DNA from: Arcobacteraceae bacterium
GTDB taxonomy: Bacteria; Campylobacterota; Campylobacteria; Campylobacterales; Arcobacteraceae
Length of the DNA: 64,000 nt
Reading direction: 5' to 3'
Assembly (NCBI GenBank): GCA_021107755.1
Contig: JAIOSF010000022.1
Coordinates: 1 to 64,000 of the forward strand
Of the stretch, positions 1-64,000 are shown piece after piece. Under the pieces are notes generated by a model, which had not been told where the DNA came from, made no database searches, and saw only the letters and a list, made by a program, of their open reading frames with translations. Positions within the stretch are counted from its first letter, which is position 1. Every line of letters begins with the position of its first letter. The position numbers were made by a program, and so were the translations under genes.

Positions 1-434
1 CAGATGAGATGATTAGTGGATATACAGCTCTTAATGATAATATCTCTAAAACAATTGAACTTATCAAAGATGTAGAGATGGCTAGTAAAGAACAAAGAAC
101 AGGAATTGAACAAATCAATGATGCTGTTAATAGTCTTGATCAACAAACACAACAAAATGCAATGATAGCTTCTCAAACTCATGATGTAGCTCTTGATACA
201 GATAAGATAGCAAAACTTGTTGTAAGTGATGCTGATGCAAAAGAGTTTATTGGTAAAAACGAGGTGAAAGCTAAAACTATGGATAAACACCAAACAGCTT
301 CCCCAACTACAACACCAAAAACTACTTCAACAAAAGAAGAGACACCAAAACCAGTATCACAATCTAAACCATCAAAACAAATAGAACCTATTAAAGCTTC
401 TAAAGATAATGATGATGAGTGGGCAAGCTTTTAG
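1..434 (+). CDS. Methyl-accepting chemotaxis protein, C-terminal part (5' end outside window)
   Basis: The open frame runs in from base 3, so the first ATG at base 9 is internal and the gene begins upstream of the window. The visible part is the descending helix of a chemoreceptor signalling domain (VEMASKEQRTGIEQINDAV and on), the region that follows the hairpin tip and carries methylation sites. After about residue 85 it becomes a flexible Thr/Pro/Lys-rich linker of about 55 residues ending in DDDEWASF. The last five residues fit the W-x-x-F type tether that docks CheR or CheB in other bacteria, and the linker suits that role. The chemoreceptor at 43584-46304 ends almost identically. The ligand domain cannot be seen. 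The family call is sure; the tether is inference. Confidence 0.88.
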   Translation, partial: DEMISGYTALNDNISKTIELIKDVEMASKEQRTGIEQINDAVNSLDQQTQQNAMIASQTHDVALDTDKIAKLVVSDADAKEFIGKNEVKAKTMDKHQTASPTTTPKTTSTKEETPKPVSQSKPSKQIEPIKASKDNDDEWASF

Positions 435-536
435 TAGCTTGTCTTTTCATATTTATTAAATTATCTTTTTTGTTCTCAAATCATATAATCTTCTTTTAGG
501 TACAATACAAAATATACAATAAACTTAAGGAATATT

Positions 537-2054
537 TTGTCCCATATAATTCTTACTACTTTAAATGGTAGATACTCCCATTCAAGTTTGGCTTTACGAT
601 ATCTCTATGCAAACTTAAATGAACTACAGGAATACACCACAATACAAGAGTATGTTATTAATGAAAATATGCAAGATATTGCAGAAAAAATCCTTTTACA
701 AAATCCAAAAATCATAGGTATTGGTGTATATATTTGGAATGTATCTGATGTATCGCAACTGATTCATATCATAAAAAAAATAAGTCCAAATACTACTATT
801 ATCCTTGGTGGACCAGAAGTTAGTTATACTCCATTTAGAGTCAATTTAGATGATGCTGATTTTATTATACAAGGGGAAGGTGAAATTCAATTTTATACTT
901 TATGTAAAGATATTCTTAAAAATAAAGAAATTAAAGAAAAAATATTTCCTCCACAACTTTTAGATGTAAGTAAGATAGAACTTCCTTATAAATACTATAC
1001 TACCAATGATATTCAAAATAGACACATCTATGTGGAAGCTTCGCGAGGTTGCCCCTACAATTGTGAATTTTGCTTATCTTCTATTGATAAAAAAGTGCGA
1101 GATTTTGATGTTGATACACTTTTAAATGAGTTTGAACTTTTATGGAAAAGAGGTGCTAGAGGATTTAAATTTATTGATAGAACTTTTAATCTCAACATTG
1201 AAGTTGCTATCAAACTTCTTGATTTCTTTTTAGATAAAAAAGAAGATTTTACAACTCACTTTGAAGTGATACCAGATAACTTTCCAGAGCCTTTGAGAGA
1301 AAAAATAAAACTATTTCCCAAACATAGTTTACAACTAGAAGTTGGTATCCAAACCCTCAAAAAAGATATTGCAAAAAATATCAAAAGAAATCTCAATATC
1401 AAAAAAATAGAAGATAATTTAGCTTTTTTAGAAAATGAAACTAACGCCCATATTCATGTTGACTTAATTATGGGATTACCAGGTGAGAGTATGGAAAGCT
1501 TTGGTGAAAACTTAGATAAATTATCCTCTATAACACAATGTGAAATACAGCTTGGAGTATTAAAAAAACTCTCAGGGACAACACTTAATAGACACGATGA
1601 ACAATATGGTATGGTCTATAGTGATATTCCACCTTATGATATATTAGCAAACAATTTAATCCCTTTTGAAACGATGCAAAAACTTAAAAGATTTGCAAGA
1701 TTTTGGGATATTGTTTATAACAGTGGAAACTTTATAAAAACTTTTGAACTCTTAGTAAAAGATAGAAGTGTCTTTGAAACTTTTTATAGTTTTAGTGAAT
1801 GGCTCTACTCTCAAACATTTTCCACTTGGCAAATATCACTTGATAGAGTTGCTAAGTTTTTATTTGATTTTATAGTAGAAAACCAAGGCTTAGAGAAACA
1901 AAAAGTAGCAGATATACTTGTAGAAGATATTTTAAAAGTAAATGGTAGAAGACTCCCAAAATTTTTAAGAGAATATAGTGATATACGCATTCTTTCAAAT
2001 AATGAAGATACAAAAGATATAGAAAATAAAAACAAAAGACAACAAAAAAGGTAA
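537..2054 (+). CDS. B12-binding-domain radical SAM protein
   Basis: This 505-residue protein has an N-terminal cobalamin-binding-like Rossmann region (about residues 1-140, with GGPEVSYTP near 91) and then a radical SAM core. The 4Fe-4S motif CxxxCxxC is C172-C176-C179 within EASRGCPYNCEFC. The C-terminal third (about 350-500) resembles the extra domain (DUF4080 type) of this subfamily. Such enzymes make a 5'-deoxyadenosyl radical; the substrate is unknown. The start is TTG at 537, supported by AAGG at 527-530 six bases before it; no ATG fits better. A 51-residue membrane protein gene starts 3 bases after the stop and is probably cotranscribed. The family is confident; no specific reaction can be assigned. 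Confidence 0.88.
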   Translation: MSHIILTTLNGRYSHSSLALRYLYANLNELQEYTTIQEYVINENMQDIAEKILLQNPKIIGIGVYIWNVSDVSQLIHIIKKISPNTTIILGGPEVSYTPFRVNLDDADFIIQGEGEIQFYTLCKDILKNKEIKEKIFPPQLLDVSKIELPYKYYTTNDIQNRHIYVEASRGCPYNCEFCLSSIDKKVRDFDVDTLLNEFELLWKRGARGFKFIDRTFNLNIEVAIKLLDFFLDKKEDFTTHFEVIPDNFPEPLREKIKLFPKHSLQLEVGIQTLKKDIAKNIKRNLNIKKIEDNLAFLENETNAHIHVDLIMGLPGESMESFGENLDKLSSITQCEIQLGVLKKLSGTTLNRHDEQYGMVYSDIPPYDILANNLIPFETMQKLKRFARFWDIVYNSGNFIKTFELLVKDRSVFETFYSFSEWLYSQTFSTWQISLDRVAKFLFDFIVENQGLEKQKVADILVEDILKVNGRRLPKFLREYSDIRILSNNEDTKDIENKNKRQQKR

Positions 2055-2057
2055 AAT

Positions 2058-2213
2058 ATGTGTTTGATTATAAGTGGTGTATTTAGCTATTTAGCCTATA
2101 GTTTTTATATAGATGGAGATACAACTAATGCTTTGATAAATGGTGCTATTGCTCTGTTTTTTGTAGGATTATTAATAAGAAATATATTGAAAACAACAAA
2201 AGAGAGAAAATAA
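2058..2213 (+). CDS. Small two-helix membrane protein (51 aa)
   Basis: The ATG at 2058 follows the radical SAM stop directly, and the AAAAAGGT at 2045-2052 makes a good ribosome-binding site overlapping that stop. The product has two hydrophobic segments (residues 2-17 and about 29-42) joined by a short acidic loop (DGDT), and a basic tail (RNILKTTKERK). This is a plausible two-pass inner-membrane peptide with a cytoplasmic C-terminus. A terminator begins within its 3' end. I do not recognise a family. It could serve the radical SAM enzyme in some way, but only the coupling supports this. Confidence 0.6.
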   Translation: MCLIISGVFSYLAYSFYIDGDTTNALINGAIALFFVGLLIRNILKTTKERK

Positions 2214-2225
2214 ACTCTCTTTTTT
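2198..2225. terminator. Bidirectional terminator between convergent genes
   Basis: AAAAGAGAG (2198-2206) pairs perfectly with CTCTCTTTT (2215-2223) across an 8-base A-rich loop, followed by T residues on the plus strand and with A residues before it for the minus strand. It lies between the 51-aa membrane gene and the convergent SLAC1-like gene. Confidence 0.7.
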
Positions 2226-2238
2226 CAACTGTTATTTT

Positions 2239-3399
2239 CTAAAGTGCAAACTTATTTTTTAATTTAAAGAAATACACTATAGTTTTATATTGAATAAATA
2301 TAAATGGAATCATTAGTATAAAATATGCTATTGAATATTTCGCAACCACACCATTCATCGCTAATCCTAAATTGATAAAAAACATACCAAAAACAAAAAA
2401 TGCAACACCTGGACAAATCAATGCAAATGATACTGGAGATTTTTTCTCACCATGTACAAACTCTTCAAAGTACCCTATTCTTTTCATTACAGAAAATCCT
2501 AACATACCAAAAATCAGTTGTAGTGCAAAAACTAAACTTGTAAGTGTAAATAATGAAGCGTTTTGTAAAGCTTGATTAAAATGATGGTCAAGTCCAAAAC
2601 TTACTCGTATAAATGTAATACCAAGAAGTGTTAAAATAGGTATCATAATCCATAAAGATGGACTAGCTTCGCTCCCAATTCCATGTTCAAACATGTTTTT
2701 AAATCCAAGTATAAGCTTAATAGTTATCAATAATATTGAGATAGCTGCAAAAAATATTGCTCCAAATATACCTATAGCATTAATAGTTATATTATGACTC
2801 ATAGCACCTGGTGCTGCAAATCCAACTGCAACCATAGAAAATGCAAAGATAGAGATCATTTGAGAGAGATTATTGTTTTTTGTAAAATCAAAGTCGCCTG
2901 TTGTAATCAATCTGCTAAAATACTCCATAAATATCTTCACTGCATAATATCCAGTAACCATAAAACCAATCAAAGCACCAGGAAATAGATACTCAACAAT
3001 GCTCCATAATCCTGGTACAAAAACTGCACCTAAAACAAAACAAACATTGATAGTCATAGCAAATGTAAGTGGCATTGTCATCAATGTGATCTCTGCATTA
3101 CTATTTTTTAAAGTACTAAATGCTTCTGTTTCTTTGAACGCTTTATATTGCTTAATATTCCATATCAAAAGTTTGAAATGAAAATATGCAAAAGCGATAA
3201 TAAATACTAATGAAAAAGCTGTCACAAATGACAACCAATCTCCTTGCATAAGCGCAGGCATAACCTGATCATATGTTGCCATTGGTGTTTTTGGATGTGG
3301 AATCAAAAACATCAAATACATAAAAAATGATACAGATAATCCCCCTGCACCTAACGCGGCTAAAAAATACATCGGTGAGTATTTCTCTTTTAATAACAT
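2239..3399 (-). CDS. SLAC1/TDT-like multi-pass membrane transporter
   Basis: This 386-residue protein is very hydrophobic, with about ten predicted transmembrane segments separated by short loops. It starts MLLKEKYSPMYFLAALGAGGLS, and the glycine-rich first helix and overall size resemble the tellurite-resistance/dicarboxylate transporter (TDT, SLAC1-like) superfamily. It has no signal peptide or soluble domain. It stands alone between two terminator or promoter regions, convergent with the radical SAM pair, so context says nothing about the substrate. An AAGGAAG stretch lies just before the start on the coding strand. Fold family moderately sure; substrate unknown. Confidence 0.6.
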   Translation of the reverse strand: MLLKEKYSPMYFLAALGAGGLSVSFFMYLMFLIPHPKTPMATYDQVMPALMQGDWLSFVTAFSLVFIIAFAYFHFKLLIWNIKQYKAFKETEAFSTLKNSNAEITLMTMPLTFAMTINVCFVLGAVFVPGLWSIVEYLFPGALIGFMVTGYYAVKIFMEYFSRLITTGDFDFTKNNNLSQMISIFAFSMVAVGFAAPGAMSHNITINAIGIFGAIFFAAISILLITIKLILGFKNMFEHGIGSEASPSLWIMIPILTLLGITFIRVSFGLDHHFNQALQNASLFTLTSLVFALQLIFGMLGFSVMKRIGYFEEFVHGEKKSPVSFALICPGVAFFVFGMFFINLGLAMNGVVAKYSIAYFILMIPFIFIQYKTIVYFFKLKNKFAL

Positions 3400-3604
3400 T
3401 TAACTTCCTTTTTGTGTAATTTAACTAAAATCACGAGATTCTATCAAAACAATATTAAATAAATATTATAAGCTAGAACTATGGGTCAATTTTTATTTAA
3501 TTTGTAAATAATCGAAACTATTATGAAAACTAAACTCTTTGTAATACCTAAATTTAATATTTTTTAGTTATGATTAATCTCTAATTTAAACATAAAGGGA
3601 ATCG

Positions 3605-4129
3605 ATGAAAAAATTTATACTTTTACTTTTAAGTATAGCTTATCTTCAAGCAGCAAATCCTATTGCTGTCTTAGAAACAACACAAGGAGATATAGAGATA
3701 GAGTTACGACCAGACTTAGCACCAATTGCTGTTGAGAACTTCTCTACACATATTAAAAATGGATATTATGATGGACTAATTTTTCACAGAATCATCAAAA
3801 GATTTATGATACAAGGTGGAGACCCAACTGGAACTGGTCGAGGTGGAGAATCAATCTGGGGAAAACCTTTTAAAGATGAGTTCACATCAAAAGCTATGTT
3901 TAATCGTGCTGGTGTATTAGCTATGGCAAATGCTGGACCAAATACAAATGGAAGTCAATTTTTCATAACAACTATAGAAACACCTCACTTAAATGGGAGA
4001 CATACGATTTTTGGTTATGTGAAAGATAAGAAAAGTTTTGCTATTGTAAAGAAATTGGAAAATGTACCTACTGGGTATAGGGATAAGCCTGTAAATGAGC
4101 AAAAAATTATAAAAGCCTATATAAAATAA
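3605..4129 (+). CDS. Periplasmic cyclophilin-type peptidyl-prolyl isomerase
   Basis: A signal peptide (MKKFILLLLSIAYLQAANP, cleavage probably after AA near residue 17) precedes a complete cyclophilin domain. Family motifs are FHRIIKRFMIQGGDPTGTG (including the catalytic Arg), FKDEF, AMANAGPNTNGSQFFIT and LNGRHTIFGYV. It should catalyse prolyl cis-trans isomerisation during folding of exported proteins, the role of PpiA in other Gram-negatives. The start follows AAAGGGA at 3595-3601. The gene is followed after 11 bases by a BFD-like ferredoxin, likely the same transcript though without an obvious functional link. Confidence 0.93.
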   Translation: MKKFILLLLSIAYLQAANPIAVLETTQGDIEIELRPDLAPIAVENFSTHIKNGYYDGLIFHRIIKRFMIQGGDPTGTGRGGESIWGKPFKDEFTSKAMFNRAGVLAMANAGPNTNGSQFFITTIETPHLNGRHTIFGYVKDKKSFAIVKKLENVPTGYRDKPVNEQKIIKAYIK

Positions 4130-4140
4130 AAGGAGAGAAA

Positions 4141-4338
4141 ATGCAAGTATGTAACTGTAATGATGTAGAATATGATGAGATCAAAGATGCTGTGGCAAAA
4201 CATGGTAGTGATATCGAGATAATCAAAGAGGAAACAAGTGCTGGAACTGCTTGTGAGTGTTGTTTAGAAGAAGATTGTGATATGGTAGATTTACCATTGC
4301 CACTTGCTATTAAAAAAGCTGTAGAAGAATTGGCTTAA
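4141..4338 (+). CDS. BFD-like [2Fe-2S] protein (65 aa)
   Basis: The protein has the cysteine layout of the bacterioferritin-associated ferredoxin-like [2Fe-2S] domain: CNC at residues 4-6 and CECC around 38-41, with a further Cys in EEDCD. Its length (65) matches the family. Such domains pass electrons or sit as small iron-sulfur modules; in Campylobacterota they often occur as stand-alone proteins of unknown partner. It has a strong AAAGGAGAG ribosome-binding site at 4129-4137, directly after the cyclophilin stop. The fold is fairly sure and the role unknown; no bacterioferritin gene is nearby. Confidence 0.75.
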   Translation: MQVCNCNDVEYDEIKDAVAKHGSDIEIIKEETSAGTACECCLEEDCDMVDLPLPLAIKKAVEELA

Positions 4339-4351
4339 ATTATTCTCCCAT

Positions 4352-4388
4352 AAAAAAAGGGTTCAACTTTTTAGTTGAACCCTTTTTT
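4352..4388. terminator. Strong bidirectional terminator
   Basis: GGGTTCAAC (4359-4367) and GTTGAACCC (4374-4382) form a perfect 9-bp stem with a 6-base loop, flanked by seven A residues before and six T residues after. It serves the ferredoxin gene on the plus strand and mtnN on the minus strand. Confidence 0.92.
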
Positions 4389-4406
4389 ATTGTTTATGGT
4401 TTAGTA

Positions 4407-5099
4407 TTAAACTAATTTATCAATAACTTTCATCAAAAATTGTGCAGAGTTTTTTGCACTAGATTCTAAAAATTCATCAAAATTAAATCCAGCATCCATA
4501 TCTGCTGTATCACTAATAGCTCTTAATATCAAACATGGAACTTGTAAAGCATCACATACAACAGCAACACTAGCTCCTTCCATCTCTAAAGCATCTGCTT
4601 TGAAAGTTGTTTCAATAAACTCTTTTCTTTTTTCATCTGCAACAAACTGATCACCAGTAGCTATAATACCCTCAATGATTTTAATATCATTTTCACGAGC
4701 AACTTCTAAAGCGATGTTTTTTAACTTTTCATCTGTATTTACATACACCTCTCCACCTGGTACATATCCATGTGGATGACCAAACGCTGTGATATCTAAG
4801 TCATGTTGAGAAAGTTTGTTTGCTACGATTAGATCCCCTATTTTTAACTCAGGATTAATACCACCAGCAACTCCACTAAAAAGTAAAGTATCACAACCAA
4901 ACTTTTGTATCATAGTTGAAGCTGTAAGAGTTGAGAAAACTTTCCCAATTTTTGAGTATGCGATAACCACATCAAGATTTCCAAGTTTACACTCATAGTA
5001 TGTATTATTCGCATAGTCATTTTTTTTAATATCAGTAAAGTACTCTAAAAGAGGAGTAATCTCCTCTTCCATCGCACCCATTATTGCTAGTTTTGTCAT
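4407..5099 (-). CDS. mtnN: 5'-methylthioadenosine/S-adenosylhomocysteine nucleosidase
   Basis: This 230-residue protein matches the family's usual length. It keeps the catalytic residues at the same positions as the well-studied enzyme: E12 (in MGAMEEEI), E174 (in LEMEGASVA) and D197 (in AISDTADMD). It cleaves the glycosidic bond of methylthioadenosine and S-adenosylhomocysteine, recycling by-products of SAM reactions. In many Campylobacterota it also acts on 6-amino-6-deoxyfutalosine in the futalosine route to menaquinone; whether it does here cannot be read from sequence. It stands alone, ending at the strong terminator. Confidence 0.96.
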   Translation of the reverse strand: MTKLAIMGAMEEEITPLLEYFTDIKKNDYANNTYYECKLGNLDVVIAYSKIGKVFSTLTASTMIQKFGCDTLLFSGVAGGINPELKIGDLIVANKLSQHDLDITAFGHPHGYVPGGEVYVNTDEKLKNIALEVARENDIKIIEGIIATGDQFVADEKRKEFIETTFKADALEMEGASVAVVCDALQVPCLILRAISDTADMDAGFNFDEFLESSAKNSAQFLMKVIDKLV

Positions 5100-5261
5100 T
5101 TAAAAGCCTTGTAATTTTTTGTTTGGATTTTAACATATTTGTTTGTAAAAGTGGCTTTAGTTATTTCAAAACAAAAACACTAAAATATTACAAAATGCAA
5201 TATTTTTAACCTTTCCACAAATTACTCGATAAAATACTTTTATTAAACTTAGGAGTACTTT

Positions 5262-5810
5262 ATGAACTTAAGCAATAATCACAATATAGAAACTACAATA
5301 TATGAAATAAGAAAGATAAAAGTTATGCTTGATAGTGATTTAGCAAAACTTTATCAAGTAGAAACAAAAAGAATAAATGAAGCAGTTAGAAATAATCCTG
5401 AAAAATTTCCATCTGATTTTATATTTGAACTTACAAAAGAAGAGGAAGAAAGTTTAAGGTCGAAATTTTCGACCTTTAATGAAAGCTTAAAATCAAGAAA
5501 ATACCGTTCGAAAGTATTTACAGAACAAGGTGTATATATGCTGGCAACTGTGTTAAAAAGTAAGATTGCTACTGAAGTTACTATAAATATCATGCGAACT
5601 TTTACAAAAATGAGAGAATTTGCTCTAAACTATAATGATATTACAAAAAGGCTACAAGAGATAGAAAAAACTATCAAAATTGATCAACAACAAGTAAATT
5701 ATAATAGCCATAGAATAGATGAAGCTTTTGAGTTGTTAAATGAAATATTACGAGATACTCAAAAAACAAGTAACAATCTCATAGGATTTCGACCAAAAGA
5801 AGATAAATAA
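5262..5810 (+). CDS. ORF6N-domain DNA-binding protein
   Basis: This 182-residue protein has an N-terminal ORF6N/KilA-N-type domain (about residues 8-95, IYEIRKIKVMLDSDLAKLYQVETKRINEAVRNN..., with FTEQGVYMLATVL) and a C-terminal coiled coil (about 115-170). These proteins occur in phages and scattered through bacterial chromosomes as mobile, strain-variable genes; the domain is thought to bind DNA. It stands alone between housekeeping genes mtnN and fabD with no phage or toxin partner, which suggests a solitary acquisition. AGGAG at 5251-5255 supports the start. The codons for residues 65-71 lie in a perfect palindrome (listed separately). Confidence 0.8.
   Translation: MNLSNNHNIETTIYEIRKIKVMLDSDLAKLYQVETKRINEAVRNNPEKFPSDFIFELTKEEEESLRSKFSTFNESLKSRKYRSKVFTEQGVYMLATVLKSKIATEVTINIMRTFTKMREFALNYNDITKRLQEIEKTIKIDQQQVNYNSHRIDEAFELLNEILRDTQKTSNNLIGFRPKEDK
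5456..5476. repeat. Perfect 10-bp inverted repeat inside the ORF6N gene
   Basis: AAGGTCGAAA (5456-5465) and TTTCGACCTT (5467-5476) are exact inverted arms around one base. The element lies within coding sequence for residues LRSKFSTF and could be an operator, a hairpin in the mRNA, or a recombination footprint. Confidence 0.6.
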
Positions 5811-5840
5811 AAAAGCCCTATGTTTCCATAGAGCTTTTAA
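5808..5840. terminator. Terminator between ORF6N gene and fabD
   Basis: AAAAGCcCTATG (5811-5822) pairs with CATAGaGCTTTT (5827-5838) with one mismatch and a TTTC loop. A- and T-runs at the two sides suit both convergent genes. Confidence 0.7.
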
Positions 5841-5862
5841 AAACTATTTTATTATATAGATA

Positions 5863-6795
5863 TTATGCCAAAGTTTCCAATGTTGACTCTAATGACTTCA
5901 TATCAGATACATTCAATGTAGGTGTATCTTTACAAATCTTTCTATTAAGCCCTTTTAAAACAGCACCATTTCCAAACTCTATAAATAACTCAACTTCACT
6001 TGCTTTTGAAACAATAGAGTGTTTATATTTTACTGGAGATATTAACTGCTTACCAAGTAAATCTATAGCTAGCTCTTTTGTATTGTAAGCATCAGCTGTA
6101 ACATTTGAGATAACTGATGTTTCAAAGTTATCTGTTACAAACTCATTTAGATATGGATTTAACTTCTCTACAGCACTATTAAGAAGCTCACAGTGACTAG
6201 CAACTGACATATCAAGTACGATTGCTCTTTTAGCCCCTGCTTCTTTGTATGCATCTGCTAAGCTTTCTAAATCTGCTTTGATACCAGCTACAACAATTTG
6301 ACCATCCATATTGTAGTTTGCTGCCCATATTTTTTTACCCTCTGCTCTTTGTGATTCTGTCATAGCTTCAACAGTAGCATCATCAAGTCCAACAAGTGCC
6401 ATCATACCAGCCCCTGCTCCAGCACACGCTTCATTCATAAATAGTCCTCTTTTATGAACTAACTCTACAGCATCAAGATATGAGATAGCACCACTTGCTA
6501 CAAGGGCAGAAAACTCACCTAAAGAGTGACCAAGAACAAACTCTGGTTTTATATCACATTGTGACTTGAATACTTCAAGGGCTATACAACTTACCAATAA
6601 AATCGCAGGTTGTGTAAACTCTGTTTTTCCTAAATTTTCATTTTCAGTAAACAATAACTCTTCAAAACTAAAACCTAATCTTTCACTAGCTTTTGCTATC
6701 ATCTCTTTTGCAATATCACTATTTTCAAAAAAATCTTTTCCCATACCTACAGATTGACTCCCTTGACCAGGGAAAATAAATGCAACTTTTTTCAT
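5863..6795 (-). CDS. fabD: Malonyl-CoA:ACP transacylase
   Basis: A 310-residue FabD, the family's normal length. The oxyanion/loop motif is IFPGQGSQSVGMG at residues 7-19, the nucleophile is S91 in GHSLGEF, and the catalytic His is H201 in SVASHCELL. It loads malonyl groups from CoA to acyl carrier protein at the start of type II fatty acid synthesis. The gene is alone here, with no other fab gene near it, as is common in Campylobacterota. Its 5' region (6796-7027) is shared with the divergent exporter operon. Confidence 0.97.
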   Translation of the reverse strand: MKKVAFIFPGQGSQSVGMGKDFFENSDIAKEMIAKASERLGFSFEELLFTENENLGKTEFTQPAILLVSCIALEVFKSQCDIKPEFVLGHSLGEFSALVASGAISYLDAVELVHKRGLFMNEACAGAGAGMMALVGLDDATVEAMTESQRAEGKKIWAANYNMDGQIVVAGIKADLESLADAYKEAGAKRAIVLDMSVASHCELLNSAVEKLNPYLNEFVTDNFETSVISNVTADAYNTKELAIDLLGKQLISPVKYKHSIVSKASEVELFIEFGNGAVLKGLNRKICKDTPTLNVSDMKSLESTLETLA

Positions 6796-7027
6796 ATTTA
6801 CTCCATATACTTTATTATCTTTTTTAAATCTCTATTTAAATGTTCAACGGATTATAATATAATTTTATTGAACATCTGTTTTAAGAGATTTTAGTTACAA
6901 AGTTAATAACCTTAATAAAGTGTTATTTGAATTATTTAAGCTATAAAACAGCAAATTGATATTACCATTTTAGTATAAGTGACTAAGAGTCATTTATAAC
7001 TCTTTATTTACATATTAAGGAAAACTT

Positions 7028-8032
7028 ATGTCTGATAACTTCAAAAAAATATTCCTCTTCATAATTTTAATAGCTTGTACTGTAGCTTTATATTTTATTT
7101 ACAATTATCTACAAATTCCACAACTCCCAAAAGAATTTGCTGTAGGAAATGGAAGACTTGAAACAACACAAATAGATATCTCTTCAAAACTATCTGGAAG
7201 ATTATTAGATATCAATGTAGATGAGGGCGATACTGTAGAAAAAGATCAATTATTAGCAGCTCTTGATACGAAACAACTCGACTCAAAACTCCAAGAAGCA
7301 CTTGCTTATGTTGAACAAGCAAAACAAAACAAAAACTATGCACTTGCGATTGTAACACAAAGAGAAAGTGAATTGAATTTAGCAAACAATAATTATAATA
7401 GATCAAAAACTCTGTACAAAAACAAAAGTATTCCTCTTGTAGAGTTTCAAAGAGATGAAACTGCCTATCAAACAGCTATTGCTGCTCTTACTGCTTCAAA
7501 AGCTCAAGTAATAAGTGCTAATGCTGCTATCAATGCTGCACTTGCACAAGTTGAAACAATACAAGTTCAAATAGATGAAAGTAAATTATATTCACCTATT
7601 AAAGGGAGAGTATTATATAAAATAGCACAAAATGGAGAAATTATCTCAAATGGTGGACGAGTATTAGTAGTGTTGGATTTAATGAATACCTATATGACTA
7701 TCTTTCTTCCAACATCTCAAGCTGGATTGGTAAATATAGGCTCTGAAGCTAGAATTGTCCTTGATGCTTTACCAAATGTTTCTATCCCAGCAACTGTTAC
7801 CTTTGTCTCTCCACAAGCACAATTTACCCCAAAAGAGATAGAAACACAAACAGAAAGAGAAAAGTTAATGTTTCGAATAAAAGTTAAAATAGATTCAAAA
7901 TTACTTGAACAACATTTTAATAAAATTAAAACAGGACTTCCTGGTATTGCATATATAAGACTTAACTCAAATACCCCTTGGCCAGAGAGTTTAAATAAAC
8001 TTCCAAAGAGTACAACATACAGTGTAGAATAA
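7028..8032 (+). CDS. HlyD-family membrane fusion protein of an ABC exporter
   Basis: This 334-residue protein has an N-terminal membrane anchor (about residues 8-27), a split biotinyl-lipoyl domain (LSGRLLDINVDEGDTVEKDQLLA near 55-77, closing at about 180-200), and an alpha-helical coiled-coil hairpin (about 85-175). A beta-barrel region follows to residue 310. Periplasmic adaptors of this kind (EmrA/YbhG-like) connect inner-membrane exporters to an outer-membrane channel. The gene starts after TTAAGGAAAACTT and ends one base before the ATP-binding protein start, so it forms one operon with the next two genes. No outer-membrane TolC-type gene is seen nearby. Substrate unknown. Confidence 0.9.
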   Translation: MSDNFKKIFLFIILIACTVALYFIYNYLQIPQLPKEFAVGNGRLETTQIDISSKLSGRLLDINVDEGDTVEKDQLLAALDTKQLDSKLQEALAYVEQAKQNKNYALAIVTQRESELNLANNNYNRSKTLYKNKSIPLVEFQRDETAYQTAIAALTASKAQVISANAAINAALAQVETIQVQIDESKLYSPIKGRVLYKIAQNGEIISNGGRVLVVLDLMNTYMTIFLPTSQAGLVNIGSEARIVLDALPNVSIPATVTFVSPQAQFTPKEIETQTEREKLMFRIKVKIDSKLLEQHFNKIKTGLPGIAYIRLNSNTPWPESLNKLPKSTTYSVE

Positions 8033-8033
8033 T

Positions 8034-10676
8034 ATGAACTTTATTGCTAAGTTAAAAAATCTATCACACCACTATAATGATGTTATTGCTTTAGATAATA
8101 TCACTTTAGAGATACCATCTGGGAAAATGATAGGTTTTATAGGTCCTGATGGTGTTGGAAAATCTACACTATTATCCATCATTTCAGGTATAAAAAAAGT
8201 TCAAACTGGTAGTGTAGAAGTATTAGGTGGAGATATTACAAACTCAAACTTTAGAGATGCAAATTGTCCTAAAATTGCTTATATGCCACAAGGACTTGGA
8301 AAAAATCTTTATATGTCACTTTCGGTATATGAAAATGTAGAGTTTTTTGCCAGATTATTTGGACAAGAAAAAAGTGAACGAAAAGCTAGGATAGATGAAC
8401 TTTTAAAGAGTACAGGTCTTTTACCTTTCAAAGATAGACCTGCAGGAAAACTCTCTGGTGGAATGAAACAAAAACTAGGACTTTGTTGTTCTTTGATACA
8501 TGATCCTGATCTCTTAATACTTGATGAACCAACTACTGGAGTTGATCCACTTTCAAGAAGACAATTTTGGGAACTGATTGGAAAAATTCGCCAACGAATG
8601 TCAAATATGAGTGTATTAATTGCCACTGCATATATGGAAGAAGCACAATCTTACGATTTGATAATAGCTATGGATGACGGTAAAATTTTAGCATCTGGTA
8701 CACCACAAGAGTTATTAAAAAAAACAAATACCACTAATATTGATGAAGCTTTTATTGAACTTTTACCATCAGAAAAAAGAAAAGGTCATAAAAAACTTAT
8801 AGTTCCTAAAAGAGTGGAAAAAGAAGATGATATTTTTGCCATAGAAGCAGATAACTTAACTATGAAGTTTGGAGATTTTATAGCTGTAGATAATGTTAGT
8901 TTCAAGATAAAACAAGGGGAGATATTTGGCTTTTTAGGCTCAAATGGTTGTGGAAAAACTACCACTATGAAAATGCTTACTGGACTTTTACAACCAACAA
9001 ATGGGAAAGCAAAATTATTTGGAGAGTATGTAAAAGAGAATTCTTTAGAGATGAGAAAAAAAGTGGGTTATATGACACAAGCATTTTCACTCTATACTGA
9101 ACTCACAGTTCTTCAAAATATTTCACTTCATGCAAAATTATTTCATATTAATAAAACATCTATGCCAAAAAGAATTGAAGAGACACTTATTCGATTTAAT
9201 CTAAAACAGTATCAAAATACTCTAGCAGAGGAACTACCACTTGGTATTCGACAAAGACTATCTTTAGCAGTTGCCGTTATTCATAAACCAGAGATGTTAA
9301 TTTTAGATGAACCAACCTCTGGAGTTGATCCTGTATCTCGTGATAATTTTTGGGAATTACTCATCGATCTTGCGAGAAATGACAATGTTACAATATTTGT
9401 TTCAACACATTTTATGAATGAAGGGGAAAGATGTGATAGGATCTCTTTAATGCATCAAGGGAAAGTTTTAGCAAGTGATACTCCAAAACAACTTATAAAA
9501 TCAAAACAAAAAGAAAATTTAGAAGAGTCTTTTATATCATATTTAGAAGAGGCATCTAACTCAAAAGAAGATTCAACTGCTCTCTCACAAGATAAAAATA
9601 CAATAACTGTAAAAAAACAATCAACAAAACACAAAAAATTTGATTTTCTAAGATTATTTGGTTACAGCTATCGTGAATCACTAGAGTTAACAAGAGATCC
9701 TATTAGACTAACTTTTGCACTCTTAGGAAGTGTTATTTTAATGTTTATTATGGGATATGGTATCTCAATGGATGTAGAAGATTTAAAATTTTCTGTTTTA
9801 GATTATGATAAATCTCCTCAAAGTAGACAATATATAGAAAATATCTCTGGCTCACGATATTTTTTAGAACAATCTAAGCTTAATTCACAAACACAACTTG
9901 ATCAAAATATGAAAAGTGGTAATATAAATTTAGCCTTTGTTATACCTCCAAATTTTGGTCAAGATTTAACCAAAGGTTACAATACACAAATTGCTGTATG
10001 GATTAATGGTTCAATGCCTTTTCGTGCAGAAACGATTAAAGGGTATGTTGCAGGTATACATAATACCTATCTACAACAACTTCAAAAAGAATCTACTAAT
10101 TATAAAAATACAAAGAGTATAGTAAATATAGAATCAAGGTTCAGATATAATCAAGATTTTAAAAGTATTTACTCTATGGTTCCAGCTGTTATACCTATGT
10201 TGCTTATTTTTATCCCCTCTATTTTAATGGCACTCAGTGTTGTAAGGGAAAAAGAGTTAGGTTCAATAACAAATTTTTATGCAACACCTGTGACAAAATT
10301 AGAATTTTTAATAGGAAAACAACTTCCTTATATAGTTGTAGGTATGATTAGTTTCTTTGGACTGATATTATTAGCAATTTTTGTTTTTAAAGTTCCTTTA
10401 AAAGGAAGTATTCTCACACTCACTTTTGGAACATTTTTATATGTAATTGCAACTACAGGTGTTGGACTACTTATGTCCTCTTTTGCCAAAACTCAAATTG
10501 CTGCAATTGCTGGAACTGCTATATTAACACTTTTACCAACTATTCAATTCTCAGGCTTAAAAGAACCAGTAAGTTCACTAGAAGGCATTGGTGCTGTAAT
10601 TGGTAATATCTTTCCTGCAACCTATTATATAAATATCAGTCGTGGTATTTTTAGTAAAGTTATAAAGAATTCATAA
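8034..10676 (+). CDS. RbbA-like double ATPase-permease ABC exporter, C-terminus lost by frameshift
   Basis: The product has two ABC domains followed by an ABC-2 permease. Domain 1 has Walker A GPDGVGKST (37-45), signature LSGGM (140-144) and Walker B with LILDEP (161-166). Domain 2 has GSNGCGKTTT near 305, but its signature reads LPLGI instead of LSGGQ. The permease (about 545-880) has one membrane helix near its start, a long periplasmic loop and several closing helices. This is the RbbA/YhiH layout. The frame stops at 10674 before the expected last helix. That helix (LGISIVVITILSMLALKKQE) is encoded one frame over at 10658-10744, and its stop abuts the next gene's ATG. The exporter half is therefore truncated, or the site holds a sequencing error or programmed shift. 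Confidence 0.88.
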   Translation: MNFIAKLKNLSHHYNDVIALDNITLEIPSGKMIGFIGPDGVGKSTLLSIISGIKKVQTGSVEVLGGDITNSNFRDANCPKIAYMPQGLGKNLYMSLSVYENVEFFARLFGQEKSERKARIDELLKSTGLLPFKDRPAGKLSGGMKQKLGLCCSLIHDPDLLILDEPTTGVDPLSRRQFWELIGKIRQRMSNMSVLIATAYMEEAQSYDLIIAMDDGKILASGTPQELLKKTNTTNIDEAFIELLPSEKRKGHKKLIVPKRVEKEDDIFAIEADNLTMKFGDFIAVDNVSFKIKQGEIFGFLGSNGCGKTTTMKMLTGLLQPTNGKAKLFGEYVKENSLEMRKKVGYMTQAFSLYTELTVLQNISLHAKLFHINKTSMPKRIEETLIRFNLKQYQNTLAEELPLGIRQRLSLAVAVIHKPEMLILDEPTSGVDPVSRDNFWELLIDLARNDNVTIFVSTHFMNEGERCDRISLMHQGKVLASDTPKQLIKSKQKENLEESFISYLEEASNSKEDSTALSQDKNTITVKKQSTKHKKFDFLRLFGYSYRESLELTRDPIRLTFALLGSVILMFIMGYGISMDVEDLKFSVLDYDKSPQSRQYIENISGSRYFLEQSKLNSQTQLDQNMKSGNINLAFVIPPNFGQDLTKGYNTQIAVWINGSMPFRAETIKGYVAGIHNTYLQQLQKESTNYKNTKSIVNIESRFRYNQDFKSIYSMVPAVIPMLLIFIPSILMALSVVREKELGSITNFYATPVTKLEFLIGKQLPYIVVGMISFFGLILLAIFVFKVPLKGSILTLTFGTFLYVIATTGVGLLMSSFAKTQIAAIAGTAILTLLPTIQFSGLKEPVSSLEGIGAVIGNIFPATYYINISRGIFSKVIKNS

Positions 10677-10744
10677 TATTAGGAATCTCTATTGTTGTGA
10701 TTACTATTTTATCAATGTTAGCTCTTAAAAAGCAGGAAGTATAG
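10658..10744 (+). pseudogene. Out-of-frame C-terminal helix of the RbbA-like permease
   Basis: In the frame -1 to the preceding ORF the sequence reads SYKEFIIL, then LGISIVVITILSMLALKKQEV and stop (10742-10744). This is a hydrophobic helix ending in the KKQE-type tail normal for this permease family. The stop touches the ATG at 10745 and the fragment contains that gene's ribosome-binding site (GCAGGAAG). It was evidently once joined to 8034-10676. About eight residues expected between the two pieces are also missing, which suggests a small deletion rather than a single-base change. Confidence 0.7.
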
Positions 10745-11872
10745 ATGAAAAACCATTTACAAAATATTTATAATCTAAGTATAAAAGAATTTCGAAGTTT
10801 ATGGAGTGATAGAATTATGTTGATTTTAATTGTTTATTCATTTAGTTTAGCTATCTATGTAGGTTCCTCTGCTACATCAACTGAAATAAAAAACACCTCT
10901 ATTGCTTTTGTAGATGAAGATAGAACAACCCTTTCAAATAAAATCATCTCCTCTTTTTATAAGCCAAGATTTAATACACCACAAATTATATCTTTATCTC
11001 AACTTGACGCAAGTATGGATAGTGGACTTTATACTTTTATTATTATAATTCCTTCAAATTTTGAAAAAGATATTCTTTCTGGAAATAGTCCAGATATTCA
11101 AGTGAATATTGATGCAACTCGAATGACACAAGCTGGTATCGGGAGTGGTTATATTAAACAAATTATTTCACAAGAACTACAAAACTATATTTTAAAAACT
11201 CAAGAACATACTAAAACAAATGTAGAAATAGTAACAAGATATAAATATAATCCAAATCTTACTAGTAGCTGGTTTGGGGCTATCAATGAAGTTATTAACA
11301 ATATTATTATGCTCTCAATATTGCTCTCCAGTGCTGCTTTAATTAGGGAAAGAGAACATGGAACAATCGAACATCTTTTAGTAATGCCTCTAAATGCTAC
11401 TGAAATTATGTTCTCAAAAGTACTCTCTGTTACACTTATAATATTAGTCTGTGTTATCTTTTCACTTTTTATAATGGTCCAAGGTATATTACATGTACCT
11501 TTACCAGGTTCCATCCCTCTATTTTTATTTTCTACATTTTTAGTATTATTTTCCACTACCTCTATAGGAATTTTTATGGGAACACTTGCAAAAAATATGC
11601 CACAATTAGGGATGATATTTATATTAACTATTCTTCCTTTAATGATGCTTTCTGGGAATATAACCCCCTATGAAAGTATGCCAGAAATCATACAATATAT
11701 TATGTACTTTATGCCAAGTAGTCATTTTGTAGATATTGCACAAGCAATACTATTTAAAGGTGCTGGATTTAATATAGTTTGGAAAAGTATAGTAAGTATA
11801 TTCGCCATTGGTGTAGTATTTTTTCTCTTTGCTCTTTTTATGTTCAGAAGAAGTTTAGAATCGGAACTCTAA
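10745..11872 (+). CDS. ABC-2 type permease (YhhJ-like)
   Basis: This 375-residue permease has one transmembrane helix near residues 20-40, a large periplasmic domain (about 45-175) and five to six closing helices. It carries the ABC-2 REREHGTIEHLLVMPL motif near residue 200. It resembles the second permease (YhhJ/YbhS type) that pairs with RbbA-like proteins, so the two could form the transmembrane pair of one exporter fed by the HlyD adaptor. Here the C-terminus is complete (FMFRRSLESEL), unlike the preceding gene. The start is fixed by GGAAG at 10735-10739. It is followed by a strong terminator. Confidence 0.9.
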   Translation: MKNHLQNIYNLSIKEFRSLWSDRIMLILIVYSFSLAIYVGSSATSTEIKNTSIAFVDEDRTTLSNKIISSFYKPRFNTPQIISLSQLDASMDSGLYTFIIIIPSNFEKDILSGNSPDIQVNIDATRMTQAGIGSGYIKQIISQELQNYILKTQEHTKTNVEIVTRYKYNPNLTSSWFGAINEVINNIIMLSILLSSAALIREREHGTIEHLLVMPLNATEIMFSKVLSVTLIILVCVIFSLFIMVQGILHVPLPGSIPLFLFSTFLVLFSTTSIGIFMGTLAKNMPQLGMIFILTILPLMMLSGNITPYESMPEIIQYIMYFMPSSHFVDIAQAILFKGAGFNIVWKSIVSIFAIGVVFFLFALFMFRRSLESEL

Positions 11873-11887
11873 AATATTAGACAAAAA

Positions 11888-11920
11888 AAATCCTCTTATT
11901 AAAAAACAAGAGGATTTATC
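11888..11920. terminator. Bidirectional terminator between exporter operon and slyD
   Basis: AAATCCTCTT (11888-11897) and AAGAGGATTT (11908-11917) form a perfect 10-bp stem. Runs of A before and T after make it work for the plus-strand exporter operon and for the minus-strand operon ending at slyD. Confidence 0.9.
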
Positions 11921-11942
11921 AACACTAAAAATTAAATTAATG

Positions 11943-12551
11943 TTAGCTGTTTTTACAACCTTCACCATCGTGACCACCACAACATTCGTGCTCTTCACCA
12001 TGTTTTTCACCACCACAACATTCAGTTTCTTTCTCTTCATGTCCATGATCATGTGAACCACAAGATCCACCACCACAACATCCACCAGCAGCAGCCATAC
12101 CACCAACGATACCTGTTTGAAGCTCTTCTGCTGTTGCATCTCTTACATCTAAAATAGCAACACTAAACATTAAAGTTTTACCAGCCATTGGGTGATTATA
12201 ATCTATTGTTACTCCATCATCAGCTACTGTTTTAACTGTAACTTGAACTGTTTGTTGATCCTCACCTGTTCCATATAAAGTCATACCTTCAACTAAATCA
12301 ATTCCTGCAAATTGCTCTTTTGGTAAAACTTGTACGGCTTCATCATTATATTCACCATATGCTTCAGTTGGCTGAACCATAACATCAACTTTTTCACCTG
12401 CTGCTAAATTTTCAATCTCTTTTTCTAAACCTGGAATGATTTGACCCATACCGCTTATAAACTCTAATGGATTTCCACCAACATTTGTATCTAATTGCTC
12501 TTTTGAATTTGCATCATTAAGAGTATATTCTATTGCTATTACTTTTGACAT
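11943..12551 (-). CDS. slyD: SlyD-type FKBP peptidyl-prolyl isomerase with metal-binding tail
   Basis: This 202-residue protein has an FKBP domain interrupted by the insert-in-flap chaperone domain (residues 1-150, with GQIIPGLEKEIENLAAGE and YNHPMAGKTLMFSV). A Gly/Cys/His-rich tail follows (about 155-200, CCGGGSCGSHDHGHEEKETECCGG and similar). SlyD tails of this kind bind nickel and other divalent metals and, in Helicobacter and E. coli, help mature [NiFe] hydrogenase and urease. The tail here is long, with at least nine Cys and eight His. The gene is the last of the tolQ-to-slyD run, with an AAAGGAGAC ribosome-binding site 28 bases after ybgF. Confidence 0.95.
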   Translation of the reverse strand: MSKVIAIEYTLNDANSKEQLDTNVGGNPLEFISGMGQIIPGLEKEIENLAAGEKVDVMVQPTEAYGEYNDEAVQVLPKEQFAGIDLVEGMTLYGTGEDQQTVQVTVKTVADDGVTIDYNHPMAGKTLMFSVAILDVRDATAEELQTGIVGGMAAAGGCCGGGSCGSHDHGHEEKETECCGGEKHGEEHECCGGHDGEGCKNS

Positions 12552-12579
12552 ATTTCTGTCTCCTTTGTTTTATTTGGTA

Positions 12580-13500
12580 TTATTTTTTTATTTTTTTAGA
12601 AGCTTCTGCTGCTTCATTTGAATCTGGATAAACATCTACAATTGTATTGTAGAAGTTTTTTGCATTCTCCATATCTCCTATCTCTTCAAATGAGATAGCA
12701 CTATGAAGCAGTAACTTTGGAAGATATTTTGCTTTGTCGTACAACATCATACTAGTTTTAAAATAATGCAATGCATCTTTGTAATTTTTTCTATAGTAAT
12801 TAATCTCACCCATATAATAATTACATTCAGCAGGTCTATGCTTCACACTTATTAGATGTTCCAAAATAGGGATTGCTTTTGTAAAATAATCTTTTTTAAA
12901 TAGTTCCCTTACCTCTTTCATCAATTCTCTGTTAGGTTTATTAGGAACATTTGATTTAGTACTAGCTTTTGGTTTACTGCTTACTAGTTTTTTATCTAAC
13001 ATAGATAAAAGCTTATTAAACTCATCTTTTGTCACATAATCTTTATTTATTTTATTTGCTAATTGAACTATTTTATCAAAAGATTCTTTTAACAATTCCA
13101 TATTTTTATTATTTAAATCTAACTGTTTTTTTAAATCAACTATATCTTCTTGTAATAATTCTATTTGCTGATTTTGTGTTTTTGTTTTCTCTTCTAAAAC
13201 TTCAACCTGAGTTTCTTGTTGTTTAAAGTCTATTGAAAGCTTATTTAACTTTCTGCTATCACCTTCATATAAAGATTCTAGCCCATCAACTTTATCATAA
13301 ATTTGAGTTATTTTAGAGTCAACTTTTTTTATCTTTTTTTCATTATTTGTTGTTGTTTTCTTAGTTTTTACTATAACCTCTTCTGTGGGTGTCAGTCCAT
13401 AAGGTGTCGGAGAATTTAAATCACCAGCACCAAATACAGACTGTTCGGCATGAATATACGAAGTTAATAATAAAACTATATAAATAGATACTTTAATCAA
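12580..13500 (-). CDS. ybgF: Tol-Pal associated coiled-coil/TPR protein (YbgF/CpoB-like)
   Basis: This 306-residue protein has a signal peptide (MIKVSIYIVLLLTSYIHAE, cut near residue 18) and a long coiled coil (about 55-160). TPR-like repeats follow (about 185-305, ending NFYNTIVDVYPDSNEAAEASKKI). This matches YbgF/CpoB proteins, which act in the periplasm with Tol-Pal to coordinate outer-membrane constriction with wall synthesis. Compared with the E. coli protein the coiled coil is longer. It follows pal by about 20 bases on the same strand, which fixes the context. The function is inferred from domain order and neighbours. Confidence 0.87.
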   Translation of the reverse strand: MIKVSIYIVLLLTSYIHAEQSVFGAGDLNSPTPYGLTPTEEVIVKTKKTTTNNEKKIKKVDSKITQIYDKVDGLESLYEGDSRKLNKLSIDFKQQETQVEVLEEKTKTQNQQIELLQEDIVDLKKQLDLNNKNMELLKESFDKIVQLANKINKDYVTKDEFNKLLSMLDKKLVSSKPKASTKSNVPNKPNRELMKEVRELFKKDYFTKAIPILEHLISVKHRPAECNYYMGEINYYRKNYKDALHYFKTSMMLYDKAKYLPKLLLHSAISFEEIGDMENAKNFYNTIVDVYPDSNEAAEASKKIKK

Positions 13501-13521
13501 TAAATGCTCTTAAACTATAAA

Positions 13522-14115
13522 CTATGGTAGTAATCTGTAATCTACTCTTCTGTTCATTTTCCAACAAGTTGTATTTTTTTGTGTACATATTGGATTACTT
13601 TCACCAAAACTTACCATAACAATTTTTTCTGCATCTACACCATCAGCTATTAAAGCATCTTTTGCTGTTTTTGCTCTTTTTAAACCTAAAGCATAATTAT
13701 ACTCATCAGTTCCCCACTCATCACAATTACCTTCAAGTTTCACTTTAAGACCATTGTATGATTCTTGTACAATATTTATTTTATTGTAATTTGAAGTTGC
13801 AACTTCTCTCATCTGATCAGTTAAATTATATTTATCAAATGCAAAATGAACAGATTCTAATAAAACTGTATTTCCTTCAATTTCGCTTTCAACACTATTT
13901 AAACCTTCATTTGTAACTGCTTTTAAACTATTTGTTATAACATTAGCATTATCATCTACAGATTGTTCATTTGACCCAGCTATATTTGCAGCTTTACCAT
14001 CTACAGACTGTGCATTTGTTGCTGTATTATCATACTCAACATCTTTTGAACTACATCCTGCTAGTAAACCTATTGCACAAATACTAAGTATTGTATTTTT
14101 CATAATTTTTTTCAT
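13522..14115 (-). CDS. pal: Peptidoglycan-associated lipoprotein Pal
   Basis: A lipoprotein signal (MKKIMKNTILSICAIGLLAGC, lipobox LAGC) is followed by a spacer of about 65 residues and an OmpA-like peptidoglycan-binding domain. Family motifs are HFAFDKYNL, LEGNCDEWGTDEYN, LGLKRAKTAKDAL and MVSFGESNP. The protein anchors the outer membrane to peptidoglycan and binds TolB. An ATG four codons further upstream (14127) exists but has no ribosome-binding site; the one chosen follows GGGGAAAATT. It lies between tolB and ybgF in the Tol-Pal operon. Confidence 0.95.
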   Translation of the reverse strand: MKKIMKNTILSICAIGLLAGCSSKDVEYDNTATNAQSVDGKAANIAGSNEQSVDDNANVITNSLKAVTNEGLNSVESEIEGNTVLLESVHFAFDKYNLTDQMREVATSNYNKINIVQESYNGLKVKLEGNCDEWGTDEYNYALGLKRAKTAKDALIADGVDAEKIVMVSFGESNPICTQKNTTCWKMNRRVDYRLLP

Positions 14116-14176
14116 AATTTTCCCCATTTATTTTAGTTCTTGTTATTCTACACTATTGATACTTAAACGAATATAA

Positions 14177-15451
14177 CTACCAGTCTATCGATTGTAACTT
14201 ACCACTTTTTAATGGAAAGAGAAAGCTTTTATTATAATTTAACCGTATGATTCCTAAATAACTTTTAGTATCATTTTTTATAAATAAAATTGATTCTCCA
14301 TTTGATGAAAATTTCGGAAACTGATTTCTACCATTTGTTGTTAATCTTCTTACATGATCACTATATGTTGACATTAAATAGAGATTAAAAACATTATCTC
14401 CAAATTCATTATCTGTTTCTCTACTTGCGTACACTATATAGTCACCACTAGTTGAACACTGTGAGTTATTTCGTCCATGATATATGAGACGCTCAACTCC
14501 CCTTTGCCCTATTTTTTTTGCAAAAATATTTGGATACTTTAATCTATCCGATACAAAAACAATTTTACTATCATTCTCAACAAAACTGCCACCAACATCT
14601 ATTCCATTATATTCTGTTATTCGTGTTTTTAGTTTATTAATCGTATCATAAATATAAATGTCTGGCTGTGAGTTTGGTGCCATAGTGACAACTAATTTTG
14701 TACCATCACTACTTACATCAGAACATACTATCATACCATCACTTGATAAAATTTTCTCAGACTTTGTTGTATATAAGTTTTGTTTCACTAATGTTGGTTT
14801 TTCATAATTATATGTAGTAAAGTAAAATTCACTTTGCTCTTTATTTGCCCATTTCGGGAATATATTTAATCCACCTTTTACTACAACTTTTTGATATGTT
14901 AAAGTATAATCAGACACAACAATTTCACTTGTTTTTGAATCTAAATATCTTGAAAATATTATAAATTTATCCATCCATTCTATTGATGGAGCTTTTAAAT
15001 ACTTATTGATATCTATTGCGATTTTATGAGATAAAAATGGATATCTAACAATTGATGATGTGATATATGATTTACTCAATACCAAACTATTTGCATTCAC
15101 ATCATAAAGTTTTGTATTCACTACAACACTGTTATCTTGTGGATTTTTCTTTAATTGTAATACTAAATATAAGTCAATACCGTTAGTTTTTAATGTTTTA
15201 TAATCTGCTATATTTTCATAATTATTATCCACATTAATATCATTGTTGTTAAAATGTCCACTTACTAATAAATCTTTTTTTACTAAAGCTAACACCTTAC
15301 TATCTAAATTATCTTCTATTTGAGTATCTGTTGAGATTGCATAACTTATTGTAGGAAGTGTAGATTTATTTTTTATAATCTCCATTGTTGCATCTAAGGC
15401 AAATAGATAACTAGTTAATAGTAGCCATATTACAATCTGTTTTATTCTCAT
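14177..15451 (-). CDS. tolB: Tol-Pal system beta-propeller protein TolB
   Basis: This 424-residue protein starts with a signal peptide (MRIKQIVIWLLLTSYLFA). An alpha/beta N-terminal domain (to about residue 150) precedes a six-bladed propeller built from TolB/WD40-like repeats such as SSDGTKLVVTMAPNSQPDIY, VFVSDRLKYPNIF and FSSNGESILFIKND. It works in the periplasm, binding Pal and TolA. The gene is two bases from the TolA-like gene and 50 before pal. The sequence is more divergent than in Enterobacteria, as usual for Campylobacterota, but order and domain structure make the call firm. Confidence 0.93.
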   Translation of the reverse strand: MRIKQIVIWLLLTSYLFALDATMEIIKNKSTLPTISYAISTDTQIEDNLDSKVLALVKKDLLVSGHFNNNDINVDNNYENIADYKTLKTNGIDLYLVLQLKKNPQDNSVVVNTKLYDVNANSLVLSKSYITSSIVRYPFLSHKIAIDINKYLKAPSIEWMDKFIIFSRYLDSKTSEIVVSDYTLTYQKVVVKGGLNIFPKWANKEQSEFYFTTYNYEKPTLVKQNLYTTKSEKILSSDGMIVCSDVSSDGTKLVVTMAPNSQPDIYIYDTINKLKTRITEYNGIDVGGSFVENDSKIVFVSDRLKYPNIFAKKIGQRGVERLIYHGRNNSQCSTSGDYIVYASRETDNEFGDNVFNLYLMSTYSDHVRRLTTNGRNQFPKFSSNGESILFIKNDTKSYLGIIRLNYNKSFLFPLKSGKLQSIDW

Positions 15452-15453
15452 AT

Positions 15454-16197
15454 TTATCCTTTTGATTGAAATGATATCTCAATATTCGTTGTGTTATTAT
15501 TTGGGTTTATTGGATATTTTTTTAAGCTTTCACTATTTAAAAAATCTTTTAATTGCTGATCAAAACCAATATTTTCAGAGTATTGTATAAACTTAAAACT
15601 AAAATTTCCATTATTTGTTATAGTTACTAGTACTCTCGCACTAAGATTATCTGAAAAAACTGTAGGACTCCATCGTGATGAAAGCATCTGATGAATTTCA
15701 GAGAAATAGGGATCTGTTTCATTTTCAGATTCATTTAATACTACTTTTTTAGCACTATTTTGACTTTTTTGTTTAATTAATTCAGATATTACTACCTCTT
15801 TGACTTTTTTTTCTTTTTCAAACTTTGATTTAAATCTACTTGAAACACTACTTTTTTTTACATTTAGGATTTTTTCTTTATTAACCTTTTTTGCACTTGT
15901 TTTAACATCGGTAAACAATGATTTTAAATCTGATTTTTGTTTAAGGCTATTGGATGTGGTTTTTTTTACTACTTTTTGAGCTAGTTTGCTATTATCTTCA
16001 CTTTTTATTTTGATAGCTTTTTTTTCATTGGTTGGTGTATCAAAAACTATATCTAATTGTAATACAGTATTTTTAGTCAATGCATCTATTTTCTTAACAT
16101 TACTCTCTTTTAAATATAAGAGTAATAGTAATACTAAAAAAACATAAATAAATAACGCTAAAACAGCTGAAATATATAAATTTTTTTTATCAACCAT
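15454..16197 (-). CDS. TolA/TonB-like energy-transducing protein
   Basis: This 247-residue protein has an N-terminal membrane anchor (about residues 9-29), a Lys/Ser-rich extended middle (about 45-160) and a small C-terminal domain. That domain (SEIHQMLSSRWSPTVFSDNLSARVLVTI...) is of the TonB/TolA C-terminal type. It should span the periplasm and pass force from TolQR to TolB-Pal. Its start overlaps the tolR stop by eight bases (ATGGTTGAT), which implies translational coupling. Position between tolR and tolB argues for the TolA role rather than TonB; the sequence alone would allow either. Confidence 0.82.
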   Translation of the reverse strand: MVDKKNLYISAVLALFIYVFLVLLLLLYLKESNVKKIDALTKNTVLQLDIVFDTPTNEKKAIKIKSEDNSKLAQKVVKKTTSNSLKQKSDLKSLFTDVKTSAKKVNKEKILNVKKSSVSSRFKSKFEKEKKVKEVVISELIKQKSQNSAKKVVLNESENETDPYFSEIHQMLSSRWSPTVFSDNLSARVLVTITNNGNFSFKFIQYSENIGFDQQLKDFLNSESLKKYPINPNNNTTNIEISFQSKG

Positions 16198-16582
16198 CTG
16201 TTATCAATGCAACTTTAAAAAATCCAGCTTCTTTTACTGTTTTTAAAATATAAACCACATCTTCATATTTTAAATTTTTATCAGCTCTTATGTGCACTGG
16301 TGTATTTCTATCTCTATCTTTTGAAAATAAAACAAAATTATCAGAAAAATTGTCAAACTCGTATTGGTTTTTATTATTTATATTTATAATTTTATCACGA
16401 TTAACTAGTATATCAATTTTATTATTTTCTTGAAGTTTAACGGACTTACTACCTTTTGGTAGATTGATATTTTCTTCATACTCTAAAACAGGTGCAGTAA
16501 CCATTAGAATTGCTAGTAGTACTAACATCACATCCACCAAAGGTGTGATGTTTAAATCTGGTTTTTTTTCGTAGTCATACAT
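16190..16582 (-). CDS. tolR: TolR/ExbD-family proton channel subunit
   Basis: A 130-residue single-pass protein with the family motif LNITPLVDVMLVLLAILMV; the key membrane Asp is D17. The periplasmic part follows with the normal length (IRADKNLKYEDVVYILKTVKEAGF near the end). With TolQ it forms the proton-driven motor that energises TolA. It starts four bases after tolQ ends and its stop overlaps the TolA-like gene. In Campylobacterota this pair sits beside atpC as seen here. Confidence 0.94.
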   Translation of the reverse strand: MYDYEKKPDLNITPLVDVMLVLLAILMVTAPVLEYEENINLPKGSKSVKLQENNKIDILVNRDKIININNKNQYEFDNFSDNFVLFSKDRDRNTPVHIRADKNLKYEDVVYILKTVKEAGFFKVALITDG

Positions 16583-16586
16583 CTAT

Positions 16587-17150
16587 TTATTTCCTACTAA
16601 GAATAATATCTATTTGAGATTTTAAATAAGTATTTAACTCATAAACCTTTCTTGTTAGTATTTGATGAAATGTATAGGCAAAAATTGCCACAAAAATACC
16701 TGCTGCAGTTGCAACAAGTGCTTCACTAATTGCAGGTGCAATCGTTGCAAAACTCACTTTACTAGCAGTTGAAAACCGAGCAAAAGATTCTAATATTCCA
16801 ACAACTGTACCAAATAGTCCAATAAATGGTGCTGTAGAAGAGATAATAGACAACCAAGAGATACCACTACTGGCATCTCTAATTAATGTTGTTTCACAAA
16901 CATTTAAATATTCTTTACTTACCGTTGTTCTACTTAGACATTGACCTAACCGTGAGAGGGGATTAATTGTTGATTCTCTTGCAAGAAGTGAGTTTAAATT
17001 GTTAATTTCTGTAGTTACATCAGATGATAGTTTAAAATATTTATAAATAAATATCCAAAAAACAAGAATAAAATAAGCCGAAAGTAGTACTAATACCCCA
17101 ATGGATATTGCACTACTACCCCCTAAATAATTTAAAGTTGAATCTATCAT
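16587..17150 (-). CDS. tolQ: TolQ/ExbB-family proton channel subunit
   Basis: This 187-residue protein has three membrane helices: about residues 13-35, 95-120 and 138-160. Family residues are in WLSIISSTAPFIGLFGTVVGILESF and PAISEALVATAAGIFVAI. It forms the pentameric channel around TolR dimers. It begins eight bases after the atpC stop, joining the ATP synthase and Tol-Pal genes into one run. ExbB is an alternative name, but the downstream tolB-pal order supports TolQ. Confidence 0.94.
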   Translation of the reverse strand: MIDSTLNYLGGSSAISIGVLVLLSAYFILVFWIFIYKYFKLSSDVTTEINNLNSLLARESTINPLSRLGQCLSRTTVSKEYLNVCETTLIRDASSGISWLSIISSTAPFIGLFGTVVGILESFARFSTASKVSFATIAPAISEALVATAAGIFVAIFAYTFHQILTRKVYELNTYLKSQIDIILSRK

Positions 17151-17158
17151 CTAAGCTT

Positions 17159-17539
17159 TTACGCAAATGAATTGATTTTTGATTCAACTGCCGCCATAGA
17201 AACATTTGAATCTTGTACTGAATTAACTAATATTTTAGCCTCTTCAAGTTTTGCTGACATATCTGAATCTTTACCTTCAGATAAAGCAACTGCACCATCT
17301 ACAAGGATATCTACTGAGTCTTCAGAAACTTTTACATGTCCCCAGTTAATTGCTACAGCTTCTTTTAAAGCATCTTTTTTTTCTATCTCTATTACACCAA
17401 CTGTTAAAGAAGATACAAGTGAAGCATGACCAGGCAACACTCCAAACTCTCCCTCTTTTCCAGGGAGAGTTACTGATTTAACTTCTTTGTTAAATATCTC
17501 TCCATTTGGTGTAACTATTGATAATTTAATTGTATCCAT
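17159..17539 (-). CDS. atpC: F1 ATP synthase epsilon subunit
   Basis: This 126-residue protein has the N-terminal beta-sandwich (MDTIKLSIVTPNGEIFNKEVKSVTLPGKEGEFGVLPGHA) and a C-terminal helical hairpin (from about residue 88). It couples F1 rotation to the c-ring and can inhibit ATP hydrolysis. It lies 20 bases behind atpD, last in the ATP synthase gene run. Confidence 0.97.
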   Translation of the reverse strand: MDTIKLSIVTPNGEIFNKEVKSVTLPGKEGEFGVLPGHASLVSSLTVGVIEIEKKDALKEAVAINWGHVKVSEDSVDILVDGAVALSEGKDSDMSAKLEEAKILVNSVQDSNVSMAAVESKINSFA

Positions 17540-17559
17540 ATTTATACCTTTTTAAGCAA

Positions 17560-18969
<1,410 letters not shown>

Positions 18970-18979
18970 CTATTTACTT

Positions 18980-19867
18980 TTATTTCATCGACTCTACACC
19001 AGAAATGATCTCAATCAATTCTGTTGTAATTGCAGCCTGTCTTGCTTTATTAAATTCAACCGTTAAATCATTAACTCTCTCTTTTGCATTATTAGTTGCA
19101 TTTTCCATAGCTTGCATTCTTGCACTATGTTCTGCTGCTAATGAATCAATTAAAGAGTAATACATATTAAAATCAACATACTTTGCAGTAAGTTCATTTA
19201 AAATCTCTTCGTCATCATCTGGCTCTACATCTAACATAGATGATGATTGTTGCTCTACTGAAACAGAATTAAGTTCTACTGGTAAAATAGTTTTTGTTTT
19301 TAGCTCCTGTGTAAGCATATTTAAAAACCCATTATATACCATTATTACTTTATCCGTTGCACCAGTATTAAACTCTTCAAAAGCATCAGCAATAAAATCA
19401 GATGCTTTTTCATAAGTTGGAGCAGATGTTAAACCAACAATACTATCAGTTAATTCTCTACCTTGAAAATTAAAGTAATCAATACCTTTTCTTCCCGCTG
19501 CTCTTAATCTTACTGTAGTACCTTTTGAAGAATACTCTTCAATCATGTTTCTAACAGCTTTTATAGTAGTCATATTAAAACCACCACAAAGACCTTTATC
19601 TGCAGTTACAAAAACAATATCAATTGTTTTTGGATTTTCATTAGGAACAAAAGCTCGACTAATATTTGCTTCATCTTGAACATTTGCTATTCTAGTAGCA
19701 ATTTCAGATAAAATATCATTAATTTTTAAAGCATAACTTTTTGCTTGTTCTGACAATTGCTGTGTTCTTCGTAACTTTGCAGAAGAAACAAGCTTCATAG
19801 CTTTTGTTGTCTTCTGTGTATTCTTAACACTTTTTATTTGTCTTGATATATCTTTTAAGTTAGCCAT
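18980..19867 (-). CDS. atpG: F1 ATP synthase gamma subunit
   Basis: This 295-residue central rotor shaft has the N-terminal helix MANLKDISRQIKSVKNTQKTTKAM and the C-terminal helix SARMQAMENATNNAKERVNDL with FNKARQAAITTELIEIISG. VTADKGLCGGFN near residue 90 is the standard core motif. It lies between atpA (12 bases) and atpD (25 bases). Confidence 0.98.
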   Translation of the reverse strand: MANLKDISRQIKSVKNTQKTTKAMKLVSSAKLRRTQQLSEQAKSYALKINDILSEIATRIANVQDEANISRAFVPNENPKTIDIVFVTADKGLCGGFNMTTIKAVRNMIEEYSSKGTTVRLRAAGRKGIDYFNFQGRELTDSIVGLTSAPTYEKASDFIADAFEEFNTGATDKVIMVYNGFLNMLTQELKTKTILPVELNSVSVEQQSSSMLDVEPDDDEEILNELTAKYVDFNMYYSLIDSLAAEHSARMQAMENATNNAKERVNDLTVEFNKARQAAITTELIEIISGVESMK

Positions 19868-19879
19868 TAATTATCCTTC

Positions 19880-21397
19880 TTAGTCTGCTTTAAAGATTGT
19901 TTTAAACTCATTTATAGCAGTTTCAAGAACTTCTTTAATATCATCATCAATTTTCTTTTTAGCATTTAAGTCTGTTAATAAACTTGAATATTTTGATTCA
20001 ATAAATTCATGGAACTCATTTTCAAACTTAACAACATCTGCAGGAGCAATATCATCAATAAATCCATTTACACCAGCATAAAGAATAGCAACTTGTTTTT
20101 CAATAACAAGTGGTTTATTAACACCTTGTTTTAAAAGCTCAACCATTCTTTGACCTCTTTCTAGTTGTGCTCTTGTTGAAGCATCTAGATCTGAAGCAAA
20201 TTGTGCAAATGATTCTAACTCTCTATATTGAGCAAGATCAAGTTTTAATGTACCAGCAACTTGTTTTGTAGCCTTAACCTGTGCAGCTCCACCAACTCTT
20301 GATACAGATAAACCAACATTAATAGCAGGTCTAATTCCTGAGTTAAATAGGTCAGTTTCTAAGAATATTTGTCCATCAGTAATAGAAATTACATTTGTTG
20401 GAATATACGCAGCAACATCACCAGCTTGTGTTTCAATGATTGGTAATGCTGTTAGTGAACCAGCACCTAAATCATCATTTAATTTTGCAGCTCTTTCAAG
20501 TAATCTTGAATGTAGGTAGAAAACATCCCCAGGGTATGCTTCTCGACCTGGAGGTCTTCGTAATAATAATGACATCTCTCTATATGCAACAGCATGTTTA
20601 GATAAATCATCATAGATAATTAAACAGTGTTGACCATTATCTCTAAAGTACTCACCCATTGTAACACCTGCATATGGAGCAAGGAATTGTAATGCAGAAG
20701 ACTCAGATGCACCAGCAGTAACAACTGTTGTATACTCCATAGCACCAGCAGCTTCTAAAGCACCAACAACATTTGCAACTGAAGATGATTTTTGACCAAT
20801 AGCAACATAGATACATTTAACATCTTGCCCTTTTTGGTTAATAATTGCATCTATAGCAACAGTTGTTTTACCAGTTTGTCTATCACCAATGATAAGCTCT
20901 CTTTGCCCTCTTCCAATTGGAACAAGTGCATCAATAGCTTTGATACCAGTTTCTAGTGGTTCATGAACTGATTTTCTAGCCATAATACCAGGTGCTTTTT
21001 CTTCTAATAATCTTTTTTCATTTGATTCTATAGCACCTTTACCATCTACTGGCTCACCAAGTGCATTTACAACACGACCTAGTGCACTAGGACCAACTGG
21101 AATTTCAAGAAGTTCTCCAAGTCTTTTACAAGATGTACCCTCTCTTAAACCTTCACTGCTACCTAATATAACTATACCAACTGCTGACTCTTCTAAGTTA
21201 GATGCAAGACCTCTAGCACCATTTTCAAACTCAACAATCTCACCTGCCATAACATTTTTTAATCCATAAACTTTTGCAATACCATCTGCAAAAGATATAA
21301 TTTTTCCTGTTTCGTTGACATCTACATTTAATTCAAAATTATCAATTCTTTCTTTGATTATAGAACTAATTTCATCTGCTTGAATTTTTGTACTCAT
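19880..21397 (-). CDS. atpA: F1 ATP synthase alpha subunit
   Basis: This 505-residue subunit has the P-loop GDRQTGKT at residues 171-178 and the family signature [17 protein letters not shown] near 365. It is full length with the normal N-terminal helix ([18 protein letters not shown]) that meets the delta subunit. It binds non-catalytic nucleotide and alternates with beta. AAGGAGAATT before the start supports it. Confidence 0.99.
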
Positions 21398-21417
21398 TCA
21401 AATTCTCCTTTATTTTT

Positions 21418-21948
21418 CTAAACTGCTTTTAAAATATGATCAATCATTTGTGATTTTAATCTGCTTTTAGCGAAACCAATTTCACACCCTAGTCCATCTA
21501 TATCAACTTTTATACCATCATAATCACAAATATTTTGTGATAATGTTAAATTCACATCAAATTTTTTAGAAAATTGTCCGTTAAGTTTATCCATATCTTC
21601 AGAGCTTAACTCTTTATTTGTATAAACTACTCCAGTATAAGAGTTACTTAAAACTGCTAATTCTTTATCTAATTCTTTTACTATCTCTGGGATAATATCT
21701 AATCTTTTCTTTTCACCAAGAAGTTTTACTAAATTAACAACTGAAATACTTCCATTATCTAAAAATGATACAATTAATTCAACTTTTTTTTCAACAGATA
21801 AATCTGAAGAACTTAAAATTGAGATGAACTTCTCATCATTAAATGCAGATGCTATTGTTTTTAACTCATTATAAACTAAATTCAAACTATCGTTATCTCT
21901 TTGACTCATCAAAGCTTTAACATATCTTTTTGCTACTAATTCAACCAT
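21418..21948 (-). CDS. atpH: ATP synthase delta (OSCP) subunit
   Basis: This protein of about 176 residues has the OSCP fold: N-terminal MVELVAKRYVKALM and C-terminal DGIKVDIDGLGCEIGFAKSRLKSQM. It joins the top of F1 to the b/b' stalk. A TTG three codons upstream (21957) is possible, but the ATG at 21948 begins one base after the atpF stop. It also has AAAGG at better spacing and matches family N-termini, so it is preferred. Confidence 0.95.
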   Translation of the reverse strand: MVELVAKRYVKALMSQRDNDSLNLVYNELKTIASAFNDEKFISILSSSDLSVEKKVELIVSFLDNGSISVVNLVKLLGEKKRLDIIPEIVKELDKELAVLSNSYTGVVYTNKELSSEDMDKLNGQFSKKFDVNLTLSQNICDYDGIKVDIDGLGCEIGFAKSRLKSQMIDHILKAV

Positions 21949-21949
21949 C

Positions 21950-22462
21950 TTAAGCAACCTTTTTCAATACAATACTTGTTAACTCTTCTTGAGTTAAATC
22001 TATATTCTCATTACTTAATAACTGATCAAGTACGCTTTGAACCACTTCTCTTTTTACTTTTTTCGTTTCAAGCTCTGTTTTTTCATCAAAACTCTTAGAA
22101 AGATTAGCTATCTCTTTTTCCATAGCAACTTCTACTTTTCTTTTTATTGCTTCTATATCGCTATTTGCAGATGATACTAATTCATCAGCAATTTTCTTAG
22201 CGTTTTCAATTTCTTGCTTAGCATTAATAACTTTTTTTTCTGATTCTTTCATCAAATCTTGAACTTTATCTAATTCAGCTTGAATAGATTTTGTTCGATC
22301 AGTAAAAAATGTTTTTAATTTATCTGCTAACAAATAATATATAATAGCAGCAAAAATAAAGAAGTTAACTGTTCTTTCTAATATATCAGTTTGCACATTT
22401 GAATCATTAGCAAGTAATGCTAATGGTGATGCAACCAACATTATAAATAAAATTTTCTTCAT
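21950..22462 (-). CDS. atpF: ATP synthase subunit b
   Basis: This 170-residue peripheral stalk subunit starts with a signal-like hydrophobic segment (MKKILFIMLVASPLALLA). A second membrane helix (VNFFIFAAIIYYLLADKL, about residues 32-50) and a long charged helix to the C-terminus follow. The extra N-terminal signal sequence is common for b subunits in this phylum. The stop is one base before the atpH start. Together with the b' gene upstream it forms a heterodimeric stalk. Confidence 0.94.
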   Translation of the reverse strand: MKKILFIMLVASPLALLANDSNVQTDILERTVNFFIFAAIIYYLLADKLKTFFTDRTKSIQAELDKVQDLMKESEKKVINAKQEIENAKKIADELVSSANSDIEAIKRKVEVAMEKEIANLSKSFDEKTELETKKVKREVVQSVLDQLLSNENIDLTQEELTSIVLKKVA

Positions 22463-22474
22463 TCTTTTACCACC

Positions 22475-22897
22475 TTATATTGAGCTTAGCTTAGCTTTTA
22501 AGCCTTCTTTAAATAGAGGCAAGTTAGAAACTAGAGATTTTTCTAAAGCAACTTTTTCTTCTGCAAGTGTATTGATAAATTGTTCATACTTACCATCCAT
22601 CATACCTTTTGCTTCTGAAAATTTTGCTTCTGTTGTATCAATAGCTTCTGCTTTAGCTTTTTCACGAATTGAAAAAGCCTCTTTTTTAGCTTGAGCAATA
22701 ATACTATTAGCTTCCTCAAGCATACCTTCTACCTCTGCTGCATTGCTTTTAGAGTTTTCCAAATCTGTTTTAATTTGTAAATCTCTATCATCCATATGCT
22801 TAAATAAAGGCTTGTAAAGACAGCTATTTAGCCTTGCAAGTACTAATAAAAACACTAAAGCTGAACCAAGTAGCAATATTGGACTTATGTCTAACAT
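22475..22897 (-). CDS. atpF': ATP synthase subunit b'
   Basis: This 140-residue protein has one membrane helix near the N-terminus (ISPILLLGSALVFLLVLARL), then FKHMDDRDLQIKTDLENSKS and a continuous charged helix. It is the shorter partner of subunit b. It begins the ATP synthase run, with GGAGAAAT before the start and a 98-base gap to parB that may hold a promoter. Genes for subunits a and c are not in the window, as usual in Campylobacterota. Confidence 0.92.
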   Translation of the reverse strand: MLDISPILLLGSALVFLLVLARLNSCLYKPLFKHMDDRDLQIKTDLENSKSNAAEVEGMLEEANSIIAQAKKEAFSIREKAKAEAIDTTEAKFSEAKGMMDGKYEQFINTLAEEKVALEKSLVSNLPLFKEGLKAKLSSI

Positions 22898-22995
22898 CTA
22901 TTTCTCCATACAATTTTTACAGTTTAGTTACACTAAAACTTGCGGGTATTGTATCGAAAGGAAACTATAATTTATATTAAAGCTGGTTATGATTT

Positions 22996-23856
22996 TTATT
23001 GATTTTGAAAATAATTCAGTATATTTTCTATATCATCTTGTGAGTTGATTTTTATTTTAAAGTAGTTTTTATCCACTTTTATTTCTAAATTTTTATTGCT
23101 AAGCTCTTTTTTTAAGCTATCTAGAGGCTTATAATCAATATTTATTTTATTGTCTATTTTTTGTACAGTTTCTTGTGTAGATTCTGTATTTTCTTTTATT
23201 TTTTTAACTAGTATTTCTGTTTCTCTTACACTTAATTTTTGTCCAATGATAGAATCAATGATCAATTTTTGCTCATCTTCACTTAAACCAACAATAAGTT
23301 TTGCATGTCCAAGGGTAATTTTTTCACTTCCTAACATTTTTTGCGCATAGTTACTAAGGGTCAAAAGTCTTAAAATATTTGATATACTACTTCTACTTTT
23401 CGAAACAAGATTTGCTAACTCTTCATGTGTAATATTATAATCATTAATTAAACCAGCATAAGAATATGCTACTTCAATAACATTTAAATCATCTCTTTGA
23501 ATATTTTCTATAAGTGCTAACTCTCGTAGTTTTGTATTATCAACATCAAATACAATCGCTTTGATCAGCGTAATACCAGCTAGCTTAGTAGCTCTAAGTC
23601 TTCTCTCCCCTGCAATCAAAAGATATTTATCTTTATCTCTTGTAACTGCAATTGGTTGCATTAATCCGTTTTTGACTATTGAATTACTTAATTCTTTAAG
23701 TTTTTCCTCATTAAATATTTTTCTTGGTTGATAAGGATTTACTTCAATATCATCTACATGTATCTCTAAAACATCACTTTTACTGATATCATTATTGTTC
23801 TGATAAGCTGTTTCAATTTCACCTAATAGTTCACCCAATCCTCTACCTAATGCCAT
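22996..23856 (-). CDS. parB: Chromosome partitioning protein ParB
   Basis: This 286-residue protein has the ParB/Srx CTPase domain (VDDIEVNPYQPRKIF, then LIAGERRLRATKLAG near residue 88) and a helix-turn-helix (ITHEELANLVSKSRSSISNILRLL, about 135-160). A C-terminal dimer domain ends the protein. It loads at parS sites near the origin and slides as a CTP clamp, helping segregate chromosomes with ParA, whose gene ends 10 bases upstream. No parS palindrome (TGTTTCACGTGAAACA type) was noticed in the window. Confidence 0.96.
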   Translation of the reverse strand: MALGRGLGELLGEIETAYQNNNDISKSDVLEIHVDDIEVNPYQPRKIFNEEKLKELSNSIVKNGLMQPIAVTRDKDKYLLIAGERRLRATKLAGITLIKAIVFDVDNTKLRELALIENIQRDDLNVIEVAYSYAGLINDYNITHEELANLVSKSRSSISNILRLLTLSNYAQKMLGSEKITLGHAKLIVGLSEDEQKLIIDSIIGQKLSVRETEILVKKIKENTESTQETVQKIDNKINIDYKPLDSLKKELSNKNLEIKVDKNYFKIKINSQDDIENILNYFQNQ

Positions 23857-23866
23857 AAGTAACCCT

Positions 23867-24646
23867 TTATTTCAAAATAGATTTTGCCAAATTAGTATAC
23901 GCTTTTGTTCCACTTGATTTCTCATCATATAACATAATTGGCTTACCAAAACTAGGACTTTCTGCTAATTTTATATTTCGTGGAATCACAACATACGACT
24001 CATCGTTGAGTTTAAATAGTTTTGATTCAAAATGTTTTGCAAGGTCAGAAAATACTTGCTTAGATAAATTATTTTGTGCACTATACATAGTTGGTAAAAA
24101 ACCTTTTATCTCTAATTGTCTATTTATAGTTTGTCGAATAAGCTTTACTGTATTTAAAAGTTGTGCTAAACCCTCTAGAGCAAAAAATTCACACTGAATT
24201 GGTATAAGTACTGATGTTGCAGCACTTAAAGTATTGATTGTAAGTGGTCCTAGTGCTGGTGGTGAATCAATGATAATAAAGTCATAATCATTTTTAATTG
24301 GATCAAGTTTTCTTTTTAATACTAACTCTCTGTCTTTTGTATTTTTATAAAACTCTTTTTCAATCCCTACTAAACCAATATTAGAAGGTGCTACAAAAAG
24401 ATTTTCAATATCTTTCACATCTAAAACAATATCTTGTAAATCTTTAGTACCTAACATAACATGGTACAGATTATATTCATATGAATCTCTATGAAAGCCA
24501 AGACTTGTTGTAGCATTTGATTGTGGATCTGCATCAATTAAAAGAACTCTTTTACCCTCTAAGGCTAAAGCAGCACTTAAATTAACAGCAGTAGTAGTTT
24601 TACCTACTCCACCCTTTTGGTTTGCGATTGTTATAACTTCCGTCAT
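23867..24646 (-). CDS. parA: Chromosome partitioning ATPase ParA (Soj)
   Basis: This 259-residue deviant Walker ATPase has KGGVGKTT at residues 11-18, VLLIDADPQSNATTSLG near 34-50 and FIIIDSPPALGPLT near 120. It lacks an N-terminal DNA-binding extension, so it is the chromosomal Soj type. It binds DNA non-specifically in its ATP form and is driven by ParB. The start overlaps the birA stop by four bases. Confidence 0.97.
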   Translation of the reverse strand: MTEVITIANQKGGVGKTTTAVNLSAALALEGKRVLLIDADPQSNATTSLGFHRDSYEYNLYHVMLGTKDLQDIVLDVKDIENLFVAPSNIGLVGIEKEFYKNTKDRELVLKRKLDPIKNDYDFIIIDSPPALGPLTINTLSAATSVLIPIQCEFFALEGLAQLLNTVKLIRQTINRQLEIKGFLPTMYSAQNNLSKQVFSDLAKHFESKLFKLNDESYVVIPRNIKLAESPSFGKPIMLYDEKSSGTKAYTNLAKSILK

Positions 24647-25278
24647 CTTAAACTAAATACCTTTTTATTGTCTATAAATATAGAGCCATCACCATTCAGT
24701 TGAGCTGTCTTAAGTGAGACTTTTTTATTATCTATTGTGGTTTTATAAACTTTACTTTTTTCAAATTCTATCGAAAACTTACTAAAAATTTGCTTCCAAG
24801 TTTTTTTTCTCAATAGATAAAAAAAATACTCTTTTAATAACCCCTCTATATCTACATTAATATCTAAAGAACTGTAAGTATTCTCTATAGCAACTAAATT
24901 TAATCCTATACCACAAAATACCAAATCACCCTTAATATTTGTTATTGTGCCACCAATTTTATTTTCATTGATATAAAAATCATTTGGCCACTTTAACCAA
25001 ACATTAGAACCAAGTTTTTCTAAAACCTCTTTTAATAAAAAACTAAAATATATTGAATACGATTGAATAGGTAAATCTTCAGGTAATAAACCTTTATGGA
25101 TAACAAATGAGAAAAAAAGATTTCCTTTTAAGCCAACCCATTTATTGTCTCGACTCCCTATTCCATCTGTTTGATTGTTTGTTGCTACAGCTAATGGCTT
25201 GTTATATCCATTTGTTTGGATAAATTCTTTTAAATATGTATGGGTAGAGTTTATACTCTTAAGATATATTATCTCCAA
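24643..25278 (-). CDS. birA: Biotin-protein ligase (BirA, catalytic type)
   Basis: This 211-residue protein has the ligase core: TDGIGSRDNKWVGLKGNLFFSF (biotinyl-AMP loop, near residues 37-58), WLKWPNDFYINENKIGG and GIGLNL. It lacks the N-terminal DNA-binding domain of the E. coli repressor, so it should only attach biotin to carboxylase carrier proteins. The start is TTG at 25278, overlapping the end of fmt by 20 bases; it gives the family N-terminus MEIIYLKSINST and no later ATG would. No strong ribosome-binding site is seen, so coupling to fmt is likely. Confidence 0.92.
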   Translation of the reverse strand: MEIIYLKSINSTHTYLKEFIQTNGYNKPLAVATNNQTDGIGSRDNKWVGLKGNLFFSFVIHKGLLPEDLPIQSYSIYFSFLLKEVLEKLGSNVWLKWPNDFYINENKIGGTITNIKGDLVFCGIGLNLVAIENTYSSLDINVDIEGLLKEYFFYLLRKKTWKQIFSKFSIEFEKSKVYKTTIDNKKVSLKTAQLNGDGSIFIDNKKVFSLR

Positions 25279-26182
25279 TTTCTAACCTCGCTCCTCTAAT
25301 GTAATCAACAACATTCATCTGTTTCTTTGATTGTGGTTGAACATCTATAATTTTTATAGTCCCTTTATGACAACCTACAACAATATATTCTTTTTCTATT
25401 GCAAGAATTTGTGCTGGTTTATTTACAGATTCTGTTTCAAGTAACTCACAAGTTTTAACCTTAAGACCATTTTTTAAATATATATCTGGCCATGTTTTAT
25501 AAGCTCTATACTTATTATAAACTAATTTTGCATCGTTAAAATTTACAATACCATCTTTTTTATTTACTTTTTTACAATGAGATACTAAAGTTAAGTTTTG
25601 TTTCTTTGGTTGAATTTTTTCAAAATTTTCTAAGATTTCGATTGTTAATTTTGCTGCAACTATTGATAACTTATCAAACAGTTCCGCTACAACTGTATCT
25701 TTATCTATTTTAACATACTTATACCCTAAAATATCTCCACTATCAAGTCCAATATCCATATTCATAGCAGTTACGCCTGTAAATTTATCATCGTTAAGTA
25801 AACTTTGTTGTATTGGACTAGCTCCTCTATATAAAGGAAGTAAAGATGCATGTAGGTTTATACAAGGTGCAATATCCAAAACTTCTTTTGGTAATATTTG
25901 TCCATAGGCTGCAACAATTATAATATCTGGTTGCAGTGTTGATATATTTTCTATTGCACTTTTCTCTTTAAGTGAAATTGGCTGGCATATTGGTAAACTC
26001 AATCCATTTTCCAAACAAAACTTTTTAATATGGGGAGGGGTTAACTCTTGATGTCTACCTACTGGTTTATCTGGTTGAGTAAAAAGGGCTACTACATTAT
26101 AATCATTTTCTAATAATTCTTGAAAAATAATAGTCGCATAATCAGGTGTTCCCATAAAAACTATTCGTTGTTTTTTATGCAT
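25259..26182 (-). CDS. fmt: Methionyl-tRNA formyltransferase
   Basis: This 307-residue enzyme has the formyl-transfer core (FMGTPDYATIIFQELL, NLHASLLPLYRGASPIQ with the catalytic Asn-His) and D144-type residues in MDIGLDSGDIL. A C-terminal tRNA-binding domain begins near residue 205. It formylates initiator Met-tRNA using 10-formyl-tetrahydrofolate. It sits between proB and birA on the minus strand in a continuous operon from obgE. Confidence 0.97.
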   Translation of the reverse strand: MHKKQRIVFMGTPDYATIIFQELLENDYNVVALFTQPDKPVGRHQELTPPHIKKFCLENGLSLPICQPISLKEKSAIENISTLQPDIIIVAAYGQILPKEVLDIAPCINLHASLLPLYRGASPIQQSLLNDDKFTGVTAMNMDIGLDSGDILGYKYVKIDKDTVVAELFDKLSIVAAKLTIEILENFEKIQPKKQNLTLVSHCKKVNKKDGIVNFNDAKLVYNKYRAYKTWPDIYLKNGLKVKTCELLETESVNKPAQILAIEKEYIVVGCHKGTIKIIDVQPQSKKQMNVVDYIRGARLEIGDNIS

Positions 26183-26196
26183 AAATCTATCCTTTT

Positions 26197-26958
26197 TTAT
26201 TGAGCTTTAAATAAAGTTCCATTGTTGTGTAGATTATCAAGAAGATATTCTTTTGCACAAGTTAAATCAAATCCACTACTTAAAAACATTTTTTTGTTGT
26301 TTTTTATTAAAAAATCTGCTGCTTTAAGTTTTGTCACTATCCCACCTGTAGCAAATTCACTATTTGCACTATGTTTTTGCTTTAATTGTTCACTATCAAT
26401 AGTATGTACAATTTTTTGAAGTTTTGCATCACTATTTTCATGAGGATTTTTATCAAAAAAACCATCTATATCAGTTAAGATTGACAATAGTTCACAATCA
26501 AAATAGTGTGTAACATATGCCGCTAATTGATCATTATCACCAAAGACAAGTTCCTCAATAGCTGTTACATCATTTTCATTAATAATAGGTACTACCTTAT
26601 TTTCCAATAAAGTGTTTATTGCATCTTTTGCATGAGCTAATCTATTCATATCTGAAAAAAGTGTTGCCTCTATTAGTACTTGCGAACAAATAATATTATA
26701 TTTTGCAAATTCTGTTCTATATGTATGCATCAAAAGTGGTTGTCCAATAGATGCTAAAGCTTGCTTATTTGCTATAACTTTTTTATCAAGTGGTAATAGT
26801 GTATATCCAGCTGCTACAGCACCCGAACTTACAAGTATAACTTCGTACTTCTTTTGAAGTTTTGAGATAAACTCAACTAAATTATCTAACCTTCTATGTG
26901 CTATATCACCCTCTTGTGTTAATACTGCACTTCCAACTTTTAATACTATTCGTTGCAT
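26197..26958 (-). CDS. proB: Glutamate 5-kinase, short form without PUA domain
   Basis: This 253-residue amino acid kinase has VLKVGSAVLT at the start, VSSGAVAAG near 44-52, INENDVTA and FGDNDQLAAYV. It phosphorylates glutamate in the first step of proline synthesis. The C-terminal PUA domain present in E. coli ProB is absent, as in other Campylobacterota. The first base of its ATG is the last base of the obgE stop, so translation is coupled. As proline is an osmolyte, it complements the ectoine genes, though it is far from them. Confidence 0.96.
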   Translation of the reverse strand: MQRIVLKVGSAVLTQEGDIAHRRLDNLVEFISKLQKKYEVILVSSGAVAAGYTLLPLDKKVIANKQALASIGQPLLMHTYRTEFAKYNIICSQVLIEATLFSDMNRLAHAKDAINTLLENKVVPIINENDVTAIEELVFGDNDQLAAYVTHYFDCELLSILTDIDGFFDKNPHENSDAKLQKIVHTIDSEQLKQKHSANSEFATGGIVTKLKAADFLIKNNKKMFLSSGFDLTCAKEYLLDNLHNNGTLFKAQ

Positions 26959-28046
26959 TAGTCCCTACTTATTAAATCATATAATGCAAATTTAATAGGT
27001 TCAATATTTTGTTTAGTAGCCGATGATATTGGTAATACAAAATATGGTAAATTTTCATCATATCTATTATATGTCAAATCTTGAAGAAAATAACTTTTGT
27101 CTTTGTCAAAAGCAAAACTATTTTCTTTTGTTGTCTCTAAGCCTATTGCTTTTATAAAACCTTCAACTTTTTCATTGAGTTCTTCTTGTGGTATTGCATC
27201 TATTTTTGTTAACGCAATTGCAAATTTTCTACTAGCTAATTCAGGTGAGAACTTTTCTACTTCCTCTTGTAGTACATTATATTGATCTAACATCTCCCTA
27301 TGGTTTGCCATATCTATCATATAAAGAAGTGTTTTTGTTCTTTCAATATGTTTTAAAAACTCAATCCCTAAACCTCGCCCTTCTGCAGCACCCTCTATAA
27401 TTCCAGGAATATCAGCTGCCACAAAAGAGTTATAATCTCCAACTTCAACAACCCCAAGCTTTGGAGTAAGTGTTGTAAACTCATAATTTGCCACTTGAGG
27501 TTTTGCATTTGATATTGTTGAGATAAGTGTTGATTTTCCAACATTTGGATATCCAACAACACCAACATCCGCAATAAGTTTTAACTCTAATCTTACAAGT
27601 CTTTTTTCACCCATAAGTCCTGGTTGTGCATATGTTGGTGTTTGGTTTCTTGAATTTTTAAAGTGTGTATTTCCAAGGCCACCCTTTCCACCTTCTAAAA
27701 ATAAAACTTTTTGTTTATCTTCAGTAAGATCAAATAAAACTTCTTCTGTTTCTTCATCAATTACAATAGTTCCAGGTGGTACTTTTAATACAATAGGTTT
27801 TGCAGATTTTCCACTACAATTTCGCCCCATACCAGGCTGACCATTATCTGCTTTCACATTATGGCACCCTTTATAGTTTGATAGTGTATCAGTGTTATTA
27901 TCTACTTCAAAGTAAACATCTCCACCTCTTCCACCATCTCCACCATCTGGTCCACCTTGAACCACAAACTTCTCTTTTCTAAATGAAACACATCCTGCTC
28001 CACCTTTTCCAGACTTTACTGAAAAACTAGCACTATCTACAAACAT
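26958..28046 (-). CDS. obgE: GTPase ObgE/CgtA
   Basis: This 362-residue protein has the glycine-rich Obg fold (residues 1-155, with [15 protein letters not shown]) and a G domain. Its motifs are GYPNVGKST (G1, near 168), [16 protein letters not shown] (G3) and LTKID (G4). The lineage-specific C-terminal domain is short. It binds the large ribosomal subunit and acts in assembly and stress response. It starts an operon obgE-proB-fmt-birA-parA-parB, with GTAGGAGAATT before the ATG and its own promoter region (see 28064-28124). Confidence 0.97.
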
Positions 28047-28063
28047 ATAATTCTCCTACTAGT

Positions 28064-28124
28064 GTTAAGTATTGAGTAATAAAAGTTAAATTATACTTAA
28101 CTCTTAGCACTTAGCACTTAGCAC
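28064..28124 (-). promoter_or_regulatory. obgE promoter region with three tandem GTGCTAA repeats and an inverted repeat
   Basis: On the minus strand a TATAAT -10 lies at 28095-28090, 44 bases before obgE. Just upstream are three head-to-tail copies of GTGCTAA (plus-strand TTAGCAC at 28104-28110, 28111-28117 and 28118-28124). Arms GTTAAGTAT (28064-28072) and ATACTTAAC (28093-28101) flank the leader and could fold the 5' end of the mRNA. GTGCTAA equals the right half of a CIRCE element but the paired half is absent. That this region is a promoter is inference. Confidence 0.5.
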
Positions 28125-28136
28125 TTTTCTAATTAA

Positions 28137-28170
28137 AAAAGGGTATCAAGGAAAATTCCTCAATACCCTT
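28137..28170 (-). terminator. Terminator of the rplU-rpmA operon
   Basis: On the minus strand an interrupted stem (GGGTATTGAGGA with TCCTTGATACCC, plus positions 28141-28168) is followed by a run of six T residues and an AT-rich tail. It lies 27 bases after the rpmA stop. Confidence 0.85.
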
Positions 28171-28196
28171 TAAATTCAAGTTGTTAAAAATTTCGA

Positions 28197-28451
28197 TTAC
28201 GAAGCGTAAACAGAAACTTTCTTTCTTTTTTTATCTTTTTGTTCGAATTTAACAACACCATCTATTAAAGAATAAATTGTGTGATCTTTTCCAATTCCAA
28301 CATTAGCACCTACATGTACTTTTGTACCTCTTTGTCTTAAAATGATGTTACCAGCAACTACTGCTTCTCCACCAAATTTCTTAACTCCTAGTCTTCTACC
28401 AGCTGAGTCTCTGTTATTATTAGTACTACCTTGACCTTTCTTGTGAGCCAT
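28197..28451 (-). CDS. rpmA: 50S ribosomal protein L27
   Basis: An 84-residue L27 beginning [24 protein letters not shown], with the family core [24 protein letters not shown]. No N-terminal pre-sequence of the Firmicutes kind is present. It is cotranscribed with rplU, 10 bases away. Confidence 0.98.
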
Positions 28452-28461
28452 ATTATATTCC

Positions 28462-28770
28462 TTATGCTGCTATTTTAGTAATTTTAACTTTTGTGAAGCT
28501 TCTTCTGAAACCTCTTTTAACTTTACTATCTTTTCTTCTTCGTTTTTTGAAGATAACAACTTTCTTGTCTCTTCCTTCAACGATAACTTCAGCTGTTACT
28601 TTGGCACTTGCTACTGCTTCACCAGTTGTTAATGCTTTACCATCGTTTACAGCTATTACTTCTGTGAATTCTACTGTTTCTTTAGGTGCTTTACTTAATA
28701 AATCAACATTTAAAATATCACCCTCTGATACTTTATACTGTTTTCCACCTGTTTTGATAATTGCGTACAT
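28462..28770 (-). CDS. rplU: 50S ribosomal protein L21
   Basis: A 102-residue L21 starting [18 protein letters not shown] and ending with the basic [23 protein letters not shown] tail typical of the family. It is first in the rplU-rpmA operon, preceded by GAGGATAAGC. Confidence 0.98.
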
Positions 28771-28843
28771 GAGCTTATCCTCTTAAAATTTATGAAGCGA
28801 ATTATACTCAAAAATACTTTAAACTTTCTTTAAGAGATTTTAT

Positions 28844-29227
28844 TTAGTGATAATCAGCAACTGTTGCTATTAAATCCATCTCTATCATCGCATTTTTAGG
28901 CAGTCCCGCAACTTGCACTGTACTACGAGCTGGCTTATGCAACCCAAATACTTCAGCCATAATTACATTTACTACACCAAAATCATTCATATCTGTTAAA
29001 AAAATATTAATTTTTACAACATTTTCAAAACTTGTGTGATTATCTTCTAAAATTGCACCAAGGTTTGCAAAGATTTGTCTTGTTTGTTTTTTAATATCAT
29101 TTTCAATCATTTCACCATTTAGCTTTAATGCTATCTGACCTGATGTATATAACAACCCATTTACTCTAACTGCTTGAGAGTATGGTCCAATTGCTGCTGG
29201 TGCGTTGTCCGAATGTAGTAGCTCCAT
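28844..29227 (-). CDS. ridA: RidA/YjgF/UK114-family enamine/imine deaminase
   Basis: This 127-residue protein matches RidA in length and motif: NAPAAIGPYSQAV near the start, the substrate-binding Arg in KPARSTVQVAGLP near residue 103 and the closing MIEMDLIA. RidA hydrolyses reactive enamine intermediates from PLP enzymes such as threonine dehydratase. It is a single gene between dnaG and rplU, with AAAGGAAATTT before the ATG. Confidence 0.95.
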   Translation of the reverse strand: MELLHSDNAPAAIGPYSQAVRVNGLLYTSGQIALKLNGEMIENDIKKQTRQIFANLGAILEDNHTSFENVVKINIFLTDMNDFGVVNVIMAEVFGLHKPARSTVQVAGLPKNAMIEMDLIATVADYH

Positions 29228-29290
29228 AAATTTCCTTTTTCTTTATAGTTGTAATTTTGAAATTATACACAAAACCTATTAATAATTGTT

Positions 29291-30919
29291 TTAAACCGCT
29301 ATAAGTTTTTTTTGATTTAGTTCAATTAGTTTATGTTTAAGTTCAACAGTTTTTCTAGCTTTTATTTTAAAATCTATGGTTTCATCAAATTTTAATTGTT
29401 GTAATCTTTTTTTATAATAAGGAACAAGAAGTATTTTTAATTGATTATCTAACTCCTCTTGTGTATATGAAATTATATGTTCATTTAGCATCAGTCCATG
29501 TAAGTTTGGATCATTAATATCTTCTAATAACATATTATATTCATGTGCATGTGTTTCAAACATATCAGGTCGTAGCTCATTTTTTACCACTTCTAATAAC
29601 ATTGGATTGTCAAGAATTGTTTTAATAATACTTAGTTCTGATATATTCACAGAGGTTAGATTTACTTGATTAACTCTTTGATTATTAAAGTGTTGTACTT
29701 GCACAAGTTGAGAATTGACATTCAATTTCCGTGCAACTAAATTTTGATATTCCTCTTGCAAAATTGGATCTAGTGTTTTTAAAAACTCATTTGATTCTTT
29801 TAATGCTTGTTGCTTATCTTGTGGATTTTCTAAATTATATTTTTGTATTATATAATCAATAACAAAAGGGATAAAAGGCTGAGGATTTGAAAACATAGAG
29901 TTAAGTTCATCCATCTTATTTGCTACAACCATATCAGCTGGATCTTGCCCCTCTTTAAAAATAACAACTCCACCATTAAAGTTACTATGGCTTAAAAGTA
30001 AACTGGCTTTATATGCAGCATTTAAACCCGCTTTATCCCCATCGTAAGCCACAATAACTTTAGGTTCTCCCCTTTTTAATAAAGGTAAATGCTCTTGCGT
30101 TAAAGCTGTTCCAAGAGTTGCTACAGTGTTGGTAAATCCTGCTTGATGAAGCATAACAACATCAAGATATCCTTCTGTTACTATAATAGTTTTTTGTTTA
30201 TAGATAAACTCTTTTGCAATATTATATCCATAAAGAAGCCTTGATTTATTGAAAAATTTTGTTTGTGGCGAATTTACATATTTTGCATTGTGTCCAGTTA
30301 TTGTTCTTCCACCAAATCCTACAATATTTCCATTAATTGTATATATTGGAAATGTGATTCTCTCTATAAATCTAGCATATAGTCCATTTTGTCCTGTATC
30401 AATTATCCCAAACTCTTTTGCATCTGCAAGGTTTAAAAAATTTGTTTTGAGATAATTGATAGTATCTTGTGAACTACTAGCGTACCCTATCTCAAACTTT
30501 TCAATTGAAGAGGAAGATACTCCCCTTTGTTTTAAATAATCCATAGCATTTGGATGATATACTAAAAGTTTTTGATAGTGATTATTTACTTTTGTAATAA
30601 TTGATAAGTCTACTTTTTTTGCATCATTATCATATTGTAATGATACATTTGACATGGACGCTAATTTCTCTATAGCTTCAGGATAGGAGAGTTTTTCATA
30701 CTCCATCACAAACTTTATAGAATCTCCACCAACACCACAACCAAAACAGTGATAAATCTGCTTTTGTGGACTCACAACAAAGGAAGGTGTATCTTCCCCA
30801 TGGAAAGGGCAACACGCTTTAAAATTTGCTCCACTTTTTTTTAACTCAATAAACTGAGATATAATGTCAACAACATCAAGGTGAGATTTTAAGTTTTCTA
30901 TTGAGTCTTTTGTTATCAT
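29291..30919 (-). CDS. dnaG: DNA primase
   Basis: This primase of about 542 residues starts MITKDSIENLKSHLDVVDII. It has a CHC2 zinc-binding domain (ligands C37, H40, C58, C61), a TOPRIM catalytic core (VTEGYLDVVMLHQAGF, IVAYDGDKAGLNAA near 255-310) and a C-terminal helicase-binding region. An ATG eight codons upstream (30943) extends the frame by MKWYYTIT, but family proteins in the phylum begin at MITK and the extension is AT-rich promoter-like sequence. It is a lone gene, not in an rpsU-dnaG-rpoD operon. Confidence 0.95.
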   Translation of the reverse strand: MITKDSIENLKSHLDVVDIISQFIELKKSGANFKACCPFHGEDTPSFVVSPQKQIYHCFGCGVGGDSIKFVMEYEKLSYPEAIEKLASMSNVSLQYDNDAKKVDLSIITKVNNHYQKLLVYHPNAMDYLKQRGVSSSSIEKFEIGYASSSQDTINYLKTNFLNLADAKEFGIIDTGQNGLYARFIERITFPIYTINGNIVGFGGRTITGHNAKYVNSPQTKFFNKSRLLYGYNIAKEFIYKQKTIIVTEGYLDVVMLHQAGFTNTVATLGTALTQEHLPLLKRGEPKVIVAYDGDKAGLNAAYKASLLLSHSNFNGGVVIFKEGQDPADMVVANKMDELNSMFSNPQPFIPFVIDYIIQKYNLENPQDKQQALKESNEFLKTLDPILQEEYQNLVARKLNVNSQLVQVQHFNNQRVNQVNLTSVNISELSIIKTILDNPMLLEVVKNELRPDMFETHAHEYNMLLEDINDPNLHGLMLNEHIISYTQEELDNQLKILLVPYYKKRLQQLKFDETIDFKIKARKTVELKHKLIELNQKKLIAV

Positions 30920-30985
30920 GGTAATGGTATAATACCATTTCACAACTTCAAATATAATATCAAAAAAGAAAAAGGCTCTGTTTTA

Positions 30986-31882
30986 ATGGAAAACTTTATA
31001 TTAATATTTTTAACAATTTTTATTGGTTATTTTCTCAATAGACTTTCAATCTTTCCACAAGACTCAGCTATAACCTTAAATAAGTTTGTTATTTTTATAT
31101 CTTTACCAGCTATGATATTTTTACAAATACCAAAACTTACACTTTCTTTTGATATTGTGATACCTATTGTTATATCTTGGTGTGTGATTCTTCTGTCTGC
31201 AATCACTATCTTCTTTTTATCAAAACTGATGAATTTTTCAAAAGAGATAACTGGTGCTTTACTTTTAGTTGGAGTTTTAACAAATAGTTCATTCCTCGGT
31301 ATCCCTATAATTGAAGCATTTTATGGTGGTGATGCATTGCCATATGTAATGGTATACGATCAATTGGGAACTTTTTTAGCACTAGCAACATACGGTACTT
31401 TTATAGCATCTTACTATAGTGCAAAAACTCAGATTACTTTTTCAATGATTGTGTATAAAATAATCACTTTTCCACCATTTATAGCATTAATACTTTCTCT
31501 ATTTTTTATAGGAGTTGAATTTCCAACACCAGTAAAAAGTGTTTTATCTTCAATTGCTGCTACTATTGTTCCTGTAGCATTAGTTGCAGTTGGATTACAA
31601 CTGCAGTTTAAATTACCAAAAGATGATTTAAAGCCTTTTAGTGTTGCATTAATAACGAAACTACTATTTGCACCAATTATTGCGATAATTATATGTACTA
31701 TTTTTTCTTGGAATAATTTAGCAGGTCAAGTATCTATACTAGAAGCCGCAATGGCTCCAATGATAACTGCAGGTGCCATGGCTTCTATGGCAGGACTTGC
31801 CCCTCGTCTTAGCTCTGCTATTGTTGGTTATGGAGCAATTATATCTTTTCTTACTACTTATATCTTTTATAGATTAATTTAA
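30986..31882 (+). CDS. AEC-family (auxin efflux carrier-like) transporter
   Basis: This 298-residue protein has about ten membrane helices in two inverted halves, beginning MENFILIFLTIFIGYFLNRLS and with GVLTNSSFLGIPIIEAFYG at the first half's conserved Asn/Gly region. AEC proteins in bacteria export or exchange carboxylates or amino acids; the substrate here is unknown. The start lies 42 bases from the dnaG upstream ATG, divergent. The stop is two bases before the end of the convergent epimerase gene. Confidence 0.88.
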   Translation: MENFILIFLTIFIGYFLNRLSIFPQDSAITLNKFVIFISLPAMIFLQIPKLTLSFDIVIPIVISWCVILLSAITIFFLSKLMNFSKEITGALLLVGVLTNSSFLGIPIIEAFYGGDALPYVMVYDQLGTFLALATYGTFIASYYSAKTQITFSMIVYKIITFPPFIALILSLFFIGVEFPTPVKSVLSSIAATIVPVALVAVGLQLQFKLPKDDLKPFSVALITKLLFAPIIAIIICTIFSWNNLAGQVSILEAAMAPMITAGAMASMAGLAPRLSSAIVGYGAIISFLTTYIFYRLI

Positions 31883-31884
31883 AT

Positions 31885-32736
31885 CTATACTAAATTATCA
31901 ATAGTATCCTCTATATTCTGAAATTTAAATTCAAATCCAGCATCAAGAAGCCTTTTAGGCACAGCACTTTGTCCATCTGTTAATACTTTTGACCCTTCAC
32001 TAAAAATTAAATCTAAAATAAAAGCAGGAACGGGAAGAATAGTTGGTCTATGAAGTGATTTTCCTAATGCTTTTGTCAGTCCATAGTTTGTTGTAGGAGT
32101 TGGTGCTGTCATATTATAAATGCCCTCTATATTATCATGTTCTAACGCAAACTCAAAAGCATTTTTTAAATCATCAATATGGATAAATGAAAATACTTGT
32201 TTTCCATCACCTATAGTCCCACCAAGTCCTAATTTAAATGGTAAAAGCATTTTGCCTAATGCACCTCCATCTCCTAAAACAATACCAAATCTAAATATAA
32301 CAGTTCTTATACCTAAAGTTTGAACTTTTAAAGCTTCCTTTTCCCAATCTTTACATAATTTTGCTAAAAAATCATCTCCATAGTTGAAATTCTCTTCATC
32401 GTATGTAGATTGATTATCATAAATACCCACGGCACTTGTAGAGATAAAAATTTCTGGTTTGTTTTTTGTTTTCTCTATTGCTTTAAAAAGGTTTCTTGTT
32501 GTACCAATTCTACTGCTATACAAAAGATTTTTATATTCTTCACTCCACCTACTAATAATATTCGCACCTGCAAGGTTGACAACCGCATCACACCCATCAA
32601 GAAGATTTGATAATATTTCAATATCTTTTAAATCTTCCCTTTTTATTGCTATAACATCATGACCATTTTGATGAAAAATATCTTTTAAATTTGAGCCTAC
32701 AAAACCACTTGCACCTGTAATTGCTATCTTTGCCAT
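31885..32736 (-). CDS. TIGR01777-family NAD-dependent epimerase
   Basis: This 283-residue SDR protein has the nucleotide-binding motif TGASGFVGSNL (residues 7-17), VVNLAGANII and SRIGTTRNL. A YDEENF region and the C-terminal DUF1731-type segment (PVPAFILDLIFSEGSKVLTDGQSAVPKRLLDAGFEFKF) follow. The family is widespread (YfcH-like) and lacks a firm assigned reaction. It converges with the AEC transporter and has no operon partner. Confidence 0.9.
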   Translation of the reverse strand: MAKIAITGASGFVGSNLKDIFHQNGHDVIAIKREDLKDIEILSNLLDGCDAVVNLAGANIISRWSEEYKNLLYSSRIGTTRNLFKAIEKTKNKPEIFISTSAVGIYDNQSTYDEENFNYGDDFLAKLCKDWEKEALKVQTLGIRTVIFRFGIVLGDGGALGKMLLPFKLGLGGTIGDGKQVFSFIHIDDLKNAFEFALEHDNIEGIYNMTAPTPTTNYGLTKALGKSLHRPTILPVPAFILDLIFSEGSKVLTDGQSAVPKRLLDAGFEFKFQNIEDTIDNLV

Positions 32737-32811
32737 AATATCTCCCTTATATTCTTAAGTTATTATAATCTATACTTTATCTATTTGTAGCTGAAAAATA
32801 TACTTAAATTT

Positions 32812-35220
32812 TCAACTTAAAGGAAATGTAATTATAAAACAAGCTCCTTTATATTTTTTCTCTTTATATTGAAATATTTTATTTTCTACGGATACTGTAC
32901 CATTCATATGTTTGGAGATAATCTCAGCAGACATATAAAGTCCTATTCCAGTACCTTGTGCTTGATGTTTTGTTGTAAAATATGGTTCAAATACTTTATC
33001 AATAATATCTTCAGGTATCCCACCCCCACTATCTTGTATAGTTAAATAGGCTTTTTGATTTTCTATAAAAGTTTTTATTAAGATAACTCTATCATCAATA
33101 TCTTTTTTTTCTAGAACATCTTTTGAGTTATTTAAGATATTCATTATCACTTGTACCAACTCATTTTCAAAACCTAATATTGTAATACCAGTCAGTTCTT
33201 TTTCAATTACAATACTTCTGTTTCTAAATTTTGAGATTACAATATTTAAAGACTTTTCAATAGCGTGAGCCAACAAAAATTCAACCTCTTCTTTATCCTG
33301 CTTAAAAAAGTTTCTAAAATCATCTATGGTACTTGAAAGATGTTCTGTAGTTGTTACAATAAGTTGTAAAGATTCGTCCATCACTTTCTCATCAAGTATA
33401 TTAAACTCTTTTTGCATCTGAATACCACTTGCAGCTGTTGATATTACAGATAAAGGTTGTCTCCATTGGTGTGCTATATTCTCAAGCATCTCCCCCATTG
33501 CAGCCATTTTTGATTGTTGAAAAAGTATTTGCTCTTTCTCTTTTAAGAGTTTTTCTTGTTTTTTTTGTTTTGTTATATTGGTAAAAACTGCTATATAGTT
33601 TTTAACACTACCATCATTTTTCAATATTCTATTAATAGTTAAAAGCTCAACATAAAAGGAACCATCTTTATTTTTATTTACAATTTCACCATGCCAAAAA
33701 TTATCTTTTTCTAATACTTTCCACATTTTATTATAAAAATCGTTATCATGTCTTTGTGATTTTAATATATTAGGATTTTTTCCCACTACATCTAATAGAG
33801 TATACCCTGTATTTTTTGTAAAAGCTTTATTAACATCTACTATTTTAGCATCTTCATCTGTTATTAAAATCCCATCATTTGTATTATCAAAAACAGTATA
33901 AGCATTTTTTAGCTTATCAGCATTAAGTTTCTCTTCTGTGATATCATTTCCAATAATCACTAACTCAATTTGACCATCAAATTCTATAGAACTAATTTCT
34001 ACATCAAAACAACGGTCTGTATTATATATATCTTTTACAATAACCTCTTTTTTGATAGTTATATTTTTATTATAAGATAATATATTTTCTTTAAGCCATT
34101 TTTGCCCTTCACCTTCCCAACACAAAAGATTATAAAATTTTGAACCAACTACTTCCTCTCTTTTTTTATTTAAGAATTTTTCAACCTTATTGTTAATCTG
34201 AAGAATGGTACCATCAACTTTTACTATTGATATTAAAAAATTATTTTGCTCAAAGATAATTTGAAATCTTTTTCGACTTTGATTTTTTTCTTTTTCATAT
34301 GCAATCTCTTTAGCTCTAGATTTATCATATTTTAAAATCAATGCAATAATCAACACTGCACATAAAAATATTAAAAAACTCAACAATAATAAAACAAATA
34401 CTCTCTTCTCTTCCCAATTTCGTAAACTTTCTTTATAATCAAGTTTGATGGCTATATTTAGTGGATATAATTCTGACAATTGGTATGATGTTAAATACTC
34501 ATTATCTTTAATAAACTCCTCTCCAGAAGCAAAACTTTTTTCTAGTGAATCCTTATAAAATTTTGTTTCTACAATAGTTGAATTTAACTTATGATTTTTT
34601 TCAGTAGAATAAAGCAATTTACCATCTACCCTTATAATATCAATATGATCTAAATTTTGAGCAATTGAATCTTTATATCTATTAACAAAATTATCAATAT
34701 TAATAACAATTATTATTGTATAATCACCTTTGAGTGTAGATACTTTTTTACTAATAGGTATATATACTAGTTTGGTGTCACTTTGGTTAATATCTCTCCC
34801 ATACTCTAACTCTCCAAAGCGTAAAATATATTTATCAAACACAGGAGTTGGATAGTAATCACTAATATCTATTTTGTAACCTATATTTTTACTATTAGAA
34901 CTTTTAATTATAAAATTGTTTTCATCAACTATATTTAAGGAACGAATATATGGATTTGAAGTTAAAATATCATTTAAATTTTTTTCTAATAACCTACTAT
35001 TTGTATTTTCTAAAAAAAAAGATAATCCACTTACTGTATGCTCTATACTATTAAGAGTTTGTGTTAATTGTTCCGAAAAAACATTTGAATGAAACTTAGC
35101 AATTTCTATATGATTTCTAATCGCTTCATTTTTTAAAATATTCATAGAAAATAGAATCCCACCTAATATAATAGATATAATAAATAAGGAAATTAATACA
35201 ATTTTATAAATACTCTTCAA
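32812..35220 (-). CDS. Membrane sensor histidine kinase with two PAS domains
   Basis: This 802-residue kinase has a membrane helix at about 8-28, a periplasmic CACHE-like sensor (about 30-278) and a second helix at about 281-304. Two PAS domains (about 320-440 and 447-560) precede a HisKA-like region with the H-box NIAHQWRQPLSVIST near 586. The ATPase domain carries NILNNSKDVL (N box), IQDSGGGIPEDIIDK (G1) and GTGIGLYMS (G2). It starts at TTG (35220); no ATG nearby would keep the first helix. It is downstream of, and 15 bases from, a periplasmic solute-binding protein, which suggests that protein delivers the signal. No response regulator is adjacent. Confidence 0.9.
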   Translation of the reverse strand: MKSIYKIVLISLFIISIILGGILFSMNILKNEAIRNHIEIAKFHSNVFSEQLTQTLNSIEHTVSGLSFFLENTNSRLLEKNLNDILTSNPYIRSLNIVDENNFIIKSSNSKNIGYKIDISDYYPTPVFDKYILRFGELEYGRDINQSDTKLVYIPISKKVSTLKGDYTIIIVINIDNFVNRYKDSIAQNLDHIDIIRVDGKLLYSTEKNHKLNSTIVETKFYKDSLEKSFASGEEFIKDNEYLTSYQLSELYPLNIAIKLDYKESLRNWEEKRVFVLLLLSFLIFLCAVLIIALILKYDKSRAKEIAYEKEKNQSRKRFQIIFEQNNFLISIVKVDGTILQINNKVEKFLNKKREEVVGSKFYNLLCWEGEGQKWLKENILSYNKNITIKKEVIVKDIYNTDRCFDVEISSIEFDGQIELVIIGNDITEEKLNADKLKNAYTVFDNTNDGILITDEDAKIVDVNKAFTKNTGYTLLDVVGKNPNILKSQRHDNDFYNKMWKVLEKDNFWHGEIVNKNKDGSFYVELLTINRILKNDGSVKNYIAVFTNITKQKKQEKLLKEKEQILFQQSKMAAMGEMLENIAHQWRQPLSVISTAASGIQMQKEFNILDEKVMDESLQLIVTTTEHLSSTIDDFRNFFKQDKEEVEFLLAHAIEKSLNIVISKFRNRSIVIEKELTGITILGFENELVQVIMNILNNSKDVLEKKDIDDRVILIKTFIENQKAYLTIQDSGGGIPEDIIDKVFEPYFTTKHQAQGTGIGLYMSAEIISKHMNGTVSVENKIFQYKEKKYKGACFIITFPLS

Positions 35221-35235
35221 ATTTTTAACTTATTG

Positions 35236-36024
35236 TTATTTTAATTTTGCAATTGGTTCAAGACCATTTGCTTTAGCTGCTTTTAAAAGTCGTCCATCTT
35301 TTTTAATATCACTGATAAATTTTTCAACTCTATTATAAAACTTATCATCACCATAACTTGTAGCCCAAGCATAGGGTGTCATATGGTATGTTTGTGATGG
35401 AATGATCAGTTTTGCCCAGTTTGTTTTAGCTAACATTCTTTTTCCAAAAGGATAATCTGTCATAAACACATCAGCACGACCTGATTGTACTTCTTGTTCT
35501 CTTGCATGATAGCTATTTACTACAAGTAGTTGGGCATGCTTAAGTTTTTCTTTCATTACAGGTTCGTGGTAAGTTCCTTTTGCCACTGCCACAACAACAC
35601 CTTTTTTATCAATATCATCCCATGATTGAATTTTCCGATTTGTTTTCGTTGTAATTGCATATATATCACTAGACAAGTGTGGAGTTGTAAATCGAATCTT
35701 TTCTCTTCTTGCTGGTGTGTTTCCTATAGCAAACATTGCTATATCACATTTTTGTATTGTTACATCATCAATAAGTTTTGCAAAAGAACTTTGTACAAAT
35801 TCTAACTTTACATTTAAGTCTTTAGCTAATTCTTGAGCTAAATCACTATCAATACCAACAAGTTTTTGAGTTCTTTTATCTAGATATGAGATACCATAAT
35901 ATTCTGGCCAAATACATACTTTTAGCGTATTTGTTGCTATTATTTTATCAAGCTTTGATTCTTGTGCTATTAAAAAAGTCCCAACAAAACATACTAATAA
36001 AAAAAATTTAATAAACTGACCCAT
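35236..36024 (-). CDS. Periplasmic amino-acid-type solute-binding protein
   Basis: This 262-residue protein has a signal peptide (MGQFIKFFLLVCFVGTFLIA) and the SBP_bac_3 fold (DKIIATNTLKVCIWPEYYGISYLD, GIDSDLAQELAKDLNVKLEFV, DIAMFAIGNTPARREKIRFTTP). The Arg in PARRE normally binds an amino acid carboxylate. No permease or ATPase gene is nearby; instead the next gene is a histidine kinase, so a sensing rather than transport role is likely. Ligand unknown. Confidence 0.9.
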   Translation of the reverse strand: MGQFIKFFLLVCFVGTFLIAQESKLDKIIATNTLKVCIWPEYYGISYLDKRTQKLVGIDSDLAQELAKDLNVKLEFVQSSFAKLIDDVTIQKCDIAMFAIGNTPARREKIRFTTPHLSSDIYAITTKTNRKIQSWDDIDKKGVVVAVAKGTYHEPVMKEKLKHAQLLVVNSYHAREQEVQSGRADVFMTDYPFGKRMLAKTNWAKLIIPSQTYHMTPYAWATSYGDDKFYNRVEKFISDIKKDGRLLKAAKANGLEPIAKLK

Positions 36025-36076
36025 AAATATACCTCTTACTAGTGAGAATATTAACCAATATTACTTAAAAGTATTA

Positions 36077-39000
36077 TTAATTTTTTTTATTATTATCTTG
36101 AGGAATTACAATTGTAAAAATAGCACCACTAGAACTATTCTTAACACTTAAATCACCATCAAAACTCTCACAAATAATTTTATGACAAATATAAAGTCCT
36201 AAACCTGTACCCATACTTTTATGCTTTGTAGTGAAATATGGTTCAAAAATCTTATCTATAATATTCTCATCAATTCCACCAGCATTATCTTCAACGGTTA
36301 CAAGTATTTCATCTTTATACTCTTTAAGTTCAATGATTATTTTTGGTTCTTTTGTTTTTCTTTCTTTAAATACATCTTTAGCATTATTTATAAGGTTTGT
36401 AATAACTTGTATAAATTCACCTTTAACCATTGTTTTTTGAATATCTTTTGTACTAATAAAGACCACATCTATATAGTTGTTTTTTAAAGTAGCTTCCATA
36501 ATTTTCAATACAGATTCAATAACCTCAGCTACGCTAACACTAATTAATTCTTTATTATCACTTTCTTTAATAAAATCCCTAAATGTATCAATAGTTTCAG
36601 AAAGATATTTTGTATTTTCTACTATGTAATCCATATTCTTCTCTATATCTCCATCTTGAAGTAACCCATATTGTTGTTTCATATGTACACCACTAGCTGC
36701 AGTTGATATTACAGATAACGGCTGCCTCCATTGATGAGCAATATTTCCTATCATATTTCCCAAAGATGCCATTTTTTCAGAATACAGAAGTTGGTTTTCT
36801 ACATTTTTCAGATGTGTTATATCCACAAAAGTGATAATATAATTGTTATCATAAATTCTATTATTTATATCAAAATCTATATAAAATATATGTGGCTGAT
36901 GCTTTTTGTCATCCATCTTTACTTGAATATTTAAATTTAAATTTTGTTTTATATACTCAAACCAATTTAAACCATTCATCTCTTTTAACAAATAACCTTT
37001 CCCTTTTTCATCAAGAAAAAAATCACATATACAGCTATAGTATTTTTGAAACTCATCAAGCGACTCATATCCAAAAAATTCTAAGAAAGTATTGTTTACC
37101 TTTTTTATATTTGTTCCGTCTGTTATAACTATGAATGAATTTTGAGAGTCAAGAATTTTTTGGTTATTTTTTGATTCTACTTTTGCTTCTATTTTTGAAA
37201 GGTATTCTCTGTAAACAAAAAATATCATAAACCCAAGTACTATTAAAGTTATCACAATAAGTTGTGTAAATTCTTGTAGCCTATTTTTTATAAATTTATC
37301 ACTTTTTGATACATTTAGTGAGCCAACAACCTCTCCACTTATTTTATTTATAACTGGAATAATTATAGTTAACTCATCAACATTATTAAAGTGAACAGAA
37401 AAAGGAGTCCCATGCTCTATTTTTTTAGCAATAGTATCAAATACCTCTTTTTTGGCTTTATGTTGTACAGTTTTTGCCATTGAAATTTCAAGTTTTTCAA
37501 CAATATTTTTATCAAAATAATATCCCTCTACAGGGCTTTTTATATAATTTGATTGTTGATTTGTAAATACTTTTTCATCTATAACCTTTTTACTAACTAA
37601 AAAATTTACCCGTTTAGTTTCAAAAAGGGTCATATAACTATCTATAAAACTTTTAATATCAAAACTTGTCTCAACACTTCCTATATGTTGATTTTTATCA
37701 TCAAAAAGTGGAAAAACATAACGAAACCCATTGTAAATTCTCCCCTCTTCAAATCCATAAAATGGTTTAAAACTATTGTTAACATATTCAACACTTTGTC
37801 TAATACCAACTAAACTATCCCCATACACACTTGGCTTATGCATTCGTAAAAAACTGGATGAATCAGGAAGATGAAAATGAAGCTGTCTTAAATTATATTT
37901 TATTTTCAAAGATTTATATTTATCCAACAAAATACGATATAACTTTTCTCTATCTTGGTTTTTAAATACTTTTATAATTTCAGGTTTACTTAATAACTCT
38001 AAAAATATAAACTCTGAAATATCTTTGTTTTTTTGAATAATGGAATTATATTCTAAAAGTGTTTGCTTTATTATTGTTTGTTTATAGTTTTCAATATCCC
38101 CAATATATTTTATCTTTATAAGTTGATATATACTAAAAGCTAAAATAAAATAGATACCTAAGATTGTTAAAAATATTCTTAAAGAATAAGACTTACCCTC
38201 TATATTTTTAATCTCTATTTTATTAAAAAAATAAAAAACTAACAATAGTATAATAATAGAAAATAAAAGATAAATATTATGAATATATTCTATATAGGTT
38301 ATTTTACTAATATCTATTTTATCAATGCTTTGTAAAAGCAAAATATGACCTAGTGTTTTATCATTTAATTGAGTATTGAGTTTATAATAACTCACAATAC
38401 TATTAAGACTATAGTCTATATAAAAATCATCTACGGTAAGATTGTCAAAATATTTATCTATCCCATATTTTTGAAGGTAGTGTACCAAATGTTTTTTAGC
38501 ATCTAAATTTGCTACATAATAATCATTGATAAATACCTTACTAAAAGCGTGTGTGAGTTGTTTTTTATAGTGTTTATCTGCTAGTATAATTGTATCTACT
38601 TTTTTCTCTTCTAGTTTTTTTGCAATCGAATTAAAGTGTGTTATCACCTCTACAACACCCAAAAATGTTGTGTTGTCTTCATCAAATACAGGAACACTTG
38701 ACTTGAAAGTCATGTCAAATTTACCAACACTTATGCTATTTAATATTTTTCTATCTTTGAGTATTTTTTGTAAATCAACTCTAGATTCTGATATTTTATC
38801 ATTTTTATACTCTGTCCAACTTCTCTGTATTGATATCCCATCTTTTGTAACAAGTTGGAACCATACATTTTTAAAATCTGTATTAATTTTTAGTTGTTTT
38901 GAATAATCTTTAAGTAAAGTTGGATTTATCTTTATATCTTTTAAAGCAGAAATAATATCACTATTTCGTGATAATCCTAAAGCGATAGTAGATGTGGCAT

Positions 39001-39184
39001 TTTCTTTCTCTTTGATAAGTGTATTAAGATAAACCTTTGATTCTAGAACTTTATCTCGGTATGTATCTTTTTTATATCGTTCTATTTCATTATTTTTTAA
39101 ATAATTTATAATTAAATATAATGCAATACTAAGTATTATAAAAAATAATATAACAAATATACGACTTTTAAATACACTTTTCAC
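36077..39184 (-). CDS. Large sensor histidine kinase with two tandem double-CACHE sensors
   Basis: At 1035 residues this is the largest protein here. A first membrane helix (about 9-27) is followed by a CACHE domain (to about 290), two helices (about 303-325 and 335-356), and a second double-CACHE domain. The second has the LHFHLPDSSSFLRMHKPS motif near 440 and runs to about 640. A helix (645-665), a PAS domain (about 680-790), the H-box NIAHQWRQPLSVIST near 815 and an ATPase domain (VEDNAGGIDENIID, GTGLGLYICH) complete it. GTG at 39184 has AAGG at seven bases. It is 52 bases upstream of the solute-binding protein and kinase pair and may head that operon. No response regulator. Confidence 0.9.
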   Translation of the reverse strand: MKSVFKSRIFVILFFIILSIALYLIINYLKNNEIERYKKDTYRDKVLESKVYLNTLIKEKENATSTIALGLSRNSDIISALKDIKINPTLLKDYSKQLKINTDFKNVWFQLVTKDGISIQRSWTEYKNDKISESRVDLQKILKDRKILNSISVGKFDMTFKSSVPVFDEDNTTFLGVVEVITHFNSIAKKLEEKKVDTIILADKHYKKQLTHAFSKVFINDYYVANLDAKKHLVHYLQKYGIDKYFDNLTVDDFYIDYSLNSIVSYYKLNTQLNDKTLGHILLLQSIDKIDISKITYIEYIHNIYLLFSIIILLLVFYFFNKIEIKNIEGKSYSLRIFLTILGIYFILAFSIYQLIKIKYIGDIENYKQTIIKQTLLEYNSIIQKNKDISEFIFLELLSKPEIIKVFKNQDREKLYRILLDKYKSLKIKYNLRQLHFHLPDSSSFLRMHKPSVYGDSLVGIRQSVEYVNNSFKPFYGFEEGRIYNGFRYVFPLFDDKNQHIGSVETSFDIKSFIDSYMTLFETKRVNFLVSKKVIDEKVFTNQQSNYIKSPVEGYYFDKNIVEKLEISMAKTVQHKAKKEVFDTIAKKIEHGTPFSVHFNNVDELTIIIPVINKISGEVVGSLNVSKSDKFIKNRLQEFTQLIVITLIVLGFMIFFVYREYLSKIEAKVESKNNQKILDSQNSFIVITDGTNIKKVNNTFLEFFGYESLDEFQKYYSCICDFFLDEKGKGYLLKEMNGLNWFEYIKQNLNLNIQVKMDDKKHQPHIFYIDFDINNRIYDNNYIITFVDITHLKNVENQLLYSEKMASLGNMIGNIAHQWRQPLSVISTAASGVHMKQQYGLLQDGDIEKNMDYIVENTKYLSETIDTFRDFIKESDNKELISVSVAEVIESVLKIMEATLKNNYIDVVFISTKDIQKTMVKGEFIQVITNLINNAKDVFKERKTKEPKIIIELKEYKDEILVTVEDNAGGIDENIIDKIFEPYFTTKHKSMGTGLGLYICHKIICESFDGDLSVKNSSSGAIFTIVIPQDNNKKN

Positions 39185-39495
39185 TCACAATCCTTAACCT
39201 ATTAGCTTCTTTATTATAGGACAGTATTATTTACATACTTATTAATTTGTATTTTTTTGCAATATAAGTAATAGATGGTAGCAATATGAAGCATCATAAC
39301 TAAATATTAACTGAATATAAACTACTGTTGTTCTTAAAACCTATTAAGAAATATTTGTATTTTTATACTGATTTTCGATTCATTCATATTATAAATATCT
39401 AGTTAAAACTCTAACTATTTCCCTTTTAAGTCATTTAGTGTATATAAAAAAAGGAAGAGTTTCCCCTTCCTCTAAAATTTGTTATGTATCTATTT
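39185..39495. other. Intergenic region without a gene
   Basis: This 311-base stretch is AT-rich and holds no convincing coding frame. Its right end (39446-39473) carries the terminator of the minus-strand hsp20 operon. The left end must hold the promoter of the large kinase; TTATTATAGGAC near 39210 is oriented the wrong way for a clear -10, so none is assigned. Confidence 0.6.
39446..39473 (-). terminator. Terminator of the hsp20/38-aa peptide operon
   Basis: On the minus strand AGGAAG (39471-39466) and CTTCCT (39457-39452) form a 6-bp stem with an 8-base loop, followed by a run of seven T residues. Confidence 0.75.
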
Positions 39496-39612
39496 TCAGT
39501 TTAACATACTTGGTATTAAAAGATAACATCCAATAGCAGTAATTAATTGAATACAAACTATTGCTATAAAATCTTTTTTATTATTTTTAATATTTGAAGC
39601 AATAGCACTCAT
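39496..39612 (-). CDS. Small single-pass membrane peptide (38 aa) downstream of hsp20
   Basis: The ATG at 39612 is preceded by a full AAGGAGG ribosome-binding site, nine bases after the hsp20 stop. The product is MSAIASNIKNNKKDF followed by one hydrophobic helix (about residues 16-36, with two Cys) ending in MLN. The basic N-terminus suggests it stays in the cytoplasm. A terminator follows directly. I know no family for it. The strong ribosome-binding site and position between hsp20 and terminator make it a real gene and probably a heat-induced one, since it lies behind the CIRCE-controlled hsp20. Confidence 0.72.
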   Translation of the reverse strand: MSAIASNIKNNKKDFIAIVCIQLITAIGCYLLIPSMLN

Positions 39613-39621
39613 CTATCCTCC

Positions 39622-40050
39622 TTATTCTATCTCGATTTTTTTCTTATTTTTATCTTTTTCTAATTTTGGAATAACAACCTCTAAAACACCCTTGTCACTA
39701 GATGCTGTAATATTCTCTACATCTACATTTTTTGGAATTGTAAAAAATCTTTGAAATTTACCAAATGAGGTCTCTACTTTATAGTAATCCTCCTCTTTAA
39801 CTTCCTCTTTTATTTTTCTCTCCCCACTAATTGTGAGTTTCCCATCATCAATATCTATAGAGATATCATCTTTATTTACTCCTGGCAAATCAACATCAAT
39901 ATGATAAGCGAATTCACCTTCTCTTGTATTTACAACAGGTGTAAATGTACTTATTGCAGTATCCCCCTCTTTTGTAAGTGCTGGATAACTTTGAAAAACT
40001 TTTTGCATATTTGTAAACTCTTTAAATGGGTCAAATCTTGTAACTAACAT
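39622..40050 (-). CDS. Cytoplasmic small heat-shock protein (Hsp20/alpha-crystallin)
   Basis: This 142-residue protein has a short N-terminal arm (MLVTRFDPFKEFTNMQKVF), an alpha-crystallin domain (about 38-130, YHIDVDLPGVNKDDISIDIDD and KGVLEVVIPK) and a C-terminal I-x-I type tail (KKIEIE). It should form oligomers that hold unfolding proteins. It has no signal peptide. It is read from a near-consensus promoter that overlaps CIRCE operator 1, so HrcA repression and heat induction are expected. It is followed by a 38-residue membrane peptide. Confidence 0.95.
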   Translation of the reverse strand: MLVTRFDPFKEFTNMQKVFQSYPALTKEGDTAISTFTPVVNTREGEFAYHIDVDLPGVNKDDISIDIDDGKLTISGERKIKEEVKEEDYYKVETSFGKFQRFFTIPKNVDVENITASSDKGVLEVVIPKLEKDKNKKKIEIE

Positions 40051-40116
40051 CTTTATCTCCTCAGTATTTAATTTAGTTTAAAATCAATAAGTTGATACCT
40101 ATTAATTTCAAAAACA

Positions 40117-40146
40117 ATTATATCAAATATTTTTAGCACTTGTCAA
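40117..40146 (-). promoter_or_regulatory. Promoter of the cytoplasmic hsp20 operon
   Basis: On the minus strand TTGACA (40146-40141) and TATAAT (40122-40117) are both consensus, separated by 18 bases. The -35 lies inside CIRCE element 1, so bound HrcA would block RNA polymerase. It is 67 bases upstream of the ATG. Confidence 0.8.
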
Positions 40147-40159
40147 GATATAGTGCTAA
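40133..40159. promoter_or_regulatory. CIRCE operator 1 (HrcA site)
   Basis: TTAGCACTT (40133-40141), nine bases, TAGTGCTAA (40151-40159). This fits the CIRCE consensus TTAGCACTC-N9-GAGTGCTAA with exact spacing and one changed base per arm, the change being symmetrical. It overlaps the -35 of the cytoplasmic hsp20 promoter. Confidence 0.9.
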
Positions 40160-40164
40160 TTATT

Positions 40165-40191
40165 TTAGCACTTGACTATAACTAGTGCTAA
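40165..40191. promoter_or_regulatory. CIRCE operator 2 (HrcA site)
   Basis: TTAGCACTT (40165-40173), nine bases, TAGTGCTAA (40183-40191), the same arms as operator 1 with a different spacer. It lies five bases from operator 1. TTGACT at 40172-40177 inside it could be the -35 for the plus-strand periplasmic hsp20 gene, with a weak -10 near 40196. Confidence 0.9.
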
Positions 40192-40284
40192 GTTTTAAAG
40201 TTTATTTAAATTTTATATTTTATAATTTTATCCTCTTTAGTCCCGTATAACTAAAGTAAAATCTTATTCATTAAGGAGCAAACT

Positions 40285-40767
40285 ATGACAAAAAAACTAC
40301 TCGCCTCTAGTTTAGCATTCGCTTTAACAACTACACTTAATGCTACATCATTTTTTACAACTGACTTAGATAATCATGTGAAAAGTTTTAATGATGAAAT
40401 TGCAATGTTTTTTAATAATGAAAATATTTTTAAAACATATCCAAAGATGAATGCATTTGAAGATGAGAAAAAGTATATATTTAAATTTGAATTAGCAGGT
40501 ATTGAGAAAAAAGATATTAAAGTATCAATATCAAGTCAAAATATTCTCTCTATAAAAGGTGAAAAAAAATCTTTTTCTAAAGATGAACAAAAAAATATGA
40601 TACGACAAGAACACTTCTATGGTTCTTTTAATAGAAATATCTCTTTACCAGATGATATTGATAGGGAAAATATAAAAGTAAGCTATAAAAATGGAATATT
40701 AACTATTACTATAAATAAAGATATGACTAAAAATAAAAATAAAAATAAAATTCTCAATATAGAATAG
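40285..40767 (+). CDS. Small heat-shock protein with signal peptide, probably periplasmic
   Basis: This 160-residue protein starts with a clear export signal (MTKKLLASSLAFALTTTLNA, basic start, hydrophobic core, Ala at the likely cut site near residue 20). A complete alpha-crystallin domain follows (about 55-150, KYIFKFELAGIEKKDIKVSIS, ILSIKGEKK, NGILTITINK). Bacterial sHSPs are nearly always cytoplasmic, so an exported copy beside the cytoplasmic one is unusual. AAGGAG precedes the ATG. The C-terminus has a KNKNKNK stretch encoded by an A/T repeat and ends in ILNIE. Two CIRCE sites lie between it and the divergent hsp20 gene. Confidence 0.88.
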   Translation: MTKKLLASSLAFALTTTLNATSFFTTDLDNHVKSFNDEIAMFFNNENIFKTYPKMNAFEDEKKYIFKFELAGIEKKDIKVSISSQNILSIKGEKKSFSKDEQKNMIRQEHFYGSFNRNISLPDDIDRENIKVSYKNGILTITINKDMTKNKNKNKILNIE

Positions 40768-40775
40768 ATAGTATC

Positions 40776-40818
40776 CTTACACTATTTAGTTATATAACTA
40801 AATAGTGTAAGTTTTTTT
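40776..40818 (+). terminator. Very strong terminator after the exported hsp20 gene
   Basis: Perfect 17-bp arms at 40776-40792 and 40795-40811 with a two-base loop are followed by seven T residues. Confidence 0.92.
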
Positions 40819-40884
40819 ATTTTATTTAGATTAAATAGAATAAAAACTATAATAGTAGTTATTACTATATTATAGGAAATTCTT

Positions 40885-43551
40885 ATGTCTAAATTAAGCT
40901 CTTTATTTAACAGTTTTTTAAAAAACCCCATACTTCTCAAACTCTTTTTTGCCCTTTTATTTGTCTTATTTGCCATTATGATTGCTACTATATCTTTTGC
41001 AGTGCATTATAATTATGAAAATAATTATATCAAGAAAGATATACATCATAAAGCTATCTCTTTTATAGAAACTAAAACTAATATTTTAAAAAATCAAATT
41101 GATAAAAATAAACAATATTTATATTCACTTAAAAATAATACTATTTTGAAATCCTATATAAAAACAGGTGAGAATAAAGTAACTACAGTTGCACTGTTTG
41201 AACAAATCATCTCTGCAGATAAAGATATTATGCAAATACGATATATAGATGAAAGTGGAATGGAAATTATTCGACTTGAAAGAAATGAACAAGATGAAAA
41301 GTATAGTATTGTCAATGAAACTGCTCTTCAAAATAAAAAAGATAGATACTATTTCAAAGAGACCTCAAAACGAAATGAGAGTAGCCCTATATGGTTATCT
41401 GATATTGATTTAAATATAGAAAATGGTAAGGTTGTAAAACCATATATCCCAACATTAAGACTTGCAAAACCGCTATTTGAAAAAAATAAATTTAAAGGAA
41501 TTATCATTATTAATATATTTATGAAAGATATATTAAACCAACTTGCACAATCAGATATGTTTATGATATCTTTAATGGATAAAAATGGTGACTTTTTAAT
41601 AGGAAAATATGAATTAAAAGGAAAATTATTTGATTTTGCATGGTCTAAATATATTTTAAATAAAGTTAATATTGATGACTTCTTAACTCAATATACAAAC
41701 CAAATATTAAAAAGTCTCCATTATGATAGTGAATATCTTCACTCCAAAAAGATAAACCAAGATTTAGCTCTTGATCAAGAGCTCATTTTGGTTGCAAAAA
41801 TAAAAGAGAAAAAAATTGAAGAGTTAAAACAAAACACTATACATAAAATATTAGACACCCTTGGTATTGTACTTCTTATTAGTGGTCCACTTGGTTTACT
41901 CTTAGCATATATACCAGCTTTATTATCTACAAAAGTTCTTGCTTCATCTAAAAAACTTGATGAAAAAACAATAATATTTAATGAATATTTAGAAGCTATG
42001 AATATCAATAACATTATCTCAAAATCAGATCCTAAAGGGAAGATAACTTATGTGAATAAAAACTTTTGTGATGTAACAGGGTATACACAAGAGGAGATTA
42101 TAGGAAAACCTCATTCAATTTTAAGAGACCCAGATGAACCCAAAGAGACATTTAAAATTCTTTGGCTAACTATTCAAGCAAAAAAAGTTTGGAAAGGAAT
42201 TTTACGAAATAGAAAAAAAGATGGTAGCTATTATGATGTAGATATAGCAATAATGCCAATAATTAACCAAGAAAATAAAATAATTGAATACTTAGCTATT
42301 AGACATGAGATAACTGAACTTATGGAACAAAGAAAAAATCTCATCTCAATAGCCACTAAAGATCCTTTATGTGAAGTTGGAAATAGATACAAATTAAATT
42401 TTGATTTACAAAAACAGATAGTTAATAATCTTGCTGTTATTGATATCGACAAATTTTCTGAGATAAATGACTTTTATGGACATAAACTTGGTGATGAAAT
42501 TATTATTAAATTTTCAAAACTTTTACTGGAAAATATTACAGATGAATTTGAACTCTATAGACTTCATTCTGATAAATTTGCTATACATAACTATACATTG
42601 AGTAGTGATAGGTTTACAAACTTTATAGTACATCTTAATACAAAAATGATAGAGTCTATTATAGAAACTGACATAAAATCATTTGATATAGTAACAACTG
42701 CGGGTGTATCATCTTGTGATCAGGATATAATACTATCAACTGCAGAGATGGTAAATAAATATGCAAAAAAAATAAATAAAAAAGTACTTTCCTATTCAAC
42801 AGAGTTAAAAATAGAACAGGTATTTTCTAATAATATTGAGTGGACAGAAAAAGTAAAAAAAGCTCTTCATGAAGATAGAATTATTACTCACTATCAACCT
42901 ATTTATAATAACATAACAAATAAAATTGAAAAATACGAAACCCTCGTTAGACTTCAAGATGAAGATGGAACTATTATCTCCCCATTTTATTTTCTTGATA
43001 TTGCCAAATCTTCAGGTCAATATATTGATATTACAAAAGTTGTTATCCAAAAATCATTTAAGAAATTTAAAGATTTAGATATGGAGTTCTCAATTAATTT
43101 AACTGTAGAAGATATACTTGATGAAGAGTTACCTCTTTATCTTGAAGAGATGCTTGAACAATATAATATAGCACATAAATTAGTACTAGAACTTGTTGAG
43201 AGTGAAGGTATAGAAGAGTTTGATACTATCCAAAAATTTATTAAAAAAATGAAAAGTTTTGGTTGTAAAATTGCAATAGATGATTTTGGTACTGGTTATA
43301 GTAATTTTGAATATTTAGTAAAACTACAAACTGATTATATAAAAATTGATGGTAGTATGATTAAAAATATTAATGATGATGAAAATATGAAAGAGATAGT
43401 AAAAACTATTATTGATTTTTCTAAAAAGATGAACTACAAAACAATCGCTGAATTTGTATTTTCTGAAGAAGTTTATAAAAGTGTAAAAGAGCTTGAGATT
43501 GACTATTCTCAAGGATACTATATAGGTGCCCCTCAAGATACTTTATTGTAA
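40885..43551 (+). CDS. Membrane c-di-GMP phosphodiesterase: CACHE-PAS-(degenerate GGDEF)-EAL
   Basis: This 888-residue protein has membrane helices near 20-42 and 322-342 around a double-CACHE sensor (IMQIRYIDESGMEIIRLE). A PAS domain (about 365-475), a GGDEF-type domain (about 488-625) and an EAL domain (about 665-885) follow. The GGDEF signature reads HSDKF (near 560), so cyclase activity is not expected. The EAL domain keeps its acidic residues (YETLVRL, INLTVED, LELVES, IDDFGTGYSN, DYIKIDGS), although the motif is ETL, so it may hydrolyse c-di-GMP. It resembles the protein at 58585-60840 in layout. It is alone between two terminators. Confidence 0.88.
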   Translation: MSKLSSLFNSFLKNPILLKLFFALLFVLFAIMIATISFAVHYNYENNYIKKDIHHKAISFIETKTNILKNQIDKNKQYLYSLKNNTILKSYIKTGENKVTTVALFEQIISADKDIMQIRYIDESGMEIIRLERNEQDEKYSIVNETALQNKKDRYYFKETSKRNESSPIWLSDIDLNIENGKVVKPYIPTLRLAKPLFEKNKFKGIIIINIFMKDILNQLAQSDMFMISLMDKNGDFLIGKYELKGKLFDFAWSKYILNKVNIDDFLTQYTNQILKSLHYDSEYLHSKKINQDLALDQELILVAKIKEKKIEELKQNTIHKILDTLGIVLLISGPLGLLLAYIPALLSTKVLASSKKLDEKTIIFNEYLEAMNINNIISKSDPKGKITYVNKNFCDVTGYTQEEIIGKPHSILRDPDEPKETFKILWLTIQAKKVWKGILRNRKKDGSYYDVDIAIMPIINQENKIIEYLAIRHEITELMEQRKNLISIATKDPLCEVGNRYKLNFDLQKQIVNNLAVIDIDKFSEINDFYGHKLGDEIIIKFSKLLLENITDEFELYRLHSDKFAIHNYTLSSDRFTNFIVHLNTKMIESIIETDIKSFDIVTTAGVSSCDQDIILSTAEMVNKYAKKINKKVLSYSTELKIEQVFSNNIEWTEKVKKALHEDRIITHYQPIYNNITNKIEKYETLVRLQDEDGTIISPFYFLDIAKSSGQYIDITKVVIQKSFKKFKDLDMEFSINLTVEDILDEELPLYLEEMLEQYNIAHKLVLELVESEGIEEFDTIQKFIKKMKSFGCKIAIDDFGTGYSNFEYLVKLQTDYIKIDGSMIKNINDDENMKEIVKTIIDFSKKMNYKTIAEFVFSEEVYKSVKELEIDYSQGYYIGAPQDTLL

Positions 43552-43577
43552 AAGGTTACGAGAGTTGTAACCTTTTT
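43551..43577. terminator. Bidirectional terminator
   Basis: AAAGGTTAC (43551-43559) and GTAACCTTT (43567-43575) form a perfect 9-bp stem around a 7-base loop, between the convergent phosphodiesterase and chemoreceptor genes. Confidence 0.85.
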
Positions 43578-43583
43578 ATTGCT

Positions 43584-46304
43584 CTAGAAACTTGACCACT
43601 CATCATCATCTTTATTTGATACTACAGTTTTAATACCTACCGACTTTCTATCGTGTGATGCTTCCTCTTTTTTATACTCTTTTATTTTATCATGATACTC
43701 TACAGTATCTTTTGCCTGAGGAGTTATAACATCTCTTCCCCTCTCAAGTTTAAGTTCATGACATTTATGAACCTTAACTTTATCAATACCTTCAAATACT
43801 TTTGTTGTATTTTCCTCTATACTTCTTGCTATAGTATGAAGTTTTTGATCATTTCTATTTTTTGCATCTACATTGATAAACTCTTGTACTCCACTATGTA
43901 CTTGCTCATGTGCTTTTAATAACTCTTGCCAATCAGAGTTTTGGGTAAATTTTTCATTTGTATGTTGTTCAATCCATTTTCCAAGAGCACACTCATGATG
44001 ATTTTTTACAGTCCACTGCTTTCCATCTCCAACATCTTTGAAGTTTGTTTCTTTGAAGTTAATATGGTCAAGCTTTAACTTAGTTGTATCAAACACCATA
44101 TTTACATCACACACTGAGTCACCTCTTGCTTTATCAAAGCTTGTTCTATTTACTACAGCTATCAATTGACTTGAAATCTCACTTAATATCATAGCTTTAT
44201 TTGCAACTATCTCAGCACCATTTGCATTTTCTTGTGTAGCTTTATCTAATTGATTTACTGCACTATTAATTTGCTCCATCCCTATTTTTTGCTCATGAGT
44301 AGCTTCTGTTACCCCAGTAACCATCTCAGTAACTTCAGCAACTTTTTCATTTAAGAATTTAAAGCTATCAACCATTCTATCAGCAGTAGTTTTTCCCTCT
44401 TTAGTTTTCTCTTGTGCATAATTAACAAGGTTTTTAATCTCATTTGCAGCTTCAGCACTTCTGCTAGCAAGATTTCTAACCTCTTGAGCAACAACAGCAA
44501 AGCCTTTACCAGCTTCACCAGCAGTTGCTGCTTCAACAGCTGCATTTAAAGATAGAATATTTGTTTGGAATGCAATTTGATCAATAATAGCTATAGCTTC
44601 AACAATATCATTTGTTGCTTTATCAATCTCCTCCATTGAAGAACCTGTTTTATGTGCAAGTTGATCATCTTCATTACTTGTTGCCTGCAATTCTTTTGCG
44701 ATTTGTAACATTTTGTTTGTTCGCTCATCTGTTTGATTAATAGTTGAAGTTATCTCTTCAATAGCAGCTGCTGTTTCTTCTAGAGATGCGGCTTGCTGTG
44801 TGGAAGAGGCAGAAAGTTCTTCACTAGTTGCTGCTAGTGCTTCTGCATTACTAGATAATCTTAATGCTGTATTATTTACCATACACAATACTTCCGAAAC
44901 AGATACACCTAATGCATTTGTCCCTTTAATTAAAGAACCTACATTTCCAGAACTTTTTGCATCTATTACATAATCATACTTAGCATTACCAAATTGAATC
45001 AATGCATTTGTTATGAGTGATAAATTATTTTGAGTAACTTGAAGCATCTCATTTACTTTTACTCTTAATTGTTCAACTTGAGGAGATGATGCTTTTTGTT
45101 TTATCTCATAAGTATAGAATCCATCTTTTGCTTTATGTACAATCTCTATAGCCTCTTCAATTACTTTAGTATCTTGCTTGATACCCTCTTCAATTTTGTC
45201 TAAGTATTTATTAAAATTAGCCGCAACTTCCCCTATCTCATCTGCTCTTTCTATCTCTACTCTTTCACTTGTATTTGAGTTTTGAGATATACTTATAATC
45301 GCTTCATCAAGCTCACGAAGTGGTTTAATAATAATTTTTCTTGAGAATATAACAATAATTATCGTAATAACTATTAAAATCAAAATAATTAATCCAATTG
45401 CTGTATAGATAAGTCCTTGAGATTGTGCTACTAACTCCTCAAGTTCAATACTATCTTCACCTATTACATAATAACCTATTTTGTTACCAGTATAATCTAT
45501 AACTGGAGAGATTGTTAAAAAATATTTATCACTCATCATAAATTTTTTAGATACAAGTTCTTTTAAATTTATTGTAGCAATATATGAAGCAAAATTTTTA
45601 TCAAAAGTTTTTTGATTAAGAATATAATCTCCCACTTTTGAAAGTTTTTGAAATGACTTATCATCTAACTTTGTCTTTAGAATATCTTGTTCTAAAAGCA
45701 TTAAAGCATACGCTTTATCTTGTTTTTTCAAAGATTTTATAATAGAGTTGTAACCTGCTTTAAATTCTACAGAGCCTACAAACTTACCGTCTAAATCAAC
45801 TATTGGTGCTACACCAATCATATTGATATCTGTTTTACTTATTTCTGAACCTACTACTGCTTTTTTAGTGATATGCACATCACTAATTGCTTTTCTTTCA
45901 TCTAAAAGTTCATCCCCAAAACTATCACTTTTCCATGAACGCAAAAATGATTTTCCATATTCATCATGGATATGTATTTTAATATTTTTAAAATTAGTAT
46001 TATTTTTAAATACTATTGAAAGTCTTTTCATAGCATCAATTGCTTTTTCTCTATCATTGTTTTGAAGAGCTTCCACTAGTGTTCTATCATTAGCAATTGA
46101 TATTGCATTAGAGAGACATATCTCACTTTTTCCAACAATCTTATCAGCCATAGAACCATTTAAATGAACTGCTGTATCTTCATATACATGTTCTTTAATT
46201 TCACCTAATTTAAAGCTAAATAAAACTAATGCTAACAAAAGTCCAACTATTGAACTTCCCACAATTAAAGCTATTAGCTTATTTCCTATTTTCCAATTAT
46301 TCAT
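43584..46304 (-). CDS. Chemoreceptor with CACHE sensor and C-terminal zinc-binding (CZB) domain
   Basis: This 906-residue receptor has helices at about 10-30 and 297-320 around a double-CACHE sensor ([29 protein letters not shown]). A HAMP domain (about 322-372) and a signalling domain follow, the latter with the tip [20 protein letters not shown] near 585. A CZB domain (about 770-870) has [19 protein letters not shown] and HEQVHSG, the His/Cys set that binds zinc. CZB domains are linked to zinc, pH or oxidant sensing in Helicobacter and E. coli. The C-terminus DDDEWSSF is a W-x-x-F tether like that of the receptor at 1-434. AAGGATATTATT precedes the ATG. Confidence 0.94.
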
Positions 46305-46390
46305 ATAATAATATCCTTGATAAATTTTTAATTATAGTTATTGTAACTTTATTATGCTAAAATAGTAATATTAAATTTAAAAGTGAAATA

Positions 46391-47626
46391 ATGAAAATCT
46401 CTATACCTCTGTTTATATCTATTATAACTCCCTTATTTGCTCAAGAAGCTAGTTCTGAATCTTTTTTAAATTCACAATCTTTTATCTTTACTATTATATT
46501 AGTAATAGTTATATACTACTTTATAAAAAAAGAGAAAAATCTTGAAAAATCATATCATCAAATTGAAGCAGTGATCAACACAACAATTGAATCAATTATC
46601 GTATCACAAAATTATAAATGTATTGACTTTAACGAATCAGCACTAAAACTTTTTAAAATTACAAATAAACATGATGCTTTAGGGAAACACCCTTTAGACT
46701 TTATTGCTCAGGAATCTAAAGAGTTAGTAAAAAAGAAAATTATTCTAGATAATGCTGATCTTTATGAAGCTATGATCGTTACCATGGATGGAGAAAAAAT
46801 TCCTGTTTTACTCAAAGGGACAAATATAATTGTAGATGGGAAACATTTACGAATATCTTCTATTATTGATATAAGTGAACTAAAAGACAGAGAATCTAAA
46901 CTCATCTCACAATCTAAGTTAGCTAGCATGGGTGAAATGATAGGCAATATAGCTCACCAATGGAGACAACCTCTCTCTGTAATATCCACAAGTGCTACAG
47001 GTATGCATATGCAAAAAGAGATGGGATTGTTAACAGATGATGAGTTCTACAAATATTGTGAAGTTATCAATGAACACTCTCAATTTTTGTCACAAACTAT
47101 TGATGACTTTAGAAACTTTATAAAAGGGGACTCAAAACCTGTAAGATTTGATTTAAAAAATGATACAGATAGTTTCATAAAACTTGTAGATGCAACTATA
47201 AAAAGAAATAATATCACCATTATTTTGGATTTAGAAGAAAATATCCATATTCAAGGATATCCAAATGAGCTTATTCAATGTTTTATGAATATTTTTAATA
47301 ATGCAAAAGATGCTTTAGTAGAAAACAATGATGAAGATGATAGATTTATTTTCATCTCACAAATTATAAATGAGAATAATGTAATTATAGAATTTAAAGA
47401 CAATGCAGGTGGAATTCCTGAGGATATTATTGATAAAGTATTTGAACCATATTTTACAACTAAACACAAATCACAAGGTACTGGTCTTGGACTTCATATG
47501 AGTTATAATCTAGTAACAAATGGTATGAAAGGAACTCTTGAAGTTAAAAACGATGAATATGATTTTAATGGAAAACATTACAAAGGTGCATGTTTTGGTA
47601 TTGTGATACCTTTAAATATTTCTTAA
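46391..47626 (+). CDS. PAS-containing sensor histidine kinase
   Basis: This 411-residue kinase has an N-terminal signal-like segment (MKISIPLFISIITPLFAQ), a membrane helix at about 30-47, one PAS domain (about 55-165) and the H-box NIAHQWRQPLSVISTSATG near 188. An ATPase domain has NIFNNAKDAL, FKDNAGGIPEDIIDK and GTGLGLHMS. It has only a short periplasmic part, so the signal is likely read by the PAS domain. No response regulator is adjacent. It shares the H-box family with the kinases at 32812, 36077 and 60832. Confidence 0.9.
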   Translation: MKISIPLFISIITPLFAQEASSESFLNSQSFIFTIILVIVIYYFIKKEKNLEKSYHQIEAVINTTIESIIVSQNYKCIDFNESALKLFKITNKHDALGKHPLDFIAQESKELVKKKIILDNADLYEAMIVTMDGEKIPVLLKGTNIIVDGKHLRISSIIDISELKDRESKLISQSKLASMGEMIGNIAHQWRQPLSVISTSATGMHMQKEMGLLTDDEFYKYCEVINEHSQFLSQTIDDFRNFIKGDSKPVRFDLKNDTDSFIKLVDATIKRNNITIILDLEENIHIQGYPNELIQCFMNIFNNAKDALVENNDEDDRFIFISQIINENNVIIEFKDNAGGIPEDIIDKVFEPYFTTKHKSQGTGLGLHMSYNLVTNGMKGTLEVKNDEYDFNGKHYKGACFGIVIPLNIS

Positions 47627-47659
47627 TTACTTATCCACTAGTGCAACTATTTTTCTAAT

Positions 47660-47691
47660 AAATTTGAAATAATAAATATTATTTCAAATTT
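47660..47691. terminator. AT-rich hairpin between convergent kinase and ask
   Basis: Perfect 15-bp arms (47660-47674 and 47677-47691) of AAATTTGAAATAATA type around a 2-base loop, with T residues after it on the plus strand. It abuts the ask stop codon and probably ends both transcripts. Confidence 0.6.
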
Positions 47692-49059
47692 TTATTCTTC
47701 TTTCTTTAAAAGATTATCATAAAGTGTTTGTAAGGCAACATCTGCAATATTTTGAGAAACACCTATATGAAAAGATATTTTAGAAGGGCTCATATCAAAA
47801 AGGTCAAATGAGATATTATTCTCTTTTAATGCCCATATAGCATCTACTATAGCAAAGCTATTCTCTTTAAGTCCAATTCCTACAATAGTGATGATAGAGA
47901 GATTATATGTTATAAAAATATTGTCTGTTTTTATTCTCTTTTCTATCTGTCTTCTTAAATTATTTATATTCCCTTTAAGACACTCTTGATCTACTAAAAC
48001 TGCAATATCATCTTTGTCTGTTGGATAGTGATATGTATTAATTCCAAACTCACTAAACACTTTTAATAACTCAGCCATAAAACCTATCTCTTCTGCTAGC
48101 ATATCTTTTTGTATATGTATTGAAGCCATATTATCAAGTCTAGCAATTCCTACATTGTCTTCCATAGGAACTCTTTCACTCAAAATCAATGTACCTTCAT
48201 GGTCTGGATTATTTGTATTTCGTATATTGATTGGTATTTTACTTTTTTTACAATTTAACATTGCATCAAAATGAAAAACATTAAATCCCTTTGAACTTAA
48301 AAGTCGTAACTCTTTAAATGTAAGTCTTGGTATTACATTAGCATCTTCTATAACTCTTGGATCTACTTCATACACACCATTTGTATCCGTCCAGTTTTCA
48401 TAAACATCAGCATCAAGTGCATAGGCTAATTCTCCACCTGTTAAATCACTACCACCTCTACTCATCACAGCTATCTCTTTATTTTTTGTAATTCCATAAA
48501 ATCCTGGAACTAAATAAAGGATATCCTCCTCTATACTAAAATCTCTCTCAATATTTTCATATGACTCATTTAATACTTTACCATCTGTAAAATTTTCACT
48601 TAATATAAACCCAAAATCTTCAGGAAGCATTAGTTTTACATTTATCTTTGATTTTTTCATAAATTGCTCTATTACTTTGGCATTATGATGTTCACCTCTT
48701 GAAAGACAAAAAGCCTCCCTTTTTTCATCTTTTAATTTTGTATTTTCTAAATCTTTTTTTAATGGTTCTATAATCTTATTTTTATCAATACCTAAATCTA
48801 TACATAACTTTTCATATTTAGTAATAATTGCTTCAAAACTTTGTTGTGCATCTACTTCTATTAAGTGGTCTGAAAAATGTTTTCCATTGGTTGCATAGTT
48901 TAATAGATGATCTGTGATCTTTTGATCATGTAAGTCATCTCTACCAGGTGCAGAAACAACTACCACCTTTCTTGATTTATCTTGCTGTAATATTTTTATA
49001 ACTTTTCTGATTTGTGTAGCGTCTTTTACTGAACTTCCACCAAATTTACATACTTTCAT
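47692..49059 (-). CDS. ask: Aspartate kinase, ectoine-operon type (Ask_Ect)
   Basis: This 455-residue aspartokinase has the KFGGSS motif at residues 5-10, MSRGGSDLTGGELAYALDADVYENWTD near 225-250 and C-terminal ACT-type regulatory domains (about 310-450). It phosphorylates aspartate, the first step towards aspartate semialdehyde and then diaminobutyrate. Its place as the last gene of the ectoine operon marks it as the specialised isoenzyme that escapes normal amino acid feedback in other ectoine producers; here that is inferred. AAAGGGATAC lies before the ATG. Confidence 0.94.
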   Translation of the reverse strand: MKVCKFGGSSVKDATQIRKVIKILQQDKSRKVVVVSAPGRDDLHDQKITDHLLNYATNGKHFSDHLIEVDAQQSFEAIITKYEKLCIDLGIDKNKIIEPLKKDLENTKLKDEKREAFCLSRGEHHNAKVIEQFMKKSKINVKLMLPEDFGFILSENFTDGKVLNESYENIERDFSIEEDILYLVPGFYGITKNKEIAVMSRGGSDLTGGELAYALDADVYENWTDTNGVYEVDPRVIEDANVIPRLTFKELRLLSSKGFNVFHFDAMLNCKKSKIPINIRNTNNPDHEGTLILSERVPMEDNVGIARLDNMASIHIQKDMLAEEIGFMAELLKVFSEFGINTYHYPTDKDDIAVLVDQECLKGNINNLRRQIEKRIKTDNIFITYNLSIITIVGIGLKENSFAIVDAIWALKENNISFDLFDMSPSKISFHIGVSQNIADVALQTLYDNLLKKEE

Positions 49060-49079
49060 ATTATTGTATCCCTTTTATA

Positions 49080-49286
49080 CTATTTTTGTACTATTTCTTT
49101 TAATTCTTCTAAAGAGTTATCGAGTTTTTTAGATAGTTTTGTCATCTCTTCAGAAACTATTGAGAATCTTCTCCCTGCTTCCCCTTGTGCTTTTGAAGCT
49201 TCTATATGTGCGTTTAATGATATAAAATTTACTGATTGAGAGATATCATCTAACTCTTTAAAAATTGTATTTACTTTAGAGTTCAT
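49080..49286 (-). CDS. 68-residue mini chemoreceptor signalling-tip protein in the ectoine operon
   Basis: The whole protein corresponds to the hairpin tip of a chemoreceptor: LDDISQSVNFISLNAHIEASKA, then QGEAGRRFSIVSEEMTKLSKK. These align with the I..Q-T-N-L-L-A-L-N-A-A-I-E-A-A-R-A-G-E-x-G-x-G-F-A-V-V-A-x-E-V-R-x-L-A signature, with one extra residue (AQGEAG). There is no sensor, membrane helix, HAMP or methylation region. It starts two bases after the ectD stop with AAAGAG six bases before the ATG, and 20 bases later ask begins, so it is translated as part of the operon. It might bind CheA/CheW or form a small coiled coil; it could also be a relic. Family likeness sure, function unknown. 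Confidence 0.78.
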   Translation of the reverse strand: MNSKVNTIFKELDDISQSVNFISLNAHIEASKAQGEAGRRFSIVSEEMTKLSKKLDNSLEELKEIVQK

Positions 49287-49288
49287 AA

Positions 49289-50176
49289 TTAACTCTTTAC
49301 TCTCACTGGTGTATAATCATTTAAAGATAAAAAATCTGCTCTTTTTGTAGGGGCAGAAAATGGTTTAATTGGTTTATTATGTACGCTATTATAAACAAAA
49401 AATGCATTTGTTCTAGGATCAGGGGAGATATTATCTGGGCTTCCATGCATAATATTTCCATCATGTATCACTAAAGTTCCTGCTTTTCCAAGTGCTGCTA
49501 CAATATCTTTTGATGACAACTCTTTTATTGCTTCTACACTAGGGACACCATACTCTTGCTTTTTTAAAGAATATCTATAGTTCTCAGCAGGAGTCATACC
49601 TTTACAACAAACATATTTTTTATGACTTCCTGGTATTAAATATAACGGTCCATTAAAATGTGTATTATCTGTTAACATAACCCAAGCTGTTAAACATCTG
49701 CATCTTGGCAGTCCATCTTCACAATGCCAAGTTTCAAAGTCACTATGCCATGGGAAAGATTTCCCCACATAGGCTGGTTTTATATTGATACGACTATGAT
49801 GCATATAAACATCTCCACCTAAGAGTTGTTGTACTTTATCTAGGATCCTACCATCTTGTGATATTTTTTCAAATGCACTACTAAATATATGTTGGTTAAA
49901 AATAGTTCGTAAATTTTCACCATTTGGTTCAGTTATAAACTCTTCATTTTGTCGTAATTCATCATTTGAAGACATAATCTCTATATCTTCTAATAACTCT
50001 TTAATCTCATCGGCACTAAATAAGTTAGGTACTACAATATATCCATTTTCATCATACTGCTCTCTTTGGATATTATCTAAACTTTGTTGTCCAAAATTTT
50101 TATTACTATAAACTGTTTTGTCAACTCTGTTTATAATCCTCTCTTCTTGGCCTCTTGATGGATACAAATCTTCCAT
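49289..50176 (-). CDS. ectD: Ectoine 5-hydroxylase
   Basis: This 295-residue member of the Fe(II)/2-oxoglutarate dioxygenases shows the EctD signature FPWHSDFETWHCEDGLP. The iron ligands are H144, D146 and H244 (in IMHGSPDN). N-terminal QYDENGYIVVPNLFS and RINIKPAYVGKSFPW are also typical. It hydroxylates ectoine at C5 to give 5-hydroxyectoine, using oxygen, so the cell must at least tolerate oxygen. It is 17 bases after the HsrA-like gene. Confidence 0.96.
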   Translation of the reverse strand: MEDLYPSRGQEERIINRVDKTVYSNKNFGQQSLDNIQREQYDENGYIVVPNLFSADEIKELLEDIEIMSSNDELRQNEEFITEPNGENLRTIFNQHIFSSAFEKISQDGRILDKVQQLLGGDVYMHHSRINIKPAYVGKSFPWHSDFETWHCEDGLPRCRCLTAWVMLTDNTHFNGPLYLIPGSHKKYVCCKGMTPAENYRYSLKKQEYGVPSVEAIKELSSKDIVAALGKAGTLVIHDGNIMHGSPDNISPDPRTNAFFVYNSVHNKPIKPFSAPTKRADFLSLNDYTPVRVKS

Positions 50177-50193
50177 ATATATTTCTCCTTTGA

Positions 50194-50841
50194 TTAATTT
50201 TTAAGTTTATAACCTCTATTTCTAACCGTATCTATCATATCAATATGAAATCTTTTTTTCAATTTACTTCTAATTTGATTGATGTTTACTTCAATAACAT
50301 TTTGACAAACCATCTCTGGGTCATCCCACAATGCATAGATCATCTCATCTTTTGATATGGGTGGTCTATATCTATTTTGATAGAGATAAACCAATATATC
50401 ATATGCTTTACCTCTTATTTGAAGTTCATTATTATCATAATCCACTATCTCTTTTTGCTCTTTATCGATACCAAAATAGTTTTCATGATAAATCTTTTTT
50501 TCAAAATTTTCCCTATGGATTGATTCTATTTTTGCCCATAACAATTCACCATCAAAAGGATTGATAACACACAATGCACCATTTCGAAAACACTTTAGAT
50601 GAAATTTTTTATCATCACTATGTGTTAATACAACAAATGCTGTATGGGTGTTATCAGTTGCTTTTAAAAGTGTCATACAATTTTTTAAATCATCTTCATA
50701 CATTATGACTAGATTGTAAAACCTTACCTGTAGATGATACAAAGCATCATCTAACTCATAGGTTCTATCCACAATATAATGTTCATCATATTCTAGTTTT
50801 TCAATAATTTTATTATCAATATTATAAGCTAAAAGTCTCAT
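50194..50841 (-). CDS. HP1043/HsrA-like atypical response regulator in the ectoine operon
   Basis: This 215-residue protein has a receiver-like domain (1-110) and a winged-helix OmpR-type DNA-binding domain (about 130-215). The C-terminal half is close to Helicobacter HP1043/HsrA: ALWDDPEMVCQNVIEVNINQIRSKL and DTVRNRGYKL. The receiver lacks phosphorylation residues: position 48, where the acceptor Asp should be, is Tyr (LVIMYEDD), and the conserved Lys is Asn94 (CVINPF). HsrA also works without phosphorylation. Its true orthologue is essential and conserved across the phylum, so this is more likely a paralogue recruited to the operon. It may regulate ect expression in response to salt. No kinase is needed. 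Confidence 0.85.
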   Translation of the reverse strand: MRLLAYNIDNKIIEKLEYDEHYIVDRTYELDDALYHLQVRFYNLVIMYEDDLKNCMTLLKATDNTHTAFVVLTHSDDKKFHLKCFRNGALCVINPFDGELLWAKIESIHRENFEKKIYHENYFGIDKEQKEIVDYDNNELQIRGKAYDILVYLYQNRYRPPISKDEMIYALWDDPEMVCQNVIEVNINQIRSKLKKRFHIDMIDTVRNRGYKLKN

Positions 50842-50844
50842 CTA

Positions 50845-51147
50845 TTATAACTTCACTTTTTTTTGTTTTTTATCTTCAAAAGTCAAAATAATCTCATGAT
50901 TATTTTGCTCTATACAAGAAACTATTTTTATATTTACTTGCTTATTTACCTCAAGGAATTTTTCTATTGCCTCTTTAGCAAAACCAATATCTGAATTTTT
51001 AGCAAATTCTAAAATAAGCGAATTGTCATTAAGAACAATCTTTTGATTTGTAACTCTAAAGTTGGTAAATGAACCCAATAAAACAAGAAATTCTCTTTTT
51101 TCATCTCTTGATATTGTTAAATAATTTTCTACATAAATAAATTCCAA
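50845..51147 (-). CDS. Unknown 100-residue protein of the ectoine operon
   Basis: The protein begins MEFIYVENYLTISRDEKREFL and alternates predicted strands and helices (about 50-65 helical, KNSDIGFAKEAIEKFLEV), ending with a basic KKQKKVKL. There is no signal peptide, membrane helix or Cys motif. It lies two bases after ectC and three before the HsrA-like gene, so it is tightly coupled to both. It might be a partner or antagonist of the regulator or an accessory factor of the enzymes. I do not recognise the family. Confidence 0.8.
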   Translation of the reverse strand: MEFIYVENYLTISRDEKREFLVLLGSFTNFRVTNQKIVLNDNSLILEFAKNSDIGFAKEAIEKFLEVNKQVNIKIVSCIEQNNHEIILTFEDKKQKKVKL

Positions 51148-51149
51148 AC

Positions 51150-51542
51150 CTACACCTCTAGTGGATATACTCCATTTTCATCATGATTTTCTGTCCCTTT
51201 AATTGGTGGATTAAAAACACAAATGAGTCGCATATCAACACTACCACCATATAAGTTATGATCATCATGATTATTTAAAGCATACATAACACCATCATAA
51301 ATATCATGTATCTCACCCGTAGCTAAATCTTCTATTTTTCCATCTCCAGCTACACAATATACAGCTTCAAGGTGATTTTGATAGTGTATATGTGTTTTTG
51401 TACCAGCTTTAATAATAGTTTCATGAAAAGAAAATCCCATACCATCATCTTTTAAAATCATTCTTCTACTAGTCCATTGTCCCTCTTTAGCATGTACCTC
51501 TTTACTACTTCCTATAATATCTTTTATATCTCTTACAATCAT
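51150..51542 (-). CDS. ectC: L-ectoine synthase
   Basis: This 130-residue cupin has the EctC features: WTSRRMILKDDGMGFSFHETIIKAGT, HYQNHLEAVYCVAGDGKIEDL (metal-binding Glu in HLEAVYC) and YALNNHDDHNLYGG. It cyclises N-gamma-acetyl-diaminobutyrate to ectoine by losing water. It starts three bases after ectB. Confidence 0.98.
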   Translation of the reverse strand: MIVRDIKDIIGSSKEVHAKEGQWTSRRMILKDDGMGFSFHETIIKAGTKTHIHYQNHLEAVYCVAGDGKIEDLATGEIHDIYDGVMYALNNHDDHNLYGGSVDMRLICVFNPPIKGTENHDENGVYPLEV

Positions 51543-51545
51543 TTT

Positions 51546-52826
51546 TTAAAACTCCTCACTTAACTTATCTTTTTTATCAGCAAATAGTTTATCTACAGCT
51601 GTTTCAAATCTTTTTAGTCCTTCTCTTAAAGTATCTTCATCTATAACTAATGGTGGAAGAAATTTTACAACTTGAGAGTCACTACCACAAGTTTCTATAA
51701 TAAGATTTTCTTTAAAAGCATATTCTGATATTTCTCCAGCTATTGTTTTATCATCTTTAATCTCAAAACCATATGCTAGCCCTCTTCCTCGTATATCAAT
51801 AGTATAGGTATCTTTATGTTTTTGTGCAATTTTTTCTAAAGTCTCTTTTAATATTTTTTCTTTATAAAATACAGCATTTGACAAGTCATCGTTTTGCCAG
51901 TAATTCTCTAAACTCACTCTTGAAGCTACAAATGCAAGATTGTTTCCTCTAAATGTTCCTGTATGTTCCCCTGGTTTCCATTGATCTAAATCTGGTCTGA
52001 ATAATAAAAGTGCCATTGGTAATCCACCACCAATTGACTTAGAAAGAGTTACCATATCAGGGTTGATTCCAGCAAATTCAAAAGAGAAAAACTCTCCACT
52101 TCTACCATTTCCAACTTGAATATCATCAATGATAAGTAAAATATCATACTCTCTACAAATTGATTCTAACTCTTGTAGCCATTTTGCACTAGCAACATTA
52201 ATACCACCCTCACCTTGAATAGTTTCAACAATAACAGCTGCTGGAATATCAACACCACTACTTCCATCATCTAAAAATTTTCTCAAATACTCTAAAGTAT
52301 TCCAATCTCCAAAATATCCATCAAAAGGCATAAAAGTAGCATTACATCTACTAATATAACTCTCATCTCTATATTCATTGTTTCCTGTTACTGCAAGTGA
52401 TCCTTGAGATAATCCATGATAACCATTGGTAAAAGTTACAATATTACTTCTACCTTTTACAAGTCTTGCTAGTTTTAGTGCTGTTTCAACAGCATTTGTT
52501 CCCGTTGGTCCAGTGAACTGCAGTTTATACTCTAAATTTCTTGGCTTTAAAATTAGATTTTCAAATGTTTGTAAAAACTCTTTTTTTGCAGTTGTAGCCA
52601 TATCAAGACCATGCACTATCCCATCATTTTGTAGATATTCTATAAGGGCAGCACTTATTGCATCATTATTGTGACCATAATTTAGTGTCCCAGCTCCTGC
52701 AAAAAAATCTATATACTCTACATCTTGTTCATCTGTAAGTATTGCACCTTTTGCTTTTGTAAATATTGTTGGGAAACTTCTTATATAACCTCTAACCTCT
52801 GATTCTAAACTTTCAAATATTCTCAT
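51546..52826 (-). CDS. ectB: Diaminobutyrate--2-oxoglutarate transaminase
   Basis: This 426-residue class III aminotransferase binds PLP through K263 in TLSKSIGGGLP, with FTGPTGTNAVETALKLAR for the phosphate and DDIQVGNGRSG before it. It converts aspartate semialdehyde to 2,4-diaminobutyrate. It lies 13 bases after ectA. Confidence 0.98.
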   Translation of the reverse strand: MRIFESLESEVRGYIRSFPTIFTKAKGAILTDEQDVEYIDFFAGAGTLNYGHNNDAISAALIEYLQNDGIVHGLDMATTAKKEFLQTFENLILKPRNLEYKLQFTGPTGTNAVETALKLARLVKGRSNIVTFTNGYHGLSQGSLAVTGNNEYRDESYISRCNATFMPFDGYFGDWNTLEYLRKFLDDGSSGVDIPAAVIVETIQGEGGINVASAKWLQELESICREYDILLIIDDIQVGNGRSGEFFSFEFAGINPDMVTLSKSIGGGLPMALLLFRPDLDQWKPGEHTGTFRGNNLAFVASRVSLENYWQNDDLSNAVFYKEKILKETLEKIAQKHKDTYTIDIRGRGLAYGFEIKDDKTIAGEISEYAFKENLIIETCGSDSQVVKFLPPLVIDEDTLREGLKRFETAVDKLFADKKDKLSEEF

Positions 52827-52839
52827 TTAATTTTTCCTT

Positions 52840-53319
52840 TTATTTTTTTAATTCAATTTTATATAACACTTCATCTTCATGAGCATCATTAAAATCACTG
52901 ATTTCAAACATTGTCTCTTTTTCAAAAGATACACCATAGTTCTTTGATAACTTCTCAAACAGTTTTTGAGATGAGCTATTACTTGGACTAATAGTTGTAT
53001 GTATAGTTTTTACATTTTTTGCAGACGCCCTTTGTAATATATCCATAATCATTTTTCCAGCAAGTCCTTCTCCTCGCATCTTGCTATCAACAGCAACTTG
53101 CCATATAAACAAAGTATCCTCTTGATTTGGTATAAGGTACCCTGAAGTAAAACCGACAACTTCCTCTTCTAATAAAGCAACACTACAAAACTCTCTAAAA
53201 TGAGTTGTTTGTAAAAGATATAAATATTCAGAATTAACATCTAAAACATTTGTATCTTTTACTAACTTATAAATATGTTTTGCATCACTTTTAATTGGTT
53301 CTCGAATTGAAATACTCAA
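52840..53319 (-). CDS. ectA: L-2,4-diaminobutyrate acetyltransferase
   Basis: This 159-residue GNAT enzyme starts MSISIREPIKSDAKHIYKLVKD and has the acetyl-CoA loop DSKMRGEGLAGKMIMDIL near 90-105 and TISPSNSSSQKLFEKLSK. It makes N-gamma-acetyl-diaminobutyrate. It is the first gene of the eight-gene operon; the 289-base region before it separates it from a divergent MerR-type regulator. Confidence 0.97.
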   Translation of the reverse strand: MSISIREPIKSDAKHIYKLVKDTNVLDVNSEYLYLLQTTHFREFCSVALLEEEVVGFTSGYLIPNQEDTLFIWQVAVDSKMRGEGLAGKMIMDILQRASAKNVKTIHTTISPSNSSSQKLFEKLSKNYGVSFEKETMFEISDFNDAHEDEVLYKIELKK

Positions 53320-53608
53320 TAAAACTCCTTAAATTTCATTATATATGTTATAAATTTACTTATTTAATGTATTTTTTTAACATAAACTATGTAAGTTATA
53401 TCATAATTATCTTATATTATTCTTAAATAAAACTCCACTATAGTAATATTTATTCATTAAATATTGTATTCTTTTTACATTTTATGTTATAAAATTAACA
53501 TATAAATTGATTTTTTTTATATATAATGGTAATAATATTAACAAAAAGCTGTATTAAAAATATTTTTTGATATAATATATTTCAATAAATATAGATTAGG
53601 AAAGTAGC
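53320..53608. promoter_or_regulatory. Divergent control region of the ectoine operon and merR-like gene
   Basis: This 289-base, extremely AT-rich region has several copies of a 7-base motif in both orientations: TATGTTA at 53344-53350 and 53483-53489, TAACATA at 53378-53384 and 53496-53502, plus TATGTAA at 53388-53394. The pairs at 53378-53394 and 53483-53502 are inverted repeats with 3- and 6-base spacers, as operator sites would be. TATAAT at 53571-53576 after a T-run (TTTTTTGA) is a good -10 for the merR-like gene, 33 bases before its GTG. Regulator binding is inference. Confidence 0.5.
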
Positions 53609-53950
53609 GTGGCACTATTAGATAACGAAAAAGATATATTACCCTTGAGTTCAATTGCGGAGCTTCTTACTGCAAAAATAAGAACACTTAAAATGTATGA
53701 GGATAAAGGGTTACTTCCTCAAAAAGATCATCAAAATAAAAAACTTTATTCTATTAACGATGTAAAACTTATAGCATTTACACACTATTTAGCAAGTGTA
53801 AAAAAAATCAATGCAAATGGTATTAAATATATTGTAGAGATGCTTGAAAATAATATGGATGAAAAAAATAAAACAGAATTTTTAGATATTGTTGAAGCTA
53901 AAATGGAAAAACTCTCAGGTATTGATGTTAAAGATGTAGATGTAATTTAA
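53609..53950 (+). CDS. Small MerR-type transcriptional regulator, divergent from ectA
   Basis: This 113-residue protein is a MerR winged helix: LSSIAELLTAKIRTLKMYEDKGLLPQKDHQNKKLYSINDV (about 12-52), with a helical dimer region after it (to about 95) and no effector domain. The start is GTG at 53609 with AGGAAAG about five bases before. Divergent placement next to ectA, with inverted repeats between, suggests that it controls the ectoine genes, its own gene, or both. Other ectoine producers use MarR-type EctR, so this would be a different control. MerR membership is sure; target is inference. Confidence 0.82.
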   Translation: MALLDNEKDILPLSSIAELLTAKIRTLKMYEDKGLLPQKDHQNKKLYSINDVKLIAFTHYLASVKKINANGIKYIVEMLENNMDEKNKTEFLDIVEAKMEKLSGIDVKDVDVI

Positions 53951-54005
53951 AACCTAAATACACTAGGATAGTCATATCATAGTATATTTAGTACCTTCGA
54001 ATAGA

Positions 54006-56549
54006 TTAAGAATTCAAAGTAATAGATGGCTTCCCTAAGTGAAATCCTTGTGCGTAATCTACCTCTATTTTTTGTAAAAATTCTAATATCTCTTCATTTT
54101 CAACAAACTCTGCAACAGTTTTAACCTCTAACTCTTTTGCTAAAGATATTATAGATTTTACAAAAGCTAAATCTTTTTTATCTTTGTGAATATTTACTAT
54201 AAAATCTCCATCTATCTTTATATAGTCAATTGGAAATCTTTTTATATAATGAAAAGAAGAGAAACCACTTCCAAAATCATCAATTGCAAAACTAAATCCT
54301 TCTATTTTTAAGTTTTGTACAAATTTTTCTAATAGTGCAAAACTTTTTACAGTTTCTCTCTCTGTTATCTCAAATACTATATTGTCTCTATTGATATTAT
54401 ATGTTACAGTTAATTTGACGACTTTTTTTATAAACTCACCTATCATCAGGGCTTTTGGTGATAAATTTATAAATAGTAGCCCCTTGTAATCAGTCTCTTT
54501 AATTTTTTGGAATGCTTTTTCTATAACAATATAATCCATCTGATGTACAATTCCTAGAGACTCCGCTGTTTCTATAAATTTTCCAGCACTTATCATCTCC
54601 CCATCTAGTTCTATTCTCATAAGAAGTTCATTGATCTCTGTAGTACCTGTTTTTACATTTACGATTGGTTGAAAATGTGGTACTATTTTCTCATTTTTAA
54701 TAGCATCTAAAACTATCATCGAGTTATCTTCAAGTTCTTGATGAATCTCTTCTATATCATCATTTGTTGGAAATTTTACTGCATTTTTACCCTCATATTT
54801 TGCTCTATACATCATAGAATCTGCTATATTAAATAGCTCTTTTGGGTCAGTTGAATGTTCTGGAAAAACTGCAATACCAATTGAAACAGTCATAGTTATC
54901 ATACTACCATCTGGTGCGGCCAATTCAAATTTTTCTACATTTTCTAAAATTCTTTTTGCAACTGAATATGTTTCATTATGATCACTTTCTGGTAAAATAA
55001 TGGTAAACTCATCTCCACCATATCGAGATAAAATATCTTCATCTCTTTTTGAGTGAGTTAAAATATCCGCAAATGCTTTTAAAAACTCATCACCAAAACT
55101 ATGTCCATGAGTATCATTAATAGGTTTAAAATTGTCACAATCTATTACTAAAACTCCAAAGTGATAGTCATGTCTTGTAGCTCTTTTTACCTCATAATCC
55201 AATAAGTCTCTGAAAACTCTTTGTGAAAACAGCCCAGTTAGAGGGTCTCTTGTAGCATAGTATTCTAAGTTTTCTGTATATTTATTGATAGCTTTTATTG
55301 AACCAACAAGATTTAAAAGTGTTGTTAAAATAGAATCGATTACGATAGAATGAATAGAGTCTTTCTCCATTCTTGATTGGATACCAAGTCCTACAATCCC
55401 CCCTATTTTTGGAGCATCTAAAAGAATTGATTTTGCTTCATGTTCAATATCATCTTCCTCTAAACTTGTTAAACAAAAGCTTTCATTGGAGATATTATGA
55501 TTTATTATCATCTCCTGAACTTCTTGGTTATGATGTTCTGATATCATATTCTTTGCTACATCTTCAAGATGTAGCTTTAGTCCATTTTCTGGTTTACCTA
55601 GCCAAAATATCTCTATCTCATAAAACTCATCCTCGGTTTTAAAAATAGTAATTAAACAATGTACTGGTAAAACTATATTTATCTCATGGAGGAGATCTTT
55701 TATATACTCTTTCCAATCTCTAATAATATCCGAGGTGATAACCATTTTATCAAGAAGCTTAACTTCAAATTCCAAAATATCTTTATCTACTGCTATATTT
55801 TTTAATTTAGCACTTAGAAGATTTAAACCATCCATAATTTTATCAAACTCTTGAAAACTATCTTTTGAATTAACTATGTCGATATTTTTAAAATCTTTAA
55901 CTGTATTGATATTTTTTACTTTATCACCAAAATTTTCAATAGAAAGATTCACTTTTTTTAAAAAATTAATTGAAACTAAAAATGCCATTATAAACATAAT
56001 AGGTAAAATTATAAGTGAAAACAGCAAGTACTGTTCTCGTGTTTGAACAATCATATCATTAAAGTCATATTCAACTTTCACAGCACCTAAAACAGCACCC
56101 TCTTGTACATTTGTGTGACATGCTATACACTCTTGCTTTGCAATAATTGGGGTAATAATTTTTGTTGTATTGTCTGTAGATTTAAAAAGCTTTTCTTTTG
56201 TGTCAAATACCTCTTGTATATCTATTGTAATTGGTGATTGTTTAATAATTCCAAAATGTTCTTCAACATTTTTTCCTCTATATATCTCCACATCATACGA
56301 GCTATTTTCAAAAGAACTTTTTGTTTCACTTATAAAAGCTTGTAACTCTTCTCTACTCCAACCTTTTCGCATAACTTGATACATAGAGTTAAAAACTTGT
56401 TTTGATAATGATTCTGATATTTTTTGATTTTCTTCTATTGTTAAATTTGTATGTATATACGATGAAAAGATATAAAATATAAAAAATAAACTGAATGTTG
56501 TAATTATCATCGAAAGACGAAAGTAATTTTTCAATGTCTTAATACCCAT
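54006..56549 (-). CDS. Heme-containing sensor with GGDEF and EAL domains
   Basis: This 847-residue protein has a helix at about 13-34, a periplasmic domain (about 35-168) with a c-type heme motif CIACH at residues 141-145, and a helix at about 171-193. This resembles the DUF3365/Tll0287-like heme sensors. A coiled or GAF-like region (about 200-420), a GGDEF domain (about 432-590, intact RYGGDEF near 508) and an EAL domain (about 620-845) follow. The EAL motif reads ELL (NELLMRIE) while FINLSP, FEITERE, IDDFGSGFSSF and DYIKIDGDF are kept. It may both make and break c-di-GMP in response to redox, NO or oxygen. It is divergent from the LOV kinase. Confidence 0.9.
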   Translation of the reverse strand: MGIKTLKNYFRLSMIITTFSLFFIFYIFSSYIHTNLTIEENQKISESLSKQVFNSMYQVMRKGWSREELQAFISETKSSFENSSYDVEIYRGKNVEEHFGIIKQSPITIDIQEVFDTKEKLFKSTDNTTKIITPIIAKQECIACHTNVQEGAVLGAVKVEYDFNDMIVQTREQYLLFSLIILPIMFIMAFLVSINFLKKVNLSIENFGDKVKNINTVKDFKNIDIVNSKDSFQEFDKIMDGLNLLSAKLKNIAVDKDILEFEVKLLDKMVITSDIIRDWKEYIKDLLHEINIVLPVHCLITIFKTEDEFYEIEIFWLGKPENGLKLHLEDVAKNMISEHHNQEVQEMIINHNISNESFCLTSLEEDDIEHEAKSILLDAPKIGGIVGLGIQSRMEKDSIHSIVIDSILTTLLNLVGSIKAINKYTENLEYYATRDPLTGLFSQRVFRDLLDYEVKRATRHDYHFGVLVIDCDNFKPINDTHGHSFGDEFLKAFADILTHSKRDEDILSRYGGDEFTIILPESDHNETYSVAKRILENVEKFELAAPDGSMITMTVSIGIAVFPEHSTDPKELFNIADSMMYRAKYEGKNAVKFPTNDDIEEIHQELEDNSMIVLDAIKNEKIVPHFQPIVNVKTGTTEINELLMRIELDGEMISAGKFIETAESLGIVHQMDYIVIEKAFQKIKETDYKGLLFINLSPKALMIGEFIKKVVKLTVTYNINRDNIVFEITERETVKSFALLEKFVQNLKIEGFSFAIDDFGSGFSSFHYIKRFPIDYIKIDGDFIVNIHKDKKDLAFVKSIISLAKELEVKTVAEFVENEEILEFLQKIEVDYAQGFHLGKPSITLNS

Positions 56550-56693
56550 GATTTAGACCACCTATTAAATAAGATTAAATGTAATACTAACTAATATTAG
56601 CTTTTGCAAAGATTATAACTAAAAGTAATCTATAATTTATATAGATTTAAATAAAATGGTACTAAACTAATACAACTAAAAAAAAAGAGTGTT

Positions 56694-57836
56694 ATGATAA
56701 ATCCAAATAGTGAACTTTTTAAATATTTACCAAAGGTGATTGAACAAGCGACCAATGGAATTGTAGTTTCAGATCCAAATCAAGAAGACAATCCAGTAGT
56801 ATATGTCAATGACATAACTTGCAAAAGATTTGAATATACAAAAGAGGAGTTTCTTGGTAGAAATTGTAGATTTTTACAAGGAGAAGATAGAAATCAAAAA
56901 AATATTAAAGCAATAAAAGATGCTATAAAAAACTGTATCTCAACAACTGTAACAGTTAAAAACTATTCAAAAAGTGGAAAACTCATCTATAATCAATTTA
57001 CCATATCTCCAATTTTTGATGAAAATAATAACTTAAAATATTTCTTAGGGATACAAAGAGATGTTACAAAAGAGGTAACATTAGAAAAACAAAATTTTCA
57101 ATTACAAAAAGAGAAAATAGAAGATGCTCAATATAACGCTATAGGGAAACTAACAGGTGGTATAAGTCATGAGATAAACACTCCACTAACAATTATTAAT
57201 GGCACTATGGAGTTTTTAAAAGACTCTATACAAGAGCTAGAACAAAGTCCTCTAAAGCAAAATATCATACAAGACCTAGAAGATATATCAATACAACTTA
57301 ATAAAATAAAAAACTTAACAGAATCAATGAGAGAGATAGCTGATACAAAAACTTTTGAAATAAAAAAGATAAATATATATAGAGCACTTATTATCTCTCT
57401 TCGATTAACTCATAATAAAACAAAACACATAACAAAGGTTAATTTACTAAATGAAAATTTCTCTTTAGACATAGATAGAGAGAAGTATATGTATTATGTT
57501 AACGGAGATGCTAGAAAGTTAGAGCAAGTGTTTATAGCTATTATTGACAATGCCTTGGACCAACTTAAAATGACAGGTACAATTCAAAATAATAAACTAG
57601 ATATTTCATTACAAGTGACCAAAGATAACACCACCATTACATTTGAAGATAATGGCGGTGGTATTGATGAAAATCTTTTAGAAGATATATATAAACCGTT
57701 TAAATCAAATAAAGAGCACAAAGGGCTAGGTATAGGACTTAGTATCGCTAAAAAAATTATTGATCAACACAACTTTATAATAGATATCAGCAATAATCAA
57801 AATGGCGCTATTGTTAAAATAGAGATTCCCCACTAG
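56694..57836 (+). CDS. Soluble LOV-domain histidine kinase (blue-light receptor)
   Basis: This 380-residue protein has an N-terminal LOV domain (about 12-125) with GRNCRFLQG at 55-63. The photoactive Cys is C58, and the Gln in FLGIQRDVT (121) that passes the signal is kept. After a helical linker comes a HisKA region with H159 in GGISHEINTPL and an ATPase domain (IIDNALDQL, FEDNGGGIDEN, GLGIGLSIAKK). No membrane helix exists. It should form a flavin-cysteine adduct in blue light and change kinase activity. Its stop overlaps the end of the convergent SpoIIAA-like gene by four bases. No response regulator is adjacent. Confidence 0.94.
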   Translation: MINPNSELFKYLPKVIEQATNGIVVSDPNQEDNPVVYVNDITCKRFEYTKEEFLGRNCRFLQGEDRNQKNIKAIKDAIKNCISTTVTVKNYSKSGKLIYNQFTISPIFDENNNLKYFLGIQRDVTKEVTLEKQNFQLQKEKIEDAQYNAIGKLTGGISHEINTPLTIINGTMEFLKDSIQELEQSPLKQNIIQDLEDISIQLNKIKNLTESMREIADTKTFEIKKINIYRALIISLRLTHNKTKHITKVNLLNENFSLDIDREKYMYYVNGDARKLEQVFIAIIDNALDQLKMTGTIQNNKLDISLQVTKDNTTITFEDNGGGIDENLLEDIYKPFKSNKEHKGLGIGLSIAKKIIDQHNFIIDISNNQNGAIVKIEIPH

Positions 57837-58453
57837 TAGTTATCATATTTACCATTGTGTACATCATCTTTCAAACTATCAAGTTTTCTTTGTAAAATCT
57901 CTAATATCATAGCTGCTGCTTTTGCATCATCTGCTTCAGGAACATCCCAATCTGTTATTTTCATATTTGTTTTAAATAAAAGTTCTAACTGATTTTCAAT
58001 AGCTTCTTCCCTACTTAAAATCTCTTTTTCAGTCATAGTTGTATCTTCATTTTCTATTTCAATACTTTTTTGGGAACTTAACCAAGCAAGAGCATCATCA
58101 ATATTTTCGAAATACTCCATCTCTCCCAAACTAAATAAGTTTGATATTTTTATACTATATTCTTGCCAAGATTTATTGCCCACAAAAGCAACTTTTTCAA
58201 AATCTTTATTATGTTTTAAACCTAGTTTTAAATCATCCCATGCTGCTTGCAAACTCCAGCCATCAAACTTTGTTGCATCTATCAGCAATGATATTTTTGG
58301 CTCTTCAACACCTTGTAAGGCATTTTCTAACATTGGGATAATAATCCCATAATCTTCATGGGTCAAACTACCAATAATATCCATCTTAATAAAAAAATAG
58401 TTCTTTACTCTATTCAATCCAATTGAGATACCGTGTTTTTGATTACTAGACAT
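57833..58453 (-). CDS. SpoIIAA/STAS-like domain protein
   Basis: This 206-residue protein has an N-terminal STAS-like (SpoIIAA-like, DUF3478 type) domain (about 8-125; ISLLIDATKFDGWSLQAAWDDLKLGLKH and KVAFVGNKSWQEYSIK). A charged C-terminal part (about 130-205) may be helical. Such proteins resemble anti-anti-sigma factors and bind lipid or ATP in some cases; function unknown. It converges with the LOV kinase and is divergent from a c-di-GMP enzyme with which it shares an identical ribosome-binding leader. AAAAAGGAGTTTCT precedes the ATG. Confidence 0.8.
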   Translation of the reverse strand: MSSNQKHGISIGLNRVKNYFFIKMDIIGSLTHEDYGIIIPMLENALQGVEEPKISLLIDATKFDGWSLQAAWDDLKLGLKHNKDFEKVAFVGNKSWQEYSIKISNLFSLGEMEYFENIDDALAWLSSQKSIEIENEDTTMTEKEILSREEAIENQLELLFKTNMKITDWDVPEADDAKAAAMILEILQRKLDSLKDDVHNGKYDNY

Positions 58454-58588
58454 AGAAACTCCTTTTTAAAAGTATATAGTAAATAGTTATACCATACACC
58501 AATATAATCTACCCTTATTATATCTCTTTTTAATCAAAAATTCTATATTATAAAGATTAAAAAATAAATGTAAAAGGAGTTTCTATGT
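58450..58588. repeat. 17-bp inverted repeat carrying both ribosome-binding sites and start codons
   Basis: ACATAGAAACTCCTTTT (58450-58466) and its exact reverse complement (58572-58588) bracket the 131-base divergent region. Each arm contains AAAAGGAG, TTTCT and the ATG of the gene reading outward, so both genes share an identical translation start signal. The region between is AT-rich with no other structure seen. Confidence 0.8.
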
Positions 58589-60840
58589 TAGATAAAATTC
58601 CTTATAAAGTAAAATTTATAATTATTTATATTGTTTCTATCTTATTTCTAACTTTAGCTATATACTACACTTTTGAACAATTTGGTAAAGGTAATGTAAA
58701 TAGAGTTACCATAGAAAATCTACAAAAAAAACATAAAGAAAAAAATATTTTTATTAATAGCTTTTTCGATCAATATATCACAACTATCAAAGCTTTACAA
58801 GGTGATATTCTTATAAATAAATATATAAATAATCAAATAGATACCCCAGAGATAGAATCACTTTTTTTAACAATAAAAAAATCTCTTCCCTGTGCAATAC
58901 AAGTGCGATATATAGATACCAATGGAGATGAAAAAGTTAGAATAGATGGAACTCCCATAAAGCTTTTTAAAGAAAAAGCTATCTCTAAAATAGTACCACA
59001 AAATCAGCTACAAAATAAAAAAGATGAAACTTACTTTAAAAAATTTATATCTTTGAGCAAAAATGAAATAGGTATCTCTCATATAAATCTTAATAGGGAA
59101 CATGGGACAGTTGAAAAAACTAAAAAACCTGTTATAAGATTTGGAGTCACTATTTTTGACAAAAACAATATAAAAAAAGGATTTATTGTTATTAATGTAT
59201 GTTTGAGAACATTTTTTAAACAACTAGAACAAGCAACACTCTATCATATCTATTTAATAGATGAACAAGGTAGATTTCTTAAACATAATAATCCTCAATA
59301 TGGCTTAATGAGTGATAGTTTTGAAAGTTATACTCTGCTTCATCAATTTGGCAGTCAAAAAGCACAAAAGATACTTAACAATGATACTTATCTTGATGAT
59401 ACTCTCTATAGTGGAATTTTAAAAGATTTTAACAATAATCAAAAACTAAAGTTACTCTTAACATCAAAATTCGATATGTTAACGAAAACAAATATAGACA
59501 ACTCTAATACTATGATATATATAATAATATTTTTAGCTATTCTACTCTCTCCTCTCGTATTTTACTTTGCTAGACTACCAGACTTTTTAAAATCTAAAAT
59601 AGAAAACAGTATCAATATTCATGAGATTACAAACTTACCAAATAGAATTTCTCTTGCTAAAGATTTAGAAAATGAGAAATTCCCAGATTCCCTAGTGATT
59701 TTGGTAAAAATTAAAAATATGACTAAGATACAAAATCTTTATGGTTATAAAACAGCCGAGCAGTTAATTTTAGAAATTGCAAATTATTTACAATCATACA
59801 AAGATACTAATATAAAACAAGTTTATATAGTAAGCTATGGGACCTTTTGTTTAGAATATACAGACTTCAAAGAAAATACTATAGAATTTTGCCTAAAAAA
59901 ATTACTTGATAACTTAGAGAGTGAACACTTCTGTTCGAGTAATGACTTAGATATATTAGTTGATGTAGCAATAAGTACAAGTAGTACAAGCAGCTTACAA
60001 AAAGGTATTGCCAAATTAAAAGAAGCTGAAATAGCGCTTGACAACGGTATAGAAACCAAAAATGACCTCTCTACATACTCCCAACAACATATTCAAAAAC
60101 TCCAAAAAAATAAAGATAATATTGAGTTAGCTAAAAAAATAAAATATGCAATAGAAAATGATACTATAGAGGTACACTATCAACCTATTTATAATAACTA
60201 TACTGAAAAAATAGAAAAATATGAAGCACTTATTCGATTAAGATATAAAGATGAATTTATTTTTCCAGACCAATTTTTACCAATTGCAAAAGAGCTTAAT
60301 AAGTACCAGCCATTAACCTATATGGTTATAAATAAAGCTTTTAAATTTTTTCAAGATAAAGATTTCGAATTTTCAATCAATATAAGTATGTTAGATATTG
60401 ATAACCCAAATTTCAAAGATTATTTATTTGAAAGAATCCAATATTATAATGTAAGTAATAGACTGGTTTTAGAGATAGTAGAATCTGAAAGTGTAGAGGA
60501 CTATGAAAGCTTTTATAAGTTTATTAAAAGCGTGAAAAAAATAGGTTGCAAAGTAGCTATTGATGACTTTGGAAGTGGCTATAGTAATTTTGAACATCTT
60601 TTAAATTTAAGTGACCATATTGATTATCTTAAAATTGATGGTTCTTTAGTAAAAAATATTACAACTGATAGTAAAATACAAATACTCGTAGGAAGTTTAA
60701 AATTTTTATGTGATAATCTAAGGCTTCAAACAATAGCTGAATATGTAGAAGATAGTAAAACATTAGAGTATATCAACTCAATAGGGATAGACTATTCTCA
60801 AGGATACCTTATAGGAAAACCTTCAAAAGATTTAGTCTAA
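58585..60840 (+). CDS. Membrane c-di-GMP phosphodiesterase: CACHE-(degenerate GGDEF)-EAL
   Basis: This 751-residue protein has helices at about 10-30 and 310-330 around a double-CACHE sensor (AIQVRYIDTNGDEKVRIDG). A GGDEF-like domain (about 345-490) has the signature SYGTF near 416, so it is not a cyclase. The EAL domain (about 530-748) is intact: YEALIRL near 545, INISMLD, LEIVESES, IDDFGSGYSN and DYLKIDGS. c-di-GMP hydrolysis is expected. It is a paralogue of the protein at 40885-43551 without the PAS domain. Its stop overlaps the convergent kinase gene by nine bases. Confidence 0.9.
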   Translation: MLDKIPYKVKFIIIYIVSILFLTLAIYYTFEQFGKGNVNRVTIENLQKKHKEKNIFINSFFDQYITTIKALQGDILINKYINNQIDTPEIESLFLTIKKSLPCAIQVRYIDTNGDEKVRIDGTPIKLFKEKAISKIVPQNQLQNKKDETYFKKFISLSKNEIGISHINLNREHGTVEKTKKPVIRFGVTIFDKNNIKKGFIVINVCLRTFFKQLEQATLYHIYLIDEQGRFLKHNNPQYGLMSDSFESYTLLHQFGSQKAQKILNNDTYLDDTLYSGILKDFNNNQKLKLLLTSKFDMLTKTNIDNSNTMIYIIIFLAILLSPLVFYFARLPDFLKSKIENSINIHEITNLPNRISLAKDLENEKFPDSLVILVKIKNMTKIQNLYGYKTAEQLILEIANYLQSYKDTNIKQVYIVSYGTFCLEYTDFKENTIEFCLKKLLDNLESEHFCSSNDLDILVDVAISTSSTSSLQKGIAKLKEAEIALDNGIETKNDLSTYSQQHIQKLQKNKDNIELAKKIKYAIENDTIEVHYQPIYNNYTEKIEKYEALIRLRYKDEFIFPDQFLPIAKELNKYQPLTYMVINKAFKFFQDKDFEFSINISMLDIDNPNFKDYLFERIQYYNVSNRLVLEIVESESVEDYESFYKFIKSVKKIGCKVAIDDFGSGYSNFEHLLNLSDHIDYLKIDGSLVKNITTDSKIQILVGSLKFLCDNLRLQTIAEYVEDSKTLEYINSIGIDYSQGYLIGKPSKDLV

Positions 60841-63015
60841 ATCTTCATACACTTTTGGTAAAATAATGTTGATTTGAGCACCATAGTATATATTTGTATT
60901 ATATTGATATTTTACATTTTCTATTGATATTTTTCCATGCATTCCACCTGTAATCATATTATAGGTCATATGTAATCCAAGTCCTGTACCTTGTGATTGA
61001 TGTTTTGTTGTAAAATATGGCTCAAAAACTTTTTCTATAATAGCTTCATCAATTCCATTACCATTGTCTTTAAAAATTATCTTTATATGATTTTCATCCT
61101 CTTCTAAAACCTCTATAAACAATAGCTTTTCCTGATCTTTTAACTCTTTGAGAGCATCTTTTGAGTTATTAAAAATATTTATAAAACATTGTTGTAGTTC
61201 ATTTTCATAACCTTCAATCTCAATATTATCTTTCATTAAAAGTATTACATCAATATTATGTGACTTGATAGAAGGTTTTACTAGATGTAAAAAACTAGTG
61301 ATTGTATCTTTAATATTAAATTTTTTTAATTCTCTTTCCCCTTTAATAAAATTTCGAAAATCATCAATTGTTGTAGAGAGATATTGAGCATTATCATTAA
61401 TCGTTTCACATATTGAAGGGATGGTGCTTTTATCTAGTACACCATACTGATACTGCATTTGTAACCCTGTAGCACTCGTAGATATTACTGAGAGTGGTTG
61501 TCGCCATTGATGAGCAATATTTCCTATCATCTCTCCCATAGATGCTAATTTTGATTGCTCAAATAAAAGTCTCTCTTTATTTTTTTGTTCACTAATATCT
61601 ACAATATATCCTATAAAGTATTCTATATTTCCATTCACATCTCTCACAATTGTAGTATAATCAAGTACCCATTTTATCTTATTATCTTTTGTAATTACTC
61701 TATATGGATTATGTGCAAAAAAATCATTTTTTGACTTTGATCCCTCTTTTACCTCATCAATAACTGTTTGTAAATCATCTAAATGTATAGATGAACTGTA
61801 TGGTATTTTATTTTGTAAAATCTCTTCTACTGTATAACCTAAAAGAGTTTCTACACTTTTTGATACATGCTCTACACTCCAGTTTTCATCATTTTTCCAC
61901 TTAAATAAAACAGAATCACCTTTATCAAATAAAGAGAGTAGTCTTTCTTGCTCTTGTGATTTTTGTGTTATAAGTTGCTGTTGTGTTATATTTTTATAGA
62001 AGAAATAAAATACAATCAATAGAAAAATAAATATACTAACTAAAATATAGTTTTTATCTTTATAAATAGTATCGATTAAACGCACATATTCATAAGAAAC
62101 AACCCAAGCAACAACATCTTGTGTAATATTTTGTTTCACTGGATAAAATGCTATGACATTGGATTGGATTGATATTGGAATATGGAGTACAAATTTCTCT
62201 TTTAATTTTATTTTTGCAGCAATTTTATCTTTTATATGAAGAAGATTTTTTGTATTATTAACTATACATCTTTCATGAGTATGACTTGATGTAATATGAA
62301 ACATCAAATCACTATTTTCAGCACTTTGAAAATATTTCATCACCATATCATCTCTTTCCCACGCTTTTGAATCAAAAATACTTTTATTAATTAAAAAATG
62401 GGAGTGTATTCCACTAATATTTTGTAAATATTCCTGTAACAACTCACTAGAAAATGATACCTCCACAGCTCCTAGATATTGTTTTTGTTCATTAAATATT
62501 GGATATACATTTCTAAATCCATGTGCTGTTCTTCCATTGGAAAACCCACGAACTATCTTTTTATGTTTATTGACATATTCAAAATCTTGTCGAATTCCAG
62601 TTAAATCATCTGCAAATTTAGATGGCTTATGCATCCTTAAAAATACATGATTATTTGGAAATACAAAGTGATATTGTAAAATACCTTTTGCTTTAATTTG
62701 TGAATATTTCTTTTCTAATATTTTTTGGAGTTCATCTCGTAGAAGTGTTATTTTGTTTGCATCTTGAGTTTCATTTGCTTGGGTAAGGATTTTAAGTACA
62801 CTCTTTATATTCATAGTATCATCAAAAATATTATCAGCTAATACCTTTTGATTATACATGAAAATCTTATAATTTGTTTCTAGTTTTGAAAGCTTATTTG
62901 ATAAAACTAAATCAACTCTTTCTTCATAATTCTTTTCATTTAGATATATTACAATACTAAATAATAAAATAAAAAATAAAGAAAGATATACTAAAATAGT
63001 TTTTTTGTTTTTCAA
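60832..63015 (-). CDS. Sensor histidine kinase with CACHE and PAS domains
   Basis: This 727-residue kinase has a helix at about 7-26 and a double-CACHE sensor (about 30-315) with LQYHFVFPNNHVFLRMHKPS near 115 and GFSNGRTAHGFRNVYP. The same motif occurs in the second sensor of the 1035-residue kinase. A helix (about 322-342), a PAS domain (about 365-485), the H-box NIAHQWRQPLSVISTSATG near 503 and an ATPase domain (FKDNGNGIDEAIIEK, GTGLGLHMT) follow. The start is TTG (63015) with GAGG eight bases before. No response regulator is adjacent. Confidence 0.9.
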   Translation of the reverse strand: MKNKKTILVYLSLFFILLFSIVIYLNEKNYEERVDLVLSNKLSKLETNYKIFMYNQKVLADNIFDDTMNIKSVLKILTQANETQDANKITLLRDELQKILEKKYSQIKAKGILQYHFVFPNNHVFLRMHKPSKFADDLTGIRQDFEYVNKHKKIVRGFSNGRTAHGFRNVYPIFNEQKQYLGAVEVSFSSELLQEYLQNISGIHSHFLINKSIFDSKAWERDDMVMKYFQSAENSDLMFHITSSHTHERCIVNNTKNLLHIKDKIAAKIKLKEKFVLHIPISIQSNVIAFYPVKQNITQDVVAWVVSYEYVRLIDTIYKDKNYILVSIFIFLLIVFYFFYKNITQQQLITQKSQEQERLLSLFDKGDSVLFKWKNDENWSVEHVSKSVETLLGYTVEEILQNKIPYSSSIHLDDLQTVIDEVKEGSKSKNDFFAHNPYRVITKDNKIKWVLDYTTIVRDVNGNIEYFIGYIVDISEQKNKERLLFEQSKLASMGEMIGNIAHQWRQPLSVISTSATGLQMQYQYGVLDKSTIPSICETINDNAQYLSTTIDDFRNFIKGERELKKFNIKDTITSFLHLVKPSIKSHNIDVILLMKDNIEIEGYENELQQCFINIFNNSKDALKELKDQEKLLFIEVLEEDENHIKIIFKDNGNGIDEAIIEKVFEPYFTTKHQSQGTGLGLHMTYNMITGGMHGKISIENVKYQYNTNIYYGAQINIILPKVYEDLD

Positions 63016-63076
63016 AAAACAATCCTCAGGTTTAATTTTAAAAGTCTATCTAATTTTCTCTTAATAAGATTTAAAG

Positions 63077-64000
63077 TTATTTATAAGCTTTGAGATCAGA
63101 TCTTAATGCAAACTCTTTTGGATAAGGATTTAAGAACTTTTGTGTTTTTAAGTACTCTTGATTAAATCGTTTTACATAAAGATTTAATAATTTTATCACA
63201 GCAATTAATGGAATAATACCTTCTTTATATTCCTGACAGGCACTTAATATATGTTCTTTCTCCTCTTTTTGAATTAGCTTTTTAAAATATCCAAATATAT
63301 GAAGTAAGACATTGTATGTTTTGTTAATGTTTCCTTTTTCTCCAATTGCAGCTAAAAATGAACTCTTATAGTTTTCCAATACAACACCTAACTCTTCTTT
63401 CTCATGATTTGCTACTATCGCACCTAAATTTTTATAAGATGCCTGGGATTTTGCGTAGATAAGATATTTATAACTAGTATGAAACTCTACAAGATTTTTA
63501 AATGTAGGATTTGAATCTAAAAACTCCCCTAAATCCTTATAGGCAAATACTTGCATTAAAAAATTTTCTTTTAACCAAGGGTCATTCAATCTTCCATCTT
63601 CTTCAATTGGTAGAAATGGCTGTTTCTCTTGTACTGCTTGTGCAAACAAGCCCGTGGCTTTTTTTTCACACATGTTACTATTGTTTTGATATAGTTTAAC
63701 TCTTTCTACTCCACAAGATGGAGACTTTGCTTTAAAAATAAATCCACATAACTTGTCATCAAATGCTTTTTGTGCCAATGTTTTTGATATAGCACTTAAC
63801 TCATTAGTTACATCTTTTTGAATTTTATTTGAGATAACCTTTATCTCTCCATCTATATCTACAAGTCGGATAGATTCCCTAGGTATTCCAAACACCATCT
63901 CTTCTGGACAATAAGGGATTAGTTCAAAATATTTTGAAAGTACATCAACAACAAATTCAAATTTACTACCAGCTCCATCATAACGACATTGATTCCCAAG
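63077..64000 (-). CDS. DUF523/DUF1722 protein (YbgA-like), 5' end outside window
   Basis: The frame stays open to base 64000 (34 codons beyond the ATG at 63898), beginning LGNQCRYDGAGSKFEFVV, which is the start region of a DUF523 domain. It continues with YCPEEMVFGIPRESIRLV, CGFIFKAKSPSCGVERVKLY (conserved Cys) and then DUF1722 from about 150 residues on (FHTSYKYLIYAKSQASYKNLG). The ATG at 63898 is therefore internal. These fused proteins are common but have no firm function; YbgA-type genes often lie beside photolyase genes, which would be just upstream, outside the window. Domain call sure. Confidence 0.88.
   Translation of the reverse strand, partial: LGNQCRYDGAGSKFEFVVDVLSKYFELIPYCPEEMVFGIPRESIRLVDIDGEIKVISNKIQKDVTNELSAISKTLAQKAFDDKLCGFIFKAKSPSCGVERVKLYQNNSNMCEKKATGLFAQAVQEKQPFLPIEEDGRLNDPWLKENFLMQVFAYKDLGEFLDSNPTFKNLVEFHTSYKYLIYAKSQASYKNLGAIVANHEKEELGVVLENYKSSFLAAIGEKGNINKTYNVLLHIFGYFKKLIQKEEKEHILSACQEYKEGIIPLIAVIKLLNLYVKRFNQEYLKTQKFLNPYPKEFALRSDLKAYK

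Follow-up and report, generated by a model that had tools for sequence, protein, structure and literature searches.

A divergent, free-standing chemoreceptor hairpin tip predicted between ectD and ask in the ectoine operon of an Arcobacteraceae bacterium

Receptor tips hold the trimer contacts of chemoreceptors together with the sites for CheW and for the P5 domain of CheA (PMC5706961). The MCP residues named for CheW/P5 contact are L362, L365, N366 and A368 in TM1143 and L518, L521, N522 and A524 in VC1898 of Vibrio cholerae; in VC1898, L521 and N522 are each essential for CheW binding, and an A524R protein still bound CheW (PMC5706961). The same interface between MCP tips and CheW/P5 is used by the AIF domain of ParP, a non-receptor protein that joins the array by mimicking the CheW/P5 side (PMC5706961). 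In Pseudomonas putida, the small stress-linked protein CsoR lowers chemotaxis by binding CheA (PMC11978298). Competitive titrator mutants of Tsr are expected, but "have not been explicitly demonstrated" (PMC4692393).

Here we describe a 68-residue ORF in a 64,000-nucleotide stretch of contig JAIOSF010000022.1, referred to hereafter as the window, that by its sequence appears to be a lineage-specific, divergent, free chemoreceptor hairpin within the ectoine (ect) operon. We know of no natural titrator of the receptor-tip kind, and nothing direct on natural stand-alone receptor tips was found in the literature. The ORF, or tip, is homologous to the MCP signalling domain (PF00015) across all 68 residues, with a two-helix hairpin in both and the turn E-A-x-x-A-(x)-G-E-x-G-R-x-F in common. 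In contrast to MCPs, which have a sensor, a transmembrane region, HAMP and adaptation helices, the tip has none of these. Nearly the same minimal hairpin is found in two engineered fragments of Tm14 from Thermotoga maritima, PDB 3ur1 chain C (85 aa) and 4jpb chain B (90 aa), to which the tip aligned at residues 15-71 and 19-75, respectively. These fragments, reportedly crystallised together with CheA P4-P5 and CheW, are laboratory truncations, whereas the tip occurs naturally as a gene, is divergent and falls short of them by about 20 residues. While ParP mimics the CheW/P5 side of the interface (PMC5706961), the tip would mimic the receptor side. CsoR is a precedent for the way in which such a protein might work, although its fold is unrelated to that of the tip and it binds CheA at P1/P3/P4, not at the receptor site on CheW/P5 (PMC11978298).

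Position and coding character of the tip ORF

The operon comprises, in order, ectA, ectB, ectC, a gene for a 100-aa protein, an OmpR-type regulator, ectD, the tip ORF and ask (Table 1). Ectoine is a salt-protection molecule. The tip ORF starts 2 nt past the end of ectD (49289) and stops 20 nt ahead of the start of ask (49059), and the AAAGAG motif upstream of its ATG may serve as its ribosome site. Readthrough fusion of ectD and the tip was ruled out, since the tip starts in a different frame after a TAA. The translation is MNSKVNTIFKELDDISQSVNFISLNAHIEASKAQGEAGRRFSIVSEEMTKLSKKLDNSLEELKEIVQK. Both motifs quoted in the original prediction are present, N-F-I-S-L-N-A-H-I-E-A-S-K-A from N20 and F-S-I-V-S-E-E from F41.

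An open frame of 68 codons has a probability of about 0.003 in random sequence of the same composition. The in-frame codon preference of the tip ORF lay at the 55th percentile of in-frame 68-codon chunks from the genes of the window and exceeded that of more than 99.9% of the out-of-frame chunks, and GC was normal at all three codon positions. Codons are thus used as in the coding sequences of the host, and the ORF behaves as a gene, beyond a chance open frame. The claim that it lies in frame and directly behind ectD held.

Table 1. Features of the ect operon and the tip ORF, in coordinates of the window
Feature	Position	Strand	Basis or remark
Stand-alone chemoreceptor hairpin tip, 68 aa (predicted)	49080..49286	-	PF00015 E=1.8e-11; AlphaFold; Foldseek
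Shine-Dalgarno-like AAAGAG, within last ectD codons, 6 nt 5' of tip ATG	49293..49298	-	read from sequence
ectD, ectoine hydroxylase, 295 aa, 2 nt upstream of tip	49289..50176	-	NCBIfam ectoine_ThpD E=1.8e-87
ask, aspartate kinase, 455 aa	47692..49059	-	NCBIfam PRK09034.1 E=6.8e-122, just under curated cut-off
OmpR-type regulator	50194..50841	-	Trans_reg_C only in Pfam; homologues in many relatives' ect clusters
Conserved 100-aa protein	50845..51147	-	no Pfam/NCBIfam family above cut-off
ectC, ectoine synthase	51150..51542	-	homologues 78-93% identical in 43 relatives' ect clusters
ectB, transaminase	51546..52826	-	named from established ect operon order
ectA, acetyltransferase	52840..53319	-	named from established ect operon order

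The neighbouring genes were examined as well. The match of ectD to its NCBIfam model reached 293 bits, just under the curated cut-off of 336, and ask was conserved at the corresponding place in 29 relatives. No receiver domain was matched by Pfam in the OmpR-type regulator, and its N-terminal part seems to be without an acidic pocket and phospho-acceptor of the usual kind. Many relatives carry homologues of this regulator, either upstream of ectA or between ectC and ask, and it may be a phosphorylation-independent ect regulator of the family. The 100-aa protein directly follows ectC in the ect clusters of about 17 relatives, at 30-55% identity, as an uncharacterised ectoine-cluster gene.

Homology, predicted fold and divergence

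The search with the MCP signal domain profile, which the original prediction had proposed as a check, matched tip residues 3-67 and scored 44.6 bits, above the cut-off of 34.6. The match covered positions 33-96 of the 172 in the profile; therefore only the hairpin is present, and the complete signalling domain with its long methylation-site helices is absent. No HAMP, sensor or transmembrane region and no further confident Pfam match was found in the ORF, which the hairpin fills entirely. Significant matches in the NCBIfam and PDB searches were to chemoreceptors only. The observation of a stand-alone tip lacking sensor, HAMP and adaptation region was confirmed, while the interpretation that came with it is supported in part, competition for CheW/CheA and a change of swimming with salt being hypothetical.

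AlphaFold, run on the single sequence, placed helices at residues 3-32 and 35-67 with a mean pLDDT of 93.3, and the tip is predicted to fold as a two-helix antiparallel coiled coil. The best PDB matches of this model in Foldseek were two entries of a soluble chemoreceptor from T. maritima (TMq 0.81, rmsd 1.6). The Foldseek E-value was weak (0.27), as with any short helical hairpin, and the sequence match is therefore the main evidence.

For comparison, the tip was aligned with the tips of 29 full MCPs from Campylobacterota, Pseudomonadota, Bacillota, Fusobacteriota, Deferribacterota, Spirochaetota, an archaeon and a phage. It kept 16 of the 29 near-invariant positions, compared to 20-29 in the full MCPs, which places it clearly outside the normal MCP range as judged from this alignment; no full MCP in the comparison had diverged as far. 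Thirteen positions were changed (I/L, Q/S, T/V, L/F, L/I, four times A/S, R/K, G/R, V/I and V/M), among them a near-invariant Gly that is Arg40 in the tip and a Gln that is Ser18, and such changes may abolish binding. The tip also has one residue more than the aligned MCPs, Q34. As it sits exactly at the predicted turn (A33-Q34), the register of both helices is kept. The original prediction overlooked the changed positions and the extra turn residue, which mark the tip as divergent and weaken a plain "decoy receptor" reading.

The replacements were conservative. Their mean BLOSUM62 score was +0.92, compared to -0.74 ± 0.44 in neutral decay simulated from the consensus, taken as the ancestor, down to the identity of the tip, and none of 3000 runs reached the observed value. 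Only 6% of the simulated decays stayed free of stops at this divergence, and 0.1% if indels made up 5% of the substitutions. The conservative changes and the rarity of stop-free decay thus argue for a history of constraint on the fold and on part of the surface, unlike neutral decay, in line with the claim that the tip is not decayed. From the one sequence, constraint on the free hairpin and constraint on an unsampled divergent parent receptor look alike, and the divergence may predate the truncation in such a parent MCP.

When the contact residues of VC1898 and TM1143 were transferred to the tip by the L-L-x-L-N-x-A spacing, they corresponded to F21, L24, N25 and H27. L24 and N25 are identical to the MCP residues; F21 is a hydrophobic replacement of L518, and H27 stands in place of A524, the site at which Arg is tolerated in VC1898. 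The tip thus seems to retain part of the surface that is bound by CheW and the CheA P5 domain.

Distribution in related genomes

Conservation in related ect operons, which the original prediction had proposed as a check, was not seen: the tip ORF was absent from all 43 ectoine loci examined from related genomes. In nine relatives ectD directly precedes ask with a gap of -1 to 62 bp, compared to 229 bp in the window; therefore about 200 bp, holding exactly the tip ORF, are extra here. In the only relative of the same genus with an ect cluster (G001), the regulator lies 15 bp from ask, and both ectD and the tip are missing. A regulatory RNA before ask was rejected, because the region gave neither an Rfam match above threshold nor a terminator. 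In another relative (L053, G078:C1:1572000-1582000), 359 bp at about 3726-4084, with a small ORF unrelated to the tip, occupy the same place directly before ask, suggesting that small insertions are tolerated at this junction.

Beyond the ect loci, the best matches in 104 genomes of the family were 41-42% identical and lay in frames of 560-734 aa, and no match closer than about 45% was present in 399 genomes of the order and 397 of the phylum. The closest MCP tips anywhere searched were 40-49% identical. For 21 genomes the matches were listed in detail, and all but the tip fell within frames of at least 327 aa. Six exact 8-residue stretches, compared with 84,980 species, returned one unrelated full MCP (42%), in a search that would overlook relatives outside the order with about 60-75% identity. 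Several leads were discarded. A spirochaete candidate (L016) was a full-length 579-aa MCP no nearer to the tip than others. The pattern E-A-x-x-A-Q-G, used to look for the same insertion in the 399 order genomes, occurred only in the window and in four other genomes; in two of these it belongs to genes for ribosomal protein S4, and in the remaining two the hit fits that S4 motif as well. Searches for a phage, plasmid or viral origin gave MCP matches only, at 49% identity or less, and nothing in IMG/VR. The 49% match, over tip residues 8-66, is to the tip of a 470-residue gene annotated as an MCP in Escherichia phage A4 (jumbo Asteriusvirus, ON286972.1 51130-52542). From these searches the tip appears to be a single-species orphan. 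Presence in one strain only, combined with high dN/dS, had been named beforehand as a sign against a function, and as to occurrence this is what was found, the tip being confined to this species in everything searched. The other sign named, a full-length MCP at this site in relatives, was seen in none of the 43 loci.

Possible functions and origins of the tip

The reading that we tentatively prefer, with less than even confidence, is that the tip is a constrained, lineage-specific free hairpin that docks on CheW-like domains and weakly titrates the chemosensory array. A free chemoreceptor hairpin would have come to lie between ectD and ask in the ect operon of this lineage alone and would be translated as a small protein, probably pairing into a four-helix dimer by analogy with receptor tips. 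Induction of the operon would produce it alongside ectD at high salt. With part of the CheW/P5-binding surface kept, the soluble tip would act as a weak competitor, occupying CheW-like domains and loosening the coupling of receptors to kinase; the genome offers five CheW-domain proteins, at C5:200, C9:28753, C16:148409, C11:20411 and C21:105831, and 14 full MCPs as possible targets. Its divergence would fit release from the constraints of the array (trimer contacts and signal transmission), with the fold and one binding face still under selection. Against a titrator, 13 of the 29 near-invariant positions differ, a number that none of the functional MCPs compared reaches, and because the tip occurs once, selection on the free form itself is conjectural. 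A functional titrator role is possible. The stronger form, in which a natural soluble tip co-induced with hydroxyectoine synthesis titrates CheW/CheA P5 and lowers chemotaxis under salt stress, we regard as unlikely.

If functional, the tip would be the smallest natural chemoreceptor-derived protein known to us; it would connect osmoadaptation with motility and provide a ready minimal ligand for CheW/CheA P5. In it, nature would also supply the competitive titrator anticipated by Tsr geneticists (PMC4692393). Should the stronger form be true, the tip would be to the receptor side what ParP is to the CheW/P5 side, and the first competitive titrator of a chemosensory array to be found in nature.

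Nearly as likely as a functional titrator is a captured, effectively neutral fragment of a divergent chemoreceptor gene, distinct from the present MCPs of this genome, that was inserted between ectD and ask by chance in frame with a start codon and a ribosome site and is translated but functionless. The absence of the tip from the 43 ect clusters and from the family, order and phylum genomes, the bare 15-bp junction in the same genus and the erosion of tip-specific invariant positions are all consistent with this, whereas the intact frame, host-like codon use, conservative changes and preserved predicted fold are not. A near parent is also missing. Given the 40-49% identity of the nearest MCPs, a recent truncation requires an unsampled parent. 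Origin from a resident MCP was rejected, as identity to the tip does not exceed 39% in any of the genome's 14 full MCPs and none occurs at this site in relatives. A functionless tip would show cleanly how a metabolic operon can capture a receptor domain as a new small gene.

It is unlikely that the hairpin has taken on a new role in the ectoine pathway, serving EctD, Ask or the atypical regulator as a small coiled-coil dimer or scaffold and making no chemotaxis contact. The place of the tip inside the ect operon, the loss of near-invariant array residues with retention of coiled-coil residues and the confidently predicted hairpin would suit such a role, but the ect operons of relatives need no such partner, and the tip has kept L24, N25 and the core E29-A30...G35-E36-x-G38...F41, which a plain coiled coil would not need.

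Two further readings are very improbable. Although a match to only the middle of the MCP domain might suggest the remnant of a full-length MCP gene formerly at this site, no MCP lay between ectD or the regulator and ask in any of the 43 relatives, which speaks against a remnant; in addition, the flanks (2 nt and 20 nt) hold no recognisable MCP coding, and the own-genome Pfam match that extends into ask is in another frame and is interrupted by three stops. A spacer that mainly couples translation of ectD and ask, its peptide sequence incidental, would agree with the tight spacing and the lack of a terminator or Rfam leader, but nine relatives couple the two genes without an ORF and a resemblance to an MCP tip at E=1e-11 would not be expected.

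Apart from the operon, the window contains a full-length receptor of dCache_3-HAMP-MCP-CZB architecture about 3 kb from the tip (43584-46304, minus strand), adjoined by a PAS-type histidine kinase (46391-47626).
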